Shown here: positions 1-64,000 of the stretch, piece by piece
How the letters are laid out: every line of letters begins with the position of its first letter
How positions within the stretch are numbered: position 1 is the first letter of the stretch
Source: Janthinobacterium sp. GW458P
GTDB taxonomy: Bacteria > Pseudomonadota > Gammaproteobacteria > Burkholderiales > Burkholderiaceae_D
Assembly (NCBI RefSeq): GCF_002127585.1
Contig: NZ_NEGZ01000007.1
Coordinates: forward strand, 1-64,000
Reading direction: 5' to 3'
Length of the DNA: 64,000 nucleotides
The notes under the pieces: generated by a model
What the model was told of the DNA's origin: nothing
Seen by the model: the letters and a program-made list of their open reading frames with translations, nothing else
The model's database searches: none
Program-made: the position numbers and the translations under genes

Positions 1-707
1 GGCGGCACGGCGGCCAGCGCCACGCGCGCCGCTTCCAGCGCGGCGCGCGCCTGCGAGCGGTAGCTGGCGCCATGCGCGGCAAAGCCGCCTTGCGCCGGAT
101 CATGTTCGAGAAAGCGCGCATTGTCGCGCGCGATGCCGGCCAGGCGCGAATACGCGGCGCGCAGCGCGCGCCGGGCCGGGCTGAAAGGGTGGATGCGCCA
201 CACAGTAAAGCTGAGCACGGTGGCGAACAGGCAGCCGAACATGTACAGGCCCAGGAAGGGCGCGCTCTGCGTCATCGATTCCAATGGATGCGTGACCATC
301 ACCACGCAGGCCGTGGCCGCCAGGATGGCCACCTGCGCCGTGGCCGCGCCCCAGATGCGCGCCAGCGCGCCGGCCCAGGAAAACAGCAGCACGGCGATGG
401 CCGCCGTCGCCAGGCCATGGCCGGCCGCCAGCGCGGCCAGCCCGCCCACCACGGTCGACAGCAGGCCGAAACCCAGCATCGAGACGAAACGCATGCGCCG
501 CGTGCCGGCCGCGTCGGCCAGACAGGTCCAGAAGGCGCCGATGGCGGCCCAGGAAAAATCGGGGTGGTCGAACAGCAAACCCAGCAGCAGCATGGCGCTT
601 GAGGCGCAGGCGGCCCGCAGGCCTTCGGACAGGTTCGTTTCATCGATGGCCAGGGTGACCATCCACAGGGGGCGGCGCTGCGCCAGGGTGTCGGTGTAGG
701 CGTGCAT
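1..707 (-). CDS. FUSC family inner-membrane protein (3' end outside window)
   Basis: The minus-strand frame reads continuously from an ATG at 707 to the window edge. The visible 235 residues contain several hydrophobic helices in the first 170 residues (for example ALLMLLGLLF-like stretches around residues 38-150) followed by a charged segment with an HPFSPARRALRAAYSRLAG motif. This pattern is typical of the N-terminal half of FUSC/YccS-type proteins, which are linked to efflux of aromatic acids or similar compounds. The frame stays open upstream of 707, and a TTG about 60 nt upstream is an alternative start, so the N-terminus is uncertain. The gene lies downstream of dxs but is separated from it by a terminator, so it is probably an independent unit. 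Family call is from hydrophobicity and recalled sequence style; substrate unknown. Confidence 0.7.
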   Translation of the reverse strand, partial: MHAYTDTLAQRRPLWMVTLAIDETNLSEGLRAACASSAMLLLGLLFDHPDFSWAAIGAFWTCLADAAGTRRMRFVSMLGFGLLSTVVGGLAALAAGHGLATAAIAVLLFSWAGALARIWGAATAQVAILAATACVVMVTHPLESMTQSAPFLGLYMFGCLFATVLSFTVWRIHPFSPARRALRAAYSRLAGIARDNARFLEHDPAQGGFAAHGASYRSQARAALEAARVALAAVP

Positions 708-856
708 GCCCGTCAGCCAGCGGCCGGCCAAGCCGCGCGCGCGGCGATGGAGTTTCCTGAAATGCAAGATGAACTTTGAAGAGGTATCAAAGCGTCATCG
801 TAGCATTCCCCGGCGAAAAATGTTGCAGTGCAATGTAAATCGGCCATGGACGAAGA

Positions 857-882
857 AAAAGCGACACCGCTGTGTCGCTTTT
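857..882 (-). terminator. Rho-independent terminator after dxs
   Basis: An inverted repeat with arms AAAAGCGACAC and GTGTCGCTTTT around a 4-nt loop CGCT. Read on the minus strand it is followed by a T-run, and it sits 17 nt past the dxs stop codon, so it ends the xseB-ispA-dxs transcript. Confidence 0.85.
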
Positions 883-898
883 CTGTCTACAGGCAAAC

Positions 899-2767
899 TT
901 AGCTGACGGCAGCCAGGCGCGGCTGGGAACCGCCAAAGCGCTGCTCGATCGAGGCGGCGATGCCGGCGGCGTCCAGGCCCACGCTTTTCAGCAATTGCAC
1001 GGGGTCGCCATGGTCGATGAAGGTGTCGGGCAAGCCCAGCATCAAAATCGGCTTGACGATACCCTCGGCCGCCAGCGCTTCGGCCACGGCCGAACCGGCG
1101 CCGCCCATGATGCAGCCCTCTTCCACCGTCACCAGATAATCATGCTCGGCAGCAAGCTGCTTCACCAGCGCCACGTCGAGCGGCTTGATGAAGCGCATGT
1201 TGGCCACCGTCGCGTCGAGCTTGTCGCCCGCCGCCACGCCAGGTGCCACCATGGAACCGAAGGCCAGGATGGCGATGCGCTTGCCCTGGCGCTTGAGTTC
1301 GCCCTTGCCGATCTCGATGCTGGTCAGTTCCGGCACGATGGCCGCCCCCGTGCCGGCGCCGCGCGGATAGCGGATGGCGGCCGGGCCCGGGTAGTGGTAA
1401 CCCGTCGTCAGCATTTGACGGCATTCGTTTTCGTCCGACGCGGCCATGACGACCATGTTCGGGATGCAGCGCAAAAACGCCATGTCGTAGTTGCCCGCGT
1501 GCGTGGCGCCGTCGGCGCCCACCAGGCCGGCGCGGTCCAGCGCGAACGTCACGTCCAGGTTTTGCAGGGCCACGTCGTGGATCAGCTGGTCATAGGCGCG
1601 CTGCAGGAAGGTGGAATAGATGGCCACGACGGGTTTCAGGCCTTCGCAGGCCAGGCCCGCGCCAAACGTCACGGAATGCTGCTCGGCAATACCGACGTCA
1701 AAGTAGCGGGTCGGGAATTGCTGTTCGAACTTGACCATGCCCGAGCCTTCGCGCATGGCCGGCGTGATGCCCACCAGGCGCTTGTCGTGGGCGGCCATGT
1801 CGCACAGCCAGTTGCCGAACACTTCCGTGTACGTCATCTTGGCCGGCGCCGTGGCCGGCTTGATGCCCTCGGCCGGATTGAACTTGCCCGTGCCGTGGTA
1901 CAGGATAGGTTCCGCCTCGGCCAGCTTGTAGCCCTGGCCCTTCTTGGTGACGACGTGCAGGAATTGCGGACCCTTCAATTGCTTGATATTTTGCAAGGTC
2001 GGGATCAGCGAATCGAGGTCGTGGCCGTCGATGGGGCCGATATAGTTAAAACCGAATTCCTCGAACATGGTGGCGGGCACGACCATGCCCTTGGCATGCT
2101 CTTCAAAGCGCTTCGCCAGCTCCAGCACGGGGCCGGGCAAGACGGATTTGCCAACATTCTTGGCTGCCGCATAGAACTGGCCCGACATCAGCCGCGCCAG
2201 GTGGCGGTTCAGCGCGCCCACGGGCGGCGAAATCGACATGTCGTTGTCGTTCAGGATCACCAGCAGGTTGACGTCTTCCTGCACGCCCGCATTGTTCATC
2301 GCCTCGAAAGCCATGCCGGCCGTCATCGAGCCGTCGCCGATCACGGCGATCGCGTGCAGCGGGTCGCCCTTGATCTTGGCGGCCTGCGCCATGCCCAGCG
2401 CAGCGGAAATGGACGTCGACGAGTGCGCCGTGCCAAACGTGTCGTATTCGCTCTCGTCGCGTTTCGGGAAGCCGGAAATGCCGTCCTTCTGGCGCAAGGT
2501 ATGCATGCGCTCGCGCCGGCCCGTCAAAATCTTGTGCGAATAGGTCTGGTGGCCCACGTCCCAGACGATGCGGTCGTGCGGCGTGTTGAACACGTAGTGC
2601 AGCGCGACGGTCAGCTCGACCGTGCCCAGATTGGACGACAAATGGCCGCCCGTCTTGGAGACGGAATCGAGCAGGAAGCTGCGCAATTCCTGCGCCAGCG
2701 GCACCAGTTGCGAGCGGGCCAGCTTGCGCACTTGCGCCGGTTCATTGATGGTTTCTAACAGTTTCAT
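899..2767 (-). CDS. dxs: 1-deoxy-D-xylulose-5-phosphate synthase
   Basis: This 622-residue enzyme condenses pyruvate and glyceraldehyde 3-phosphate to DXP, the first step of the MEP isoprenoid pathway and a precursor for thiamine and pyridoxal. Visible hallmarks are [21 protein letters not shown] near residue 40, the thiamine-diphosphate motif GDGSMTAG at 144-151 with the partner NDN near 173, and the transketolase-like central domain with [19 protein letters not shown]. Length matches the family. The start ATG follows the ispA stop codon with no gap, and the ribosome-binding sequence GGAAGG lies inside the end of ispA, so the genes are translationally coupled in an xseB-ispA-dxs operon. Confidence 0.98.
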
Positions 2768-3679
2768 TTATGCCTTCCGCTGCACGACCAGGTCCGCCAG
2801 CTCGCGCAGGCGGCGTGCCTTGTCCCCGAATGGCGCCAGCGCCGCATGGGCGTCGCACCGCAATTGTTCTGCCAGGGCCCGCGATGGTTCCAGCCCCAGT
2901 ATCGATACGTAAGTGGGCTTGTTGGCGGCCGCATCCTTGCCCGCCGTCTTGCCCAGGGTGGCCGAATCGGCCGTCGCGTCGAGCACGTCGTCGACCACCT
3001 GGAAGGCCAGGCCGACGGCGCGCGCATAGGCGTTCAGCGCCGTCATCTCGTCCGCCGTCAAGTCCTTGCCGGCCAGCGCGCCGAGGATCACGGCCGCGCG
3101 CAGCAAGGCGCCCGTCTTGAGTTGATGCATCTGTTCCAGCTGCGGCAGGGTCAAGGCCAGGCCGACGCTGTCGAGGTCGATCGCCTGGCCGCCGCACATG
3201 CCTGCCGAGCCCGACGCGTGCGCCAGCAGCCGGATCATGGCCATTTGCCGCGCGGGAGGAATCGCCGCGCCGTCGGCCAGCAGCATGAAGGCCTGCGATT
3301 GCAGCGCGTCGCCCACCAGCAGGGCCGTCGCTTCATCGTAGGCGATGTGCACGGTGGGCTTGCCACGGCGCAAGGCATCGTCATCCATGCACGGCATGTC
3401 GTCATGCACGAGCGAATACACGTGAATCATTTCCAGCGCGCAAGCGGCGCGCGCGAGCGTGTCTTGATCCGCATCAAACAGCTCACCGGCCGCCATCACC
3501 AGCAGCGGGCGCACGCGCTTGCCGCCGCCCAAGAGCGCATAGCGCATGGCCGCGTGCAGCTTGTGCGGCACGACGTCTGCCGCTGGCAGGAAGTGGTCGA
3601 GCCGGCCTTCCACGCCGGACTGGGTCGCCTGCATCCAGTCGCCGAAAGTGACGCCATCTTGTTGAATGCTGGCCATCAT
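2768..3679 (-). CDS. ispA: Short-chain polyprenyl (farnesyl/geranyl) diphosphate synthase
   Basis: A 303-residue all-alpha prenyltransferase that extends dimethylallyl diphosphate with isopentenyl diphosphate, normally to farnesyl diphosphate. The first aspartate-rich motif DDMPCMDDD is near residue 90 and the second, DDVLDATAD, near residue 225; GGGKRVRP is the usual substrate-binding element. The frame opens about 31 codons further upstream, but the ATG at 3679 overlaps the xseB stop codon (ATGA) and gives the normal family N-terminus, so it was chosen. A second ATG follows immediately. Middle gene of xseB-ispA-dxs. Confidence 0.95.
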   Translation of the reverse strand: MMASIQQDGVTFGDWMQATQSGVEGRLDHFLPAADVVPHKLHAAMRYALLGGGKRVRPLLVMAAGELFDADQDTLARAACALEMIHVYSLVHDDMPCMDDDALRRGKPTVHIAYDEATALLVGDALQSQAFMLLADGAAIPPARQMAMIRLLAHASGSAGMCGGQAIDLDSVGLALTLPQLEQMHQLKTGALLRAAVILGALAGKDLTADEMTALNAYARAVGLAFQVVDDVLDATADSATLGKTAGKDAAANKPTYVSILGLEPSRALAEQLRCDAHAALAPFGDKARRLRELADLVVQRKA

Positions 3680-3927
3680 TGCGCGGCCTCGCCGGCATCG
3701 ACGAACGGTTTGAGCATGTCGCCTTCCAGTACTTTCACCTGCGCTTCGACACTGTCGAGCTGGGTAGCGCAATACTTGACCAGTTCCGAGCCGCGCTGGT
3801 AGGCCGCGACCGATGCTTCCAGCGGCAACTGGCCCGCTTCCATTTGCGTTACCAGCTGCGCCAGTTCCGCCATCGCCTCTTCAAACGAGGCCGGCGCTGC
3901 GGCAGCGGCAGTTAATTTCTTCGACAT
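3676..3927 (-). CDS. xseB: Exodeoxyribonuclease VII small subunit
   Basis: An 83-residue protein with the typical XseB core: SFEEAMAELAQLVTQMEAG then LPLEASVAAYQRGSEL and a final KVLEGD segment. XseB forms a helical hairpin that binds XseA to make the single-strand exonuclease VII. The ATG at 3927 gives a family-length protein. The stop codon overlaps the ispA start by 4 nt. The pairing xseB-ispA-dxs is common in beta- and gammaproteobacteria. Confidence 0.95.
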   Translation of the reverse strand: MSKKLTAAAAAPASFEEAMAELAQLVTQMEAGQLPLEASVAAYQRGSELVKYCATQLDSVEAQVKVLEGDMLKPFVDAGEAAQ

Positions 3928-4333
3928 AGACTCAGATCTCTTCGTGGCACGAGGGGCTTGTAGGGAGACGCCGGGGACTCCCGGCCAGCATAGAAGCGTT
4001 ATTTTAGAACAAACCACACTATTAAGTGAAAACTAAAGCGCAATCGGCGCGCTCAAAGGAGGGGATGTTGCCAGTTGCTCCATGGATTTTAGCCCAATCG
4101 CCCCCGCCCACCGGAAATTCGACGGCAAATGACAATCTTTCTCATTAAAGTGGGCGAATTAGCGGCGGTGATGGCAATGCCGAGGCCGATCCGCGCTATA
4201 ATCGCCGGTTCTGTCCGAAATACCGTTTCAACAATTTTGAATTCAGGTCTTTGCGGATTCTTTCTCTCTGTAGCGGTTGCCCAGGGAATGGCCTGGGGCA
4301 CTGCTGACCGTTGTACATTTATGGGGGGTTGGG
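3928..4333. promoter_or_regulatory. Divergent intergenic region with a -10 box for the Rieske gene
   Basis: This 406-nt gap separates xseB (minus) from the Rieske oxygenase gene (plus). A perfect TATAAT lies at 4197-4202 on the plus strand, about 130 nt before the start codon; no good -35 hexamer is visible at 17 nt spacing. Short open frames in the gap lack ribosome-binding sites and coding character. I see no RNA gene here. Confidence 0.4.
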
Positions 4334-5434
4334 ATGTCCGATCTGGCTACTCACGCCAAGCTGGCGCGCTCAAACGCGCAACTTCCGGTCCACGTCTATT
4401 TTGACGAAACGCTACTGCAGCGTGAAATGCAGCAACTGTTCCAGGCCGGCCCGCGCTATATCGGGCATGAGCTGATGGTGCCGGAAACCGGCGATTTTGC
4501 GACCCTGGCGTCTGAGAACGAAGGGCGCATGCTCGTGCGCAACGCCAACGGCATCGAAGTGCTGTCCAACGTGTGCCGCCACCGGCAGGCGCTGATGTTC
4601 AACGGCCGCGGCAACGCGAACAATATCGTCTGCCCGCTGCACCGCTGGACCTACGACCTCAAGGGCGAACTGATCGGCGCGCCGCATTTCCCCGAGACGC
4701 CGTGCCTGAACCTGTCGAAAACGCCGCTGCAAAGCTGGAATGGCTTGCTGTTCGAGCAAAATGGCTACAACGTGATGGAAAAATTGAAAGATTTGTCCGT
4801 CTCGAAAGACCTCGACTTCTCCGGCTATATGTTCGACCACGTGGAAATCCACGAGTGCGACTACAACTGGAAGACCTTCATCGAAGTCTACCTCGAGGAT
4901 TATCACGTGGAACCGTTCCACCCGGGCCTGGGCAGCTTCGTCAGCTGCGACGACCTGCGCTGGGAATTCGGCAAGGATTACAGCGTGCAGACGGTGGGCG
5001 TGCACCGCGGCCTGCAGCAGGCCGGCTCGCCCGTCTACAAGAAGTGGCAGGAGCAGGTGCTGCAGTTTCGCGGCGGCGAAGCGCCGCCGTATGGCGCCAT
5101 CTGGCTGACCCTGTATCCGAACATCATGGTCGAATGGTATCCGCACGTGCTGGTCGTCTCGACCCTGTGGCCCGATGGCCCGCAAAAAACGCGCAACGTG
5201 GTAGAGTTCTATTACCCTGAAGAAATCGTGCTGTTCGAGCGCGAGCTCGTTGAAGCGGAACGGGCTGCCTACATGGAAACCTGTGTCGAGGACGATGAAA
5301 TTGCCCAGCGCATGGATGCGGGCCGCAAGGTCCTGATGCAGCGCGGCGTGAACGAAGTGGGCCCTTACCAATCGCCCATGGAAGACGGCATGCAGCACTT
5401 CCACGAATGGTACCGCAGCAATATCGAACTGTAA
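4334..5434 (+). CDS. Rieske-type aromatic ring-hydroxylating dioxygenase, alpha subunit
   Basis: A 366-residue protein with an N-terminal Rieske [2Fe-2S] domain: ligands are C81-x-H83 and C100-x2-H103 in CRHRQ...CPLHRW. The C-terminal catalytic domain has NWKTFIEVYLEDYHVEPFH near residue 180, the usual bridging acid and two histidines for mononuclear iron, plus an acidic VEDDEIAQRMDAGR segment. Relatives include choline monooxygenase-like and aryl dioxygenase alpha subunits. No reductase or beta subunit is adjacent, so the electron donor is encoded elsewhere and the substrate cannot be named. The ATG at 4334 follows GGGGGGTTGGG; an upstream in-frame ATG at 4277 gives an unlikely extension. 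A terminator follows directly. Confidence 0.9.
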   Translation: MSDLATHAKLARSNAQLPVHVYFDETLLQREMQQLFQAGPRYIGHELMVPETGDFATLASENEGRMLVRNANGIEVLSNVCRHRQALMFNGRGNANNIVCPLHRWTYDLKGELIGAPHFPETPCLNLSKTPLQSWNGLLFEQNGYNVMEKLKDLSVSKDLDFSGYMFDHVEIHECDYNWKTFIEVYLEDYHVEPFHPGLGSFVSCDDLRWEFGKDYSVQTVGVHRGLQQAGSPVYKKWQEQVLQFRGGEAPPYGAIWLTLYPNIMVEWYPHVLVVSTLWPDGPQKTRNVVEFYYPEEIVLFERELVEAERAAYMETCVEDDEIAQRMDAGRKVLMQRGVNEVGPYQSPMEDGMQHFHEWYRSNIEL

Positions 5435-5442
5435 TATTAGTA

Positions 5443-5467
5443 GAGGGGCCGCATAACGCGGCCCCTC
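5443..5467 (+). terminator. Terminator after the Rieske oxygenase gene
   Basis: Perfect inverted repeat GAGGGGCCGC (5443-5452) and GCGGCCCCTC (5458-5467) with loop ATAAC, 9 nt past the stop codon. The T-run that follows is short and interrupted. Confidence 0.75.
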
Positions 5468-5492
5468 ATTCATTTAATTCTACACTTACAAC

Positions 5493-5606
5493 ACCTGACA
5501 AAACCGTAGCGAGCGGCAGCGCGGCGTGGATAAGAAGCGCAGCTGTACTGCAGTACAGCGAGCATCGCAGGCCGCGCCCCGCGACGCGCAGTAGGTTTGG
5601 TCAGGT
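5493..5606 (+). repeat. Dispersed hairpin repeat with terminal inverted repeats, copy A
   Basis: The ends ACCTGACAAAACC (5493-5505) and GGTTTGGTCAGGT (5594-5606) are inverted copies with one mismatch. The centre is a perfect 16-nt palindrome CTGTACTGCAGTACAG (5543-5558). The 98-nt interior 5501-5598 aligns without gaps to 45527-45624 (copy B) with about 13 differences by eye. An inverted third copy is at 58535-58660. It carries no reading frame of note and ends 11 nt before the EamA gene. Confidence 0.85.
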
Positions 5607-5617
5607 GAAAGGCCAAA

Positions 5618-6541
5618 ATGCAGTCACTTTGGATGTTATTCGCCAGTTTCATGTTTGCCATCATGGGCGTGTGCGTGAAACTGGCGTCGGATCTATATTC
5701 GACCTCGGAAATCGTCATGTACCGCGGCATCATCGGCATGCTCGTCATGAGCTGCACGATTCTGTACCAGGGCGGCAGCTTTAAAACGACGATGCCGGGC
5801 CAGCATCTGTGGCGCGGCGTGGTGGGCGTGATCGCCCTGTGGCTGTGGTTTTATGCCATCGCCATCCTGCCGCTGGCCACGGCCATGACCCTCAATTACA
5901 TGGCGCCCATCTGGATCGCCGTGATTCTGCTGGCCGGCGGCTGGTGGAAAGGCATGCAACAGGTCGAGTGGCCGCTTGTGGCGGCCATCGCCATGAGCTT
6001 TGTCGGCGTGACATTGCTGCTGCAGCCCGTATTCGAGACGGACCAGCTGGGCGGCGCCATCACGGCCTTGATTTCCGGCATGCTGTCGGCCCTCGCCTAC
6101 TTGCAGGTGCGCAAGCTGGGCCTGCTGGGCGAACCCGAATACCGGGTCGTGTTTTATTTCTCGGTCGTCAATTTCCTCGCCGGCGTGATCGGCCACGTGG
6201 CCAGCGCCGGCGGCGGCCCCGTCGTCTGGCATGCGCACACGAGCGCCTATGGCGTCGGCTTGCTGGCCGCCGTCGGCCTGTGCGCCACCATGGCGCAGAT
6301 GGCCATGACGCGCGCCTACCGCCTGGGCAAGACCCTCGTGGTTGCCAATTTACAATACACAGGCATCGTCTTTTCCAGCTTCTGGGGCGTGGTGATCTTT
6401 GGCGACCTGTTCGACTGGCACGGCTGGACCGGCATCGCCATCATCCTCGCCTCGGGCATCGCGGCAACCTATTACAATACCCGCAACACGGCCCGTGGCG
6501 CCGCCATCGCGCGCACGGATCCCATCGCCAGCGAAGTGTAA
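5618..6541 (+). CDS. EamA/DMT family transporter
   Basis: A 307-residue membrane protein with about ten hydrophobic helices arranged as two EamA repeats (residues about 5-140 and 150-290), the drug/metabolite transporter architecture. Motifs include YRGIIGMLVMS in the first half and a second-half GERP-like region. Probable exporter of a small metabolite; substrate cannot be deduced. The start codon follows GAAAGG and lies just after hairpin repeat copy A. The sulfurtransferase gene follows after 13 nt, so the two are probably cotranscribed. Confidence 0.9.
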   Translation: MQSLWMLFASFMFAIMGVCVKLASDLYSTSEIVMYRGIIGMLVMSCTILYQGGSFKTTMPGQHLWRGVVGVIALWLWFYAIAILPLATAMTLNYMAPIWIAVILLAGGWWKGMQQVEWPLVAAIAMSFVGVTLLLQPVFETDQLGGAITALISGMLSALAYLQVRKLGLLGEPEYRVVFYFSVVNFLAGVIGHVASAGGGPVVWHAHTSAYGVGLLAAVGLCATMAQMAMTRAYRLGKTLVVANLQYTGIVFSSFWGVVIFGDLFDWHGWTGIAIILASGIAATYYNTRNTARGAAIARTDPIASEV

Positions 6542-6554
6542 AGGAGCCTTTACC

Positions 6555-7406
6555 TTGTATACGACCTTGATACAGGCCAGCGAACTGGCCAGCCACCTGC
6601 ATGACAGCGGCTGGGTCATCCTCGATTGCCGCCACGACTTGCTCAACCCCACGGCCGGCAGCGACGCGTTTGCCGCCGGGCACATCCAGAACGCCCAGTT
6701 TGCCGACATCGACACGGCCCTGTCCGGCCCCAAGACGGCGCGCGGCCCGGCATTTACGGGCCGGCATCCATTGCCCGACCGCAACGCCCTGCTGGCCGCC
6801 CTGCGCGGCTGGGGCATCGATGACGACACGCAAGTGGTGGCCTACGATGGCCAGGGCGGCATGTTCGCCGCCCGTTTGTGGTGGCTGCTGCGCTGGCTCG
6901 GCCATCCGAACGTGGCCGTGCTCGACGGCGGCCTGGCCGCCTGGCAGGCGCAAGGTTTGCCGCTGGTCACGCCGGTAGCGCCGCGCCCTGTCGGCAAGCT
7001 GACGGAAAAAGCCAGCCTGGTGCGCACGGCCAGCGTGCAGGACATCATCGCCAACCTGGAAACGCAAGCCTTGACCGTGATCGACGCGCGCGCGCCCGAC
7101 CGATATCGCGGCGAGAATGAAACCATCGACCCCGTGGGCGGCCATATCCCCGGCGCGAAGAACCGTTTCTTCAAGGATAACCTGCAGGCCGATGGCCGTT
7201 TCAAGAGTGCCGACGAACTGCGGCGCGATTTCAGCGCCCTGTTTGACGCACCACAAGCGGCCATCATGCAATGCGGCTCCGGCGTGACGGCGTGCCACAA
7301 CCTGCTGGCCCTGGAAGTGGCGGGCTTGCCCGGCGCAGCCCTGTATCCGGGCTCGTGGAGCGAATGGTGCGCGGACCCGGCGCGGCCCGTGGCGACGGGT
7401 AACTAA
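6555..7406 (+). CDS. sseA: 3-mercaptopyruvate-type sulfurtransferase (two rhodanese domains), TTG start
   Basis: A 283-residue tandem rhodanese. The N-terminal inactive domain has VAYDGQGGMFAARLWW; the C-terminal domain has the active loop CGSGVTAC, whose CGSGVTA form is that of mercaptopyruvate sulfurtransferases rather than the CRKGVTA of thiosulfate sulfurtransferases. Such enzymes move sulfane sulfur from 3-mercaptopyruvate to thiols or cyanide. The start is TTG at 6555, preceded by AAGGAG at 6541-6546; the only upstream ATG frame would run deep into the EamA gene. The frame ends at a bidirectional terminator. Confidence 0.88.
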   Translation: MYTTLIQASELASHLHDSGWVILDCRHDLLNPTAGSDAFAAGHIQNAQFADIDTALSGPKTARGPAFTGRHPLPDRNALLAALRGWGIDDDTQVVAYDGQGGMFAARLWWLLRWLGHPNVAVLDGGLAAWQAQGLPLVTPVAPRPVGKLTEKASLVRTASVQDIIANLETQALTVIDARAPDRYRGENETIDPVGGHIPGAKNRFFKDNLQADGRFKSADELRRDFSALFDAPQAAIMQCGSGVTACHNLLALEVAGLPGAALYPGSWSEWCADPARPVATGN

Positions 7407-7407
7407 A

Positions 7408-7434
7408 AAAAAGCGGACCTCGGTCCGCTTTTTC
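7408..7434. terminator. Bidirectional terminator between convergent genes
   Basis: Stem AGCGGACC / GGTCCGCT (7412-7419 and 7422-7429) with a 2-nt loop, flanked by an A-run and a T-run. It can end both the sulfurtransferase transcript and the convergent ABC-F transcript that stops at 7450. Confidence 0.88.
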
Positions 7435-7449
7435 ATGTCCGGTGGATAA

Positions 7450-9192
7450 CTACGAGCTTATCCCCAGCGATTGATTCAACTGCGCCAGTTCCGCCCGCCA
7501 CGCCTGCTGGCTGGCCGGCTTCTGGTGCCGCGGCTTGCGAGCCAGATCCTCGGCCAGCAATTGCTCCAGTTCGCACAAGCGTTCGAGCTGTTGATCTACA
7601 TCAGTTTGCGCTGGCGCAAGCGGCGCGCTTTCCACGCGCGCCAGCGGCAACGGCGCCTGCCCATCTTCCACGCTCAAGCGTGCATACGCGCTGGCCGCGT
7701 CCGGCCACTCTTCCAGCTGGCCGTCGGCCACTACCCAAAAACGGTTGCACGCCGTTTCGATCAGGTCGCGGTCGTGCGACACCAGCAGACAGCCGCCTGC
7801 AAAGCCGCGCAAGGCTTGCCCCAGTTCCGCCTTGCCCTGCATGTCCAGGTGGTTGCTGGGTTCATCGAGCAACAATAAATGATAGCTGGCCAAGGACAGC
7901 CCCAGGAACAGCAGCCGCGCCCGCTCGCCGCCGCTCAGGGTGGCCACCGTCTGGCCATGGCGCGCATACGGAAAACCGGCCGAGATCAACGCTTGCCTGC
8001 GCGCCACCTGGCTGCGCGCCGCTTCGTTCTGCACGGCAAACGGGTACAGCGCGTCGGACAGGTCGGCCGTATCGGCCAGCTGCTGGAGCGACTGGTCGTA
8101 ATAGCCGATGTTGGCCGCCTTGTGGTAGCGCAAGTCGGGCCGCTCGTCCTGCGCCAGGATCGCTTGCCAGCACAGGCGCAGCAAGGACGACTTGCCGCTG
8201 CCGTTGGCGCCCAGCAAGGCGACCCGGTCGCCCGGCTTCAGCCACAGCTGGCCGGCCTGGAACAGCACGGGAGAAGCCGGCACGGCGCGCACGTCGAGTC
8301 CATCGAGCGCCAGCAGCTGGTCGGCCGCCAGCGCCTTGCCGCGCAGGGTCAAACGCCAGGGCGCGCCGTCGCTGACGAACGCTTGCGCATCCTTCAACTT
8401 GTCGATGCGCCGCTGCATGGTCTTGGCCTTGCGCGCCAGGTCTTCATTGTCATAGGTGCGGCCCCACAGGGCCAGGCGGGCGCTGCTGGCCGACAGGCGG
8501 TCGATTTCCTTCTGTTCGGCCGCGTGGCGGGCGGCAGCGGCCACGTCCATCTCGGCCAGCGCCGCCAGCGCGGGGCCGCAGGGCAAGTCGAAATCGTAGA
8601 GGCGGCTATCGCGCAAGATCCAGCTGCGCGTGGCCACGTTGTCGAGCAGGCGCTGGTCGTGCGAGACGAGGATGAAGGCGCCGCGCCAGCGCAGCAGGAA
8701 TTGCTCCAGCCATAGCAAGGATGGCAAGTCCAGGTGATTGCTCGGTTCATCGAGCAGCAGCACGTTCGGCTCCTGCAGCAGGGCGCGCCCCAGCAGCAAG
8801 CGCGTGTGCTGGCCGCCGGACAAGGAATGCACGGGCACTTGCGCCGTGTCGTGCTCGAAGCCCAGCTCGGCCAGCAGGCTGTCGACCCGCCAATGCAGCT
8901 CGGGCTGGTCCAGCACGGGCGCCAGCAAGGCGTCGTACAGGCTCAGGCTGGCTAGTTCGGCCGGCAAATGCTGTTCCACGTGCTGCAGGCGGCAGGCACG
9001 GGCGACCTGAATGGTGCCGGCCGTCGCTGCCCGCGTGCCGCTGAGCAATCCCAGCAAGGTGGATTTGCCGCAGCCATTGTGGCCGATCAGGCCGATGCGG
9101 TCGCCCTGGCGCAAGGTAAAGGCGAGTTCATTGAAGAGGAAACCGTCGTGGGTATCCAGCTGTAAAGCTTGTGTCGAGATAAGGGTAGTCAT
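7450..9192 (-). CDS. ABC-F family ATP-binding protein
   Basis: A 580-residue soluble protein with two ABC ATPase domains and no membrane segments. Walker A motifs are GHNGCGKST (near residue 36) and GANGSGKSS (near 325); both domains have LSGGQ/LSGGE signatures and DEPSNHLD Walker B segments. A linker with DNEDLARKAKTMQRRIDKLKD joins them, and the C-terminus (about 510-570) is a charged predicted coiled coil. ABC-F proteins bind the ribosomal E site and act in translation control or ribosome protection from antibiotics; which applies here is unknown. The ATG at 9192 gives MTTLIST. A short leader frame with a strong Shine-Dalgarno sequence lies upstream at 9301-9390. Confidence 0.92.
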   Translation of the reverse strand: MTTLISTQALQLDTHDGFLFNELAFTLRQGDRIGLIGHNGCGKSTLLGLLSGTRAATAGTIQVARACRLQHVEQHLPAELASLSLYDALLAPVLDQPELHWRVDSLLAELGFEHDTAQVPVHSLSGGQHTRLLLGRALLQEPNVLLLDEPSNHLDLPSLLWLEQFLLRWRGAFILVSHDQRLLDNVATRSWILRDSRLYDFDLPCGPALAALAEMDVAAAARHAAEQKEIDRLSASSARLALWGRTYDNEDLARKAKTMQRRIDKLKDAQAFVSDGAPWRLTLRGKALAADQLLALDGLDVRAVPASPVLFQAGQLWLKPGDRVALLGANGSGKSSLLRLCWQAILAQDERPDLRYHKAANIGYYDQSLQQLADTADLSDALYPFAVQNEAARSQVARRQALISAGFPYARHGQTVATLSGGERARLLFLGLSLASYHLLLLDEPSNHLDMQGKAELGQALRGFAGGCLLVSHDRDLIETACNRFWVVADGQLEEWPDAASAYARLSVEDGQAPLPLARVESAPLAPAQTDVDQQLERLCELEQLLAEDLARKPRHQKPASQQAWRAELAQLNQSLGISS

Positions 9193-9300
9193 GGCTCTTG
9201 TCTTTGTTCGGGATGCAAGCATCCGCGTTAACAGGAGCGCTAACGACAACGGAGTACCAGGAAAGGACTCGTAAGGGAGGGTAACTTTGCTCTGGCCAGG

Positions 9301-9390
9301 TTATCGCAGCGCGATAGAACGTGGGCAAGAGCTGGCAAATGCGCTTAAAGAGCGTGCGCGCCACAAGGCGAGCAACAAGTTTTCTTCCAT
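9301..9390 (-). CDS. Candidate leader peptide upstream of the ABC-F gene
   Basis: A 29-codon frame beginning MEENLLLALW, with a near-ideal AGGAGG ribosome-binding sequence 8 nt before its ATG and a TAA stop at 9301-9303. It ends 108 nt before the ABC-F start. No protein family is recognised. The 276-nt region between the ZIP gene and the ABC-F gene otherwise has no clear gene. A small palindrome GGATGCAAGCATCC (9211-9224) lies just before the ABC-F ribosome-binding region. Leader peptides that control ABC-F expression by ribosome stalling are known in other bacteria; that this one does so is inference. Confidence 0.45.
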   Translation of the reverse strand: MEENLLLALWRARSLSAFASSCPRSIALR

Positions 9391-9468
9391 TATATTTTCC
9401 TCCTTTCTGTGCAAGTTAGTCAGAAAGGCAATATAGCATAGATGGTATTGCGCCGGCAGAACGGCGTA

Positions 9469-10227
9469 TCAACCGCCGTGGCGCTTGTGCGTCAAAAACA
9501 GCACGATGCACACGCCCAGCGCGATCAAGAGCACTTGCGGGATGGTTTCGCGCAGGGTGGCGCGGCGCTGCATCTGCGGCATCAGGTCCGACAGGGCGAT
9601 ATAGATGAAGCCGGACGAGGCGAACACGAGCACGTAAGGGATCAGATTGCTGGCGCGGTCCAGGGTGAAATAGCCGAGCAGGCCGCCAGCCACCGCCATC
9701 ATGCTGCACAACAAGTTGAACACATAGGCGCGCAGGCGCGAGAAGCCGGCGTTGAGCAGCACGATGAAGTCGCCGATTTCCTGCGGGATTTCATGCGCGA
9801 TGATGGCCAGGCCCGTGACCAGGCCCAGCTTCGGGTCGGCCAGGAAGGCGGCCGCGATCAAAATGCCGTCCGTAAAGTTGTGCATGCCGTCGCCCACTAA
9901 AATCATCCAGCCGGCCTTGCCCGCTTCGTGCTTGTCGTGGCCGTGCGCGTGGTGGTGGCCGTCGCCTTCATGGTGGTGCGAATGGCGCAGGATGGCGAAT
10001 TTTTCCAGCATGAAAAAGGCCAGCAAGCCCGCCAGCAGGGTGGCGAACAGGCTGCGCGGGTCCGCCTGCGATTCGAACGCCTCGGGCAAGGCGTGCAGCA
10101 AGGACGTCGACAGCATGATGCCGACGGACAAGCTGACCATGCGTTCGACCACCTTGGACAGGAATGCAAACGAAAAGATCGCCGCCGCGGTAATGCTCAA
10201 CACGCCCGCGATCGTGGTCGCGAGCAA
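9469..10227 (-). CDS. ZIP family divalent metal transporter (start uncertain)
   Basis: A membrane protein of about 252 residues with eight hydrophobic helices. A histidine-rich cytoplasmic loop lies near residues 82-105 (HSHHHEGDGHHHAHGHDKH). Metal-site motifs HNFTDG and HEIPQEIGD in helices IV and V match the ZIP family, which imports zinc, iron or manganese. The first accepted start codon is TTG at 10227, but the frame continues upstream and would add IIDPVLLSI, which looks like a natural ZIP N-terminus; the codons at 10254-10249 are ATC ATC, preceded by GAGGTAAG. The true start may be a rare ATC or ATT codon. Confidence 0.88.
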   Translation of the reverse strand: MLATTIAGVLSITAAAIFSFAFLSKVVERMVSLSVGIMLSTSLLHALPEAFESQADPRSLFATLLAGLLAFFMLEKFAILRHSHHHEGDGHHHAHGHDKHEAGKAGWMILVGDGMHNFTDGILIAAAFLADPKLGLVTGLAIIAHEIPQEIGDFIVLLNAGFSRLRAYVFNLLCSMMAVAGGLLGYFTLDRASNLIPYVLVFASSGFIYIALSDLMPQMQRRATLRETIPQVLLIALGVCIVLFLTHKRHGG

Positions 10228-10467
10228 AATGGATAAAAGGACGGGATCGATGATTTTCTTACCTCAAAATGGCGCCGGGTCACGGGCGCCCGCTGTGCTG
10301 GCGTCTGGCCTGATGACTATTGCTTATTATTTAATTTTTTGCGCGCATGGCGGCGGCGTAGCGCTGCGAAGATGCAATTGTACTGCATTTACACGAAGCG
10401 GGCATTTTACAGCCCGGTGCGCTTCTCGCGGCAACTTCTGGAAAATGCAGCTATTTTCTGTTGCGGC

Positions 10468-11352
10468 TCACGCCACGCCGTGGCTCTTGAACCAGGCTAA
10501 ACAACGCGCATAGCCGTCTTTCGCATCGGCCGCCACATAGCTGGGGCGGTAATCGGCGTTGAAGGCGTGACCCGCATCGGGATAGACGACGAATTCCGAC
10601 TTGTTGCCGCCCTTGGCCAACGCGTCCTTCATTTTCGCGATCGATTCCTGCGTGATGCCCGTATCCTTGCCGCCGTACAAGCCCAGCACGGGTACTTTCA
10701 AGGTGGCGGCGATGTCGATAGGGTTGCTCGGCTGCAAGGCAGTCGCTTCGCCCACGAGGCGGCCATACCAGGCCACGCCCGCCTTGACGGCCGGATTGTG
10801 CGCCGCGTACAGCCAGGTGATGCGCCCGCCCCAGCAAAAACCCGTGATGCCCAGGCGGCTAGTGTCGCCACCGTTCTGTTTCGCCCACGCAACAACCGCG
10901 TCGAGGTCCGCCATCACCTGCGCGTCCGGCGTCTTGGCGATGATACCTTTCATCAGTTCCGGGATACTGGCCACCTTGGTCGGGTCGCCCTGGCGCACGA
11001 ACAGATCGGGCGCCAGCGCCAGGTAGCCCTGCTTGGCGAAGCGGCGCGCCATGTCGGCGATATGTTCATGCACGCCAAAGATTTCCGAAATAACCAATAC
11101 CACGGGCAAACCTGTCTTGCCTTCCGGCTGGGCCGCGTACACGGGCACAGCCTGGCCATCGACCATGACGGACACGGTAGCCGTGACGAGGCCGGCGGAA
11201 TCCGTCTTGATGACGTCTTGCGCCGCCACGGGCAGCACGGCCACGGCAAAGCCCGCTCCCAGCGCCACCTTCAGGAAACCGCGCCGGCCGTCCGGCCCGG
11301 TCACGCTGCTCTGGCCCAGCAAACTTTCACAATCGGTGATCATGTCGCTCAT
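10468..11352 (-). CDS. Dienelactone hydrolase family protein, exported
   Basis: A 294-residue alpha/beta hydrolase. The nucleophile elbow is GFCWGG (cysteine nucleophile, near residue 177), with a downstream acid in YGGKDTG and histidine in DAGHAFNADYR, the Cys-Asp-His triad of dienelactone hydrolases. The N-terminus has GRRGFLK followed by a hydrophobic stretch ending AVLPVAAQ, which resembles a twin-arginine export signal, so the enzyme probably acts in the periplasm. Substrate unknown. The gene lies 31 nt upstream of the polA stop on the same strand; the two are probably not a functional unit. Confidence 0.88.
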   Translation of the reverse strand: MSDMITDCESLLGQSSVTGPDGRRGFLKVALGAGFAVAVLPVAAQDVIKTDSAGLVTATVSVMVDGQAVPVYAAQPEGKTGLPVVLVISEIFGVHEHIADMARRFAKQGYLALAPDLFVRQGDPTKVASIPELMKGIIAKTPDAQVMADLDAVVAWAKQNGGDTSRLGITGFCWGGRITWLYAAHNPAVKAGVAWYGRLVGEATALQPSNPIDIAATLKVPVLGLYGGKDTGITQESIAKMKDALAKGGNKSEFVVYPDAGHAFNADYRPSYVAADAKDGYARCLAWFKSHGVA

Positions 11353-11383
11353 GCGCTTCTCCTGAAAATGTTGCGTTTATAAA

Positions 11384-14146
11384 TTAGTGCGCTTCGTCCC
11401 AGTTCTTGCCGACGCCGACCTCGGCCGTCAGCGGCACTTTCAGCGCGGCCACGCCCGCCATCAGTTCCGGCAACTTGCGCTTGACCAGTTCCAGCTCGGC
11501 CTCCGGCACTTCCAGCACCAGTTCATCGTGCACCTGCATGATCATCTTCGTTTGCAGGCCGTCCGTTTCCAGCCAGCCTTGCACGGCGATCATGGCCAAC
11601 TTGATGAGGTCGGCGGCCGTGCCCTGCATCGGCGCGTTGATGGCCGCCCGTTCCGCGCCCTGGCGGCGCGGGCCGTTCGGCGAATTAATTTCCGGCAACC
11701 ACAAACGGCGGCCGAACACGGTTTCCACATAGCCGCGCGCCTTCGCTTGCTGGCGCGTGTCTTCCATGTACTGTTTTACGCCCGAGAAACGGGCGAAATA
11801 GCGGTCGATATAGCTTTGCGCGGCCGCGCGGTCCACCCCCAGGTTACCGGCCAGGCCGAAGGCGCTCATGCCGTAGATCAAACCGAAGTTGATGACCTTG
11901 GCGTAGCGGCGCTGCTCGCTCTGCACTTCCGCGGCCGGCACGCCGAAGATTTCGGCGGCCGTGGCGCGGTGGATGTCGATGCCGTCGGCAAACGCGCGCA
12001 GCATGGCTTCGTCGCCCGAGATATGCGCCATGATGCGCAATTCGATCTGCGAATAGTCGGCCGAGACGATGTGGCTGCCCGGCGGCGCGAAGAATGCTTC
12101 GCGGATGCGGCGGCCTTCCGCGCTGCGGATAGGAATATTCTGCAAGTTCGGGTCGTTCGACGCCAGACGTCCCGTCACGGCCACGGCTTGCGCATAGTTC
12201 GTATGCACGCGGCCCGTGGTGACGTTGATCATCTTCGGCAACTTGTCCGTGTAGGTCGACTTCAGCTTGGCCATGCCGCGGTATTCGAGCAGCACTTTGG
12301 GCAGCGGATAATCCTCGGCCAGCTTTTGCAGCACTTCTTCATCCGTCGACGGCGCGCCCGTCGGGGTTTTCTTGACCACCGGCAACTTCAACTTTTCAAA
12401 GAAGATTTCGCCGATCTGCTTGGGCGAACCCAGGTTGAACGGCTGCTCGGCCAGTTCATACGCCTTCTTTTCCAGTTCCAGGATCTTCACGGCCAGCTCG
12501 GCCGACTGGATGTTGAGCAATGCATCGTCGATCAGCACGCCGTTGCGCTCGATCTTTTGCAAGACGACGGCTGTCGGCATCTCGATCTTTTCATAGATGA
12601 AGGTGAGTTTTTCATCATTGGCCACATTGCCCCACATGGCATTGTGCAAACGCAAGGTCACGTCGGCATCCTCGGCCGCGTATTTCGCCGCCTGTTCCAC
12701 CTCGACCTGGTTGAAGGTGATCTGCTTGGCGCCCTTGCCGCACACGTCCTCGAACGGGATAGTCGTGTAGTTCAGGTGGCGCAGGGCCAGGCTGTCCATG
12801 TCGTGTTTCTTGTGCGACTCGAACACATACGATTCGAGCAAGGTGTCGTGGGCGATGCCGCGCAGGGTCACGCCATGGTTGGCGAAGACATGGCTGTCAT
12901 ATTTCAGGTTCTGCCCCAGCTTGGGCTTATTTTCATCTTCCAGCCACGGGCGCAGTTTCGCCAGCACGTGTTCGCGCGTCAATTGCTCGGGCGCGCCCGC
13001 GTAGTCGTGGGCCAGCGGGATGTAGCAGGCGGCGTGCTCCGCCACGGACAGGGAAATGCCGACCATTTGCGCCGTCATCGGTTCGAGCGAGGTGGTTTCC
13101 GTATCGACGGCGCTCAAAGGCGCCGCGTCGATCAGGGCGATCCATTTGTCCAGCTGTTCGTCCGTCAGCACGGTTTCATACTCGGCCTCGACGGCTGGCG
13201 CGGCATCGGCGAACATGTCGCCCGTGGTGTTCGCAACCGATGCGCCAGCCGTTGCAGGCGCGCCGACAGGCGACATCGGCGGCGGCGTGGCGCCCAGTTC
13301 GCGCAGCAGGGCCTTGAAGCCGTAGCGCTGGAAGAAGGCCAGCAGGGCTTCCTTGTCTTCGTGCTTCGCCACCAGCGAGTCGGCGATGGTCGTCATGTGG
13401 CCGGACAGATCGCAATCGGTCTTGACAGTGATCAAGGCGCGCGCCTGCGGCAGCCAAGGCAGGGCCGTGCGCAGGTTTTCACCGACGGCGCCGCCCACAT
13501 TGGCCGCGTTTTCCATGATGCCTTCCAGGCTGTCGTATTGCGTCAGCCACTTGACGGCCGTCTTCGGGCCGCATTTCGATACGCCCGGCACGTTGTCCAC
13601 GGTATCGCCGATCAGCGACAGATAATCGATGATGCGGTTCGGCGGCACGCCGAACTTGACCAGCACGGCCGCCTCGTCGAGCTTTTCGTTGCTCATGGTA
13701 TTGATCAGGGTCACCTGGCTGTTGACCAGCTGCGCCAGGTCCTTGTCGCCCGTGGACACCACCACGTCCATGCCGGCGGCGGCCGCCTGCACGGCCAGGG
13801 TGCCGATCACGTCGTCCGCTTCCACGCCGTCGACCATCAAAATCGGCCAGCCCATGGCGCGCACGGCTTCGTGGATCGGTTCGATCTGCAGGCGCAGGTC
13901 GTCCGGCATCGAGGCGCGCGTGGCCTTGTACTCGGGATACATGTCATCGCGGAAAGTTTTACCCTTGGCATCGAAGACGCAGGCGATGTAGGCGGCCGGG
14001 TAGTCGGCGCGCAGGCGGCGCAGCATGTTGACCATGCCGTGCATGGCGCCCGTGGGGTAGCCGTCCGGGCTGCGCAGGTCGGGCAGCGCATGGAAGGCGC
14101 GATAAAGGTAACTGGAACCGTCGACTAACAGCAGGGTGTTTTGCAT
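11384..14146 (-). CDS. polA: DNA polymerase I
   Basis: A 920-residue three-domain polymerase used in Okazaki fragment maturation and excision repair. Residues 1 to about 290 form the 5'-3' exonuclease (LLVDGSSYLYRAFHA, VSTGDKDLAQLV). The 3'-5' proofreading domain keeps its acidic residues (AVDTETTSL, KYDSHVF, YAAEDADVTLRLH), so it looks active. The C-terminal polymerase domain has SADYSQIELRIMAHISGD, the O-helix RRYAKVINFGLIYGMSAFGL and HDELVLEVPEAE. The frame extends 63 codons upstream, but the ATG at 14146 gives the standard MQNTLLLVDGSS start. Confidence 0.98.
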   Translation of the reverse strand: MQNTLLLVDGSSYLYRAFHALPDLRSPDGYPTGAMHGMVNMLRRLRADYPAAYIACVFDAKGKTFRDDMYPEYKATRASMPDDLRLQIEPIHEAVRAMGWPILMVDGVEADDVIGTLAVQAAAAGMDVVVSTGDKDLAQLVNSQVTLINTMSNEKLDEAAVLVKFGVPPNRIIDYLSLIGDTVDNVPGVSKCGPKTAVKWLTQYDSLEGIMENAANVGGAVGENLRTALPWLPQARALITVKTDCDLSGHMTTIADSLVAKHEDKEALLAFFQRYGFKALLRELGATPPPMSPVGAPATAGASVANTTGDMFADAAPAVEAEYETVLTDEQLDKWIALIDAAPLSAVDTETTSLEPMTAQMVGISLSVAEHAACYIPLAHDYAGAPEQLTREHVLAKLRPWLEDENKPKLGQNLKYDSHVFANHGVTLRGIAHDTLLESYVFESHKKHDMDSLALRHLNYTTIPFEDVCGKGAKQITFNQVEVEQAAKYAAEDADVTLRLHNAMWGNVANDEKLTFIYEKIEMPTAVVLQKIERNGVLIDDALLNIQSAELAVKILELEKKAYELAEQPFNLGSPKQIGEIFFEKLKLPVVKKTPTGAPSTDEEVLQKLAEDYPLPKVLLEYRGMAKLKSTYTDKLPKMINVTTGRVHTNYAQAVAVTGRLASNDPNLQNIPIRSAEGRRIREAFFAPPGSHIVSADYSQIELRIMAHISGDEAMLRAFADGIDIHRATAAEIFGVPAAEVQSEQRRYAKVINFGLIYGMSAFGLAGNLGVDRAAAQSYIDRYFARFSGVKQYMEDTRQQAKARGYVETVFGRRLWLPEINSPNGPRRQGAERAAINAPMQGTAADLIKLAMIAVQGWLETDGLQTKMIMQVHDELVLEVPEAELELVKRKLPELMAGVAALKVPLTAEVGVGKNWDEAH

Positions 14147-14450
14147 AATGCCAATAAAATAAGGTGAGCCGCGCCGGCCTGGAAGAAAAAGCGGCGGGCG
14201 GGTGAAAGTTCGCCCAATTATCGCAGAGTTTAGGGCCGCGCCACCGGCCGCCACGCGTGCCGTTGCTGGCATTTTTGCCACCCTGGCAGCCCCGTGCGGG
14301 CGTGCGGGCTGGCGCCTGAGCCCGTTGCGGCGCAATTAATCGACCGTATCAAGCAGCATTGCCTAGCAGTTTGTTACAATGCCTTATAGATAAATTGACG
14401 GCATGACCACTGCATTTTCTGCAGTCCACCACATGGAAGCGAACCCCATC
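14147..14450. other. Divergent intergenic region polA / DUF2782 gene
   Basis: About 300 nt between divergent genes. A possible plus-strand -10 element TTACAAT sits at 14374-14380 and TATAGA at 14385-14390, but no convincing -35 partner was found. In-frame ATG codons at 14403 and 14433 precede the chosen start of the DUF2782 gene. No RNA gene or repeat is evident. Confidence 0.3.
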
Positions 14451-14846
14451 ATGATGCGTACATCGACACTCTGGACATTCCTCGCCCTGCCCCTGCTGGC
14501 ATGCTCGGCCATCGCCAGCGCCCAGACGCCGGCCAAACCGGGCGATGCGCCGCCACAACTGGAACGTATCGAGGAAATGGGCGAAGCGCCCATCACCGTC
14601 GCGCCAGCAGCGCCAAAACAACAGATTACGGAAAAACGCGAAGCGGGCGTGACGTCCGAAGTGAAAGTCACCAGCGGCGGCAGCACGTATTACATGAAGC
14701 CGGCCGCCGGCGCCGACCAGGCCAACGGCAACGCCCTGCGCGGCCCGCAGTGGAAAGTGCTGGAATTTGACCTGGGCAAGAAGAAACAGAAGCAGCGCGA
14801 TGAAGAGGCCGCGGACGCGCCGACGCCGCCCGCCCCCGCGAAGTAA
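14451..14846 (+). CDS. DUF2782 family exported protein
   Basis: A 131-residue protein with a signal peptide (MMRTSTLWTFLALPLLACSAIASA) and a small conserved core PPQLERIEEMGEAPITV...EVKVTSGGSTYYMKP. The C-terminal part WKVLEFDLGKKKQKQRDEEAADAP is charged and probably disordered. The core matches recalled DUF2782 proteins, which in betaproteobacteria sit between polA and thrB; their function is unknown. Start could also be 14403, but the ATG at 14451 places the signal peptide at the N-terminus. Confidence 0.8.
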   Translation: MMRTSTLWTFLALPLLACSAIASAQTPAKPGDAPPQLERIEEMGEAPITVAPAAPKQQITEKREAGVTSEVKVTSGGSTYYMKPAAGADQANGNALRGPQWKVLEFDLGKKKQKQRDEEAADAPTPPAPAK

Positions 14847-14931
14847 GCAGCCACGATCTGACGCCCTGCCCCGGCCATGCGCCGGGGGCAGCCGGCTTTT
14901 TTTGACCCTTTAGACCATCCCCCTCTTTCCC

Positions 14932-15888
14932 ATGGCAGTTTTTACCGCGCTACACCTGGACGATATCGGCCAGTGGATCACGCAATTTCCACTTGGCAAG
15001 CCTTTGGCCCTCAAAGGCATCGCTTCCGGCATCGAAAACAGCAATTTTTTCCTGAGCACGGAGCGCGGCGAGTATGTGCTGACGATCTTTGAAAACCTCA
15101 GCTTCGAGCAATTGCCGTTCTATCTGCAGCTGATGCGCCACCTGGCGGACCGGGGCGTGCTGGTGCCCGCGCCGATCGCCAATGCAGATGGCGAACTGGT
15201 GACGGCCCTGCAAGGCAAGCCGGCCGCCATCGTCAGCAAGCTCGACGGCACCTCGCAGATGGCGCCGCAAGCCGTGCATTGCGCCGCCGTGGGCGCCATG
15301 CTGGCGAAAATGCACCTGGCGGCCCGGGATTTCCCCCTGCAGCAGCCGAATTTGCGGGGCCTGGAGTGGTGGAACGCCACCACGCCGCTGGTGCTGCACC
15401 ACCTCGATGACGCCAAAGCCCACTTGCTGCGCGCGGAAATCCACTTCCAGGACGCCTTTGCTGCCTGCGATACGTATAAGGCCATCCCGCGCGGTCCCGT
15501 GCATGCCGACTTGTTCCGCAACAATGTCATGTTTGACGGCGAACAACTGACGGGCTTTTTCGACTTTTACTTTGCCGGCTGCGACACCTGGCTGTACGAC
15601 GTGGCCGTCACCGTCAACGACTGGTGCGTGGACCTGGACACAGGCGTGCTCGACACGGCAAGAGTGCGCGCCCTGCTCGACGCCTACCGGGCCGTGCGTC
15701 CGTTCACGCGCGAAGAACAGACGGCATGGCAGCCGATGCTGCGCGCCGCCGCCCTGCGTTTCTGGCTGTCGCGCCTGTATGACTATTACCAGCCGCGCGA
15801 GGCGGAAATGCTGACCCCGCACGACCCCACGCATTTCGAACGCATTCTGCGCGAACGCATCGCCACACCTGCCCCGGAACTGTTTTAA
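14932..15888 (+). CDS. thrB: Homoserine kinase (APH-like, ThrB2 type)
   Basis: A 318-residue kinase of the aminoglycoside-phosphotransferase fold that phosphorylates L-homoserine in threonine synthesis. Residues [10 protein letters not shown] and EYVLTIFE form the nucleotide-binding lobe; the catalytic loop is [14 protein letters not shown] (near residue 190) followed by [17 protein letters not shown]. This is the form found in pseudomonads and betaproteobacteria, unrelated to the GHMP-type ThrB of E. coli. No other threonine gene is adjacent. The next gene starts 2 nt after its stop. Confidence 0.94.
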
Positions 15889-15890
15889 AC

Positions 15891-16682
15891 ATGGAAAAAT
15901 TACCTGCAAGTACGGGCTGGCAATGGGTGAAACAGGGTTTCGCCCTGTTTCGCAAGCAACCCGGCGGCCTGTCGATGCTGTTTCTCGGCTATATGTTCTG
16001 CATGCTGGCCATCAGCATCGTCCCCCTGCTCGGCCAGTTGCTGCCCGTCATCCTCGTTCCCGTGTTTTCCGTCGCTTTCGTGCAAGGCTGCCTGTACATC
16101 GACCAGGGCAAGCGCGTCCTGCCCAGCCTGCTGCTCTCGGGCTTCCGCAAGCCGGCCCTCCCCGTCCTGCTGGGCCTGGGCGTGCTGTACATCCTGATGG
16201 CCATCGTGGCCATCGGCGCCTCGTCCCTCGTCGACGACGGCTTGCTGTGGCAACTGGTCACGGGCCAGCTGTCGGAAGAAGCGGCGCGCGCCGCCATCCC
16301 CGAATCGCGCCTGGGCCTGGGCATCTTGCTGGCCATCGCGATCTACGTGCCGGCCGCCATGGCCTTCTGCTTTGCCGCACCGCTGATCTACTGGAAACAA
16401 GTCAGCCTGGGCAAGGCGCTGTTCTTCAGCTTTTTCGCCGTCTGGCGCTCGCTGTCGGCCTTCATCGTCTTCGCCAGCACATGGTTTGCCATCAGCATCG
16501 TCACCAGCCAGCTGCTGGCCATGCTCTTCGGCCGCACCCCGCTGATGATGCAGATGATGATGCCGCTGTCGATGATATTGACCATCATCATGCATTGCTC
16601 GTTCTATGCCGCCTACCGCCAGATCTTCGGCTTGCCCGTCGATGAGGGCAAGACGGTGTCGCTGGACAAGCCGAACGACTGA
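15891..16682 (+). CDS. BPSS1780 family membrane protein
   Basis: A 263-residue integral membrane protein beginning MEKLPASTGWQWVKQGFALFRKQPGG with about six hydrophobic helices. The N-terminal WxWxxxGxxLFRKxP pattern is characteristic of the BPSS1780 family of uncharacterised membrane proteins in Burkholderiales. It starts 2 nt after thrB, so the two are cotranscribed, an arrangement recalled from related genomes. Function unknown. Confidence 0.82.
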   Translation: MEKLPASTGWQWVKQGFALFRKQPGGLSMLFLGYMFCMLAISIVPLLGQLLPVILVPVFSVAFVQGCLYIDQGKRVLPSLLLSGFRKPALPVLLGLGVLYILMAIVAIGASSLVDDGLLWQLVTGQLSEEAARAAIPESRLGLGILLAIAIYVPAAMAFCFAAPLIYWKQVSLGKALFFSFFAVWRSLSAFIVFASTWFAISIVTSQLLAMLFGRTPLMMQMMMPLSMILTIIMHCSFYAAYRQIFGLPVDEGKTVSLDKPND

Positions 16683-16701
16683 TTTCGACTCCGCATAAAA
16701 A

Positions 16702-16730
16702 AAGGGCAGCCTGCGCAGGCTGCCCTTCTT
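16702..16730. terminator. Bidirectional terminator between BPSS1780 gene and uvrD
   Basis: A perfect 22-nt palindrome GGGCAGCCTGCGCAGGCTGCCC at 16704-16725 given here as arms GGGCAGCCTGC and GCAGGCTGCCC, with an A-run before and TTCTTT after. It lies between convergent genes and serves both. Confidence 0.9.
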
Positions 16731-16747
16731 TATTGCTGCTCAGCAAA

Positions 16748-19057
16748 CTAGCGGCCCAGGCGTTCCAATTTGGCGATCCCCAGGTCCAGCACCTTCATGC
16801 CGTGCTGGCCGAAGTTGATCTGCGCGCGCGCATTGCCGCCGCCGCCTTCGATATTGACGATCACGCCTTCACCGAACTTGGCGTGCGCGACCGATTCGCC
16901 GATGCGCCAGCCGCCGCCCGTGGCTTTTTGCGCGATCTTTTGCGCAATCGCATTGTCCGAGCCGAGACTGGCCACGCGCGGCGCCTCGTCCCAGGCCGAC
17001 TTGCGGTTGCCGAACCAGTTCGCCTGCACCTTCGGCGACAGCCATTTCAGCGACTCTTCCGGCAATTCGTCGAAAAAGCGCGACTTCATGTTGTAGCGCG
17101 TCTGGCCGTGCAGCATGCGCGTCTGCGAAAAGCTCATGTACAGCCGCTTGCGCGCGCGCGTGATGGCCACGTACATCAGCCGGCGTTCCTCTTCCACGCC
17201 ATTGTCTTCCTTCGAGCTGCTTTCGTGCGGGAACAGGCCCTCTTCCAGGCCCGTAATGAAGACGTTGTCGAATTCCAGGCCCTTGGCCGAGTGCACCGTC
17301 ATCATCTGCAGCGCATCCTGGCCCGCCTGCGCCTGGTTGTCGCCCGCTTCCAGCGACGCGTGCGATAAAAACGCGGACAGCGGCGACATCACGGCCGGCA
17401 GCGGCGCGTCCGCGTCGAGTATCTCGATGCCGTCCTGGTTGACGACGGGCGCGCCCGACTGCGCCTGGGCGGCTGGGCCCAGGTGGGCCGGTGCGCCCTG
17501 TCCAAAACCTTCCTCGGAAATGAACTGGCTGGCCGCGCTGACCATCTGCTCCAGGTTTTCGATGCGGTCGGCGCCTTCCTTTTCATTCTGATAATGCTGG
17601 AGCAAGGTACTCGCTTCCAGCACGACTCTGACCATTTCCGGCAGGGACAATTGCTGCGTTTCAAAACGCACGCCTTCGACCAGTTTCACGAAGCCGGCCA
17701 GCACGCTGCCCGCCTTGCCCGCCACGTAGGGCACGGCCGCGTACAGCGAGATGCCGTACTGCTCGGAGGCGGCCTGCAGCTGCTCGATCGAACGCATGCC
17801 GATGCCGCGCGTGGGGAAGTTGACCACGCGCAAGAAAGCGGAGTCATTGTGCGGATTGTCCATCAATTGCAAATAGGCAATTGCGTGCTTGACCTCGGCG
17901 CGCTGGAAGTAGCGCTGGCCGCCATACACGTGGTACGGAATCGCGGCCGAGAACAGCGCGTGTTCGATCACGCGCGACTGCGCGTTCGAGCGGTACAGAA
18001 TCGCGATTTCGCTGCGCGAGGCGCCGTCGGCGATCAGGCTTTTCGCCTCGTCGATGATCCACTGCGCTTCCTGCAGGTCGGAACTGGCTTCGTACACGCG
18101 CACCTGCTCGCCATGGCCCGCGTCCGTGCGCAAATTCTTGCCCAGGCGCTTGCTATTGTTCGCGATCAACACGTTGGCGCTGTCGAGGATGTGGCCGTGC
18201 GAGCGGTAGTTCTGCTCCAGCTTGATCAAGTTCTTGACCTGGAACTCGTGCTCGAAGGCGCTCATATTGCCCACGTTGGCGCCGCGGAAGGCATAGATGC
18301 TCTGGTCATCGTCGCCGACGGCAAACAGGGCGCCGCCATCGCGGCTGCCGTGGCCGGCCAGCAATTTCAACCAGTTGTATTGCAGGTTGTTCGTATCCTG
18401 GAACTCGTCCACCAAAATGTGGCGGAAACGGGCCTGGTAATGCTCGCGCAGGGGCTGGTTGCGGCTCAGCAACTCGTACGTGCGCAGCAGCAATTCGGCA
18501 AAATCGACGACGCCTTCGCGCTGGCACTGGTCGTCGTACAGCTGGTACAGCTCGACCATCTTGCGCTCGTGGGCGTCATACGCTTCCACGTCCGTGGCGC
18601 GCAAGCCCTGGTCCTTGGCGTTGTTGATGAAATACATCACCGTCTTCGGCGGGAATTTCTCATCATCAATATTGTTCGCCTTCAACAAGCGCTTGATCAC
18701 GGACAACTGATCCTGGGAATCGAGGATCTGGAAGGTCTGCGGCAAGGCCGCGTCGCGGTAATGCGTGCGCAGCAAGCGGTTGCACAGGCCGTGGAAGGTA
18801 CCGATCCACATGCCGCGCGTATTGATCGGCAGCATGGCCGACAGGCGCGTGAGCATTTCCTTGGCGGCTTTATTGGTAAACGTCACGGCCAGGATGCCGG
18901 GCGGCGATACCTGCTGGGTCTGGATCAGCCACGCGATGCGGGTGGTCAGCACGCGGGTCTTGCCCGAACCGGCGCCGGCCAGGATCAGCGCATGCTGGGC
19001 CGGCAGGGTGACGGCAGCCAATTGTTCGGGATTGAGGTTGTGAAGAAGATTTTGCAT
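16748..19057 (-). CDS. uvrD: UvrD-family 3'-5' DNA helicase II
   Basis: A 769-residue superfamily 1A helicase that unwinds DNA in mismatch and nucleotide-excision repair. Motif I is AGAGSGKTRVLTTRIAWLI, motif II is ILVDEFQDTNNLQYNWL, motif III is VGDDDQSIYAFRGA and motif VI is VAITRARKRLYMSFS. The C-terminus (about 715-769) has the VAHAKFGEGVIVNIEGGG Tudor-like segment typical of UvrD/PcrA. Start at 19057 gives MQNLLHNLNPEQLAAV, the normal family beginning. Single-gene unit. Confidence 0.96.
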   Translation of the reverse strand: MQNLLHNLNPEQLAAVTLPAQHALILAGAGSGKTRVLTTRIAWLIQTQQVSPPGILAVTFTNKAAKEMLTRLSAMLPINTRGMWIGTFHGLCNRLLRTHYRDAALPQTFQILDSQDQLSVIKRLLKANNIDDEKFPPKTVMYFINNAKDQGLRATDVEAYDAHERKMVELYQLYDDQCQREGVVDFAELLLRTYELLSRNQPLREHYQARFRHILVDEFQDTNNLQYNWLKLLAGHGSRDGGALFAVGDDDQSIYAFRGANVGNMSAFEHEFQVKNLIKLEQNYRSHGHILDSANVLIANNSKRLGKNLRTDAGHGEQVRVYEASSDLQEAQWIIDEAKSLIADGASRSEIAILYRSNAQSRVIEHALFSAAIPYHVYGGQRYFQRAEVKHAIAYLQLMDNPHNDSAFLRVVNFPTRGIGMRSIEQLQAASEQYGISLYAAVPYVAGKAGSVLAGFVKLVEGVRFETQQLSLPEMVRVVLEASTLLQHYQNEKEGADRIENLEQMVSAASQFISEEGFGQGAPAHLGPAAQAQSGAPVVNQDGIEILDADAPLPAVMSPLSAFLSHASLEAGDNQAQAGQDALQMMTVHSAKGLEFDNVFITGLEEGLFPHESSSKEDNGVEEERRLMYVAITRARKRLYMSFSQTRMLHGQTRYNMKSRFFDELPEESLKWLSPKVQANWFGNRKSAWDEAPRVASLGSDNAIAQKIAQKATGGGWRIGESVAHAKFGEGVIVNIEGGGGNARAQINFGQHGMKVLDLGIAKLERLGR

Positions 19058-19167
19058 CCCGTGATTATACCGGCATGGCTAAAAATACTGTGCATTTGTC
19101 CAGCGGTCGCGCCGGATTCGCCGCGTGCGCGCTACAATCGGCGTCCCGACACTGCGGCCTGTATCCC

Positions 19168-19443
19168 ATGACACCACCCACCCACCTCGACGGCGCCCGC
19201 GTACTGGCCTGGGCCTGGTCCGACCTGCCCTTCGGCCACGTAGCCAGCGACACCGGCGCCGCCCCCATCGCCATCCATGGCCTGGCCGTGTGCCGCTACG
19301 ACGGCGAGGCGCGCGTGTACCGTTTCAGCTGCGATGCGCAATGGGAAACGCTGCAGGATGAGGCATATGCGAGCGAAGACGAGGCCAGGGCGCAGCTGCC
19401 GGCGCAATACCGCGCCGTCGCCGCCGCGTGGCATGCGCCATGA
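19168..19443 (+). CDS. Small conserved hypothetical protein
   Basis: A 91-residue protein starting MTPPTHLDGARVLAWAWSDLPFGHV and ending in YRAVAAAWHAP; it has alternating beta-like segments (RYDGEARVYRFSCDAQWETLQ) and no signal or membrane segment. A GCTACAAT element at 19131-19138 could be its -10 box. The stop codon overlaps the next start (ATGA), so it is translationally coupled to the GNAT gene. No function is recognised. Confidence 0.7.
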   Translation: MTPPTHLDGARVLAWAWSDLPFGHVASDTGAAPIAIHGLAVCRYDGEARVYRFSCDAQWETLQDEAYASEDEARAQLPAQYRAVAAAWHAP

Positions 19444-19964
19444 GCCATGCGATACGCGCGGCCAGCGGCGCCGACCTGCCCCTGCTGGCCCAGGTCGAGC
19501 GCAGCGCCGCGGCCCTGTTTGCCCAGGCCGGGCCGGCGCTGGCGTGGCTGGCGCAAGGAGAAACCTTGCCATTGAGCACTTTGCAGGCGCTGCAGCAGCA
19601 GGGCGGCGTGTGGGTGGCCGCCGATGGATGCAATATGCCCGTGGGTTTCCTGGGCGCCGAGCTGCTGGACGGCCAGTTGTTCATCGTGGAATTGTCCGTC
19701 GCCCTGCCGCAGCAACGGCAGGGACTGGGCGCGCGCCTGCTCGATGCGGCCGCGGCCCATGCCCGGTCCCTGGGGTGCGCCTGGCTGACACTGAGCACCT
19801 ACCGCCACCTGCCGTGGAACGGCCCCTACTATGCGCGCCACGGTTTCAGCGAAATCGACGCCGCGGCGCTGGGCGCGGGACATGCGCGCAAGCTGGCGCG
19901 CGAAGCGCGGGACGGGCATGAGCCGGCGCTGCGCTGCCTGATGCGCATGCCGCTGGCGCGCTGA
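19440..19964 (+). CDS. GNAT family N-acetyltransferase
   Basis: A 174-residue acetyltransferase. The acetyl-CoA binding motif A is visible as LSVALPQQRQGLGARLLDAAAAHA (Q/RxxGxG/A type), preceded by strands VWVAADG and GFLGAELLDGQLFIVEL and followed by WLTLSTYRHLPWNGPYYARHGF. The substrate cannot be assigned. The ATG at 19440 overlaps the preceding stop codon by 4 nt; an ATG 12 nt earlier would increase overlap and is less likely. Confidence 0.88.
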   Translation: MSHAIRAASGADLPLLAQVERSAAALFAQAGPALAWLAQGETLPLSTLQALQQQGGVWVAADGCNMPVGFLGAELLDGQLFIVELSVALPQQRQGLGARLLDAAAAHARSLGCAWLTLSTYRHLPWNGPYYARHGFSEIDAAALGAGHARKLAREARDGHEPALRCLMRMPLAR

Positions 19965-19977
19965 TGCGGCACAACAC

Positions 19978-20832
19978 TCAGCGCACCAGTCTTGCCTTGC
20001 CCTCGCTGAGGGCCTGGGCGATCACCTGGCGCGTGGCCTTGTCGGCCGCCTTGGTGGCCTTTTCCTGCTGGCGTCCCAGCGCTTCCATCTGCTTGCCCAG
20101 GGTTTCCATCGGCTTGCCCCGCTGATCCATCTGGCGCGACAACGCATCCACCTTGTCCGCCTCGCGTTCTTGCGCGGCGGCAATGCGGTCGTTGACCTCT
20201 TCCGTCGCGTCCTGCGCATCTTCCATTTGCTGCTGCAGGCGTTCCACCTCGCGTCCGGCCGCGCGGCGCGCCGTCTCCGTGGTCGCCTGCGCCTGGCGGC
20301 GTGCCGCCTCGCCCGTCTTGCGGCCCAGTTCCTGCTGCTGGCGGCCCAGTGCCTGCAGTTGCGCCACATCGCGCGCGCCGACGTTCGCCTGCGCCGCGCC
20401 ATGCGCGCCCATCTTGCTGCCCAGTTCGCCCATCGCCTTGCCGTGTTCGCTCATCTGCTTGCCCAGGCCGCTCATCTGAAAACCCAGATCCTGCGACGGC
20501 TTCCAGGCCTCGCGCACGCGGGCCAGCAGCGCGGCATCCTGCGTCACATAGCCCTTGCCCTGGTCGCGGAACCACAGGAATTGCCCCTTGAGCGAGCGCT
20601 GCAGCTGCTTGATCTGCTGGCCGTCGACATCGGTGCCGGCCATGGTGACGCTGTCCTCGCTGCTGTCGACGAGCGCATAGCCATCGCCGCTGCCCATGGA
20701 AATATTGATGTGCTTGCTGGGCGGCGCGGGCGGGGCCGGCGGCGCGGGCGGCTGCGGCGGCTGCACGGCCAGCACGCTGCCGCCAAGCAAGATACCGGCC
20801 AGGCTGAGGATCAAACGGTGGGAAGTGGACAT
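19978..20832 (-). CDS. Exported coiled-coil protein resembling the C-terminal tail of M56/BlaR1-like peptidases
   Basis: A 284-residue protein: a signal peptide (residues 1-25), a proline/alanine-rich linker PPQPPAPPAPPAPP, then a small domain GDGYALVDSSEDSVTMAGTDVDGQQIKQLQRSLKGQFLWFRDQGKGYV, then two runs of heptads of the form M-x-x-x-G-K-x (for example LGKQMSEHGKAMGELGSKM near 155 and MDQRGKPMETLGKQMEAL near 250) separated by a charged helix. In related bacteria I recall this middle domain and heptads as the periplasmic tail of M56 metallopeptidases; here no peptidase domain is present. Function unknown. It is convergent with the GNAT gene. Confidence 0.7.
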   Translation of the reverse strand: MSTSHRLILSLAGILLGGSVLAVQPPQPPAPPAPPAPPSKHINISMGSGDGYALVDSSEDSVTMAGTDVDGQQIKQLQRSLKGQFLWFRDQGKGYVTQDAALLARVREAWKPSQDLGFQMSGLGKQMSEHGKAMGELGSKMGAHGAAQANVGARDVAQLQALGRQQQELGRKTGEAARRQAQATTETARRAAGREVERLQQQMEDAQDATEEVNDRIAAAQEREADKVDALSRQMDQRGKPMETLGKQMEALGRQQEKATKAADKATRQVIAQALSEGKARLVR

Positions 20833-20967
20833 GGCTGCCTCGTCGCAAAAGTAGGGGAGCGTTGACTGTAGCGGCAACCGAACCTGTCCTCCAGCGCGGT
20901 GCGACAGGCGGCAAAAAGACCCGCCTGGGCGGCAGATAAACGCGATGAATGGCAAAGCGGCAAGCAA

Positions 20968-20995
20968 AAAAAACGGAGGCCTAAGCCTCCGCAAA
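20968..20995 (-). terminator. Terminator after the formaldehyde dehydrogenase gene
   Basis: Inverted repeat CGGAGGC (20974-20980) and GCCTCCG (20985-20991), with a long T-run on the minus strand. It lies 26 nt past the stop of the class III alcohol dehydrogenase gene. Confidence 0.85.
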
Positions 20996-21020
20996 AACGC
21001 CGTGGTACGGCGTATGCCTA

Positions 21021-22127
21021 TCAGTACAGCACGACGGAGCGGATCGATTCACCGCTCTTCATCAAGTCGAAACCCTGGTTGATATCTTCCAGTTTCAAAC
21101 GATGCGTAATCAAATCGTCAATATTGAGCTTGCCTTCCATATACCAGTCGACAATCTTCGGCACATCCGTGCGGCCGCGCGCGCCGCCGAAGGCGGAACC
21201 CTTCCACACGCGTCCCGTCACGAGCTGGAATGGACGCGTGGAAATTTCCTGGCCGGCCGCCGCCACGCCGATGATGATGGACTGGCCCCAGCCCTTGTGG
21301 CAGCACTCGAGCGACTGGCGCATGGTGGTGGTGTTGCCTATGCATTCAAACGAATAATCGGCGCCGCCGTCCGTCAGCTGCACGATGGTATCAACAACGT
21401 TTTCCACTTCATTGGCGTTGACAAAATGCGTCATGCCGAACTTGCGCGCGATGGCCTGGCGCGCCGGGTTGATGTCGACGCCGATGATTTTATCGGCGCC
21501 GACCATCTTCGCCGCCTGGATCACGTTCAGGCCGATGCCGCCCAGGCCGAACACGACCACGTTGGCTCCCGCCTCGACCTTGGCCGTGAACAGCACGGCG
21601 CCCACGCCCGTCGTCACGCCGCAGCCGATGTAGCAGACCTTGTCGAACGGTGCGTCTGCGCGGATCTTTGCCAGCGCGATTTCCGGCACGACGATGTAAT
21701 TGGAAAAGGTGGACGTGCCCATGTAGTGGAAGATGGGCTTGCCGTCGATGGAAAAGCGCGAGGTGGCGTCCGGCATCAGGCCGCGGCCCTGGGTCGAGCG
21801 GATCGACTGGCACAGGTTCGTCTTTTGCGACAGGCAGAATTTGCACTGGCGGCATTCCGGCGTGTACAGGGGAATGACGTGGTCATCCTTTTTCAGGCTT
21901 TTCACGCCCGGCCCCACATCGACGACGATGCCGGCGCCTTCATGGCCGAGGATGGACGGGAAGATGCCTTCGGGATCGGCGCCGGACAGGGTGTAGTAAT
22001 CGGTGTGGCAAATGCCCGTGGCCTTGATCTCGACCAGTACCTCGCCCTCGCGCGGGCCGGCCAGGTCGACTTCTTCGATGGTCAGCGGGGCGCCCGCCTT
22101 CCAGGCAATCGCTGCTTTGGTTTTCAT
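21021..22127 (-). CDS. frmA: S-(hydroxymethyl)glutathione dehydrogenase / class III alcohol dehydrogenase
   Basis: A 368-residue zinc-dependent dehydrogenase that oxidises the glutathione adduct of formaldehyde (and reduces S-nitrosoglutathione) with NAD. The catalytic zinc region is GICHTDYYTLSGADPEG...GHEGAG; the structural zinc cysteines are in ECRQCKFCLSQKTNLC; the Rossmann motif is VFGLGGIGLNVIQAAK. The N-terminus MKTKAAIAWKAGAPLTIEEVDL is standard, so the ATG at 22127 was chosen over an upstream one. No FrmB-type hydrolase or FrmR regulator gene is adjacent. Confidence 0.95.
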   Translation of the reverse strand: MKTKAAIAWKAGAPLTIEEVDLAGPREGEVLVEIKATGICHTDYYTLSGADPEGIFPSILGHEGAGIVVDVGPGVKSLKKDDHVIPLYTPECRQCKFCLSQKTNLCQSIRSTQGRGLMPDATSRFSIDGKPIFHYMGTSTFSNYIVVPEIALAKIRADAPFDKVCYIGCGVTTGVGAVLFTAKVEAGANVVVFGLGGIGLNVIQAAKMVGADKIIGVDINPARQAIARKFGMTHFVNANEVENVVDTIVQLTDGGADYSFECIGNTTTMRQSLECCHKGWGQSIIIGVAAAGQEISTRPFQLVTGRVWKGSAFGGARGRTDVPKIVDWYMEGKLNIDDLITHRLKLEDINQGFDLMKSGESIRSVVLY

Positions 22128-22240
22128 GTGTGTCCTGTGTATGGTTGAACCAGGCGCGCCAGCGCGCCGTATCGTCACATCATAACAAGGCAGGCGCCGA
22201 CGTGCCACGCCGGCGCCGGCGCAACGCTTACTTGAAACAC

Positions 22241-22873
22241 TTACTTGGTTTTCGCCCGGTTCAAAAACGCGCCGTGCAGGCCGTTCAGGGTTTCCTCGGC
22301 CAGCAGCAGCTGGCTGGCGATTTCATTGATCTTGCGGCGGCTGGAACGGGCGTGGTCGCGCAGCACTTCGAACGCCGTGTTGCGGTCCGTCTGGAACTTG
22401 CCCATCAGCAAGCCAACGGCCAGACTCGTTTCGCGCCCGGCGGCCAGGGCCGCGTTCAGGTTCAGCTCGGTACGCCGCAGCTGGCGGATCTCGTCGGCAC
22501 GGGCCAGGCCCGCTTCGAAGGCAGGCATCAAGCGGCCTTCATCGACGGGTTTGACCACGTAGCCGACGGCGCCATAGGCGGCCGCCTGCTTGCCCGATTC
22601 GCTGTCGCCGCTGCCGGACAGGAACATGAAGGGCACGCCCGTCTCGCCATGCAGACGCTTGGCCAGTTCCAGGCCGGACATGCCGGGCATGTGGATGTCG
22701 AGCAAGGCCAGGTCCGGCTCGCGCTGGGCGACCAGCTGCAGCGCCACTTCGGCCGAATTGGCCAGGGCCGTCTCGTAGCCGGCATGGCGCAGGACTTCGC
22801 CGAGGAATTCCAACAGGAGCTGGTCATCGTCAACGATCAGGATAAGGCGTTTCGCGGCGGCTGGCTGACTCAT
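22241..22873 (-). CDS. ANTAR-domain response regulator
   Basis: A 210-residue two-domain protein. Residues 8-125 form a receiver domain with acidic pocket VDDD, phospho-acceptor D59 in LALLDIHMPG, and the conserved lysine in VVKPVDEG. Residues about 145-200 form an ANTAR domain (SLAVGLLMGKFQTDRNTAFEVLRDHARSSRRKINEIA), an RNA-binding output that prevents transcription termination. No cognate kinase is adjacent and no ANTAR target hairpin was recognised nearby. It is a single gene between frmA and thiE. Confidence 0.92.
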   Translation of the reverse strand: MSQPAAAKRLILIVDDDQLLLEFLGEVLRHAGYETALANSAEVALQLVAQREPDLALLDIHMPGMSGLELAKRLHGETGVPFMFLSGSGDSESGKQAAAYGAVGYVVKPVDEGRLMPAFEAGLARADEIRQLRRTELNLNAALAAGRETSLAVGLLMGKFQTDRNTAFEVLRDHARSSRRKINEIASQLLLAEETLNGLHGAFLNRAKTK

Positions 22874-22951
22874 GGGTGGGGAACCTCGGTAATGAATGAT
22901 GTTCTTATTATATGCCGATTATTGCCCCAAATCAGCCTTGCGCCCCCATGC

Positions 22952-23575
22952 TCATGCAGCAAATAATTGATTGAATTGCTGCACCGCAATATCCACATCG
23001 TCCGCCTGGTATGCATCGTTAAAGACGCTGCTGATGGCCGCCACCATGTCGGCGCCGCGCGCCACCAGCGGTGCGGCGTTCTCCGGCGTCATGCCGCCGA
23101 TGACCACGCACGGCAAGGCGATCTCGCGTTTCGCCTGCAGCACGATGTCCAGGGGCGTGGTCACCGGATACTTTTTCACCAGCGAAGGATAAAAGCCGCC
23201 GAAAGCCACATAGCTGGCGCCGCCGGCCTCGGCCGTCCTGGCCAGCGCCATGTCGCCATAACAGGATGCACCGACGATCTTGTCCTTGCCCAGCCTGGCG
23301 CGCACCTGCGCGACGGACGCATCCATGCCGCCCACGTGCACGCCGTCCGCGTCGAGCTCTTCGCACAGCTCAAGAAAATCGTTGATGATGAACGGTACGC
23401 CAAACTTGCGGGCCAGGGCCAGCAGGGCGCCCGCCTGCTCGCGCCGCTGCTGCGCGTCGGCGCTCTTGTGACGGTATTGCAGCAGGGCCACGCCGCCGTG
23501 CAAGGCCTGCTCCGTGATGTCGAGCAGGCGGTCGGTGTCGTCCCAGTTCGGGGTAACCAGATACAGTCCACGCAT
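22952..23575 (-). CDS. thiE: Thiamine-phosphate synthase
   Basis: A 207-residue TIM barrel that joins the pyrimidine and thiazole phosphates to thiamine phosphate. Hallmarks are the phosphate-binding LLQYRHKSAD near residue 33, FIINDFLELCEELDADGVHVGGMD, VGASCYGD, and the C-terminal VVIGGMTPENAAPLVARGADMVAAIS. The first ATG of the long frame would give a non-homologous extension; the ATG at 23575 gives MRGLYLVTP, the usual start. It is the last gene of thiC-thiS-thiG-thiD-thiE, 10 nt after thiD. Confidence 0.95.
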   Translation of the reverse strand: MRGLYLVTPNWDDTDRLLDITEQALHGGVALLQYRHKSADAQQRREQAGALLALARKFGVPFIINDFLELCEELDADGVHVGGMDASVAQVRARLGKDKIVGASCYGDMALARTAEAGGASYVAFGGFYPSLVKKYPVTTPLDIVLQAKREIALPCVVIGGMTPENAAPLVARGADMVAAISSVFNDAYQADDVDIAVQQFNQLFAA

Positions 23576-23585
23576 GATGTTTTCC

Positions 23586-24353
23586 TTATTGAATGAATCG
23601 TTGCGGCATGAGTTGACCGGGCGCAATCGCATACGCATCGGACAAGGCCGCATGGCAATAGCTTTGCGCCAGGTCAAGCGCTTCCGCCAGCGTATGCCCC
23701 AAGGCCAGCCGCGCCGCGATGGCGGAGGCCAAAGTACAGCCGCTGCCGTGAAATGCGCCGGGCAAACGGGGCCAGCGCCACTCGCGCTCGCCGCCGACGC
23801 TATCGAAGCAGCGGTTGACAACCATCTCCCCCGCGCCATGGCCGCCCGTCACCAGCACGTGCCGGCAACCTTGCGCAAGCAAGCGGCTTGCGCCACCGAG
23901 GGCTTGCGCTTCCGGCCCGTTCGGCACGATCACGCTCGTCACCGGCAGCAAGGGCGCCAGCGCCAGCAAGGCGTCGTCACGGCTGAGCACGTCGCCATGG
24001 CCGCTGGCCAGCACGGGATCGAGCACGACGGGCAAGTCCGGCCGGGTTTGCCGCAATTGCCCGACCAGCTGCGCGATGACGGCCGCGTTCGCGGCGCTGC
24101 CGGGAATGCCGATTTTCACGGCGTGAATCGCCATCTTGTCGATCAGCGCCTGCGCCTGCCGGCGCAGCAGCTCCGGCGCCACCGGCTGCACGCCAAAGAC
24201 CCTGTCGTTGTCCTGCACCGTCAGCGCCGTCACGACGGGCAGCGCATGCGCGCCCTGCGCCGCAATGGCGACAATATCGGCGGCGATGCCGGCGCCGCCC
24301 GACGGGTCGACGCCGGCAAACACCAGCACCGTCGGCAACGTTGGCACCATCAC
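23586..24353 (-). CDS. thiD: Hydroxymethylpyrimidine (phosphate) kinase
   Basis: A 255-residue ribokinase-fold enzyme that phosphorylates HMP and HMP-P to HMP-PP for thiamine synthesis. It shows [16 protein letters not shown] at the N-terminus, [20 protein letters not shown] and the anion-hole motif [14 protein letters not shown] near residue 205. The start codon overlaps the thiG stop by 4 nt, so the genes are translationally coupled. Confidence 0.95.
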
Positions 24354-25144
24354 GCCAGGCGGCCCGCCATCGGCGACGATGGCGACGCGGCGAATTTACG
24401 CGGCATGCGCCCCGCCAGAAACGCTTCGCGCCCGGCCCGCACGGCCAGCTTCATGGCACGCGCCATGCGCACGGGGTCGCCCGCGCCGGCGATGGCCGTG
24501 TTCATCAGCACGCCATCGCAGCCGAGTTCCATGGCGATGGCCGCATCCGACGCCGTGCCCACGCCCGCGTCCACCAGCACGGGCACTTTCGCCTGGTCGA
24601 TGATCAAGGACAAGTTCCACGGATTCAGGATGCCCATGCCCGAGCCGATCAGGGAGGCCAGCGGCATGACGGCCACGCAGCCGATGTCTTCCAGTATCTT
24701 CGCCTGGATGGGGTCATCGCTGCAGTAGACCATCACGTCAAAACCATCCTTGACCAGCGCTTCGGCCGCGATCAGGGTTTCCGGCATGTGCGGAAACAGG
24801 GTCTTTTCATCGCCCAGCACCTCCAGTTTCACCAGGTTGCGCCCGCCCAGCAGTTCGCGCGCCAGCTGCAGGGTGTAGACGGCGTCTTTCGCGTTGTAGC
24901 AGCCGGCCGTGTTCGGGAGTATCGTGTACTGGTCCGGCGGCACGAAGTCCAGCAGGCTGGGCGCGTTCGGGTCTTGCCCGATATTCACGCGCCGTATCGC
25001 CACCGTGATGATCTGCGCCTCGGCCGCGTCCGTCGCTTCGCGCGTCTGCGGCAAGTCCTTGTACTTGCCGCTGCCCACCAGCAAGCGCGATTGATATTGC
25101 TTGCCTGCGATGGTCAGCAGGTCGTCCTGTGTTGCGGTATTCAT
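24350..25144 (-). CDS. thiG: Thiazole synthase
   Basis: A 264-residue barrel that forms the thiazole phosphate ring from DXP, the ThiS thiocarboxylate and dehydroglycine. The Schiff-base lysine is in [14 protein letters not shown] (near residue 100); the phosphate-binding end has [20 protein letters not shown] and [14 protein letters not shown]. Its DXP substrate comes from Dxs, also encoded in this window. The ATG at 25144 was preferred to one 24 nt upstream because it gives the family N-terminus. The C-terminus has an unusual [14 protein letters not shown] tail overlapping thiD. Confidence 0.95.
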
Positions 25145-25169
25145 GTGCTTTTCCTTGTCTATTCTCAAC

Positions 25170-25382
25170 TCAGCCGCCGCCGATGGCGCGTACGATCTCT
25201 ACCTGGTCTTGCACCTGCAAGACCTGTCCTGGCCACGCCTTGCGCGGCACGACGTTGCGGTTGACGGCCAGCGCCAGCGCCTGGTTTTCCAGCGACAGCG
25301 CGGCGATCAGTTGATCGAGGGTTTGCCCCGGCGGCACCTGGTGCGGCGCGCCGTTGAGCGTGATGGATATCAATGCAGGCAT
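25170..25382 (-). CDS. thiS: Sulfur carrier protein ThiS
   Basis: A 70-residue ubiquitin-like sulfur carrier. It starts [11 protein letters not shown], has the TLDQLIAAL helix and ends IVRAIGGG, where the final glycines are adenylated and converted to the thiocarboxylate used by ThiG. The last three residues are GGG rather than just GG. The start is 11 nt after the thiC stop. No adenylyltransferase (ThiF) is adjacent. Confidence 0.93.
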
Positions 25383-25393
25383 CACGCTCTCCT

Positions 25394-27346
<1,953 letters not shown>

Positions 27347-27397
27347 CTAAGGAGGTTCGGCTGTGCGCACGCGGAAAGGCGGGGTGCGTTCATCCTA

Positions 27398-27495
27398 AAG
27401 CTTCCCTTCGCTGGCATTATCCAGATCAGGTTCGGAGGGTATTTCTCACCCGCGCTTGCACTGTGTTTCCACAGCGAAAGGCAGGACCCCTAGCG
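27398..27495 (-). ncRNA. TPP riboswitch (THI element)
   Basis: On the minus strand this region contains the conserved thiamine-diphosphate aptamer landmarks in order: the P1/P2 start AGGGGTCC, GTGAGAAATACCC, GAACCTGATCTGGATAATGC and the closing CCAGCGAAGGGA. A variable arm (CGCTGTGGAAACACAG-like hairpin) separates the first two. It ends about 90 nt before the thiC start codon. Control is probably at translation initiation or by early termination; the expression platform was not resolved by eye. Confidence 0.95.
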
Positions 27496-27520
27496 TTTGC
27501 CGCCTTGCGGCAGCGAGCCA

Positions 27521-27526
27521 ATTATA
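27521..27526 (-). promoter_or_regulatory. -10 box for the thiamine operon
   Basis: A perfect TATAAT on the minus strand, placed about 25-30 nt before the start of the TPP aptamer, as expected for the operon promoter. The -35 element is not obvious at standard spacing. Confidence 0.55.
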
Positions 27527-27609
27527 CGCGCTTCGCGCCGCGTGGCCAGATGATTTCTTGCCGGTGTCGTGTTTGCGCATCTGCTGCAATGCAGCAGACG
27601 GCGTCACGA

Positions 27610-27864
27610 TTATTTCTTCTTGCCCCAGCGCCAGCTGGTCGGTTCGCCCTTGCGCTGACAGATGAAAATCAGCGCGGCCACGATGGCCACCTCATAGACG
27701 ATGTAGCCCACCAGCATGGTTTGCGGCGGGAACAGGAAGGCGCCGCAGGCGAACAGGGCCAGCGCGGCCAGAAACACCAGCCAGCCCTGCCAGGTGATGG
27801 GCAAGCCCCAGCCCCAGCCATAGGTCTTGGCAGGGAACCAGTAGGAGGGAGATTTGTCAGTCAT
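27610..27864 (-). CDS. Small two-helix membrane protein, unknown function
   Basis: An 84-residue protein starting MTDKSPSYWFPAKTYGWGWGLP, with two hydrophobic segments (about WQGWLVFLAALALFACGAF and MLVGYIVYEVAIVAALIFI) and a basic tail ending RWGKKK. The aromatic N-terminal FPAKxYGWGWGxPxxWQGW pattern is one I recall from uncharacterised small membrane proteins of Gram-negative bacteria. It lies just past the signalling block on the same strand. Confidence 0.72.
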   Translation of the reverse strand: MTDKSPSYWFPAKTYGWGWGLPITWQGWLVFLAALALFACGAFLFPPQTMLVGYIVYEVAIVAALIFICQRKGEPTSWRWGKKK

Positions 27865-27902
27865 GATTTTTCCTGGTCAATATCAATAACACCAAGTATA
27901 AA

Positions 27903-28709
27903 TCACGCTCCCCGCTGGCGCTCCGTGACATCGAGGCCGATGCCGCGGTAGCCGATGAAGCGGCTGCCATTGTCGAACATCGGTTCGCCGCTGACCTGCA
28001 GATACTGCGTGCTGCCGTCCAGGTTGGCGCGGCTGTAGATGAAATCGAGAAACGGTTCGCGCGCGGCGATCTTGGCGTCGAGCAAGGCACGCTCGGCGGC
28101 GTTCCAGCGCTGCGGTTCTTCCTCTCTGCCGATGCCCAGCATTTCAGCCACGGGGCCGGAAAAGCGCGTCAGGTTGCCCTGCGCATCCTGTTCCCAGTAC
28201 CAGTCGGACGACAGTTCCGTGAAGCGCTGGAAGCGCGCTTCGCTTTCGCGCAGCTCCGCCGTGCGCTCTTCCACCATCTGTTCCAGCGACTTGTTGTATT
28301 CGGCCAGCTTCTGGTACAGCAGGCGCACTTCCAGCATGTTGTGGATGCGCGTCTTGACTTCCACCAGGTCGAAGGGCTTGCTGACGAAATCCTTGGCGCC
28401 CGCCTGCAGGGCGCGCAGCTTGTGGCCGGGCTGGGCCGTGATCACCAGCACGGGCAGGTAGCTGCCCGCCTCGAGGTCGCGCAAGCCTTCCATGACTTCA
28501 AAACCATCCATTTCCGGCATCTGCAAGTCGAGCAGGATCAGGTCGTAGCGGTGCTGCTGGTGCAGCGCGCGCACGGCCTGCGGGTCCATGGTGGACGTGA
28601 TGCGCGTGTAGCCGGCATTGCGCAGCACCTGTTCCAGCAGCATGACGTTCGCCTCCTGGTCATCGACGATGAGGATGCTGGCGTTCAGGATCTCGGTGGC
28701 TTGAAGCAT
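27903..28709 (-). CDS. Response regulator with C-terminal PAS domain (REC-PAS)
   Basis: A 268-residue protein: receiver domain at residues 10-130 with VDDQ, phospho-acceptor D61 in LILLDLQMPEMDGF and K in FVSKPFD; a charged helix at about 135-165 (LLYQKLAEYNKSLEQMVEERTAELRESEARF); and a PAS/PAC domain to the end (WYWEQDAQGNLTRFSG...YRGIGLDVTERQRGA). No catalytic or DNA-binding output domain follows, so it may act as a phospho-relay or by protein contact. It starts 28 nt after the hybrid kinase gene and is probably cotranscribed and phosphorylated by it. Confidence 0.88.
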   Translation of the reverse strand: MLQATEILNASILIVDDQEANVMLLEQVLRNAGYTRITSTMDPQAVRALHQQHRYDLILLDLQMPEMDGFEVMEGLRDLEAGSYLPVLVITAQPGHKLRALQAGAKDFVSKPFDLVEVKTRIHNMLEVRLLYQKLAEYNKSLEQMVEERTAELRESEARFQRFTELSSDWYWEQDAQGNLTRFSGPVAEMLGIGREEEPQRWNAAERALLDAKIAAREPFLDFIYSRANLDGSTQYLQVSGEPMFDNGSRFIGYRGIGLDVTERQRGA

Positions 28710-28737
28710 GGCGGTATTCCTAAAATTGAGTGCTGAA

Positions 28738-30642
28738 TTAGCGTATTGCGTGAGTGTCGTCGGCCAGGCCGTGCGCGGCTGCATGGTGCAGGGCCACGTC
28801 GAGCGCATCCATGAACTCGACAACCTTGATCGGCTTGGTCAGGTAGCGGAAGAAGCCCGCCTGCAAGCCTTTTTCAATGTCGCGCGGCACGGCGTTGGCC
28901 GACAGGGCCATGACGGGAATGTGGCTGGTGAGGGGATCATCATGCAGGATGTGCAGGGCGCCGTAGCCGCTGATGCCGGGCAGGTTGATATCCATCAAGA
29001 TCACGTCCGGCTGGTAGGTGCGCGCCAGGTCGATGCCCAGGTGCGCATCGATGGCCGTCAGCAGTTTCAAGTCGCTGCGGCGGGCGATCAATTGCTCGAC
29101 CAGCGCCAGGTTGGCGGGATTGTCTTCCACGTACAGCAAGGTGCGCAGGCTTTCCTGCGGTTCCTGCACCTGCGGCAGCGCGTCGCCGTCGCCCAGCACC
29201 AGTTCCGGCGCGCTGCTGGCGGCCAGCTCGAACCAGAACGTGGTGCCCACGCCGACGGCGCTGTCGACGCCGATGGTGCCGCCCATCAATTCGACCAGTT
29301 GCTTGGTGACGACCAGGCCGATGCCCGTGCCCTCTTCCGTGCTGTTTTCCTGTCCCAGGCGGTTGAAGGGCTGGAACAGCTGTGCCACCTGGGCCGCGTC
29401 GAGGCCGGCGCCGCTGTCGCGCACGCTCACGCGCACCTTGTCGCCATGCCCGCTGCATTCGACGGTGACGGCGCCGCCGCCCTGGTTGTACTTGATGGCG
29501 TTCGACAGCAGGTTGATCATCACCTGTTTCACGCGCGTGCGGTCCGCATGCACATAAAAGGCCTTGCCGCAGCGGGGGAAATGCATGCGGATGCCGCGCT
29601 TTTCCGCCTGCGGCGCAATCATGGCCTGGCAATCCTGCAGCACGTCGAGCAGCGACATCGCTTCCTGCGACAGGGTGACCTTGCCCGATTCGATCATGGC
29701 CAGGTCGAGGATTTCATTGATCAAACGCAAAAGATACCAGCCGCCCTTGAGGATTTGCTCGATCGAGCGCTGCTGCGGCGGGCTGGGCGGCGGCACGTCG
29801 GACGCCATCAGCTGGGCGAAACCCAGCACGGCGTTGAGCGGCGTGCGCAATTCATGGCTCATGCTCGACAGGAATTCGGACTTGGCGCGGTTGGCCTTTT
29901 CCGCCACCAGGCGCGCCTTCTTCAGCTCGGCATTATTGGTCTCGACCAGCGAGCGCGTGTAGGCCTGCTGTTCGCGCAGGCGCTGGTCCAGCAGCGCCTG
30001 TTCCGCCTCGACCTGCTTGCGCACCGTGTTGTCGGTGCCGATCAGCAAATAGCCGATGACCTTGCTCTGCGCGTCGCGCAGGGCCGTCACGGAGACGATG
30101 GCGGGAAAACGGCTGCCATCGTTGCGGATGTACGTCAGCTCATAGATGTCTTCGATGCCGCGCGTGGCCTTGAACACGAGCGCTTCCACGCCCGGCGTGA
30201 TGGGCGTGTCGAGTTCGGCGCTGAGGGCGGCCGCGCGGGCGACGATTTCTTGCGCGTCGGAAATACCTGCCGGCGTCAGCTTGTCGACCACGTCGCTGGC
30301 CGCGTAGCCGAGCATGCGTTCGGCGCCCACGTTGAAAATCTGGATCACGCCCTGCGCATCGGTGGCGATGCACGAAAAATTGGCGCTGTTGAAAATCGCA
30401 TCCTGCAGGGCGCCCGCCTTGAGCAGCTGGCGCGGCAGGCTGGCCGCCACCGTGCGCCGGTACAGCGCCACGAGCAGCATCAGCAGCAGGAAGACCAGTG
30501 CGTCGATGACGCAGGCCGTTTCCAACGGCGCGCGCCAGGCCAGCGCGCCGACGGCCAGCAGGGCGACGGCGCTGAACGCGAACGCCAACGCCATGGGCCA
30601 GCGCGACGGGGCGCGGTTAGGGTTATTTTCAACTGAGTGCAT
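28738..30642 (-). CDS. PAS-containing hybrid sensor histidine kinase
   Basis: A 634-residue membrane kinase. Two hydrophobic helices lie near residues 17-36 and 44-62 with almost no periplasmic loop, so sensing is probably cytoplasmic or intramembrane. A PAS/PAC domain follows (about 75-210), then the phospho-acceptor H263 in SHELRTPLNAV, an HATPase domain with NLLSNAIKYNQGGG and GTGIGLVVTKQLVELMGG, and a C-terminal receiver with aspartate in DVILMDINLPGISG. The frame extends upstream, but the ATG at 30642 gives the membrane anchor at the N-terminus. Located between the Crp-like gene and the REC-PAS gene, same strand. Confidence 0.9.
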   Translation of the reverse strand: MHSVENNPNRAPSRWPMALAFAFSAVALLAVGALAWRAPLETACVIDALVFLLLMLLVALYRRTVAASLPRQLLKAGALQDAIFNSANFSCIATDAQGVIQIFNVGAERMLGYAASDVVDKLTPAGISDAQEIVARAAALSAELDTPITPGVEALVFKATRGIEDIYELTYIRNDGSRFPAIVSVTALRDAQSKVIGYLLIGTDNTVRKQVEAEQALLDQRLREQQAYTRSLVETNNAELKKARLVAEKANRAKSEFLSSMSHELRTPLNAVLGFAQLMASDVPPPSPPQQRSIEQILKGGWYLLRLINEILDLAMIESGKVTLSQEAMSLLDVLQDCQAMIAPQAEKRGIRMHFPRCGKAFYVHADRTRVKQVMINLLSNAIKYNQGGGAVTVECSGHGDKVRVSVRDSGAGLDAAQVAQLFQPFNRLGQENSTEEGTGIGLVVTKQLVELMGGTIGVDSAVGVGTTFWFELAASSAPELVLGDGDALPQVQEPQESLRTLLYVEDNPANLALVEQLIARRSDLKLLTAIDAHLGIDLARTYQPDVILMDINLPGISGYGALHILHDDPLTSHIPVMALSANAVPRDIEKGLQAGFFRYLTKPIKVVEFMDALDVALHHAAAHGLADDTHAIR

Positions 30643-30689
30643 GGGCAGCCTGGGCGATGACAACAATATAGGGAAGGGAAATGCGGCGC

Positions 30690-31430
30690 CTAGCGGCCTT
30701 GGCGCTGGCGCACGTCCGACAGCAGGCGCGTGAATTCCTTCTTGACGACGCCATAGCATTCGCACACCTGGCCTTCGAGGCCGGCGCGGTCCTGCACGGT
30801 GATATGGCCGCGCCGGTAGCTGATGAGGCCGCGCTGCTGCAGGCGCCCCGCCGCTTCCGTCACGCCTTCGCGGCGCACGCCCAGCATATTGGCGATCAGC
30901 TCCTGCGTCATGGTCAGCTCGCGGTTCGGCAGGCGGTCCATGGTCAGCAGCAGCCAGCGGCACAATTGCTGCTCCACCGTATGGTGGCGGTTGCATACGG
31001 CCGTCTGCGACATTTGCGTGATCAGCGCTTGCGTATAGCGCAGCAGCAAACGCATGACGGGCCCGGCGCGGTCGAACTCTTCCATCAGCAGGTGGGCCTT
31101 CAGCCGGTAGCCGACGCCGCCCGTCTGCACGACGGCGCGGCTCGGCGTCGAGTTGCCGCCCATAAACAGCGACACGCCCACGATGCCCTCGTTGCCCACG
31201 CCGGCAATCTCGGACGAACCGCCGTTTTCCAGCAGGTAATGGATGGAAACGATGGCCGTGGTGGGGAAGTACACATGCTGCAGCTTGTCGCCCGAGTCGT
31301 AGATCACGTCGCCGAGCAACATGGAGACTTGCTCCAGATGGGGGGCCAGGCGCGCGAAATCGGCGTCGAGCATGGCGGCGAGCAAATGGTTTTGATTCGG
31401 GTTGTGCAGCTGGGCATGCGGACTCGACAT
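30690..31430 (-). CDS. Crp/Fnr family transcriptional regulator
   Basis: A 246-residue regulator with an N-terminal cyclic-nucleotide-binding-like beta roll (VIYDSGDKLQHVYFPTTAIVSI...) and a C-terminal winged helix with TQELIANMLGVRREGVTEAAGRLQ. Cysteine ligands for an iron-sulfur cluster of FNR type are absent and the cAMP phosphate-binding motif is not standard, so the signal is unknown. Start at 31430 is favoured by AGGAAA upstream; ATGs at 31499 and 31556 are alternatives. First gene of a probable Crp-kinase-REC-PAS operon; a perfect palindrome lies 131 nt upstream. Confidence 0.9.
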   Translation of the reverse strand: MSSPHAQLHNPNQNHLLAAMLDADFARLAPHLEQVSMLLGDVIYDSGDKLQHVYFPTTAIVSIHYLLENGGSSEIAGVGNEGIVGVSLFMGGNSTPSRAVVQTGGVGYRLKAHLLMEEFDRAGPVMRLLLRYTQALITQMSQTAVCNRHHTVEQQLCRWLLLTMDRLPNRELTMTQELIANMLGVRREGVTEAAGRLQQRGLISYRRGHITVQDRAGLEGQVCECYGVVKKEFTRLLSDVRQRQGR

Positions 31431-31560
31431 GGGCAGGTTTCCTGGTTTCCAGTCGTCAGCTAGGGGGTAGATGAAAGGCGTCCGAACGAGGGTCGCCATG
31501 GTGTGCAGCGTAACACACTGCTTGCACGGTGGACCGACTATATTTCTTGCTGGCATGAAT

Positions 31561-31582
31561 GTCCGTTCGGTAGCGAACGGAC
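31561..31582. promoter_or_regulatory. Perfect 22-bp palindrome, candidate operator of the Crp-like regulator
   Basis: Arms GTCCGTTCG (31561-31569) and CGAACGGAC (31574-31582) separated by GTAG. It sits in the divergent region between the Crp-like gene (start 31430) and the GGDEF-EAL gene (start 31669). Size and symmetry suit a dimeric Crp/Fnr family protein, although the half-sites differ from the CRP and FNR consensus. Autoregulation and control of both directions is inferred. Confidence 0.6.
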
Positions 31583-31668
31583 GCTGAATCGCCGCCCATC
31601 CTACAGTCGGTCACTGCCAGGGCTGCCCGATCATGGGTCGGCGCCGGCGCTGCTCACCGGACGCCATC

Positions 31669-33765
31669 ATGCAATCATTCTTCAAGCGCATCTCCATTTC
31701 CGTCTCCACCTCGGCCCTGATCACCCTGGCGGTCGGGCTGTGCCTGACGGCGCTGTGCTACGCCTCGGCGCGGCAAATCGAAACGGAAACCGCCCGGCTG
31801 CTGCTGCAGGACCACGCCGGCAGCCATGCGCTGCGTGCTGCCATGCTGCCGGCCCACGGCCTGAGCCTGGACGCCAACCGCCGCGGCTCGCTGTACGTGT
31901 TGCTCGGTGGAATGTTATCGAGCCTGCTGGCCACGGCCTATGTGTACCAGCTGGTGTCGCGCAACTCCGTGATTGCCCGCATCACGGGCGAACGCACGGC
32001 AGCCTTGCAGTTCGCCAATTTGCGCCTGTCCGAGGATATCGCCGCGCGCATGCGCAATGAAAAGTCGCTGCGTTTGCGCGAACGCATCATCGAAGTGTCG
32101 GCCAATGCCATCATCCTGTGCAGCGCCGACGCGCCCGGCTACCTGATCGAATACGTCAATCCCGCCTTCGAGCGCATCACCGGCTATGCGGCCGGCGAAG
32201 TCATCGGCCAGCGCCTGGAAGACTTGCAGGGGCCGGAACATGTGCGCCAGGACATGCACGCCATTACCGCGGCCCTGCGCGAACAGCGCGAAGGCAAGGC
32301 CATCGTGCGCAATTTCCGCAAGGATGGCAGCACGTACTGGAGCGAGCTGTTCGTCGCGCCCGTGCGCGACGATGGCGATGGCGCCGTCAGCCACTTTGTC
32401 GTAGCGCAATACGACATCAGCACCGTCATGCGCTTCGAGCAGGAACTGGAATTCCAGTCGCGCCACGATATCCTCACGGGCCTGGCCAACCGTCTATTGC
32501 TGCGCGAGCGGCTGGAACAGGCGATGGCCGTGGCGCGCCGCAGCACCCTGCCCCTGTGGGTGGTGTTCATCGACCTCGACCGCTTTAAATTCGTCAACGA
32601 CACCCTGGGCCACGACGCGGGCGATACCCTGCTGAAACTGATCGCCGACCGCCTGCGCGCCGCCACGCGCGAAGTCGATACGGTGGCGCGCCTGGGCGGC
32701 GACGAATTCGTCCTGCTGCTGCCGCAACATGCCAACAGCGACCCGGGCCAGCTCATCCTGCAGCGCGTGCTGGACGCCGTGGCGCAGCCGCTGCTGGTGG
32801 GCGGCCATGAATTCTTTCTCACGTGCAGCATGGGCGTGGCCACCTATCCGCTGGACGGCGACAGCGCGGAAACCCTGATCAAGCATGCCGACATCGCCAT
32901 GTACCGCGCCAAGGAACAGGGCCGCAACCACTGGCAAAGCTACGCGCCGGCCATGAATGCCAGCATGCTGGCCCGGCTGAACCTGGAAAGCGAGTTGCGC
33001 CATGCGCTCGAGCGTGGCCAGTTCCACCTCGTGTACCAGCCGCAGGTGGAACTCGACAGCGGCAAGATCGTCGGCATGGAAGCGCTGCTGCGCTGGCGCC
33101 ACCCCACCCTGGGCGCCATTGCGCCCGGTGAATTCATCCACCTGGCCGAGGAAATGGGCTTGATCGTGCCCATCGGCGCCTGGGTGCTGCACACGGCGTG
33201 CGCGCAAGCGCGGGCGTGGCAACGGGAGGGACTGGGCGGCTTGCGCCTGGCCGTCAATTTGTCTGCGCGGCAATTCCGGCAAAGCAGCTTGCTGCAATCG
33301 GTGCGGGAAATATTGGCCGTGACAGGCCTGGAAGCGCGTTTCCTGGAGCTGGAGTTGACGGAAAGCATGATGATGCAGGACGTGGAACAGGCGATCGCCA
33401 CCATGGGCAAGCTCAAGGCATTGGGCTTGCTGCTGTCGATCGACGACTTCGGCACCGGCTATTCCAGCCTGGCGCACCTGCGCCGCTTCCCCATCGACGT
33501 ATTAAAAATCGACAAATCCTTCGTCTGTGACCTCACGCACAGCGACGACGACGCGGCCATCGTGCAAGCCGTCATCGCGCTGGCGCACAGCCTGCGCCTG
33601 AAAGTGATTGCCGAAGGCGTGGAAACGGCACAGCAACTGGCCTTCCTGCGCCGGCACGGCTGCGACCAGATGCAGGGCTATCTGTTCAGCCGTCCGCTGG
33701 CCGCGCCCGCCTTCGAACAATTACTACGCCAGGGCAGCACCTTGCCTGCCCTGGCGATGGTTTGA
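31669..33765 (+). CDS. Membrane GGDEF-EAL protein with PAS domain (cyclic di-GMP turnover)
   Basis: A 698-residue protein: TM helices at about 14-34 and 73-94 with only a 38-residue loop between them, PAS/PAC at about 135-255, GGDEF domain with intact GGDEF at 343-347 and an allosteric RxxD site at 334-337, then EAL domain with EALLRW at 471-476 and later DDFGTGYSS and the final AEGVET motif. Both active sites appear intact, so it could make or degrade cyclic di-GMP. The start ATG at 31669 was preferred over 31633 because it gives a proper membrane anchor. It is divergent from the Crp-like operon. Confidence 0.92.
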
Positions 33766-33772
33766 CCAGGCG

Positions 33773-34828
33773 TTAAAACGCGTGGCGCAAGCCGATGTTC
33801 AGCGCGCGGTTGCCCGTGCCCACTTCCGTGGCGTTGCCCACCATGTAGGCGGCGTCGTTGCGGTTGCGGATATGCGCGTAGGCAGCATATACCTTGCTGC
33901 GCTTGGACAAGGCATACGTGGCGCCGATGGCCAGCTGCTGCGCGTCGCGGTTGGCCGCGTTGCGGTCATCCTTGCGCACATACGAGGCCAGCAAGGTCGT
34001 TGCGCCCAGCGGCACGGACACGCCGACGATGGCGTCGCGGCTGTCGGTCGAAGCGGCGGGCGCCTGCGCCGCGCCATACGGGTTTTCCGCGAAGAACATC
34101 GAGCTGCCCTCGCCCGTGTTACGGCCATAGCCGGCGAACGCCGTGGCCACGCCGAAGTTGTAATTACCGGCCAGAATGGTGTTGTTCGCGTCAGCCTTGC
34201 CCGGCTCGCCGGCACGGCTCTGGCGCGCCAGGCGCAGGGTCAAAGGACCGTTGACATAGCCCAGGGCCAGGCCCAGCGAACGTTGATCTGCCGCAATACC
34301 CGTGTGTTCGCCAAAGCCGTACATGACGGTGGCCGTCACGCCGCGCAGCTCGGGCGAGGTGTAGCGCACGGTATTGTCGATGCGCGTGGCCGAAAAGCCG
34401 GCCAGGTTGGTCGCCGCGCCGGCAAAGCCGCCTTCGAAGGGGTCGGCCACGTCCGTCAGCGCCTGGCTTTGCAGGTTGTACTGGCGGCCCACGGTCAGCA
34501 TGCCCAGCGGGCTGTCGATGCCGACAAAGGCCTGGCGGCCGAACAGCTGGCCCGCCTGGTCGGAGCGGCCCGTGTCGCCCTGCACGCCCGCTTCCAGGGT
34601 GAACACGGCTTGCCAGCCATTGCCCAGCGCTTCCGTGCCGCGCAAGCCCAGGCGCGAACCGGCCGAGATGCCGCTGGTGAGCTTGCTGACGCCGCCTTCC
34701 TGCACCAGGCCCGCATCCATCAAACCATACATGGTGACGGAAGACGGATCGACGGACGACTGGGCTTGGGCGGCAGGCAAGGCGCCCACGGTGGTGGCAA
34801 GAGCGGCAACGATGGCGATTTTTTTCAT
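33773..34828 (-). CDS. Gram-negative outer-membrane porin
   Basis: A 351-residue general porin of the betaproteobacterial type. A signal peptide MKKIAIVAALATTVGALPAAQA is followed by SSVTMYGLMDAGLV, the standard first strand, then SRLGLRGTEALGNGWQAVFTLE and GRQAFVGIDSPLGMLTVGRQY. It ends NIGLRHAF with the terminal phenylalanine needed for outer-membrane assembly. Substrate unspecific or unknown. Convergent with the GGDEF-EAL gene, with a 7-nt gap and no visible terminator there. Start at 34828 is fixed by the signal peptide. Confidence 0.95.
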   Translation of the reverse strand: MKKIAIVAALATTVGALPAAQAQSSVDPSSVTMYGLMDAGLVQEGGVSKLTSGISAGSRLGLRGTEALGNGWQAVFTLEAGVQGDTGRSDQAGQLFGRQAFVGIDSPLGMLTVGRQYNLQSQALTDVADPFEGGFAGAATNLAGFSATRIDNTVRYTSPELRGVTATVMYGFGEHTGIAADQRSLGLALGYVNGPLTLRLARQSRAGEPGKADANNTILAGNYNFGVATAFAGYGRNTGEGSSMFFAENPYGAAQAPAASTDSRDAIVGVSVPLGATTLLASYVRKDDRNAANRDAQQLAIGATYALSKRSKVYAAYAHIRNRNDAAYMVGNATEVGTGNRALNIGLRHAF

Positions 34829-35268
34829 GCTGATTTCCTTGTAAAAGCGACACCAGGAAAGCGGCGGCCACGGCAAGGCCACAGGCGGCAAGGCGCCATG
34901 CGGGGGATGCCGTATCAAAAGACGACGCGCCGGACAACAGATCCTGGCTAAGCTGTGGCGGCAGCGGCGTGCAATGACGAGCCGCTTTGATTCCGCCGTG
35001 AATGGTGCACCGCTGGCGGTGCGCGTGGCTCAGGCGCCCGGCCCGAAGGGGACGCACTGAAGGTGGCTGGCATCGCTGATGCGCTGGCCTTGAGACGCGG
35101 ACGAGTGCTGGATATGAAACGTTATACAACCGCGTCTGCTGGCGCCGTCCGCAAGGATGGGGCAGGAGGCGCCGAGGCCGGCATTATAGCATCGGCAGCG
35201 CCCCTCTCCCCGTTCTGTTGCGTGAAAACGACTCGCCAGGCCGCCAAAACACGGCCATGCGGCCGCGT
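34829..35268. other. 440-nt intergenic region upstream of the porin gene
   Basis: Lies between the porin start and the stop of the Sel1/ankyrin gene, both minus strand. A perfect TATAAT on the minus strand occurs at 35183-35188, about 355 nt before the porin start, which would give a long untranslated leader if it is the promoter. Open frames in the region lack ribosome-binding sites and coding character. No RNA family was recognised. Confidence 0.4.
35183..35188 (-). promoter_or_regulatory. Possible -10 box upstream of the porin gene
   Basis: Perfect TATAAT preceded by GATGC on the minus strand. No clear -35 hexamer at 16-18 nt. The distance to the porin start codon is about 355 nt. Confidence 0.3.
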
Positions 35269-38200
35269 TCACTTCAGCTTGTCGTACAACAACATTTGCC
35301 CGTCGCGATCCCAGGCCAGTTTGCCATCCTCGATGCCGATGACGGCGTGGAAATCGCGCATGCCCGGGCGCGGCGGATACAGCGCAAAACGCAACAGGCC
35401 TTGCCGGGCCGGCAGTTTCACCGTGGTAAAGCCCGTTTCCGGATGGGACAGCACCAGGTGGCGCAGCGGCCCCGCAATCGGCACCTGCCACGGCTGCGTG
35501 CCGCTGATGCCATTGGCAAACGCGGGCGCATCGCCCAGCGCCGCCAGAGCGATATCGGGCACGGCCTCGCCCCGATATTCGACGATGATGCGGGCCGGGC
35601 CCGTGGTGGCGTCGCCGGAGCGCGGCGGCAACAGCGCAAAGGACGCATCGGGCGAGGCCCCATCGCCCTGCAGCAGCAATTCGCCGTCCAGCACCGACCA
35701 GCGCCCCTGCGCCGCTTGCTCATCGGCGCCGTACAGCATCCGGTAACTGAAACGCCCGTCGGCGCGCAGCACGATGTGCGACGCGACCTCGGCCCTGTGC
35801 CCCAGCGCATAGCGTCCCGGCAAGCGCCGTTGCAGCGCCAGGTCGGCAGCCTTGTCCTTGTGCGCGGGTGCAGCGGCAACCTCGGCGGGCGGCACCCGCC
35901 AGCCGCCCGCCGCCAGGATGGCCAGCATGTCATCGCGCCCCGCGGCGCGCAGCGCGCTCCAGTCCTGCGGCGCGAGTTGGCGCAGGCTGCCGGCCAGGCG
36001 CGGCAGGCGCGCAGCGAAGCGCTGGCCCAGCCAGCCGGCAAGCATGTGCTTCGGTTCGTCGGCAAAGGCGGCGATCAGGCGCGGCGCCATGGCGGGGTCG
36101 CACTGTTGCGGCGCGGCGGCAAAGCCATGCTTGAGCAACAAGTTCCAATACGCATCGGACGCGTGCAAGGCAATGTTGACCAGGTTCGACGTGTCCGGCA
36201 GGCATACCTTGTCCAGCGACAGCGTCGAGTCGCGCGTGACGAGGGCCAGCATATCGGGATTGAGGCTGGCGGCGGCCAGGTCCAGCGCGCCACCCCATGG
36301 GTGATCCATGCTTACCTCGATCCGCGCGCCGCGCGCGAGGAACAGGCGCGCGGCCTCGGTGTTGCCATTGAGAATGGCCTGTTCCAGCGCGCTCTTCTGA
36401 TTGGCACCGCGCCAGTTCGGGTCCAGCCCCAGGTCCAGCAGGCGCGGCAGCAGGTCGTCGCGCCGCGCGCGCAGCGCCTGCCGCAGCACCACCGCATCGC
36501 CCGGCGCGCGCCGCACACTGTCGGCACGCCGCAACATGCCGTGCTCCAGCAACAGCGGCGCCAGTGCGCGCTGCGGCGACTGCACGGCGAGCAGGGCCGC
36601 GTTCAAGCCCAACTGGCTGGCCGGCAAGCCGGCTGCCAGCATCAGGCGCACCCGCTCGACGCCGGCCGCATCGCGCACGGCACGCAGCGCCTCGTCCAAT
36701 GGCGACCACTTGATGTCTGCCAGCGGCTGGCGCGCCGCCACGGCCGCCAGCAGCAATGTCAGCACGGCATTATTGTCCGCCGTCGGCGGCAGTTTCAGCG
36801 CCAGCCGCAATACGGGGAACTCGCCGCCCAGCGGATCGGCGCCCAGGCCCAGCAACAGCTTGACCATCGCCGCGTCGCTATTTTCAACGGCCGCCAGCAA
36901 GGGCGGACGATAACCGTCGCTGACGACGGGCGCGCCCATCGCGGCCAGGCGCACGACCCAGTCCGGTCGCTGGCTGCGCACCGCATGCCACAGCAGCGTC
37001 TCCGTTTCCAGGTGCAGCGCATCGAGCGTCGCCAGCGCTCTCCTGTGCGACTCTTCGGCTGCGGGGCCGACTTGCTGCCATGGCATGCCGGGCACCACCA
37101 GCTGGCGCAGCACGTCTTCGGACGCCGGCTGATGGTTGTACATGGCGCGCATCGCCGCGTCGAGCCAGCGATCCTCTCCCTTTGCATCATGGCGGGGCAC
37201 GCGCTGCTTGAGCCAGTCCAGCACGCCGGCGTTGCCCGCTTCGGCGGCGTAGGCGTACAGCGACTTGCCCTGGTCGTCGATAGACGGCGTGGTGCCGGTG
37301 GCCAGCATTTTATCGAGCACTTCGGTGCCGCGCGTCTGGCCCAGCAAGCGGCTCCAGAGCATGTCATCGGCCAGCGGCCGCTCGGCTGGCCGCGCCGCGC
37401 CGTCTTTCTCCGTCCTTTTCTGTGAATGGCGCAGCTCCGCCATGCGCTGGTCGCCCACCAGATAGGGCAGGCCCGAACCGGCGTCCAGCAAGGCGATCAT
37501 GTTCGCCGTGCGCTCATCCGCGTCGAGCAATTCCGGCAGCGTGCCCGCGGCTTCCTGCTGCAGCGCGTATTCCAGCGGCGCCAGCGTGTCATTTCCGGCG
37601 CCGTAGTGCCGGACATCGGCGCCATGGGCCAGCAACAGGCGCACCATCGCGGCGTTGCCATACATGGCCGCCAGGTGCAGGGGCGCGACGCTACTGCCCC
37701 CGGTGCCTTCGCCGACCGGCACGCCGCGCTGCAACAGCAGCGTCATCATGCGCAGCCTGGCCGGCAGCAGCGCGGCGTGCCGCCCGCGTTGCGCCTGGCG
37801 GTGCGCCCGCCGCTGCACCTGTTGCAACAGAGCGTCGTCCAGACGCGGTTGCGCCTTCTGCCATGCCGATTCGGCTTCGACCAGGCTGTACGCGGGCAAG
37901 ATCAAGGCGTGCAGCAAGGTGCGCTCGCCGATCCGGTAAGCGCCCGGCTCGGCGACGCCGGCCAGCAGTTTGCCGAAGGCCGCTTCATCGCCCTCGCTGG
38001 CAGCGTCGAACAGCGCCGTCACCTCTGGCGTCGGCGGCAGCTTGTCGCGCGCCTCGCGCACATAGTGGATCACGCGTTCCATGCCGTGCACCGAGACCTG
38101 CGGCAGCGGCATGCCCACCTTCCACGCCCGCGCCAGCTGATCCGCTTCGGCGTTTTGCGCCGCATTCATCGCCTTTGCCCAGCCGGCCACGCTGGCGGCG

Positions 38201-39090
38201 GCCCCCTGCTCTCCGCCCGCCGCCGCCAGCTGGCTCAGCATGGAAGCGAGCACATAGTCCTGCGGCACGCCCCGATCCATGCCGTACATCACGGCCAGCT
38301 GCAGCTGGGCCTTGGCGTGGCCGCTTTCGGCGGCCTTGCGCAGCCAGCGGGCGGCCTGCTTTTCATCCAGACCGCCCGTGCCTTTCCAGCACAGCAAGCC
38401 CAGCTGGTAGGCGGCTTCCATGTTGCCGGCCTCGGCGGCGCGGCGGTACCAGTCCTGCGGCGAACGCTGTCCCGTCAGCGACGTCGCCGGCAGGGGCGCG
38501 CCCCGCTTCCAGCTGGCAGCCAGGCGCACGGCTTCATCGACCTGGTCCGGCGACATCCTGCCACGCTGCGCCGGCAGGGACTTCTCCATCGCGGCCGCGC
38601 CGCTCCACTCCCTGTCTTGCTGCGCCAGCAGGTTGAGTGCATATGACAGCACCCGGTCGGCCGGCACGCCTTCGCCCCGTTCATACATTTGCGCCAGTTG
38701 CGCCATCGGTTTGCCGGCGCCCTGCGACGCCAGGCGGCGCAACCAGGGCAGCGCGCGCGCAGGATCCTTCATGCTGCCCGACCAGCTCGTATATAAGGAA
38801 ACCAGTTTCTCCTGTGCAAGGCGATCGCCCCCCTTGGCCGCCAGCAGATACCAGCGCCCGGCATCGGCATCGCTGCGCGCCACGTCCGAACATCGCTCCT
38901 CGCCCATGTAGATATCGCCGAGAACCTTTTGCGCCTTGATATTGCCGCCCAGTGCCGGTCCGTGCAATTGGGCCACGGCGTCAACGCAGCGCCCGCGCTG
39001 GAAAGAAGCCATCCCCTCCGGAACGCCGGCGCACGCGCCTCCGGCAGCCAATCCTGCGCCGAACACGGCCAATTGCCACAATTTTTTCAT
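35269..39090 (-). CDS. Large exported Sel1-repeat / ankyrin-repeat protein
   Basis: A 1273-residue protein. A signal peptide (MKKLWQLAVFGAGLAAGGACA) is followed by Sel1-like repeats over about residues 40-310 (AGRWYLLAAKGGDRLAQEKL, AYQLGLLCWKGTGG, AARWLRKAAESGHAKAQLQLAVMYG). From about 370 to 1000 there are degenerate ankyrin repeats (VAPLHLAAMYGNAAMVRLLL, RPPLLAAVENSDAAMVKLLL, SALEQAILNGNTEAARLFL). A C-terminal beta-rich domain (about 1105-1273) contains GRYALGHRAEVASHIVLRAD and FSYRMLYGADEQAAQGRW. The domains imply a protein-protein interaction scaffold in the periplasm or outside; partner unknown. The upstream extension lacks a signal peptide, so 39090 was chosen. Confidence 0.85.
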   Translation of the reverse strand: MKKLWQLAVFGAGLAAGGACAGVPEGMASFQRGRCVDAVAQLHGPALGGNIKAQKVLGDIYMGEERCSDVARSDADAGRWYLLAAKGGDRLAQEKLVSLYTSWSGSMKDPARALPWLRRLASQGAGKPMAQLAQMYERGEGVPADRVLSYALNLLAQQDREWSGAAAMEKSLPAQRGRMSPDQVDEAVRLAASWKRGAPLPATSLTGQRSPQDWYRRAAEAGNMEAAYQLGLLCWKGTGGLDEKQAARWLRKAAESGHAKAQLQLAVMYGMDRGVPQDYVLASMLSQLAAAGGEQGAAASVAGWAKAMNAAQNAEADQLARAWKVGMPLPQVSVHGMERVIHYVREARDKLPPTPEVTALFDAASEGDEAAFGKLLAGVAEPGAYRIGERTLLHALILPAYSLVEAESAWQKAQPRLDDALLQQVQRRAHRQAQRGRHAALLPARLRMMTLLLQRGVPVGEGTGGSSVAPLHLAAMYGNAAMVRLLLAHGADVRHYGAGNDTLAPLEYALQQEAAGTLPELLDADERTANMIALLDAGSGLPYLVGDQRMAELRHSQKRTEKDGAARPAERPLADDMLWSRLLGQTRGTEVLDKMLATGTTPSIDDQGKSLYAYAAEAGNAGVLDWLKQRVPRHDAKGEDRWLDAAMRAMYNHQPASEDVLRQLVVPGMPWQQVGPAAEESHRRALATLDALHLETETLLWHAVRSQRPDWVVRLAAMGAPVVSDGYRPPLLAAVENSDAAMVKLLLGLGADPLGGEFPVLRLALKLPPTADNNAVLTLLLAAVAARQPLADIKWSPLDEALRAVRDAAGVERVRLMLAAGLPASQLGLNAALLAVQSPQRALAPLLLEHGMLRRADSVRRAPGDAVVLRQALRARRDDLLPRLLDLGLDPNWRGANQKSALEQAILNGNTEAARLFLARGARIEVSMDHPWGGALDLAAASLNPDMLALVTRDSTLSLDKVCLPDTSNLVNIALHASDAYWNLLLKHGFAAAPQQCDPAMAPRLIAAFADEPKHMLAGWLGQRFAARLPRLAGSLRQLAPQDWSALRAAGRDDMLAILAAGGWRVPPAEVAAAPAHKDKAADLALQRRLPGRYALGHRAEVASHIVLRADGRFSYRMLYGADEQAAQGRWSVLDGELLLQGDGASPDASFALLPPRSGDATTGPARIIVEYRGEAVPDIALAALGDAPAFANGISGTQPWQVPIAGPLRHLVLSHPETGFTTVKLPARQGLLRFALYPPRPGMRDFHAVIGIEDGKLAWDRDGQMLLYDKLK

Positions 39091-39225
39091 GATCGCCTGA
39101 GCTTTCAAATAATATTGCAAAGATGATAGCTTGAAAAAAATACAATGCGGCAATATTGCGCAATCGTGCGCGGCTTTTCGGGCCATCCAGGCCCGCTATT
39201 TGCTGCGCATGCTTTATGCACCCCT

Positions 39226-39231
39226 TATAAT
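39226..39231 (+). promoter_or_regulatory. -10 box for valS
   Basis: Perfect TATAAT 30 nt before the valS start codon, in the divergent region between the Sel1/ankyrin gene and valS. The -35 element is not clear. Confidence 0.5.
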
Positions 39232-39260
39232 GGTTCCTTTTGCCAATCACACGCCAAATC

Positions 39261-42080
39261 ATGGAATTAGCCAAGTCTTTCGAGCCCGCCGACATTGAAC
39301 AATTCTGGCGCACCGAGTGGGAACAGCGCGGTTACTTTACCGCCACCCTCGATGCGGGAAAACCTTCCTTCAGCATCCAGTTGCCGCCGCCGAACGTCAC
39401 CGGCACCCTGCACATGGGCCATGCGTTCAACCAGACCATCATGGATGGCCTGACCCGCTACCACCGCATGCTGGGCCACAACACGGCCTGGATACCCGGC
39501 ACCGACCATGCGGGCATCGCCACGCAAATCGTCGTGCAGCGCCAGCTGGACGCGCAAAAGATTTCGCGCCATGACCTGGGCCGCGAGAAATTCGTGGAAA
39601 AAGTGTGGGAATGGAAAGAAAAATCCGGTTCCATCATCACCGGCCAGATGCGCCGCCTGGGCGCCTCGGCCGACTGGCAGCGCGAATACTTCACGATGGA
39701 TGAACCGCGCTCGAAAGTCGTCACCGACGTCTTCGTGCGCCTGTTCGAGCAGGGCCTGATCTACCGCGGCAAGCGCCTGGTCAACTGGGACCCCGTGCTG
39801 GGCACGGCCGTGTCCGACCTGGAAGTGGTGTCCGAGGAGGAAGACGGTTCCATGTGGTACATCAAGTACCCGCTGGCCGACGGCAGCGGCTTCCTGACGG
39901 TGGCGACGACCCGTCCTGAAACCATGCTGGGCGACGTGGCCGTGGCCGTCGATCCGACGGACGAGCGCTACACGGCGCTGGTGGGCAAGATGCTCAAACT
40001 GCCGCTGACGGACCGCGAAATCCCCATCATCGCCGACGAATACGTCGACAAGGAATTCGGCACCGGCTGCGTGAAGATCACCCCGGCGCACGACATGAAC
40101 GATTACGCTGTCGGCCAGCGCCACAAACTGGCGCAGATCGTCATCCTGACCCTGGACGCGAAGATCACGGACGACGCGCCGGCCGCCTACCGCGGCATGG
40201 ACCGCTTCGCCGCGCGCAAGCAGATCGTCGCCGACCTCGACGCGCAAGGCTTGCTGGAACAGGTCAAGCCCCATAAATTGATGGTGCCGCGCGGCGACCG
40301 CACGGGCGTCGTCATCGAGCCGATGCTGACGGACCAGTGGTTCGTCGCCATGAGCAAACCGGCCCCGGAAGGCACCTTCTTCCCAGGCAAGTCGATCGCC
40401 GAAACGGCGCTGGACAAGGTCGCCAATGGCGAAATCAAGTTCGTGCCGGAAAACTGGAGCACCACCTACAACCAGTGGCTCAACAACATCCAGGACTGGT
40501 GCATCTCGCGCCAGCTGTGGTGGGGCCATCAAATCCCGGCCTGGTACGACGACAAGGGCAATATCTTTGTTGCCAAGACGGAAGCCGAGGCGCAAGCCAA
40601 GGCCCTGGCCGCCGGCAGCACGGGCCCGTTGAAGCGCGACGACGACGTGCTCGACACGTGGTTCTCGTCGGCCCTGGTGCCGTTCTCGACCATGGGTTGG
40701 CCGGAAGAAACACCGGACATGAAGGCCTTCCTGCCCTCGTCCGTGCTGGTCACGGGTTTCGACATCATCTTCTTCTGGGTCGCGCGCATGGTCATGATGA
40801 CGGCGCACTTCACGGGCAAGGTGCCGTTTGAAACCGTCTACGTGCACGGCCTGGTGCGCGATTCGACGGGGCAGAAGATGTCCAAGTCGAAGGGCAACAC
40901 CCTGGACCCGATCGACCTGATCGACGGCATCGACCTGGAAGGCCTGATCGTCAAGCGCACCACGGGCCTGATGAACCCGCGCGACGCGGAAAAGATCACC
41001 AAGGCGACGCGCAAGGAATTCCCGGAAGGCATTTCGGCCTACGGCACGGACGCCGTGCGCTTCACCATGGCCAGCTACGCCTCGCTGGGCCGCAACATCA
41101 ATTTCGACCTGGGCCGCTGCGAAGGCTACCGCAACTTCTGCAACAAGATGTGGAACGCCACCCGTTTCGTCATGATGAATACGGAAGGCAAGGATTGCAC
41201 GGCCAACGATGTTGATCTGTCGCAAGCGGACAAGTGGATTATCTCGCTGCTGCAAAAGGCGGAACTGGACGTGGCCAAGGGCTTCGAAGACTTCCGTTTC
41301 GACAACATCGCCGCATCGATCTACAAATTCGTGTGGGACGAGTATTGCGACTGGTACCTGGAAGTAGCCAAGGTGCAAGTGCAGCAGGGCACGGAAGGCC
41401 AGCAGCGCGCCACCCGCCACACCCTGCTGCGCGTGCTGGAAGTGGTGCTGCGCCTGGCCCATCCGGTCATCCCGTTTGTCACGGAAGCGCTGTGGCAGAG
41501 CGTTGCGCCGCTGGCCGGCAAGCTGCCGAAGGCCGACGGTGAGCCCAAGGGCGTGTCCATCATGATGCAGCCGTATCCGATCGCCAACACCGACAAGATC
41601 GATGAGTCGGCCGAAGCGTGGATGCAGCAGCTGAAGGCCTTGACGGATGCGACGCGCAACCTGCGCGGCGAAATGCAGATTTCGCCTTCCGTGCGCGTGC
41701 CGCTGATCGTCGAAGCGGGCAATGCAACGGAAAAGGCCGCGCTGGCGTCTTACGCGCCGTACATCCAGTCGCTGGGCAAGCTGGCCGACGTGCAGATCGT
41801 CGATGCGCTGCCGGACTCGCCCGCCGCCGTCGCCATCGTCGGCACCACCAAGCTGATGCTGAAAGTGGAAATCGACGTGGCGGCCGAACGCGAGCGCCTG
41901 GGCAAGGAAATCGCCCGCATCGAAGCGGAAATTGCCAAAGTCAATAGCAAATTAGGCAATGAAAGCTTCGTCGCGCGCGCCCCGGCCGCCATCGTTGCGC
42001 AAGAAAACGAGCGTTTGCTCAGTTTTTCGGCGACAATTGAAAAACTGCGCGAACAGTTTGCTAAACTAGCCAGCGCATAA
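39261..42080 (+). CDS. valS: Valyl-tRNA synthetase
   Basis: A 939-residue class I aminoacyl-tRNA synthetase. The HIGH-type motif is HMGH in [15 protein letters not shown] (near residue 46); the KMSKS motif is in [14 protein letters not shown]. The central editing domain ([15 protein letters not shown]) removes mischarged threonine, and the C-terminal coiled coil (about 870-939, [26 protein letters not shown]) contacts tRNA. The ATG at 39261 gives [13 protein letters not shown]; a start 21 nt upstream is less likely. Length is normal. Confidence 0.97.
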
Positions 42081-42193
42081 GGCAAGTTTGGAAGGATTGC
42101 GCGGCGTTTCCGTGACGCCGCGCAGTACCGCTGGTCTTGCCTTGGTATATAACTGTTCGTGACCCGATCAAAAAAAACCATTGGAGACTGGCA

Positions 42194-42661
42194 ATGCATA
42201 AAATATTCAAAGCAAGCATCACAGCAAGCATCATGATGGCCGCCCTGGCCATCGCCGGCAGCGCCGCCGCGCGCGACGGCAACTTCACCCCCGTGGGCAC
42301 ATGGAAAACCATCGACGACGCCAGCGGCAAGCCGAAATCCCTGATCGTCATCACGGAAAGCAACGGCGTCTTGCAAGGCAAGATCGACAAGCTGTTCCGC
42401 GGGCCTGACGAAGATCAAAACCCCAAGTGCGACAAGTGCACGGGCGCCAAGAAAGACCAGCCCATCATCGGCATGGTGATCCTGTCTGGCCTGAAATATG
42501 ATGGCAAGGAATGGACGGGCGGCGAAATCATGGACCCTGCCAATGGCAAGACCTACAAGAGCAAGGCCGAGCTGACGGAAGGCGGCACCAAGCTGCAAGT
42601 GCGCGGCTATGTGGGCGTGCCGATGTTTGGCCGCTCGCAGACGTGGGTGCGCGAAGAGTAA
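42194..42661 (+). CDS. DUF2147 family exported protein
   Basis: A 155-residue protein with a signal peptide (MHKIFKASITASIMMAALAIAGSAAA) and a DUF2147 domain: PVGTWKTIDDASGKPKSLIVI, GVLQGKIDKLF, CDKCTGAKKDQPIIGMVIL and LQVRGYVGVPMFGRSQTWVR. A CxxC pair is present in the middle. These are beta-barrel periplasmic proteins of unknown function. The start at 42194 gives the signal peptide directly. A terminator follows. Confidence 0.9.
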   Translation: MHKIFKASITASIMMAALAIAGSAAARDGNFTPVGTWKTIDDASGKPKSLIVITESNGVLQGKIDKLFRGPDEDQNPKCDKCTGAKKDQPIIGMVILSGLKYDGKEWTGGEIMDPANGKTYKSKAELTEGGTKLQVRGYVGVPMFGRSQTWVREE

Positions 42662-42681
42662 GCAAGCCCCTGCCCTGTCGA

Positions 42682-42705
42682 AGCCGGCCTCGCGCCGGCT
42701 TTTTT
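42682..42705. terminator. Terminator after the DUF2147 gene
   Basis: Stem AGCCGGC / GCCGGCT with loop CTCGC and a run of six T on the plus strand. It lies 21 nt past the stop codon and overlaps the end of the convergent DUF188 gene. Confidence 0.85.
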
Positions 42706-43207
42706 ACGTCTGCGGCGCTGCCGGCTTGCGGTGATGCTTGCTCAGATGCCGGTCCAGGCTGTTGGCGAACTGCTGCCGGTCGGACTGGCTGAAGGCGGCC
42801 GGGCCGCCCGTGTCGACGCCGCCGCTGCGCAATTCTTCCATGAAGGCGCGCATCGTCAGTTGCTGGGCGATATTGTCTTTCGTATAAAACTCGCCGCGCG
42901 GGTTCAGCGCAAAGCCGCCCTTGGCCAGCACGTCGGCCGCCAGCGGGATGTCGCCCGTGATGACGAGGTCGCCGGGATTGAGCAAGCGCACGATTTCCTG
43001 GTCGGCCACGTCGGCACCGGACGGCACTTGCACGGTGCGGATGAAACGCGACGGCGGCACGCGCAAGCCCTGGTTCGCCACCAGGGTGAGCGGCAACTCC
43101 AGGCGGTCGGCCACGCGGTACAAGATTTCCTTGATGACGACGGGGCAGGCATCGGCGTCGATCCAGATCTGCATGTCCGGCACGGCCTGCTGGATGCCTT
43201 CCGCCAT
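42704..43207 (-). CDS. DUF188 (YaiI/YqxD) family protein
   Basis: A 167-residue protein with the family signature [22 protein letters not shown] and [17 protein letters not shown], followed by [16 protein letters not shown]. The fold resembles NYN/PIN-type nucleases and the two early aspartates could bind metal, but the role is unknown. The ATG at 43207 overlaps the ruvB stop codon (TGATG), giving translational coupling; the ATG at 43174 (MQIWID) would give the most typical N-terminus. Last gene of the ruv cluster. Confidence 0.88.
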
Positions 43208-44262
43208 CACAGTTCCCACGCTTCGCCGCCCGGGCCCATGCGCGGCGCGCTGACGCCGAAGTGCAGGTAGGCGGCCGGCGTGGCGACACGCCCGCGCGGC
43301 GTGCGCTGCAAAAAGCCTTGCTGGATCAGATACGGTTCCAGCACGTCTTCGATGGTGTCGGCCGCCTCGCCGATGGCGGCGGCCAGATTGCCGATGCCGA
43401 CGGGGCCGCCGCCGAACTTGAACAGCACGGCTTCGAGCAATTTACGATCCATCACGTCGAAACCGGCGGAATCGACGTCGAGCATGGCCAGCGCGCGGTC
43501 GGCCACCACCTTGGTGATGTCGCCATTGCTTTTGACTTCGGCGAAATCGCGCACGCGGCGCAGCAGGCGGTTGGCGATGCGGGGCGTGCCGCGCGCGCGC
43601 TGGGCGATCTCAATCGCGCCTTCCGGATCGATCGGGGCCTTCAGCAAGGCGGCGCTGCGCGTGACGATCTTCGTCAGTTCGCCCGTGTTGTAGAACTCCA
43701 GCCGCGCGACGATGCCGAAGCGGTCGCGCAGCGGGTTGGTCAGCATGCCGGCGCGCGTGGTGGCCCCCACTAATGTAAACGGCTGCAGATCGAGTTTGAC
43801 GGAACGGGCGGCTGGGCCTTCGCCGATCATGATATCGATTTGATAATCCTCAAGGGCCGGATACAAAATCTCTTCCACGACAGGCGACAGGCGGTGGATT
43901 TCATCGATGAACAGGACGTCGTTCGCTTCCAGGTTCGTCAAAATCGCCGCCAGATCGCCCGGTCGCTCCAGCACGGGGCCGGAAGTCTGGCGCAGATTGA
44001 CGCCCATTTCGCGCGCGATGATGTGCGCCAGGGTCGTCTTGCCCAGGCCCGGCGGGCCGAACAGCAAAGTGTGGTCGAGCGCTTCCTTGCGCTGGCGCGC
44101 GGCCGTGATGAAGATCTCCAGCTGGTCGCGGATCTTTTCCTGCCCCACGTACTCGTCGAGCTGCTTCGGGCGCAAGGCCCGTTCGATCGCCTCTTCATTG
44201 TGCGAGATGGGCGCCGCGTCGATGATGCGCTGTTCCGTGAAGCTGTCGGTCTGGATGCTCAT
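43207..44262 (-). CDS. ruvB: Holliday junction branch migration ATPase RuvB
   Basis: A 351-residue AAA+ motor that drives branch migration with RuvA. Walker A is [15 protein letters not shown] (near residue 63), Walker B is [17 protein letters not shown], sensor 1 [10 protein letters not shown] and the arginine finger follows in LRDRFGI. The C-terminal winged helix ends [24 protein letters not shown]. It starts 6 nt after ruvA and overlaps the DUF188 gene by one base. Confidence 0.97.
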
Positions 44263-44268
44263 GCCCTA

Positions 44269-44847
44269 TCAGCCTTTCGACAGCGCTTTCAGCGCCAGTT
44301 TGATGCCGTCCGACACGCCGCTGCCAGCCGGCACGTTTTTCACGGCCGCCAGCGCTTCCTTGTCCGAATAGCCGAGCGCGACCAGCGCGTTCAAGATGTC
44401 CGATTGCGCGTCCGGCGCCGCGTGCGCGCCCAGCGGACCGAGATCCGCACCGATCTTGCCCTTCAATTCCAGCAGCAGCCGTTCCGCCGTCTTCTTGCCG
44501 ATGCCCGGCACTTTCACGAGGCGGCCCGAATCCTGCAGCGTGATGGCCTGCGCCAGGTCGGCGATCGTCATGCCGGAAAGAATCGACAGCGCCATGCGCG
44601 CGCCCACGCCCGTGATCTTGATCAACTGGCGGAACACGGCCCGCTCGGCCGCATTGCCGAAGCCAAACAGCAGATGCGCATCTTCGCGGATGGCCTGGTG
44701 CGTGAACAGCACGACTTTTTCGCCCACGTGGGGCAAGTTGTAAAAGGTACTCATCGGCACGTCGACTTCATAGCCGACGCCCTGGCAATCGACCAGCAAT
44801 TGTGGCGGATTTTTTTCGAGCAAAATACCGGAGAGACGGCCTATCAT
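44269..44847 (-). CDS. ruvA: Holliday junction DNA-binding protein RuvA
   Basis: A 192-residue tetramer-forming protein that binds the four-way junction. Domain I starts [28 protein letters not shown]; domain II has the helix-hairpin-helix motifs [21 protein letters not shown] and [19 protein letters not shown]; domain III (about 145-192) contacts RuvB. It sits between ruvC and ruvB. Confidence 0.97.
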
Positions 44848-44905
44848 CGCGTGTTCCTAATGTTGTGTATCGTAGTTTTTATTGATTATGAGGGCCATGC
44901 CGCAG

Positions 44906-45445
44906 TTAACCTACTAAACGGCCGCGCTTCATGCGCAAGCCTTGCAGCTGGGGTGCCAGCGCACCGATCATGGCCAGCGCATCGACGCTGTTGGCGTGGC
45001 AAATGGCCACGCCCAGGGCATCGGCCGCATCCGTGCCGGGCAAGCCGGGCAAGGACAACAGCCGGGAAACCATCTCCTGCACCTGCTCCTTGGCCGCCTT
45101 GCCGTGGCCCGTGACGGCCTGTTTTACTTGCAGGGCCGTGTATTCGGCTACCGACAGGTCAGAATTGACGAGTGCGCAAATGGCCGCGCCCCGTGCCTGG
45201 CCCAGCAGCAAGGTCGATTGGGGGTTGACGTTGACAAACACTTTTTCGATGGCCGCGCAATCGGGCCGGTAGGTGCCGACGATTTCGCTCACGCCCTGCA
45301 GGATGATCTTCAGGCGCGGCGGCAATTCCCCTTCGGAACCCGTCTTGACGGTCCCCGACGCAATATAGCGCAGCTTGTTGCCGTGTTTTTCAATGACCCC
45401 AAAGCCGGTCGTGCGCAGGCCAGGATCGATGCCAAGAATAATCAT
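44906..45445 (-). CDS. ruvC: Holliday junction resolvase RuvC
   Basis: A 179-residue nuclease that cuts Holliday junctions. Catalytic acids are visible: D in [15 protein letters not shown] in [13 protein letters not shown], and the C-terminal [13 protein letters not shown] pair. The basic loop [13 protein letters not shown] is present. First gene of ruvC-ruvA-ruvB-DUF188. A weak -10-like CATTATAGAAT lies just upstream, next to a strong hairpin. Confidence 0.96.
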
Positions 45446-45466
45446 CGCCAGATTCTATAATGAATA

Positions 45467-45503
45467 CGGCAGGCACCGGTGAATAACCGGTGCCTGCCGT
45501 TTT
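45467..45503 (+). terminator. Strong hairpin with plus-strand T-run between purH and ruvC
   Basis: Perfect 14-bp arms CGGCAGGCACCGGT (45467-45480) and ACCGGTGCCTGCCG (45486-45499), loop GAATA, followed by TTTT on the plus strand. Both flanking genes are on the minus strand, where the hairpin is followed by TATTCATTATAG and not a T-run. It therefore looks like a terminator facing against the genes, or a hairpin that also limits purH read-through. Orientation is uncertain. Confidence 0.6.
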
Positions 45504-45513
45504 GTCACATTCA

Positions 45514-45637
45514 AAGAAGGTAGAATAAACCGTGGCGAGCGGCGATGCGGCGTGGCCGAGAAGCGCAACTGTGCTGGAGCACAGTGAGCATCGCAGGCCG
45601 CGCCCCGCGCCGCGCAGTAGGTTTAGACCGCCTTCTT
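45514..45637 (+). repeat. Dispersed hairpin repeat, copy B
   Basis: Gap-free match of 98 nt (45527-45624) to copy A at 5501-5598. The central near-palindrome is CTGTGCTGGAGCACAG (45569-45584). Outer ends AAGAAGG (45514-45520) and CCTTCTT (45631-45637) are inverted, and AAACC / GGTTT repeat the inverted ends of copy A inside them. The right end runs into the purH stop codon at 45636-45638. Confidence 0.85.
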
Positions 45638-47222
45638 AATGACGGAAGTGACGCGTGCCCGTGTACAACATCACGACGCCGCGCTCGTCCGCCGCATCGA
45701 TCACTTCCTGGTCGCGCATGGAGCCGCCCGGGTGAATGACGCAGGTCGCGCCCGCGTCGACGACGACGTCGAGGCCGTCGCGGAAGGGGAAGAAGGCGTC
45801 CGACGCCACCACGGAACCCGTCAGCGACAGGCCCGCGTTCTGCGCCTTGATCGAGGCGATGCGGGCCGAATCGATACGGCTCATCTGGCCGGCGCCCACG
45901 CCCAGGGTCATGTTATTGCCGCAGAAGACGATGGCGTTCGACTTGACGAATTTCGCCACTTTCCAGGCGAACATCAGGTCGGACAATTGCTGCGGCGTCG
46001 GCTGCAGCTTGCTGACGACGCGCAAGTCGCCGATGCCGACGTTTTTCGCGTCCGGCGATTGCACCAGCAGACCGCCGCCGACGCGCTTAAAGTCCATGGC
46101 GTTGACGCCGGCGCCCAGCGCAATTTCCAGCATGCGCACGTTTTGCTTGCTCGACAGAATCTGTTTCGCTTCGGCGGAGAACGACGGGGCGATCAGCACT
46201 TCCACGAACAGCTTGGCGATTTCGCCGGCGGTGGCGCCGTCGAGCTCCGTGTTGAAGGCGATGATGCCGCCAAATGCCGAGGTCGGGTCCGTCTGCAGGG
46301 CGCGCGCATAGGCTTCGGCCGCGTTCTTGCCCAGGGCGACGCCGCACGGGTTCGCATGCTTGACGATGACGCAGGCCGCGCTTTGCTCGAAGCCGCCCAG
46401 GCTCTTCACGCATTCCCAGGCCGCATCGGCGTCGGCGATGTTGTTGTACGACAATTCCTTGCCCTGCAGCTGGCGGTAGTTGGCCAGTGCGCCGTCGGTG
46501 GTGACGAGGTCGCGGTAGAAGGCGGCGCTCTGGTGCGGGTTTTCACCGTAGCGCATGTCTTGCACCTTCTCAAATGCAACGTTCAGGATTTGCGGATAGG
46601 CGCCGCGCTCGGCGTGCACTTTCGTCGGGCCCAGGCTGGTCAGGTAATTGGTGATGGCGCCATCGTATTGCGCCGTATGCGCAAAGACTTTTTTCGCCAG
46701 CATGAACTTGGTGTCGTAGCTCACGTCGCCCGCCTTGCCGTCGGCCGAGCGCAGCTCCGCCAGCACCGCGTCGTAGTCGGTCGGATCACAGATGACGACC
46801 ACGTCCTTGTGGTTCTTGGCTGCCGAACGCAGCATGGTCGGGCCGCCGATATCGATGTTTTCGATCGCGTCTTCCAGGGTGCAATCGGCCTTGGCCACCG
46901 TGCCCTGGAACGGGTACAGGTTGACCACCACCATGTCGATGGTCGGCATGTCGTGCTCGACCAGTTTCGACATGTGCTCAGGGAAATCGCGGCGCGCCAG
47001 GATACCGCCATGCACTTTCGGGTGCAGGGTCTTCACACGGCCATCGAGCATCTCCGGGAAACCCGTGTAGTCGGCAACTTCCGTGACGGGAACACCGTTG
47101 TCTGCCAGCAACTTTGCGGTGCCGCCGGTGGACAGGAGGTTGACGCCGAGGGCAGACAGGGCGCGGGCGAATTCGAGAACGCCGGTCTTGTCGGAAACGG
47201 AGAGGAGAGCTTGTTTGATCAT
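45636..47222 (-). CDS. purH: Bifunctional AICAR formyltransferase / IMP cyclohydrolase
   Basis: A 528-residue enzyme for the last two steps of IMP synthesis. Residues 1 to about 195 form the cyclohydrolase domain ([51 protein letters not shown]). The C-terminal formyltransferase domain has [13 protein letters not shown] and [15 protein letters not shown] with the catalytic KH pair. It follows dusB and fis on the same strand; its stop codon lies in the end of repeat copy B. Confidence 0.98.
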
Positions 47223-47328
47223 GGCTGTGGCTAGGTGGTTAAGTGTTCTTGGCGAATGGCGCAGCGCTCAGCTATCGGGCTGGCCCGCTGCGGCGGATTC
47301 AAATCTTGGCGTCACTTGCATGCCGGCA

Positions 47329-47562
47329 TTACAGCAAACCGTGCTCCTGCAATTTCTTGCGCAGGGTATTGCGGTTGATGCCCAGCATCTGCGCGGCGTG
47401 CGACTGATTGCCATCGGCGCGTGTCATCACGACTTCCAGGATGGGCTTTTCCACGGTCAGCACGACCATGTCGTAGATATTCGATGCTTGCTGTTCGCCC
47501 AGGTCATTGAAGTAATCTTCTAGACTTTTCTGTACGACTTCCTGAATGCTTTCTTTGCTCAT
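47329..47562 (-). CDS. fis: Fis-family nucleoid-associated regulator
   Basis: A 77-residue DNA-binding protein. The C-terminal helix-turn-helix is clear: EVVMTRADGNQSHAAQMLGINRNTLRKKLQEHGLL. The N-terminal arm is shorter than in E. coli Fis, as usual in betaproteobacteria. It lies between dusB and purH; the dusB-fis order is conserved with E. coli. The 168-nt gap to dusB is AT-rich and may hold its own promoter. Confidence 0.95.
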   Translation of the reverse strand: MSKESIQEVVQKSLEDYFNDLGEQQASNIYDMVVLTVEKPILEVVMTRADGNQSHAAQMLGINRNTLRKKLQEHGLL

Positions 47563-47730
47563 TTTTATGCTTCAACCGGCTGAACACCTGGCCATCCGGC
47601 GCCGCGCCGCTCATGCGGTCCGCGTGCTGCCCTCTGGCCTCGGTGTTGTAATTAATATTGCATGACGCTCTGTATAGGCGCTCGCCCTTGTATTACTTAT
47701 AACTTATTACCTGACTTCCCTGCTATCTGC

Positions 47731-48783
47731 TCATGCTGCCGTGGCCATAGGTTGGATCACATCGATCAGGCCACTTTCACTGGATTCGGCGAGGCGGTAT
47801 TGTAACCGTTCGCCAAATTTCCATTGCGACTCAAAAAATTGATCGACAGCCAGCAATTGCGCTTCCGTCGACTCCAGCAAGTTCATTTGCTGGCGGAACG
47901 CCTCGCCGCCTTCCAGATCCTTGACATACCAGCCGATGTGCTTGCGCGCCGTGCGCACGCCGAGGAATTCGCCGTAAAACGCGTAATGGGCGCGCAAATG
48001 CTCGTCCATCAGGTTGCGCACTTCATCCACATAGGGCGCCGGCAACAAGGTGCCGGTACGCAAGAAATGGTCGATCTCACGGCAAATCCACGGCCGGCCC
48101 TGCGCCGCGCGGCCGATCATGACGGCATCGGCGCCCGTTTGATCGAGCACAAAGCGGGCCTTCTCCGGACTGGTAATGTCGCCATTGGCCACCACGGGGA
48201 TGCCTACCGATGCTTTCACAGCGGCAATAGTTTCATATTCGGCATCGCCCTTGTAGCCATCGGCGCGCGTGCGGCCGTGCAGGGTCAGCATCTGGATGCC
48301 GGCTTGCTCGGCGACGCGGGCGATTTTCAGGGCGTTCTTGTTTTCGCGGTTCCAGCCCGTGCGAAATTTCAGGGTGACGGGCACGTCAACGGCGTTGACG
48401 ACGGCGTGCAGGATCTTTTCGACCAGGCTTTCGTTTTGCAGCAGGGCCGATCCGCACCAGCTGTTGCACACCTTTTTGACGGGGCAGCCCATGTTGATGT
48501 CGATGATCTGCGCGCCCCGGTCCACATTGAACTTGGCGCAATCGGCCAGGTCTTGCGGATCGGCGCCGGCGATCTGCACGGCTTTCGGCTCCATTTCGCC
48601 TGCGTGGTCCGTGCGGCGCGAACTTTTTTCCGTCGCCCACAGGCGCGGATTCGACGCCGCCATCTCCGACACGGCGTAACCGGCACCGAGCTGCTTGCAC
48701 AACTGGCGGAAAGGCCGGTCCGTCACGCCCGCCATGGGAGCGACGAAAACGTTGTTGCGCAGAATGTGAGGGCCGATTTGCAC
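47731..48783 (-). CDS. dusB: tRNA-dihydrouridine synthase B
   Basis: A 350-residue FMN enzyme that reduces uridines in tRNA. Motifs are VFVAPMAGVTDRPFRQLCKQLGAG at the N-terminus, the catalytic cysteine in DINMGCPVKKVCNSWCGSALL, RTGWNRENKNA, TLHGRTRADGYKGDAEY and VVANGDITSPEKARFVLDQTGADAVMIGRAAQGRPW. Upstream gene of the dusB-fis pair. Confidence 0.96.
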   Translation of the reverse strand: MQIGPHILRNNVFVAPMAGVTDRPFRQLCKQLGAGYAVSEMAASNPRLWATEKSSRRTDHAGEMEPKAVQIAGADPQDLADCAKFNVDRGAQIIDINMGCPVKKVCNSWCGSALLQNESLVEKILHAVVNAVDVPVTLKFRTGWNRENKNALKIARVAEQAGIQMLTLHGRTRADGYKGDAEYETIAAVKASVGIPVVANGDITSPEKARFVLDQTGADAVMIGRAAQGRPWICREIDHFLRTGTLLPAPYVDEVRNLMDEHLRAHYAFYGEFLGVRTARKHIGWYVKDLEGGEAFRQQMNLLESTEAQLLAVDQFFESQWKFGERLQYRLAESSESGLIDVIQPMATAA

Positions 48784-48933
48784 TGAAGAACCTGGAATGG
48801 ACGGAGGAACCTGCTATTTTAACCGATTCCCTGCCTATTTAATAAGCACTATTTTTTTGCTTCAGTGCGCCAGAGTGGGCGCCGCGCTTGTGCAGCACAG
48901 CAAAACTGGCCGCCCGGGGAATGAAGTAAGGAC

Positions 48934-49578
48934 TTAGCCCAGTTCGTCCATCGCGGGCGCGCTCAGGTGTTCGATATTTCCCCAGTGCACTAAATGCAGC
49001 TTGCCATCCGCATACGAAAAACGGTTGACGCTGGCATTCCTGACCTGGAAGTCGCGCGGACTGTCGAGCGCCATGCCGACCGCCTCGCGGTAGGCGCACT
49101 CAAGCACGCCGCCGTGGGCCACGATGGCGATCGTCTGGCCGTCATAGCGTTCGGCCCAGCGGGCGATGGCGCCATTCGCGCGCGCATAGAACTGGCGGAA
49201 GCTCTCCGCGTCGCGCTCGCCCGACGGCATCACGGCGTCGATCTGGCGCGATTGCCATTGCGCATACTCGTGCGGATAGCGCGCGGCAATATCGGCATAC
49301 AGCAAGCCTTCGAAGGCGCCATAGCAGCGCTCGCGCAGCAGAGGGTCCGTCTGCACGGGCAGATTTTTCAATTGAGCAATGGCTTGCGCCGTCTGCTGCG
49401 CCCGTTGCAGATCGCTGGCGATGATGGCGGCCAGCGGCTCATCCGCCAGCGCCTGCCCCAGCGCGCAAGCCTGCGCCAGGCCCGCCTCGTTCAGGGCGAT
49501 GTCGATATGGCCCTGCAGGCGGCGGCCCGCATTCCAGGCCGTCTCGCCATGGCGTATCAGTAAAATCGTGGTGCTCAT
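48934..49578 (-). CDS. Histidine phosphatase family protein (phosphoglycerate mutase-like)
   Basis: A 214-residue enzyme with the catalytic LIRHGETAWNAGRRLQGHIDIALNE near residue 6 and the second histidine in IAIVAHGGVLECAYRE. YGAFEGLLYADIAARYP is the usual acid-base segment. Members act on 3-phosphoglycerate or various phosphomonoesters; specificity is not deducible. It starts 3 nt after the stop of the YbhB-like gene, so the two are cotranscribed. Confidence 0.9.
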   Translation of the reverse strand: MSTTILLIRHGETAWNAGRRLQGHIDIALNEAGLAQACALGQALADEPLAAIIASDLQRAQQTAQAIAQLKNLPVQTDPLLRERCYGAFEGLLYADIAARYPHEYAQWQSRQIDAVMPSGERDAESFRQFYARANGAIARWAERYDGQTIAIVAHGGVLECAYREAVGMALDSPRDFQVRNASVNRFSYADGKLHLVHWGNIEHLSAPAMDELG

Positions 49579-49581
49579 GCT

Positions 49582-50214
49582 TTATTTCTTCAGGGTAAGT
49601 GCCAACTCGGGGTTGAGCGAGTAGGCGACGACGAGCTGGGCTTCGTCGAGGATGTGGCCGTACATGGCGGCATGGGCTTGCTGTCCCGTAAAACGCTCAG
49701 GCAGCGTCAGGCGCGGCACGTCGAGCGCATACAGGCGGAAGATGTAGTTGTGGATGCGTTCGTCATTCCACGGCGGGCACGGGCCATCGTAGCCGTAATA
49801 GTCGCCGGCCATGGCGGCATCGCCGGCAAACCAGCCCGTGTAGTCGTTGAGGCCCTGGCGCAGCCCATTAGCTGCAGCCTTGCCGCGCGGCGTGATGCCG
49901 CTGGAAAATTCCCCGGCGGCAATGGAGCGCAGAGCGGGCGGCAAATCGAGCAAGCTCCAGTGATAAAAATCGCCGCGCGGCGCCGCCAGCGGCACGACCA
50001 GGCCTTCAACATTGACGCGGCTGGCATCCTGCGGCGCATCGGGGTCGATGCAGAACAGCACCAGCGACTCGGTGCCGTTGGGCACCTCGTCCCAGGCCAG
50101 GTGGGGATTGCGGTTGCCGGCAAGGCGCACGCGGCTGGCCGGATCGATCTCGGCAAAGGCATAGTCGGCCGGCATCAGGCCGCCGTCACGAAACGTCTCG
50201 CTCCACAATTTCAT
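49582..50214 (-). CDS. YbhB/YbcL family Raf kinase inhibitor-like protein
   Basis: A 210-residue PEBP-fold protein. Family motifs are NPHLAWDEVPNGTESLVLFCIDPDAP and YHWSLLDLPPALRSIAAGEF, then YDGPCPPWNDERIHNYIFRLYALDV. Bacterial homologues are cytoplasmic or periplasmic with unknown ligands; here no signal peptide is seen. It is longer than E. coli YbhB because of an extended N-terminus and internal segment. Upstream partner of the histidine phosphatase gene. Confidence 0.9.
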   Translation of the reverse strand: MKLWSETFRDGGLMPADYAFAEIDPASRVRLAGNRNPHLAWDEVPNGTESLVLFCIDPDAPQDASRVNVEGLVVPLAAPRGDFYHWSLLDLPPALRSIAAGEFSSGITPRGKAAANGLRQGLNDYTGWFAGDAAMAGDYYGYDGPCPPWNDERIHNYIFRLYALDVPRLTLPERFTGQQAHAAMYGHILDEAQLVVAYSLNPELALTLKK

Positions 50215-50267
50215 CTGCTGTCCCCTTGTTATTAGTTACTTGTCAGTTAGTGATGCAGCTACCGGCA

Positions 50268-50714
50268 CTATTTGGCGTTAACCTGCAGCCAGAAAGTCAC
50301 CGGCCCGTCATTCGTCAGCGACACCTGCATGTCGGCGCCGAACTGCCCCGTTTGCACGCTCGCGTGGCGGCTGCGCGCCTGCTCCACGAAATGCGTGAAC
50401 AGGCGCAAGCCGTCCTGCGGCGCGGCCGCCGGCGTGAACGACGGGCGCGTGCCGGACTTGGTATCGGCCGCCAGCGTGAACTGCGGCACCAGCAGCAAGC
50501 CGCCGGCCACGTCCGTCACGCTGCGGTTCATCTTGCCCGCCGCATCGGCAAACACGCGGTAGCCGAGCAGCTTGGTCAACAGGGCGTCCGCTTCCTTCTC
50601 CGTATCGCCGCGCTCGGCGCACACGAGCACCATCAGGCCGGCGTCGATGGCGCCGACGGTGGCGCCGCCGACGTCGACCTTGGCCTGCGTGACTCTTTGC
50701 AGCAGCGCGATCAT
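50268..50714 (-). CDS. dtd: D-aminoacyl-tRNA deacylase
   Basis: A 148-residue proofreading enzyme that removes D-amino acids from tRNA. It starts [17 protein letters not shown], has the active-site [20 protein letters not shown] and the Gly-cisPro type [10 protein letters not shown] near the C-terminus. The start codon overlaps the tyrS stop by 4 nt, which links production of the deacylase to that of tyrosyl-tRNA synthetase, a main source of D-Tyr-tRNA. Confidence 0.96.
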
Positions 50715-51976
50715 GCCGTCAAGGTGACGCGCGCGAAACTGCGCTTGCCAACTTGCAACACGAACTGACCGGCTTCCACTTGCAAGCCCTTGTCGCTGAT
50801 GACGGTGCCGTCAATGCGCACGCCGCCCTGGTCGATCTTGCGCATGGCTTCCGACGTGGACGGGCACAGGCCAGCCTGTTTCAGCAATTGCGGGATGCCC
50901 AGCGGCGCGCCGGCCAGGGTCACTGCCGGGATATCGTCGGGAATGCCGCCCTTCGAGCGGTTGACGAAGTCGGCCAGCGCATCTTCGGCTGCCTGCTGCG
51001 AGTGGAAGCGGGCGACGATTTCTTGCGCCAGCGCAACCTTGGCGTCGCGCGGATTGCGGCCTTCCTCGACTTCGCGCTTCAGCTGTGCCAGTTCGGCGAT
51101 CGAGCGCCACGACAGCAGCTCGTAGTAGCGCCACATCATGACGTCGGAAATGCTCATCAGCTTGGCGAACATGGTGTTGCCCGGTTCCGTGATGCCGATG
51201 TAGTTATTCTTCGACTTGGACATTTTTTCCACGCCGTCCAAACCTTCCAGCAGCGGCATGGTCAAAATACACTGCTGTTCCTGTCCGTACTGCTTTTGCA
51301 GTTCGCGGCCCACCAGCAGGTTGAACTTCTGGTCCGTGCCGCCCAGTTCCAGGTCCGATTTCAGGGCCACCGAGTCGTAGCCCTGCATCAGCGGGTACAG
51401 GAATTCGTGGACGGAAATAGGAATGCCGCCCTGGAAGCGTTTGGTGAAGTCGTCGCGCTCGATCATGCGCGCCACCGTGTAGTGGGAGGCGAGCTGGATG
51501 ATGCCGCGCGCGCCCAGCGGATCGCACCACTCGGAGTTATAGCGGATTTCAGTCTTGCTGGCGTCCAACACTAAAGATGCTTGCGCGAAATACGTCATCG
51601 CGTTAATCTCGATCTGTTCCTTCGTCAGCGGCGGACGCGTGACATTACGGCCCGAAGGGTCGCCGATCATGGAAGTGAAGTCGCCGATCAGGAAAATGAC
51701 TTGATGGCCGAGGTTTTGCAGCTGGCGCATCTTGTTCAGTACCACGGTATGACCCAGATGCAAGTCTGGTGCAGTCGGGTCCAGGCCCAGTTTGATGCGC
51801 AGCGGAACGCCCGTCTTCTCGGAGCGGGCTAATTTTTGCGCAAATTCGCTTTCGATCAAGAGTTCGTCGACGCCACGCTTGGTAATCGCGAGGGCTTCTT
51901 GTACTCTGTCCGACAGCACAAGCGCGGTCTGAGCGGCGTTAGCCTTTGTAGGCGATGCGGTGGTGTTGATTTCCAT
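50711..51976 (-). CDS. tyrS: Tyrosyl-tRNA synthetase
   Basis: A 421-residue class I synthetase. The HIGH-type motif is HLGHT in [17 protein letters not shown] (near residue 76), the KMSKS motif is in [13 protein letters not shown] (near 233), and the C-terminus (about 350-420) is an S4 RNA-binding domain ([25 protein letters not shown]). The frame from 51976 gives an N-terminal extension of about 25 residues before the conserved core; a later start is possible. Overlaps dtd. Confidence 0.96.
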
Positions 51977-52024
51977 AAAATTTGACTATAAATCTCAAAA
52001 TGGTGGTAGGTTTGCGGAGTTTGC

Positions 52025-52030
52025 TATAAT
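52025..52030 (+). promoter_or_regulatory. -10 box for the M23 peptidase gene
   Basis: Perfect TATAAT on the plus strand in the divergent region between tyrS and the M23 peptidase gene, about 100 nt before the start codon. The -35 element is not clear. Confidence 0.5.
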
Positions 52031-52130
52031 GCTCGATCCCATCAATCTTGCCGTATGAAAACGAACCAAAATAACAATAACAAAGAGCACTAGTTCAGGT
52101 CACGTTCAAGGGCAAATTTTAACTGATTGC

Positions 52131-53498
52131 ATGAACCCTATACATAAAATCACAGGCTCGCGCTTGTACACACAGCTGACGACGACACGCAAGGCACGCA
52201 TTATCGGCGCGTCCGCAGTGCTGCTCGCCGTGGCCGCGTTCGGCGCGGTCGCTGTGTCGCCCATGGCGCCCGACGCATCGGACTTGCCGGTCACGTCCAT
52301 CGCCCAGAACCTGGAAATGCCGGATATCACCTCGCAAATTTCCGCGATGGAACAGGTAGACCAGAATTTCACCCACGAAGAAAAAGTCCGCGCCGGCGAT
52401 ACCCTCGCCACCCTGCTGACCCGTCTTGGCGTGGATGATGCGGCGGCCGTCAATTTCATCAAGACCGACAAGATTGCGCGCGGCGTGATGTTGCTCAAAT
52501 CGGGCAAGCGCGTGCAAGCGCAAACGTCCGAAACTGGCGAACTCAACTGGATGCGCGCCACCCTCGTCGACAGCAACGACAAGTCGGTCAAGAACATCCT
52601 GATCACCCGCAAGGGCGACAAGTTCGTGGCCACGGAAGTGGCAGCCCAGCTGGAACGCCGCGTTGAAATGCACGCGCGCAAGATTACTTCCACCCTGTTC
52701 GCCGCCACCGACTCCAGCCTGGACGGCACCCGCCTGCCAGACTCGATTTCCGCGCAAATCGTGGAAATGTTCTCCACCAATATCGACTTCCGCTCCGACC
52801 TGAAACGTGGCGACTCGTTTAATGTTGTCTATGAAACATTCTGGCAAGATGGCGAATTCGTCCGAGCGGGCCGCATCCTGGCCGGTGAATTCACCAACCG
52901 CGGCACGACTTACCAGTCCGTTTGGTTCGAAGACCCAGCCAGCAAGCAAGGCGGCGGTTACTACAGTTTCGACGGCAAGTCCCTCAAAAAAGCCTTCCTG
53001 AAATCCCCCCTCGAATTCTCCCGCATCTCGTCCGGCTTCTCCATGCGCGTGCACCCGATTTCCGGCAACTGGAAAGCACACAAAGGCATCGATTTCGCTG
53101 CAGCAACTGGCACGCCTATCCGCGCTTCCGGCGACGGCGTGGTCGATTCCGTCGGCAGCCAGAACGGCTACGGTAATGTTGTTGTGCTGAAACACTGGGC
53201 CAACTACACCACCGCCTATGCCCACATGAGCCGCTTCGCTTCGGGCCTGAAAAAAGGCCAGAAAGTGAGCCAGGGCGATGTGATCGGCTATGTCGGCACG
53301 ACGGGCTGGTCCACGGGCGCCCATTTGCACTATGAATTCCGCGTCGGCGGCGTGGCACAAGACCCAAGCAAGCTGAACGTACAAGCCCAGGCGCCGCTGA
53401 CGGCCGCCGAGCTGAGCCGCTTCCGCATGGTGTCGGCTGACATGATGCACCGCTTCACCCTGCTGCGTCCGAACGACACGGCACTGGCGTCGCGCTAA
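52131..53498 (+). CDS. M23 family zinc metallopeptidase (MepM-like murein endopeptidase)
   Basis: A 455-residue envelope protein. An N-terminal hydrophobic anchor (about residues 24-44, IIGASAVLLAVAAFGAVAVSP) is followed by a LysM/OapA-like segment (HEEKVRAGDTLATLLTRLGV). The C-terminal peptidase domain (about 310-410) has the zinc ligands in HKGIDFAAATGTPI and the active histidine pair in GAHLHYEFRV. It probably cuts peptide crosslinks in peptidoglycan during growth. It precedes anmK, which recycles cell-wall sugar, so the pair fits cell-wall turnover; a terminator separates them. Confidence 0.93.
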   Translation: MNPIHKITGSRLYTQLTTTRKARIIGASAVLLAVAAFGAVAVSPMAPDASDLPVTSIAQNLEMPDITSQISAMEQVDQNFTHEEKVRAGDTLATLLTRLGVDDAAAVNFIKTDKIARGVMLLKSGKRVQAQTSETGELNWMRATLVDSNDKSVKNILITRKGDKFVATEVAAQLERRVEMHARKITSTLFAATDSSLDGTRLPDSISAQIVEMFSTNIDFRSDLKRGDSFNVVYETFWQDGEFVRAGRILAGEFTNRGTTYQSVWFEDPASKQGGGYYSFDGKSLKKAFLKSPLEFSRISSGFSMRVHPISGNWKAHKGIDFAAATGTPIRASGDGVVDSVGSQNGYGNVVVLKHWANYTTAYAHMSRFASGLKKGQKVSQGDVIGYVGTTGWSTGAHLHYEFRVGGVAQDPSKLNVQAQAPLTAAELSRFRMVSADMMHRFTLLRPNDTALASR

Positions 53499-53522
53499 GC
53501 AATACTGCCTTCGGGCAACATA

Positions 53523-53562
53523 CAAAGGCACCGCCCATGCATTGGCCGGTGCCTTTGTTTTT
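53523..53562 (+). terminator. Terminator after the M23 peptidase gene
   Basis: Stem CAAAGGCACCG / CGGTGCCTTTG with a 13-nt loop, followed by a run of six T. Located 24 nt past the stop codon. Confidence 0.88.
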
Positions 53563-53628
53563 TCCCGCGTGCGTACGGCGCAAATGCGGCACAATGCCAT
53601 CCATCACTGACGCATTCAAGGAACACCC

Positions 53629-54723
53629 ATGCTTTATATCGGTCTGATGTCCGGCACCAGCCTGGACGGCGTTGACGGCGCGCTGGTCGACTTTGCCGAC
53701 GATGGCGGCGTACGCAGCCTGGGCGACGCCTATATTGCCTTTCCCGCCAGCCTGCGCGCCGACCTGATGGCGCTGCAAAGTGCTGGCCAGAATGAAATCG
53801 AACGCGAGGCGCTGGCGGCCAATGCGCTGGTGCGCCATTATGCCGACTGCGTCGCCACGCTGTTGCGCGACGCGGGCATCGGCCCGGACGCCATCGCCGC
53901 CATCGGCGCGCATGGCCAGACCATCCGCCACCGCCCCGAACTGGGTTTTACGCGCCAGCTGAACAACCCGGCCCTGCTGGCCGAACTGGCGGACATCGAC
54001 GTCATCGCCGACTTGCGCAGCCGCGACGTGGCGGCCGGCGGCCAGGGCGCGCCGCTGGTGCCCGCTTTTCATCAAGCCATCTTCAACGAGCCCGGCCATA
54101 CGCGCGTGGTGGCCAATATCGGCGGCATCAGCAATATCAGCGTGCTGCACGGGGACGGCAGCGTAACGGGCTACGACACGGGCCCCGGCAATGCCCTGAT
54201 GGACGGCTGGACCCTGCTGCACCAGGGCCAGCCCTACGACGCCGACGGCGCCTGGGCCGCCACGGGCAAAGTCTTGCCTGCCCTGCTGGCGGATTTGCTC
54301 AATGACCCGTACTTTGACTTGCCGGCGCCGAAAAGCACGGGCCGCGACCTGTTTCACGCCGACTGGCTGCAAGGCAAGCTGGCCAATTATCCGGCCGCCC
54401 TGCCCGCCGACGTGCAGGCAACCTTGACGCAATTGACGGCCGCCAGCCTGGCGCAGGCCATCGCGCGCGACGGGGCGCAGGCGGAAAACGTGTATGTGTG
54501 CGGCGGCGGCGCGCAGAACGCCACGCTGATGGCGGCGCTGGCGCGCAAATTGCCGGGCATGGCCGTGGCATCGACGGCAGCGCTGGGCGTGGCGCCCAGC
54601 CAGGTCGAGGCGCTGGCGTTTGCCTGGCTGGCCTGGCGTTTTACACAGCGCAAGCCGGGCAATTTGCCGGCCGTGACGGGTGCGCAGGGCTTACGGGTAC
54701 TGGGCGCGCTGTATCCACGTTGA
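53629..54723 (+). CDS. anmK: Anhydro-N-acetylmuramic acid kinase
   Basis: A 364-residue sugar kinase that converts recycled 1,6-anhydro-MurNAc to MurNAc 6-phosphate. Signature motifs are [17 protein letters not shown] at the N-terminus, [13 protein letters not shown] near residue 100, [13 protein letters not shown] and [10 protein letters not shown], and [14 protein letters not shown] near residue 290. Length is normal. Single gene ending in a hairpin. Confidence 0.96.
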
Positions 54724-54748
54724 TATGAAACAATTGCTCCAGAAACAC

Positions 54749-54775
54749 AAATAGCGGATCGATGATCCGCTATTG
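54749..54775 (+). terminator. Hairpin terminator after anmK
   Basis: Inverted repeat CAAATAGCGGATC / GATCCGCTATTG with a 3-nt loop, 25 nt past the anmK stop. The T-run after it is weak (TTGTTATG), so efficiency is uncertain. Confidence 0.65.
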
Positions 54776-54802
54776 TTATGCTGCGCGTGGAAACCGGCGC
54801 GC

Positions 54803-54893
54803 GTGAAAAACGTTCAGGGCAAGGCGCATTGCCGAAGACAGTACGAATAGTACGGTAAGGCAATGCAACGCCGCCATGGACGTTTTCTCAGGT
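54803..54893. repeat. Second-type intergenic hairpin repeat, copy D
   Basis: Ends TGAAAAACGT (from 54804) and ACGTTTTCTCA (to 54890) are imperfect inverted copies. The centre has the imperfect palindrome CAGTACGAATAGTACGG (from 54840), flanked by AAGGCGCA on the left and GCAACGCCGCC on the right. The plan resembles copies A-C (GCGCA, central hairpin, GCA-CGC-GGCC), but sequence identity is low. It lies in the convergent gap between anmK and erpA. Confidence 0.55.
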
Positions 54894-54901
54894 GTGCCAG
54901 C

Positions 54902-55264
54902 TTAGACGGAGAACGACGAACCGCAACCGCAGGTAGACGTAGCCGTTGGGTTTTTAATCACGAACTGCGCGCCTTCCAGGTCATCCTTGTAGTCGATTTC
55001 CGCGCCGACCAGGTACTGGTAGCTCATGGAATCGATCAACAGCTGGACGCCGTTCTTGACCATGGTGGTGTCATCTTCGTTGACGATTTCGTCGAAGGTG
55101 AAGCCGTACTGGAAGCCGGAACAGCCGCCGCCCTGCACGAACACGCGCAATTTCAGGTCGGGATTGCCTTCTTCCTCGATCAGCTGCGCGACTTTTTCGG
55201 CGGCGCTATCGGTAAAGATGATAGGCGAAGGGATCACATCTTGCATTTCAGCGACTGCATTCAT
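54902..55264 (-). CDS. erpA: A-type iron-sulfur cluster insertion protein
   Basis: A 120-residue carrier that delivers iron-sulfur clusters to apo-enzymes. The three cluster-binding cysteines are in [14 protein letters not shown] (near residue 48) and [10 protein letters not shown] at the C-terminus. The ATG at 55264 is preceded by GAGGAG 7 nt upstream and was chosen over an ATG 21 nt earlier. ErpA-type proteins serve enzymes of isoprenoid synthesis, which links it to the MEP pathway genes. Confidence 0.95.
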
Positions 55265-55358
55265 TTCAGACTCCTCAGAAAACATAGCCTCATTATAGAC
55301 TGTTGGCACAACTCGCGCTGCGGCGGCCGCAGAGGCGGCTGGCCGGTGTTGTTCCTGC

Positions 55359-55748
55359 TCACATTTCCGACACGGCCAGGTGCAGCACGGGGTCGGCGCT
55401 GTCGTGGCGACTGAGCTTGCCTTGCACCAATGCGCCGCTGTGCATTTCCAGCACTTTGTAATACACCTCTCCCACAATGCGGGCTTTGGGCTGGATTTCA
55501 AGCATTTCGGACACGTACACGGGGCCGTTGATCTCGCCGCTGACGACCAGGCTCGAGCAGCGCACCTCGCCGTCGATGCGGCCCGCCTCGCCCAGCACCA
55601 CATACGTGGGCTCGCCCGGCTCGCCCGTGACGTTGCCGCGCACATGGCCGTCGATGCGCAGGCCGCCGCAAAACAGCAAATCGCCCTCGATCCGCGTCGA
55701 GGCGCCGATCAGGGTGTCGATGGGGTTTTTCGCGTTGCGCTCGAACAT
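55359..55748 (-). CDS. Bactofilin family cytoskeletal protein
   Basis: A 129-residue protein with the bactofilin beta-helix core: [30 protein letters not shown], then [42 protein letters not shown]. Bactofilins polymerise without nucleotide and help organise cell-wall or envelope machinery. The start at 55748 ([11 protein letters not shown]) has AGGA at 8 nt; an ATG 9 nt upstream has poor spacing. Situated between argC and erpA, a usual position in betaproteobacteria. Confidence 0.92.
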
Positions 55749-55838
55749 GAACGTCATCCTGTTGGTGTACGTGGCAGTCCAATCTATCACAGGTCCGGCA
55801 AAAAGGCGCCGGACCTGCGCAAGCACGGCTGCCTATTT

Positions 55839-56876
55839 TTATGGCAGCAAGGCGATGTGTTGCAAACCGGCAGTTTCTTTCAAGCCAAACATCAAGTTCA
55901 TGCATTGCACGGCCTGGCCCGAAGCGCCCTTGACCAGGTTGTCCTGCACCACCAGCACGATGACGGTATTGCCGCCTTCGGGACGGTGCAAGGCCAGGCG
56001 CAGCATGTTCGAGCCGCGCGTGGAGCGGGTTTCCGGGTGCGAGCCGAACGGCATCACGTCGACGAAAGGCTCGTCCTTGTATTGCTCTTCAAACAATGCC
56101 TGCAATTCTTCATTGCTGACATCCTTGTTCAGCTGCGCGTACAGGGTCGAATGCATGCCGCGGATCATCGGCACCAGGTGCGGCGTAAAGGTCAGCGCCA
56201 CTTTTTCTTCGGTGAAACGCTGCAGTTGCGCCGTCGTTTCCGGCAGGTGGCGGTGGCCGGCCACGCCATAGGCCTTGAAGCTGTCGCTGCTTTCCGAGAA
56301 CAGGATGCCGATTTCCGCCTTGCGGCCGGCGCCGGACACGCCCGACTTGCAGTCGGCGATCAGGCCGCCCGCGTTGACGAGCCCCGCCTTGAGCAGCGGA
56401 TAAAAACCCAGCTGCATGGTGGTCGGGTAGCAGCCGGGGTTGGCGATCAGGCTGGCCTTTTTAATATCTTCACGGTTCAGTTCCGGCAAGCCGTACACGG
56501 CTTGGGCTATCAGCTCGGGGGCCGTGTGGGGAATCTTGTACCATTGCTCGAACTTGGCCTGGTCTTTCAGGCGGAAGTCGGCGGCCAGGTCGATGACTTT
56601 CACGCCGGCGGCCAGCAGGGCTGGTGCTTGCGCCATCGCAACACCGTGTGGCGTGGCAAAGAAGACCACGTCGCACTGTTCCAGATTCGCCTTGTCCGGC
56701 GAGGAAAACGCCAGTTTCACGTGGCCACGCAGGGAAGGATACATGTCAGCAACGGGCAAGCCATCTTCCTTGCGCGACGTAATCGCCGTCAACTCGACAT
56801 CTGGATGGGTTGCCAGCAAGCGCAGCAATTCCACGCCCGTGTATCCAGTGCCGCCGACGATGCCAACTTTGATCAT
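55839..56876 (-). CDS. argC: N-acetyl-gamma-glutamyl-phosphate reductase
   Basis: A 345-residue NADPH enzyme for the third step of arginine synthesis. The Rossmann motif is [21 protein letters not shown] at the N-terminus; the catalytic cysteine is in [15 protein letters not shown] (near residue 148); ATPHGVAM and [10 protein letters not shown] are conserved. The long upstream frame is not homologous, so the ATG at 56876 was chosen. It follows rpsI, from which it is separated by a terminator. Confidence 0.96.
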
Positions 56877-56985
56877 TTTCTTTCCTTGTGTGTAGGGTAC
56901 AGATGCAATATGGGGAAGTACGCAGGCTGCCCCGCAGGGGCAATGCGCGTATTTTACAGCGCAACGCCGAGTCACGCTGAAATGC

Positions 56986-57020
56986 AAAAAAGCCGCGGAA
57001 CCGAAGTCCAGCGGCTTTTC
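56986..57020 (-). terminator. Terminator after rpsI
   Basis: Stem AGCCGC (56991-56996) / GCGGCT (57011-57016); on the minus strand it is followed by a run of T. It lies about 35 nt past the rpsI stop and separates it from argC. Confidence 0.8.
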
Positions 57021-57054
57021 GACCAGCGCCCCGAAAGGCGCTGTAGCGTAGAAA

Positions 57055-57447
57055 TTAACGCTTCGAGAATTGCTTTGCGCGACGTGCTTTGCGCAGACCA
57101 ACTTTTTTACGCTCGACTTCACGTGCATCGCGGGTCACGAAGCCGGCTTTCGCCAGTTCCGGTTTCAGCGCTGCATCGTAGTCGATCAGAGCGCGGGTGA
57201 TGCCGTGACGAACTGCACCAGCCTGGCCCGACTCACCGCCGCCATGGACGTTGACTTTGATGTCGAAACGCTCGACATTGCCGGTCAGTTCCAGAGGTTG
57301 ACGGATGACCATCAGACCCGTTTCGCGCGAAAAGTATTCGTTTGCTGGTTTGCCGTTAACAACGATCAAGCCTGTGCCAACTTTGATAAAAACCCGAGCC
57401 ACTGCACTTTTGCGACGGCCGGTTCCATAATTGTAATTACCGATCAT
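57055..57447 (-). CDS. rpsI: 30S ribosomal protein S9
   Basis: A 130-residue ribosomal protein: [17 protein letters not shown] at the start, [19 protein letters not shown] in the middle and the conserved basic tail [17 protein letters not shown], whose last arginine contacts the tRNA anticodon loop. It follows rplM by 9 nt in the usual rplM-rpsI operon. Confidence 0.98.
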
Positions 57448-57456
57448 GTCAGTTCC

Positions 57457-57885
57457 TTAGAGAACAAGTGCTTTAGGTTGCTGAGCAGCGTGCGGATGGG
57501 AACCTTCCGCGTACACTTTCAGCTTCTTGATCATTGCGTAGCCGAGTGGGCCTTTAGGCAGCATGCCCTTGACCGCTTTCTCAAGCGCGCGACCTGGAAA
57601 ACGCTGTTGCATTTTCTGGAAGTTGGTTTCGTAGATGCCGCCTGGATAGCCAGAGTGACGGTAGTAAATTTTCTCAGTAGCTTTGGTACCGGTCACACGC
57701 AGTTTGCCTGCGTTGATGACGACGATGAAGTCGCCGGTATCGACGTGAGGAGTAAATTCTGGTTTGTGTTTGCCGCGCAGTCGGAGTGCCACTTCGCTGG
57801 CAACACGTCCGAGGACTTTGTCCGTCGCGTCAACCACGAACCAATCGCGCTGGACTTCATGTCCTTTAGCGGAAAATGTTTTCAT
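57457..57885 (-). CDS. rplM: 50S ribosomal protein L13
   Basis: A 142-residue ribosomal protein starting [20 protein letters not shown], with [25 protein letters not shown] and GYPGGIYE in the core. First gene of rplM-rpsI. A strong promoter lies upstream and leaves a leader of about 95 nt, which could carry the autoregulatory site that L13 uses in E. coli. Confidence 0.98.
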
Positions 57886-57986
57886 GTTGACTTCCTAATA
57901 GATTACACGCTCAAATGGTGGTTCCGACTATGCTGCTGTGCGGACTCTGCCTTATTTACTTTTCCTGAGCGAACGGAAAGCCGACA

Positions 57987-58016
57987 AGTATAAGCGGCTT
58001 TGCCGTGCTGAGTCAA
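57987..58016 (-). promoter_or_regulatory. Sigma-70 promoter for rplM-rpsI
   Basis: On the minus strand, -35 TTGACT (58011-58016) and -10 TATACT (57987-57992) are spaced 18 nt apart, the best matching promoter in the window. It is about 100 nt upstream of the rplM start. Confidence 0.75.
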
Positions 58017-58110
58017 GCCGCGATGCAGAGCGGCTGCGGGCTGGCGGGCGGCACATGGACAGGCGTTCCTCTATTACAATACAAAACGCTTACAATTTTC
58101 GGAGAGTACG

Positions 58111-58539
58111 ATGGAATGCAAAGTCAGCTGGAATGGCCCGTCGGGCATGAGTTTTCGGGCAGAAACCGGTTCCGGCCACATGGTGACCATGGATGGCGCG
58201 CCAGATGGCGGCGGCCACAACCTGGCGCCACGCCCCATGGAAATGGTCTTGCTGGGCACGGGCGGCTGCACCGCCTATGACGTGGTGCTGATCCTGAAGC
58301 GGGGCCGCGAAGCCGTCAACGGCTGCGAAGTGACCCTGAAGGCCGAGCGCGCCGACACCGATCCGAAAGTATTTACCAAGATCCACTTCCACTTCACCGT
58401 GCGGGGCAAGGCATTGAAACCGGCGGCCGTGGAACGGGCCGTGACTTTGTCGCATGACAAATATTGCTCGGCGTCCATCATGCTGGCAAAAACGGCGGAA
58501 ATTACGCATTCCTTCGAGATCATCGAAGAAAGCGCCTGA
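58111..58539 (+). CDS. OsmC family protein
   Basis: A 142-residue protein with the two conserved cysteines of the OsmC/Ohr family, in LLGTGGCTAYDVVLILKR (near residue 53) and SHDKYCSASIMLAKT. Some members are thiol peroxidases acting on organic hydroperoxides; this YhfA-like subgroup (MECKVSWNGPSGMSF) is less well defined. The start has GGAGAG upstream and a TTACAAT -10-like element. Repeat copy C begins inside its last codons. Confidence 0.9.
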   Translation: MECKVSWNGPSGMSFRAETGSGHMVTMDGAPDGGGHNLAPRPMEMVLLGTGGCTAYDVVLILKRGREAVNGCEVTLKAERADTDPKVFTKIHFHFTVRGKALKPAAVERAVTLSHDKYCSASIMLAKTAEITHSFEIIEESA

Positions 58540-58660
58540 GCCAACCTCCTGCGCGCCGGCGTAGGCGGCCTGCGATGCTCACCGTGCTCCAGCACGGTTG
58601 CGCCTCTACCACCTCTCCCTTCCGCTCGCTACGGTTTTGCCAGGCGTTTCACGTCTCAGG
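58535..58660 (-). repeat. Dispersed hairpin repeat, copy C (inverted)
   Basis: Read on the minus strand it begins CCTGAG and contains CAAAACCGTAGCGAGCGG, identical to copy A, and the central near-palindrome ACCGTGCTGGAGCACGGT (58581-58598), then GAGCATCGCAGGCCGC as in A and B. Ends CCTGAG (58535-58540) and CTCAGG (58655-58660) are inverted copies. The left end overlaps the OsmC stop codon (58537-58539). The segment between start and centre has diverged in length from A and B. Confidence 0.8.
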
Positions 58661-58692
58661 CATGCATAGGCGCTCTTCGGAGCGCCTTTGTT

Positions 58693-59337
58693 TTAAATAT
58701 AATACGCCGTCTTTGTCATCACTTTCCCCATGATGCCCATCAACGCCTTCACAGGCGCCGGGGTGTCGATGGCGCCCAATCGCTGGGCCGCGGCGCCGTG
58801 TTCCACCTCGTCGATGGCCATCTGCTTGACGATGGCGCGCGATTTCGCATCCTGCGGCGGCAATTCCTGCAAGTGGCTGGCCAGGTGCGCTTCCACCTGG
58901 CGCTCCGTTTCCACGACAAAACCCAGGCTGCGGCCGTCGCCCATGCGCGCGGCGATGGTGCCCAGCGCAAACGACCCCGCATACCACAGGGGATTGAGCA
59001 GGCTCAAACGCGAGCCCAGCTCCGTCAGGCGCTGCGCCGTCCAGGCCAGGTGGTCTTCCTCTTCGCGTCCCGCCTCGTCGAACTGGGCGCGGATGGCCGG
59101 GCTGTGCGCATAGCGGGCCTGCGAGTTGTACAGCGCCTGCGCGCACACTTCGCCGACATGGTTGACGCGCATCAAGCCGGCGCTGTGGCGCTGTTCGGCC
59201 GGGCTCAGCTCCGCATCGGGCGCATGCGCGGCCGGCGTGGGGCGCGAGGCCGAGGCCACGCCCGCCATGACGCGCAAGGCCTTGTCGGCGCCGACAATCA
59301 AACGATCCAGGGGGTGAAAATGGCGGTTCGCGGTCAT
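58693..59337 (-). CDS. coq7: 2-polyprenyl-3-methyl-6-methoxy-benzoquinol monooxygenase (Coq7)
   Basis: A 214-residue di-iron hydroxylase for a late step of ubiquinone synthesis. The carboxylate-bridged site is visible as two EXXH-type repeats: [25 protein letters not shown] and [11 protein letters not shown], then [16 protein letters not shown] proline/alanine-rich insert near residues 28-42 is common in this genus group. Single gene, convergent with the OsmC gene across repeat copy C. Confidence 0.94.
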
Positions 59338-59423
59338 CGTGGGCTATTCATGTAAGGGAAAACATGAATTATAGGACGATCAGGGCCAGCCGTACCCGCG
59401 CGGCGCGCAGGGCGAACGGGGCT

Positions 59424-59855
59424 TTATTGACCTGTGCGCGCTTTTTCCTGCTCGATCCAGTCCACCACGGGGCCGACTGCATCGAGGCCGGACAGGCTTT
59501 TCCCCACGCCCAGGTTCAGCGAAATCAGGAAGGAAATGCTGTCGACGGGGATATCCGGGCAATGCTCGGCAAACGCGGTACGAAAACGCTCCGATTGCAA
59601 TACGCGCAAGACTTTCTCGCCGCTCATGAATTGCAGCACGCTGGCAATGCTGTGCCCGCCTCCTATCGAGTGGTAGATAAAGCGGTTGTAGCGCGCATCG
59701 ATCTGCTTGAAATCGAGCGTTTCCTCCGTCATCAGGCCCGCCAGGTAGTACAGGCCCAGGCTGACGCGGAAAAAACCGATGGCTTCGGCGCTGGTCATGC
59801 CGGCGCGCGCCACCGCCAGTACCTTGTCCTGCATCGCCTGATCGATCGTTCGCAT
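59424..59855 (-). CDS. Hypothetical protein, mostly alpha-helical
   Basis: A 143-residue protein starting MRTIDQAMQDKVLAVARAG. It has helical segments with hydrophobic patches (AIGFFRVSLGLYYLAGLMTEE; SIASVLQFMSGEKVLRVLQ) and a motif HSIGGGHSIASVL; no signal peptide or recognised domain. Codon use and the typical start region suggest a real gene. I do not recognise a family. It lies alone between coq7 and the divergent NatA-like gene. Confidence 0.7.
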   Translation of the reverse strand: MRTIDQAMQDKVLAVARAGMTSAEAIGFFRVSLGLYYLAGLMTEETLDFKQIDARYNRFIYHSIGGGHSIASVLQFMSGEKVLRVLQSERFRTAFAEHCPDIPVDSISFLISLNLGVGKSLSGLDAVGPVVDWIEQEKARTGQ

Positions 59856-60003
59856 TGCACTCTCCCGCGCCGTCCGCCGGCGCCTACCGGGCCAGCTTGC
59901 ATGAAGATGCTGTTTTTTTCAATAGACCAAACGATATTTCCATCTTGCAAGTTACATTTTTTGCATGCTACCCTAGCTCCTCCCTATCGAATGGATGAAC
60001 TAC

Positions 60004-60783
60004 ATGATTGAGGTCAAGCACCTGGCAAAACGTTTTCGCATGCCGCCCCACAAGGGCAAGGCCGTGCGGGTCAGCGATCCGCGCGAACACGATGGCTGGT
60101 TCCACGCCGTGCGCGACGTCAGTTTCAGCTGCGCCCCCGGCGAAGTGCTGGGCTTGCTTGGGCCTAACGGCGCCGGCAAGACCACCACCCTGCGCCTGCT
60201 GTCGACGGCACTGCAAGCGGATGCGGGCAGCGCCCTCGTCAACGGCGTCGACGTGCTGCAGCAGCCGCTGGCGGCGCGCCAAAGCATCGGCTTTTTGTCC
60301 GGCTCGACGGGCTTGTACGGCCGCCTGACGGCGCGCGAGAACGTGGAGTATTTCGGCCGCCTGCACGGCATGCCGGCCGACAAGCTGAAACGCCGCTGCG
60401 ACGAGCTGTTTGCGCTGCTGCACATGGAGGAATACGGCGGCAAGCGGGCCGATCAGTTGTCGACGGGCATGAAACAGAAATGCGCGATCGCCCGCACCGT
60501 CGTGCACGAGCCGCAGGTGGTGATCCTCGACGAGCCGACGACGGGCCTGGACGTGATGTCGGCCAAGATCCTGCTCGACTTCATCGCCAGCTACAAGGCG
60601 CTGCGCGTGCCGCTGATCTTTTCCACGCACCACCTGCACGAGGTGGAAAAGCTGTGCGACCGGGTCTGCATCATCAACCGCGGCACCACTGCCTTCAACG
60701 GCACCATCGACGAGCTGCGCCATCTGGGCGGCAGTACCGATCTGTACGACGCCTTTGTCAGCGTCATCAACCAGGAAGCCTGA
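60004..60783 (+). CDS. ABC transporter ATP-binding protein (NatA-like)
   Basis: A 259-residue ATPase with Walker [14 protein letters not shown] (near residue 52), signature [13 protein letters not shown] (near 150), Walker [13 protein letters not shown] and the switch histidine in FSTHHLHE. An N-terminal insertion [20 protein letters not shown] separates the first strands, as in NatA of Na+ exporters. The ATG at 60004 was preferred to one 9 nt upstream. The permease gene begins 4 nt after its stop. Confidence 0.9.
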
Positions 60784-60787
60784 GACC

Positions 60788-61984
60788 ATGTGGACCATCT
60801 ACCTGAAAGAATTGCTGGAACTCACGCGCGACCGCAAGACGCTGATCTTCACCATCCTCATCCCGATCTTTGCCATGCCGCTGATCTTTGGCGGCTTCGC
60901 CTATGTTTCGAACAATATGTTCAAGAATGCGAAGACGGCGGAAATGCGCTACACCCTGTTCGGCAAGGACCATTCGCCTGGCCTGAGCGCGCGTTTTGCC
61001 CAGCAACACAACTTGCGCGAAGTACCGCTGGCCAGCGAGGGCGACATCCGCCGCGCCATCGGCGACGACACCATCAAGTTCGCCGTCGTCATCCCGCCCC
61101 GGTTTGAAGAGGCGCTGCGGCAGCACCGGCAAGCCAAGGTGACCCTGCATTACAACAGCGCCAGCACGGTCGATGTGACCCAGCAGCGGGTGCGCGACAT
61201 CGTCGACGCTTACAACGCCAGCCTGCGCGAAGGGGCGCTGTCGGCCCTGAACCTGAGTCCGGCCCAGCTGGCCTTCGCCCTGCACCCCATCGTGCTCGAC
61301 AAGCAATCGACGGCCAACGAGCGCGAGCAGATGGGCGCCATCATCGGCGGCATGGTGCCCTATCTGCTGCTGATGGTGTGCCTGACGGCGGCCATGTACC
61401 CGGCCATCGACCTGGGCGCCGGCGAAAAGGAGCGGGGCACGCTGGAAACCCTGCTGCTGGCGCCCGTGCCGCGCAGCGCCATCGTGCTGGCCAAGTTTCT
61501 CGTGCTGTTTACGGTGGGCATGACCTCGGCCGTGCTGATGGTGGGCAGCATGGGCGCCCTGCTGGCCATCTTCGGCAGCTCGCTCGAAGGCCACATGGCC
61601 GTCATGGTGCACAGCATCGGCTTGCCCGACCTGGCCATGGTGACCCTGATGCTGGTGCCGACGGCCGCCATCTTCGCCTCGCTGCTGCTGTCAATCTCGA
61701 TCTACGCGAAAAGCTACAAGGAAGCGGCGGGCATGATCACGCCGCTGATGCTGTTCGTCATCCTGCCCACCGTGGCGGCCATGCTGCCCGGCGTCGAGCT
61801 GAACTGGATCTGGGCCATGGTGCCGCTGACGAATGTCTCGCTGGCCATGAAGGAACTGGTGAAAGGCACCATGGATTACCGCATGTTCGGCGTGATCCTG
61901 GCCTCGACCACGGTCATCGCGGGCGCCCTGCTGATGCTGTGCCGCTGGTGGTTTAACCGGGAATCGGTACTGTTCCGTAACTGA
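60788..61984 (+). CDS. ABC-2 type transporter permease (NatB-like)
   Basis: A 398-residue membrane protein: one N-terminal helix (about 18-40), a large extracytoplasmic domain (about 41-185), then five to six helices from 190 to 390. The EKERGTLETLLLAPVPRSAIVLAKFL motif is typical of ABC-2 permeases of the NatB group. With the preceding ATPase it forms a probable exporter; substrate (ions or another compound) is not known. An upstream ATG at 60755 would overlap the ATPase gene; 60788 was chosen. Confidence 0.9.
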   Translation: MWTIYLKELLELTRDRKTLIFTILIPIFAMPLIFGGFAYVSNNMFKNAKTAEMRYTLFGKDHSPGLSARFAQQHNLREVPLASEGDIRRAIGDDTIKFAVVIPPRFEEALRQHRQAKVTLHYNSASTVDVTQQRVRDIVDAYNASLREGALSALNLSPAQLAFALHPIVLDKQSTANEREQMGAIIGGMVPYLLLMVCLTAAMYPAIDLGAGEKERGTLETLLLAPVPRSAIVLAKFLVLFTVGMTSAVLMVGSMGALLAIFGSSLEGHMAVMVHSIGLPDLAMVTLMLVPTAAIFASLLLSISIYAKSYKEAAGMITPLMLFVILPTVAAMLPGVELNWIWAMVPLTNVSLAMKELVKGTMDYRMFGVILASTTVIAGALLMLCRWWFNRESVLFRN

Positions 61985-62167
61985 TACTTACGTGGCGCGG
62001 CCGGAAGGCGCACATCCGGCGCGCCGTCCACCCCATCGAACTGCGCTCTGGGCACGCGAAAATGCCGTGCATCGCATGCAACTGCCCAGTACGTCCTAAA
62101 TTCAATACAATGCCAGCATAGATTAGCCCTGCAGCACGGGGCTGCAACAGCATGAGCAAGGAGTTGT

Positions 62168-63061
62168 ATGGAATTGCAGATTCGCAAATTGTCGAAAACC
62201 TACGCGAATGGCGTGGTGGCGCTGGACAACGTTTCGCTGACGATACCGCCCGGGATGTTTGGCTTGCTGGGTCCGAACGGCGCCGGCAAGTCGACCCTGA
62301 TGCGCACCCTGGCCACCCTGCAGGAATGCGATTCCGGCTCCATCTTCTTCGGCGACTACGACGTGCTCGACGACAAGGACGACATCCGCCGCATGCTGGG
62401 CTACCTGCCGCAGGACTTCGGCCTGTACCCGAAAGTGACGGCCTATGAACTGCTCGACCACTTCGCCACGTTGAAAGGGCTGTCGCAGCGGGCGCGCCGG
62501 CGCGAAGTCGTCGACGGCCTGCTGCAGCAAACCAATCTGTTCGACGTGCGCCACCAGCGCCTGGGCAGCTTTTCCGGCGGCATGCGCCAGCGCTTCGGCA
62601 TCGCCCAGGCCCTGCTGGGCGACCCCAAGCTGATCATCGTCGACGAACCGACGGCCGGACTCGACCCGCAGGAGCGCGTGCGCTTCCACAACCTGCTGTC
62701 CGACATCGGCGAAGACAAGACGGTGATCCTGTCGACCCACATCGTGTCCGACGTGGCCGACCTGTGTGCCAACATGGCCATCATCAACAAGGGCCATTTG
62801 CTGCTGTGCGGCAAGACCCAGGAACTGATCGATGAAGTCAGCAGCAAGATCTGGGCGCGCTTCGTTGAAAAAAAGGAGCTGGCCAGCTTCCAGCAGCGCC
62901 ACGCCGTCATTTCCACGCGCCTGCTGTCGGGCCGTACCCTGATCCACGTCTACAGCGACGAGGACCCGGGCGACGGCTTCGAGGAAGCCATCGGCGACCT
63001 GGAAGACCTGTATTTCGCCACCATTGCCGGGCGCCACCGCGTCGCCCCGCAGTGCGACTGA
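62168..63061 (+). CDS. ABC transporter ATP-binding protein
   Basis: A 297-residue ATPase with Walker [14 protein letters not shown], signature [15 protein letters not shown], Walker [13 protein letters not shown] and STHIV switch. The C-terminal 70 residues (about 230-297) form an extra regulatory segment. The next gene starts 10 nt after its stop and encodes the matching permease, so the two form one unit, separate from the preceding NatAB pair by a 183-nt gap with an ATACAAT -10-like element. Confidence 0.92.
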
Positions 63062-63071
63062 GGGGGCGGCC

Positions 63072-64000
63072 ATGTTTGCCATCGCCCGCTTTGAAGCGTG
63101 GCAGCGCCTCAAGCTGCTGTCGACCTGGGTGTACTTCGCCATGTTCCTGGCCCTGGCCATGCTGTGGATGGCGGCCGCCGGCGGCGTCTTCAAGGAAGCG
63201 AGCATCAGTTTCGGCGGCAAGTTCCTGATCAACGCGCCCCGTTCGCTGGCGTTCAGCTGCAGCCTGCTGGGCTGTTTCGGCGCCGTGGTGGTGGCCGCCA
63301 TGATGGGCCGCTCGGTGCAGCAGGACTTCGAATACGGCATGCAGCATTTCTTCTTCAGCGCGCCGATCAAGAAATACCAGTACGTTTTCGGCCGCTTCCT
63401 CGGCGCCTGGCTGGTGCTGGCCGTCGTGTTCTCCAGCATCGTGATCGGCGCCTGGCTGGGCGCCTGGCTGCCCGGCATCGATCCAGAACGGCTGGGGCCG
63501 CAACGCGCGCTGGCCTACCTGATGCCGTATGTATTTACCCTGCTGCCGAATCTGTTCATCTTCGGCGCCATCTTCTTCATCATCGCCGCCCTGACGCGGC
63601 GCATGCTGCCCGTGTACATCAGCTCGGTAGTCATGCTGATCGGCTACCTGGTGGCGCCCTCGCTGGCGCGCGACCTCGACTACAAGACGCTGGCCGCCCT
63701 GATCGACCCCTTCGGCACGACGGCGCTGATACGCCTGACGGAATACTGGCCGAATGCGGAGCGCAACACGCGCCTGGTGAGCCTGGAAGGCGTGTACCTG
63801 CTGAACCGCGCCATCTGGTCCGGCTTCGCCCTCGTGACCTTGCTGCTTGGCTACTGGCGCTTCCAGTTCCACGCCACGATGGACGCGGGCGCGACCAAGC
63901 GCCGCAGCGACGGCGACGCCCCCCTGCGCCTGTCGAACGCCTCGCTGGACACGCAGCAAGCGCCCGACTTCGCGCAGCGCAGCCTGGCCGTCCTGCTCGT
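63072..64000 (+). CDS. ABC-2 permease, probably fused to an M1-type aminopeptidase (cut by window edge)
   Basis: The first 309 codons are visible. It starts [22 protein letters not shown] and has six hydrophobic helices by about residue 275, with [22 protein letters not shown] between helices. Beyond residue 275 it becomes polar ([16 protein letters not shown]), as expected before a soluble domain. In related bacteria I recall this permease continuing to about 1200 residues with a second permease half and a C-terminal M1 metallopeptidase; that part is outside the window and is inferred. Start has GGGGGCGG upstream. Confidence 0.75.

Follow-up and report, generated by a model that had tools for sequence, protein, structure and literature searches.

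A strand-specific hairpin element of about 125 nt, dispersed at gene ends in Janthinobacterium and related across Burkholderiales

The 64,000-nt stretch of Janthinobacterium sp. GW458P contig NZ_NEGZ01000007.1 analysed here (the window) carries three copies, A, B and C, of a hairpin element of about 125 nt (Table 1). An earlier reading of the letters alone (the sequence-only reading) had found these copies, and a covariance model places all three where it had put them; its ungapped 98-nt alignment of A and B with about 13 differences corresponds to 87% identity over 98 nt, and the central-stem sequences that it quoted agree with the letters. Copy B lies between two genes that we take by eye to be ruvC and purH, and its 3′ end overlaps the purH stop codon (45636-45638). 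The host RuvC shares 97% identity with RuvC of J. lividum HSC-65S10, which scored best among 80 named loci. The plus-strand ORF 58111-58539 takes its final two codons and its TGA stop (58537-58539) from copy C, and relatives that lack copy C have their own stop (TAA, TGA or TAG) at the same point of this ORF. The gene to the right of copy A runs in the same direction as the element and starts at 5618, which makes copy A an exception to the positional rule described below. An Rfam search of the whole 64-kb window at the gathering threshold returned nothing at the element, and four loci searched at a permissive threshold gave two weak matches elsewhere and none at the element. The sole match in the window at the gathering threshold is a TPP riboswitch at 27386-27501 (minus strand, 62.9 bits).

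Table 1 Copies of the hairpin element in the window, parts of copy A and genes flanking copy B
Feature	Position	Strand	Remarks
Copy A, entire element plus a little flanking sequence	5484..5612	+	model match 127.5 bits
Copy A, outer helix P1, 5′ arm	5490..5505	+	pairs with 5594-5609; alignment columns 7-22 with 112-127
Copy A, outer helix P1, 3′ arm	5594..5609	+	pairs with 5490-5505
Motif 1, YGAGC strand	5510..5514	+	partner 5586-5591, GCGCAG; near-invariant columns; motif by eye
Motif 1, GCGCAR strand	5586..5591	+	near-invariant columns; motif by eye
Motif 3, YRAGA strand	5531..5535	+	partner 5565-5570, TCGCAG; second column G/A, otherwise near-invariant; by eye
Motif 3, CGCAR strand	5565..5570	+	near-invariant columns; motif by eye
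Motif 2, GCGCAR strand	5537..5542	+	inverted relative to motif 1; partner 5559-5563, YGAGC; near-invariant columns; by eye
Motif 2, YGAGC strand	5559..5563	+	near-invariant columns; motif by eye
Copy A, apical hairpin P4 (central stem of the sequence-only reading)	5542..5559	+	97.7% of cells paired, 38 copies
Copy B	45510..45638	+	model match 118.2 bits; between ruvC and purH
ruvC (presumed)	44906..45445	-	ORF call; flanks copy B
purH (presumed)	45636..47222	-	ORF call; flanks copy B
Copy C	58528..58654	-	model match 109.8 bits

The family is much larger than three copies. A covariance model (R1) trained on 38 copies from the host Janthinobacterium genome gives at least 146 matches there (E ≤ 0.01) among the best 150 of 6,211 candidates scored; subtracting 7 antisense duplicates leaves at least 139 matches, of which 5 are partial (61-80 nt). 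Fewer than about ten copies genome-wide, which the sequence-only reading had named as refuting it, is thereby excluded, and a dispersed, non-coding, folded, high-copy element is supported. A 15-mer from the core occurs exactly 51 times in the 6.28-Mb draft genome and, allowing up to two mismatches, 64 times forward and 76 times in reverse; the reversed control gives 7 and 16. Flanking sequence was examined for 115 of the 139 matches. GC content of the host copies ranges from 0.49 to 0.71, and relatives in other genomes are about 125-150 nt long. Copy A has zero matches to plasmids and phages, and a copy from genome G055 has one partial match among plasmids, covering 41% of the query, on a Nitrosomonas plasmid.

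Relatives extend well beyond the host. Matches are present in 34 of 37 Janthinobacterium genomes and, among single genomes of other families, in 3 of 24 (both E ≤ 0.001), and a looser search gave one short match in G028 (E = 4.7e-4). Among 300 genomes drawn from the order, 56 match at E ≤ 1e-5, representing 32 of 140 genera with the host's own included, and the best match outside the family reaches 1.9e-23. Copy numbers at E ≤ 1e-6, with at most the best 150 candidates scored per genome, are at least 87 in G108, 32 in G199, 30 in G244 and 25 in G095.

Paired positions of the hairpin change together far more often than expected. A MAFFT alignment of the 38 host copies has double changes in 25 of 45 pairs, amounting to 164 cells against 50.0 (sd 5.4) after shuffling and 33-59 in slid controls. 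In a model-fitted cross-genus alignment, mostly of one locus per genome (39 rows, 36 loci), 35 of 41 pairs carry double changes, with 418 cells against 119.9 (sd 9.1) shuffled and 80-114 slid. A lack of covariation, the other outcome that the sequence-only reading had named as refuting it, is not what the alignments contain. The apical hairpin P4 changes between A-T and G-C and between C-G and T-A among the 38 copies, and orthologous copies at the copy B slot differ between the host genome and G025 by a compensated G-C to T-A change. At the ends, 15 of the 16 P1 pairs have two-sided changes in the 38 host copies, and across genera 14 of 15 outer-helix pairs covary, with the sequence differing from genome to genome and the arms forming constant repeats within some other genomes. 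The outer helix is paired in 84% of cells in the 38 host copies and 94% in the 39 cross-genus rows, which gives the element the terminal inverted repeats expected of a MITE.

The hairpin is interrupted in a regular way. By eye, a single motif, YRAG opposite CGCAR, accounts for all three internal loops; it is present in both orientations and leaves a bulged A and an A·G mismatch. The sixth pair of the outer helix is often a purine·purine mismatch, which is AG in 39 of the 92 host copies (of 115) in which the outer helix was located, and GA, AG or GG in 12, 5 and 2 of the 25 distant loci located. Three of the 28 distant loci (L398, L423 and L424) were not found in this location step, and two (L397 and L421) are visibly misregistered.

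The two strands are not equivalent. Over 41 pairs in 110 host copies, after 12 antisense rows were dropped, G-U pairs number 318 against 91 A-C mismatches, a count that may lean toward the modelled strand, given that a model of that same strand guided the alignment. The outer helix contributes 78 against 47 and the remainder 240 against 44, and a single pair supplies 83 of the G-U cells (83 of its 106 cells). This excess implies that one particular strand folds. Of 115 copies, the element strand also folds more stably than its complement in 102 under RNA parameters and in 111 under DNA parameters. Among the 95 copies fitting the hairpin pattern, the apical loop is TNNA in 47, GNRA in 0 and UNCG in 1, a weak hint in favour of DNA over RNA.

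The sequence-only reading took compensation to mean that the folded form is under selection. The paired changes stand, but the inference from compensation alone was too quick, because quasi-palindrome correction of DNA by template switching could also produce them without any selection on the fold. Palindromes are prone to such correction, the copy-specific outer arms are nearly or fully complementary, and the strand asymmetry is weakest in just this outer helix. However, template switching should favour neither strand and should erase G-T pairs and conserved mismatches, whereas G-U cells outnumber A-C cells 3.5-fold overall, one G-U pair persists in most copies and different families share the mismatch at outer pair 6. 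Together, the strand asymmetry and the conserved internal mismatches tip the balance to selection on one folded strand, and we regard template switching as a very unlikely source of the paired changes.

The position of the element relative to genes is equally asymmetric. With gene positions from a simple codon-usage gene caller, a right-hand gene was called for 109 of the 115 copies; it is a minus-strand gene in 91 cases, and for 82 of them the distance from the outer-helix end to its stop codon is -12 to +6 nt, sharply peaked at +1. Left-hand genes are divided between the plus (54) and minus (53) strands at broadly scattered distances, and only 7 of 107 are stop-adjacent within the same range. 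Other genomes of the genus contributed 20 loci, partly orthologous, and there the right-hand gene is on the minus strand in all 20 and stop-adjacent in 18. In the preferred orientation, the strand that folds is the one serving as template for the abutting gene. The sequence-only reading had recognized the element itself but missed both this stop-codon lock and the preferred orientation.

When open frames that run for 100-110 codons or more and end at the element are counted instead, the lock recurs in another family: copies in G199 are stop-adjacent in 23 of 25 cases on the right against 5 of 25 on the left. The distant loci give 16 of 25 against 5 of 25, and the located host copies 67 of 92 against 19 of 92. 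No lock is seen in G056 (2 of 10 right, 2 of 10 left), G055 (1 of 9 and 3 of 9) or G108 (1 of 14 and 4 of 14), and it is weak in G095 (6 of 15 and 3 of 15) and G059 (3 of 5 and 2 of 5). Stops of the 82 abutting host genes are TAA in 39, TGA in 27 and TAG in 16, and those of other genes in the same pieces are TAA in 91, TGA in 66 and TAG in 19. A T-Y-A target asymmetry was considered as the cause of the orientation lock and is weakened by this spectrum, since TAG is no T-N-A target and the 16 TAG stops count against T-N-A targeting.

A fixed place behind stop codons, together with strand-specific G-U pairs and very strong covariation, is also what one might expect of a functional RNA, in which case the folded strand would be transcribed and act either in trans or, at the 3′ end of the neighbouring gene, as an antisense element, with mobility incidental. 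Nevertheless, the folded strand is not co-transcribed with the abutting gene, and the left-hand genes show no strand preference. The Rfam result in the window and at four loci, the near absence of GNRA and UNCG loops and a copy number above one hundred in a single genome further argue against this explanation, which we consider improbable.

The same lock could instead reflect a host-selected device at the 3′ end of the abutting mRNA, such as a stabilizer, a terminator or a ribosome-stalling hairpin, exchangeable with other palindromes. Close relatives lend this some weight. At the purH-ruvC slot and the copy C slot they carry this element, other palindromic repeats, or about 40-60 nt between the anchors, and the exchange of the spacer starts at the stop codon, as if hairpins at gene ends were interchangeable. 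REPs near stop codons stall ribosomes in E. coli, as PMC12306157 states, citing its ref. 17. However, the strand present in the mRNA folds less stably and has A-C mismatches where the other strand has G-U pairs, and on visual inspection neither side of the hairpin has a consistent U-tract beyond it, with T runs in a few copies such as L055. We therefore think an mRNA 3′-end device improbable as well.

Many of the post-stop slots compared (L300-L307, L312-L324 and L331-L351) contain such other palindromic repeats, for example of the GTAGGTCGGATTAG...CCGACCTAC and GGGGTCAGACCC types. In G012 and G011 the copy C slot (L352 and L353) holds a hairpin of different sequence with GCAAGGCGCATTGCCGAAGACAGTACG, which looks like another member of the superfamily. 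Joint movement of gene and element as a cassette was set aside because copies B and C adjoin genes in conserved order.

Signs of transposition are clearest outside the host. G056 has about 140 copies with common 17-bp ends (at no more than one mismatch, the ends match 142 times forward and 138 times in reverse), and identical 3-bp flanks, mostly TAA or TTA, border 35 of its 47 measured copies against a shuffled mean of 16.5. Identical 4-bp flanks occur in 9 of 13 copies in G055 (shuffled mean 2.7) and in 10 of 12 in G108 (1.7); G095 has three measurable copies, one of them with a 4-bp repeat. In G056 and G055 the majority of copies score 30-48 bits, near the antisense scores of true copies (29-44 bits), and their membership of the family is likely but not certain, judged by these scores; stronger links are L124 in G056 (73 bits) and L125 in G059 (63 bits), and G108 and G095 score higher.

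Two of these genomes also contain an insertion sequence (IS) with matching ends. In G056 it is a degenerate 791-bp element, flanked by TTA on both sides, with one end identical and the other differing by a single mismatch, and a six-frame search finds the IS5-family domain PF13340 in it, while an ORF in another frame (L369:239-625) matches nothing in Pfam. G056 has 13 further PF13340 places, which have no matching ends in the stretches examined. The partner in G055 is 1,325 bp long, again with one identical end and a single mismatch in the other, and encodes an intact 360-aa DUF772/DDE_Tnp_1 transposase; a second element with such ends measures 1,320 bp. Four loci in G055 (L391-L394) hold a 206-bp variant with an extra internal stretch, the same ends and, at some sites, 4-bp repeats.

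The host itself gives a fainter picture. Identical triplets flank 10 of 115 copies against a shuffled mean of 4.6 and a shuffled maximum of 11, the two best of 99 registers in the target-duplication scan fall at the expected place, and of the two transposase domains sought there, PF13340 and Y1_Tnp, the former is absent. The duplications are barely visible and PF13340 is missing, so that transposition in the host is putative. The suggestion that the family is MITE-like is supported by the constant ends and short direct repeats of G056, G055 and G108; the host genome has a weak trace of target duplications. IS5-type insertion moreover leaves the orientation lock unexplained, because a symmetric MITE would insert both ways round.

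The sequence-only reading had offered REP/BIME as the other possible affiliation, and such a system would be mobilized by a TnpA-REP (RAYT) transposase. The element shares with it a GTAG, placed at the loop adjoining the outer helix, and a hairpin with mismatches, and the single-strand, strand-specific recognition described for RAYTs in PMC8266576 would suit it. A check for a solitary TnpA-REP gene nonetheless turned out negative for linkage: the host has two Y1_Tnp (RAYT) genes, and no copy lies within the 5 kb examined around each. Neither did a core search at 23 RAYT loci of the genus find any, and G055 and G056, both with relatives of the element, have no Y1_Tnp match at E ≤ 0.001. One of the two host genes (L151, 1973-2692, minus strand) has an orthologue in all 23 genus genomes examined, with the HUH motif now PDQLH or similar, and is present in genomes with anything from 0 to about 140 copies of the element. 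With a length of about 125 nt and no RAYT linkage found at these loci, a REP/BIME affiliation in the strict sense has no support, and we rejected RAYT as its mobilizer; mobilization of this kind appears highly improbable. The second host gene, L152, is an intact 214-aa RAYT. The L151 orthologue adjoins an apparent response regulator and histidine kinase, and is perhaps a domesticated, non-catalytic RAYT.

Building on the observed family, fold, strand asymmetry and stop-codon lock, and on the direct repeats and matching IS ends of other genomes, we consider it somewhat probable (roughly 0.55) that the element represents a non-autonomous family of mobile hairpins of about 125 nt, widespread in Burkholderiales, conserved as a folded single strand and spread by insertion. 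The conserved entity would be this folded strand, a long hairpin with three copies of the YRAG/CGCAR loop motif, whose outer helix is free in sequence but keeps its pairing, with a frequent purine·purine mismatch at the sixth pair. Its copies would spread by insertion. Several lineages have them as MITE-like copies with target duplications of 3-4 bp, and in two such lineages their ends match those of an IS5-family element of the same genome. The bulk of the copies in Janthinobacterium, and in at least one further family, lie directly behind stops, in one orientation and with the template strand as the folded one. We infer that the recognized molecule is single-stranded DNA rather than RNA; IS5-type transposases may have moved the Janthinobacterium copies too, and different transposases would carry the hairpin element in different lineages. 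Against insertion stands the absence of a clean footprint at slots B and C in the compared relatives, in which the whole spacer is swapped. A bolder version, which we hold to be unlikely, would make the element a structure-recognized, single-stranded DNA mobile module, with the triplicated loop motif bound by a putative protein, insertion in one orientation behind stops (template strand, the geometry of integron attC sites), free outer arms, and a core captured by unrelated IS5-type ends to give MITEs in some lineages.

Known small repeats resemble the element in part. It is similar to ERIC elements, which are intergenic, long imperfect palindromes of about 127 bp, in size, site and palindromic form, but ERIC elements have another sequence and live in other bacteria, and we know of no stop-codon lock for them. 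Integron attC sites sit behind the end of a gene, with the bottom strand folding, which the element matches in its position after the gene end and its folding template-side strand. The attC boxes are GTTRRRY/RYYYAAC; the outer arms of the element, in contrast, differ between genomes and by eye have no such constant box, and its copies are dispersed beside core genes rather than arranged in arrays. According to PMC8946536, attC sites have a structure-conserved folded strand with extrahelical bases, one strand being strongly preferred, and the fold of the element is alike in this. Its strand asymmetry would agree with attC-style recognition of a folded strand, by analogy, and binding by IntI is hypothetical.

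Like IS5-related MITEs, the element is short, non-coding and high in copy number with terminal inverted repeats, and in G056 and G055 it is bordered by direct repeats of 3-4 bp and accompanied by IS5-family elements whose ends match its own. Unlike them, it has a strand-specific folded core common to different ends, and in Janthinobacterium and G199 a preferred stop-codon position and orientation. MITEs are described as AT-rich in the review PMC10969869, whereas the host copies are not. With REP/BIME repeats as presented in PMC3733652, where GTAG REPs often give a TAG stop to flanking ORFs, it shares an intergenic site, a palindromic form and a GTAG; it differs in its length of about 125 nt against a palindrome of 20-40 bp, in a GTAG that lies within the hairpin and not at its base, in the lack of a linked RAYT and in the direct repeats at the ends of some relatives.

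Since MITEs, REPs and attC sites each fail some tested feature, we call the element a new variant of small mobile hairpins. It is apparently undescribed so far: a literature search, with most subscription papers outside its reach, found no description, and of four element strings compared with paper texts three had no match and one occurred in fruit fly and rice papers, which we take as chance. The element is abundant in a large bacterial order, in which a single genome can hold from dozens to over a hundred copies at gene 3′ ends, and sometimes supplies the stop codon of the adjoining gene. It offers a test of folded single-stranded DNA recognition of bacterial repeats beyond the RAYT and integron systems, and a concrete case of a single structured core paired with different transposase ends.

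Individual copies depart from the common form. A GC-rich insert of 13-14 nt, GGCTCGGCGCCCC, is found in the left arm of 5 of the 115 copies, with its complement in the right arm of 24 and both in 3 (for example L009, L019, L020 and L010). At the copy B slot of G020 (L309), a further palindromic insert, starting GTAGGGCGTGGG, sits within the apical loop of the element. Tandem copies occur at L046 and L411 (also at L027 and L406), and in the first two every unit has a near-identical left arm, with a matching right arm in the 3′-most unit only.
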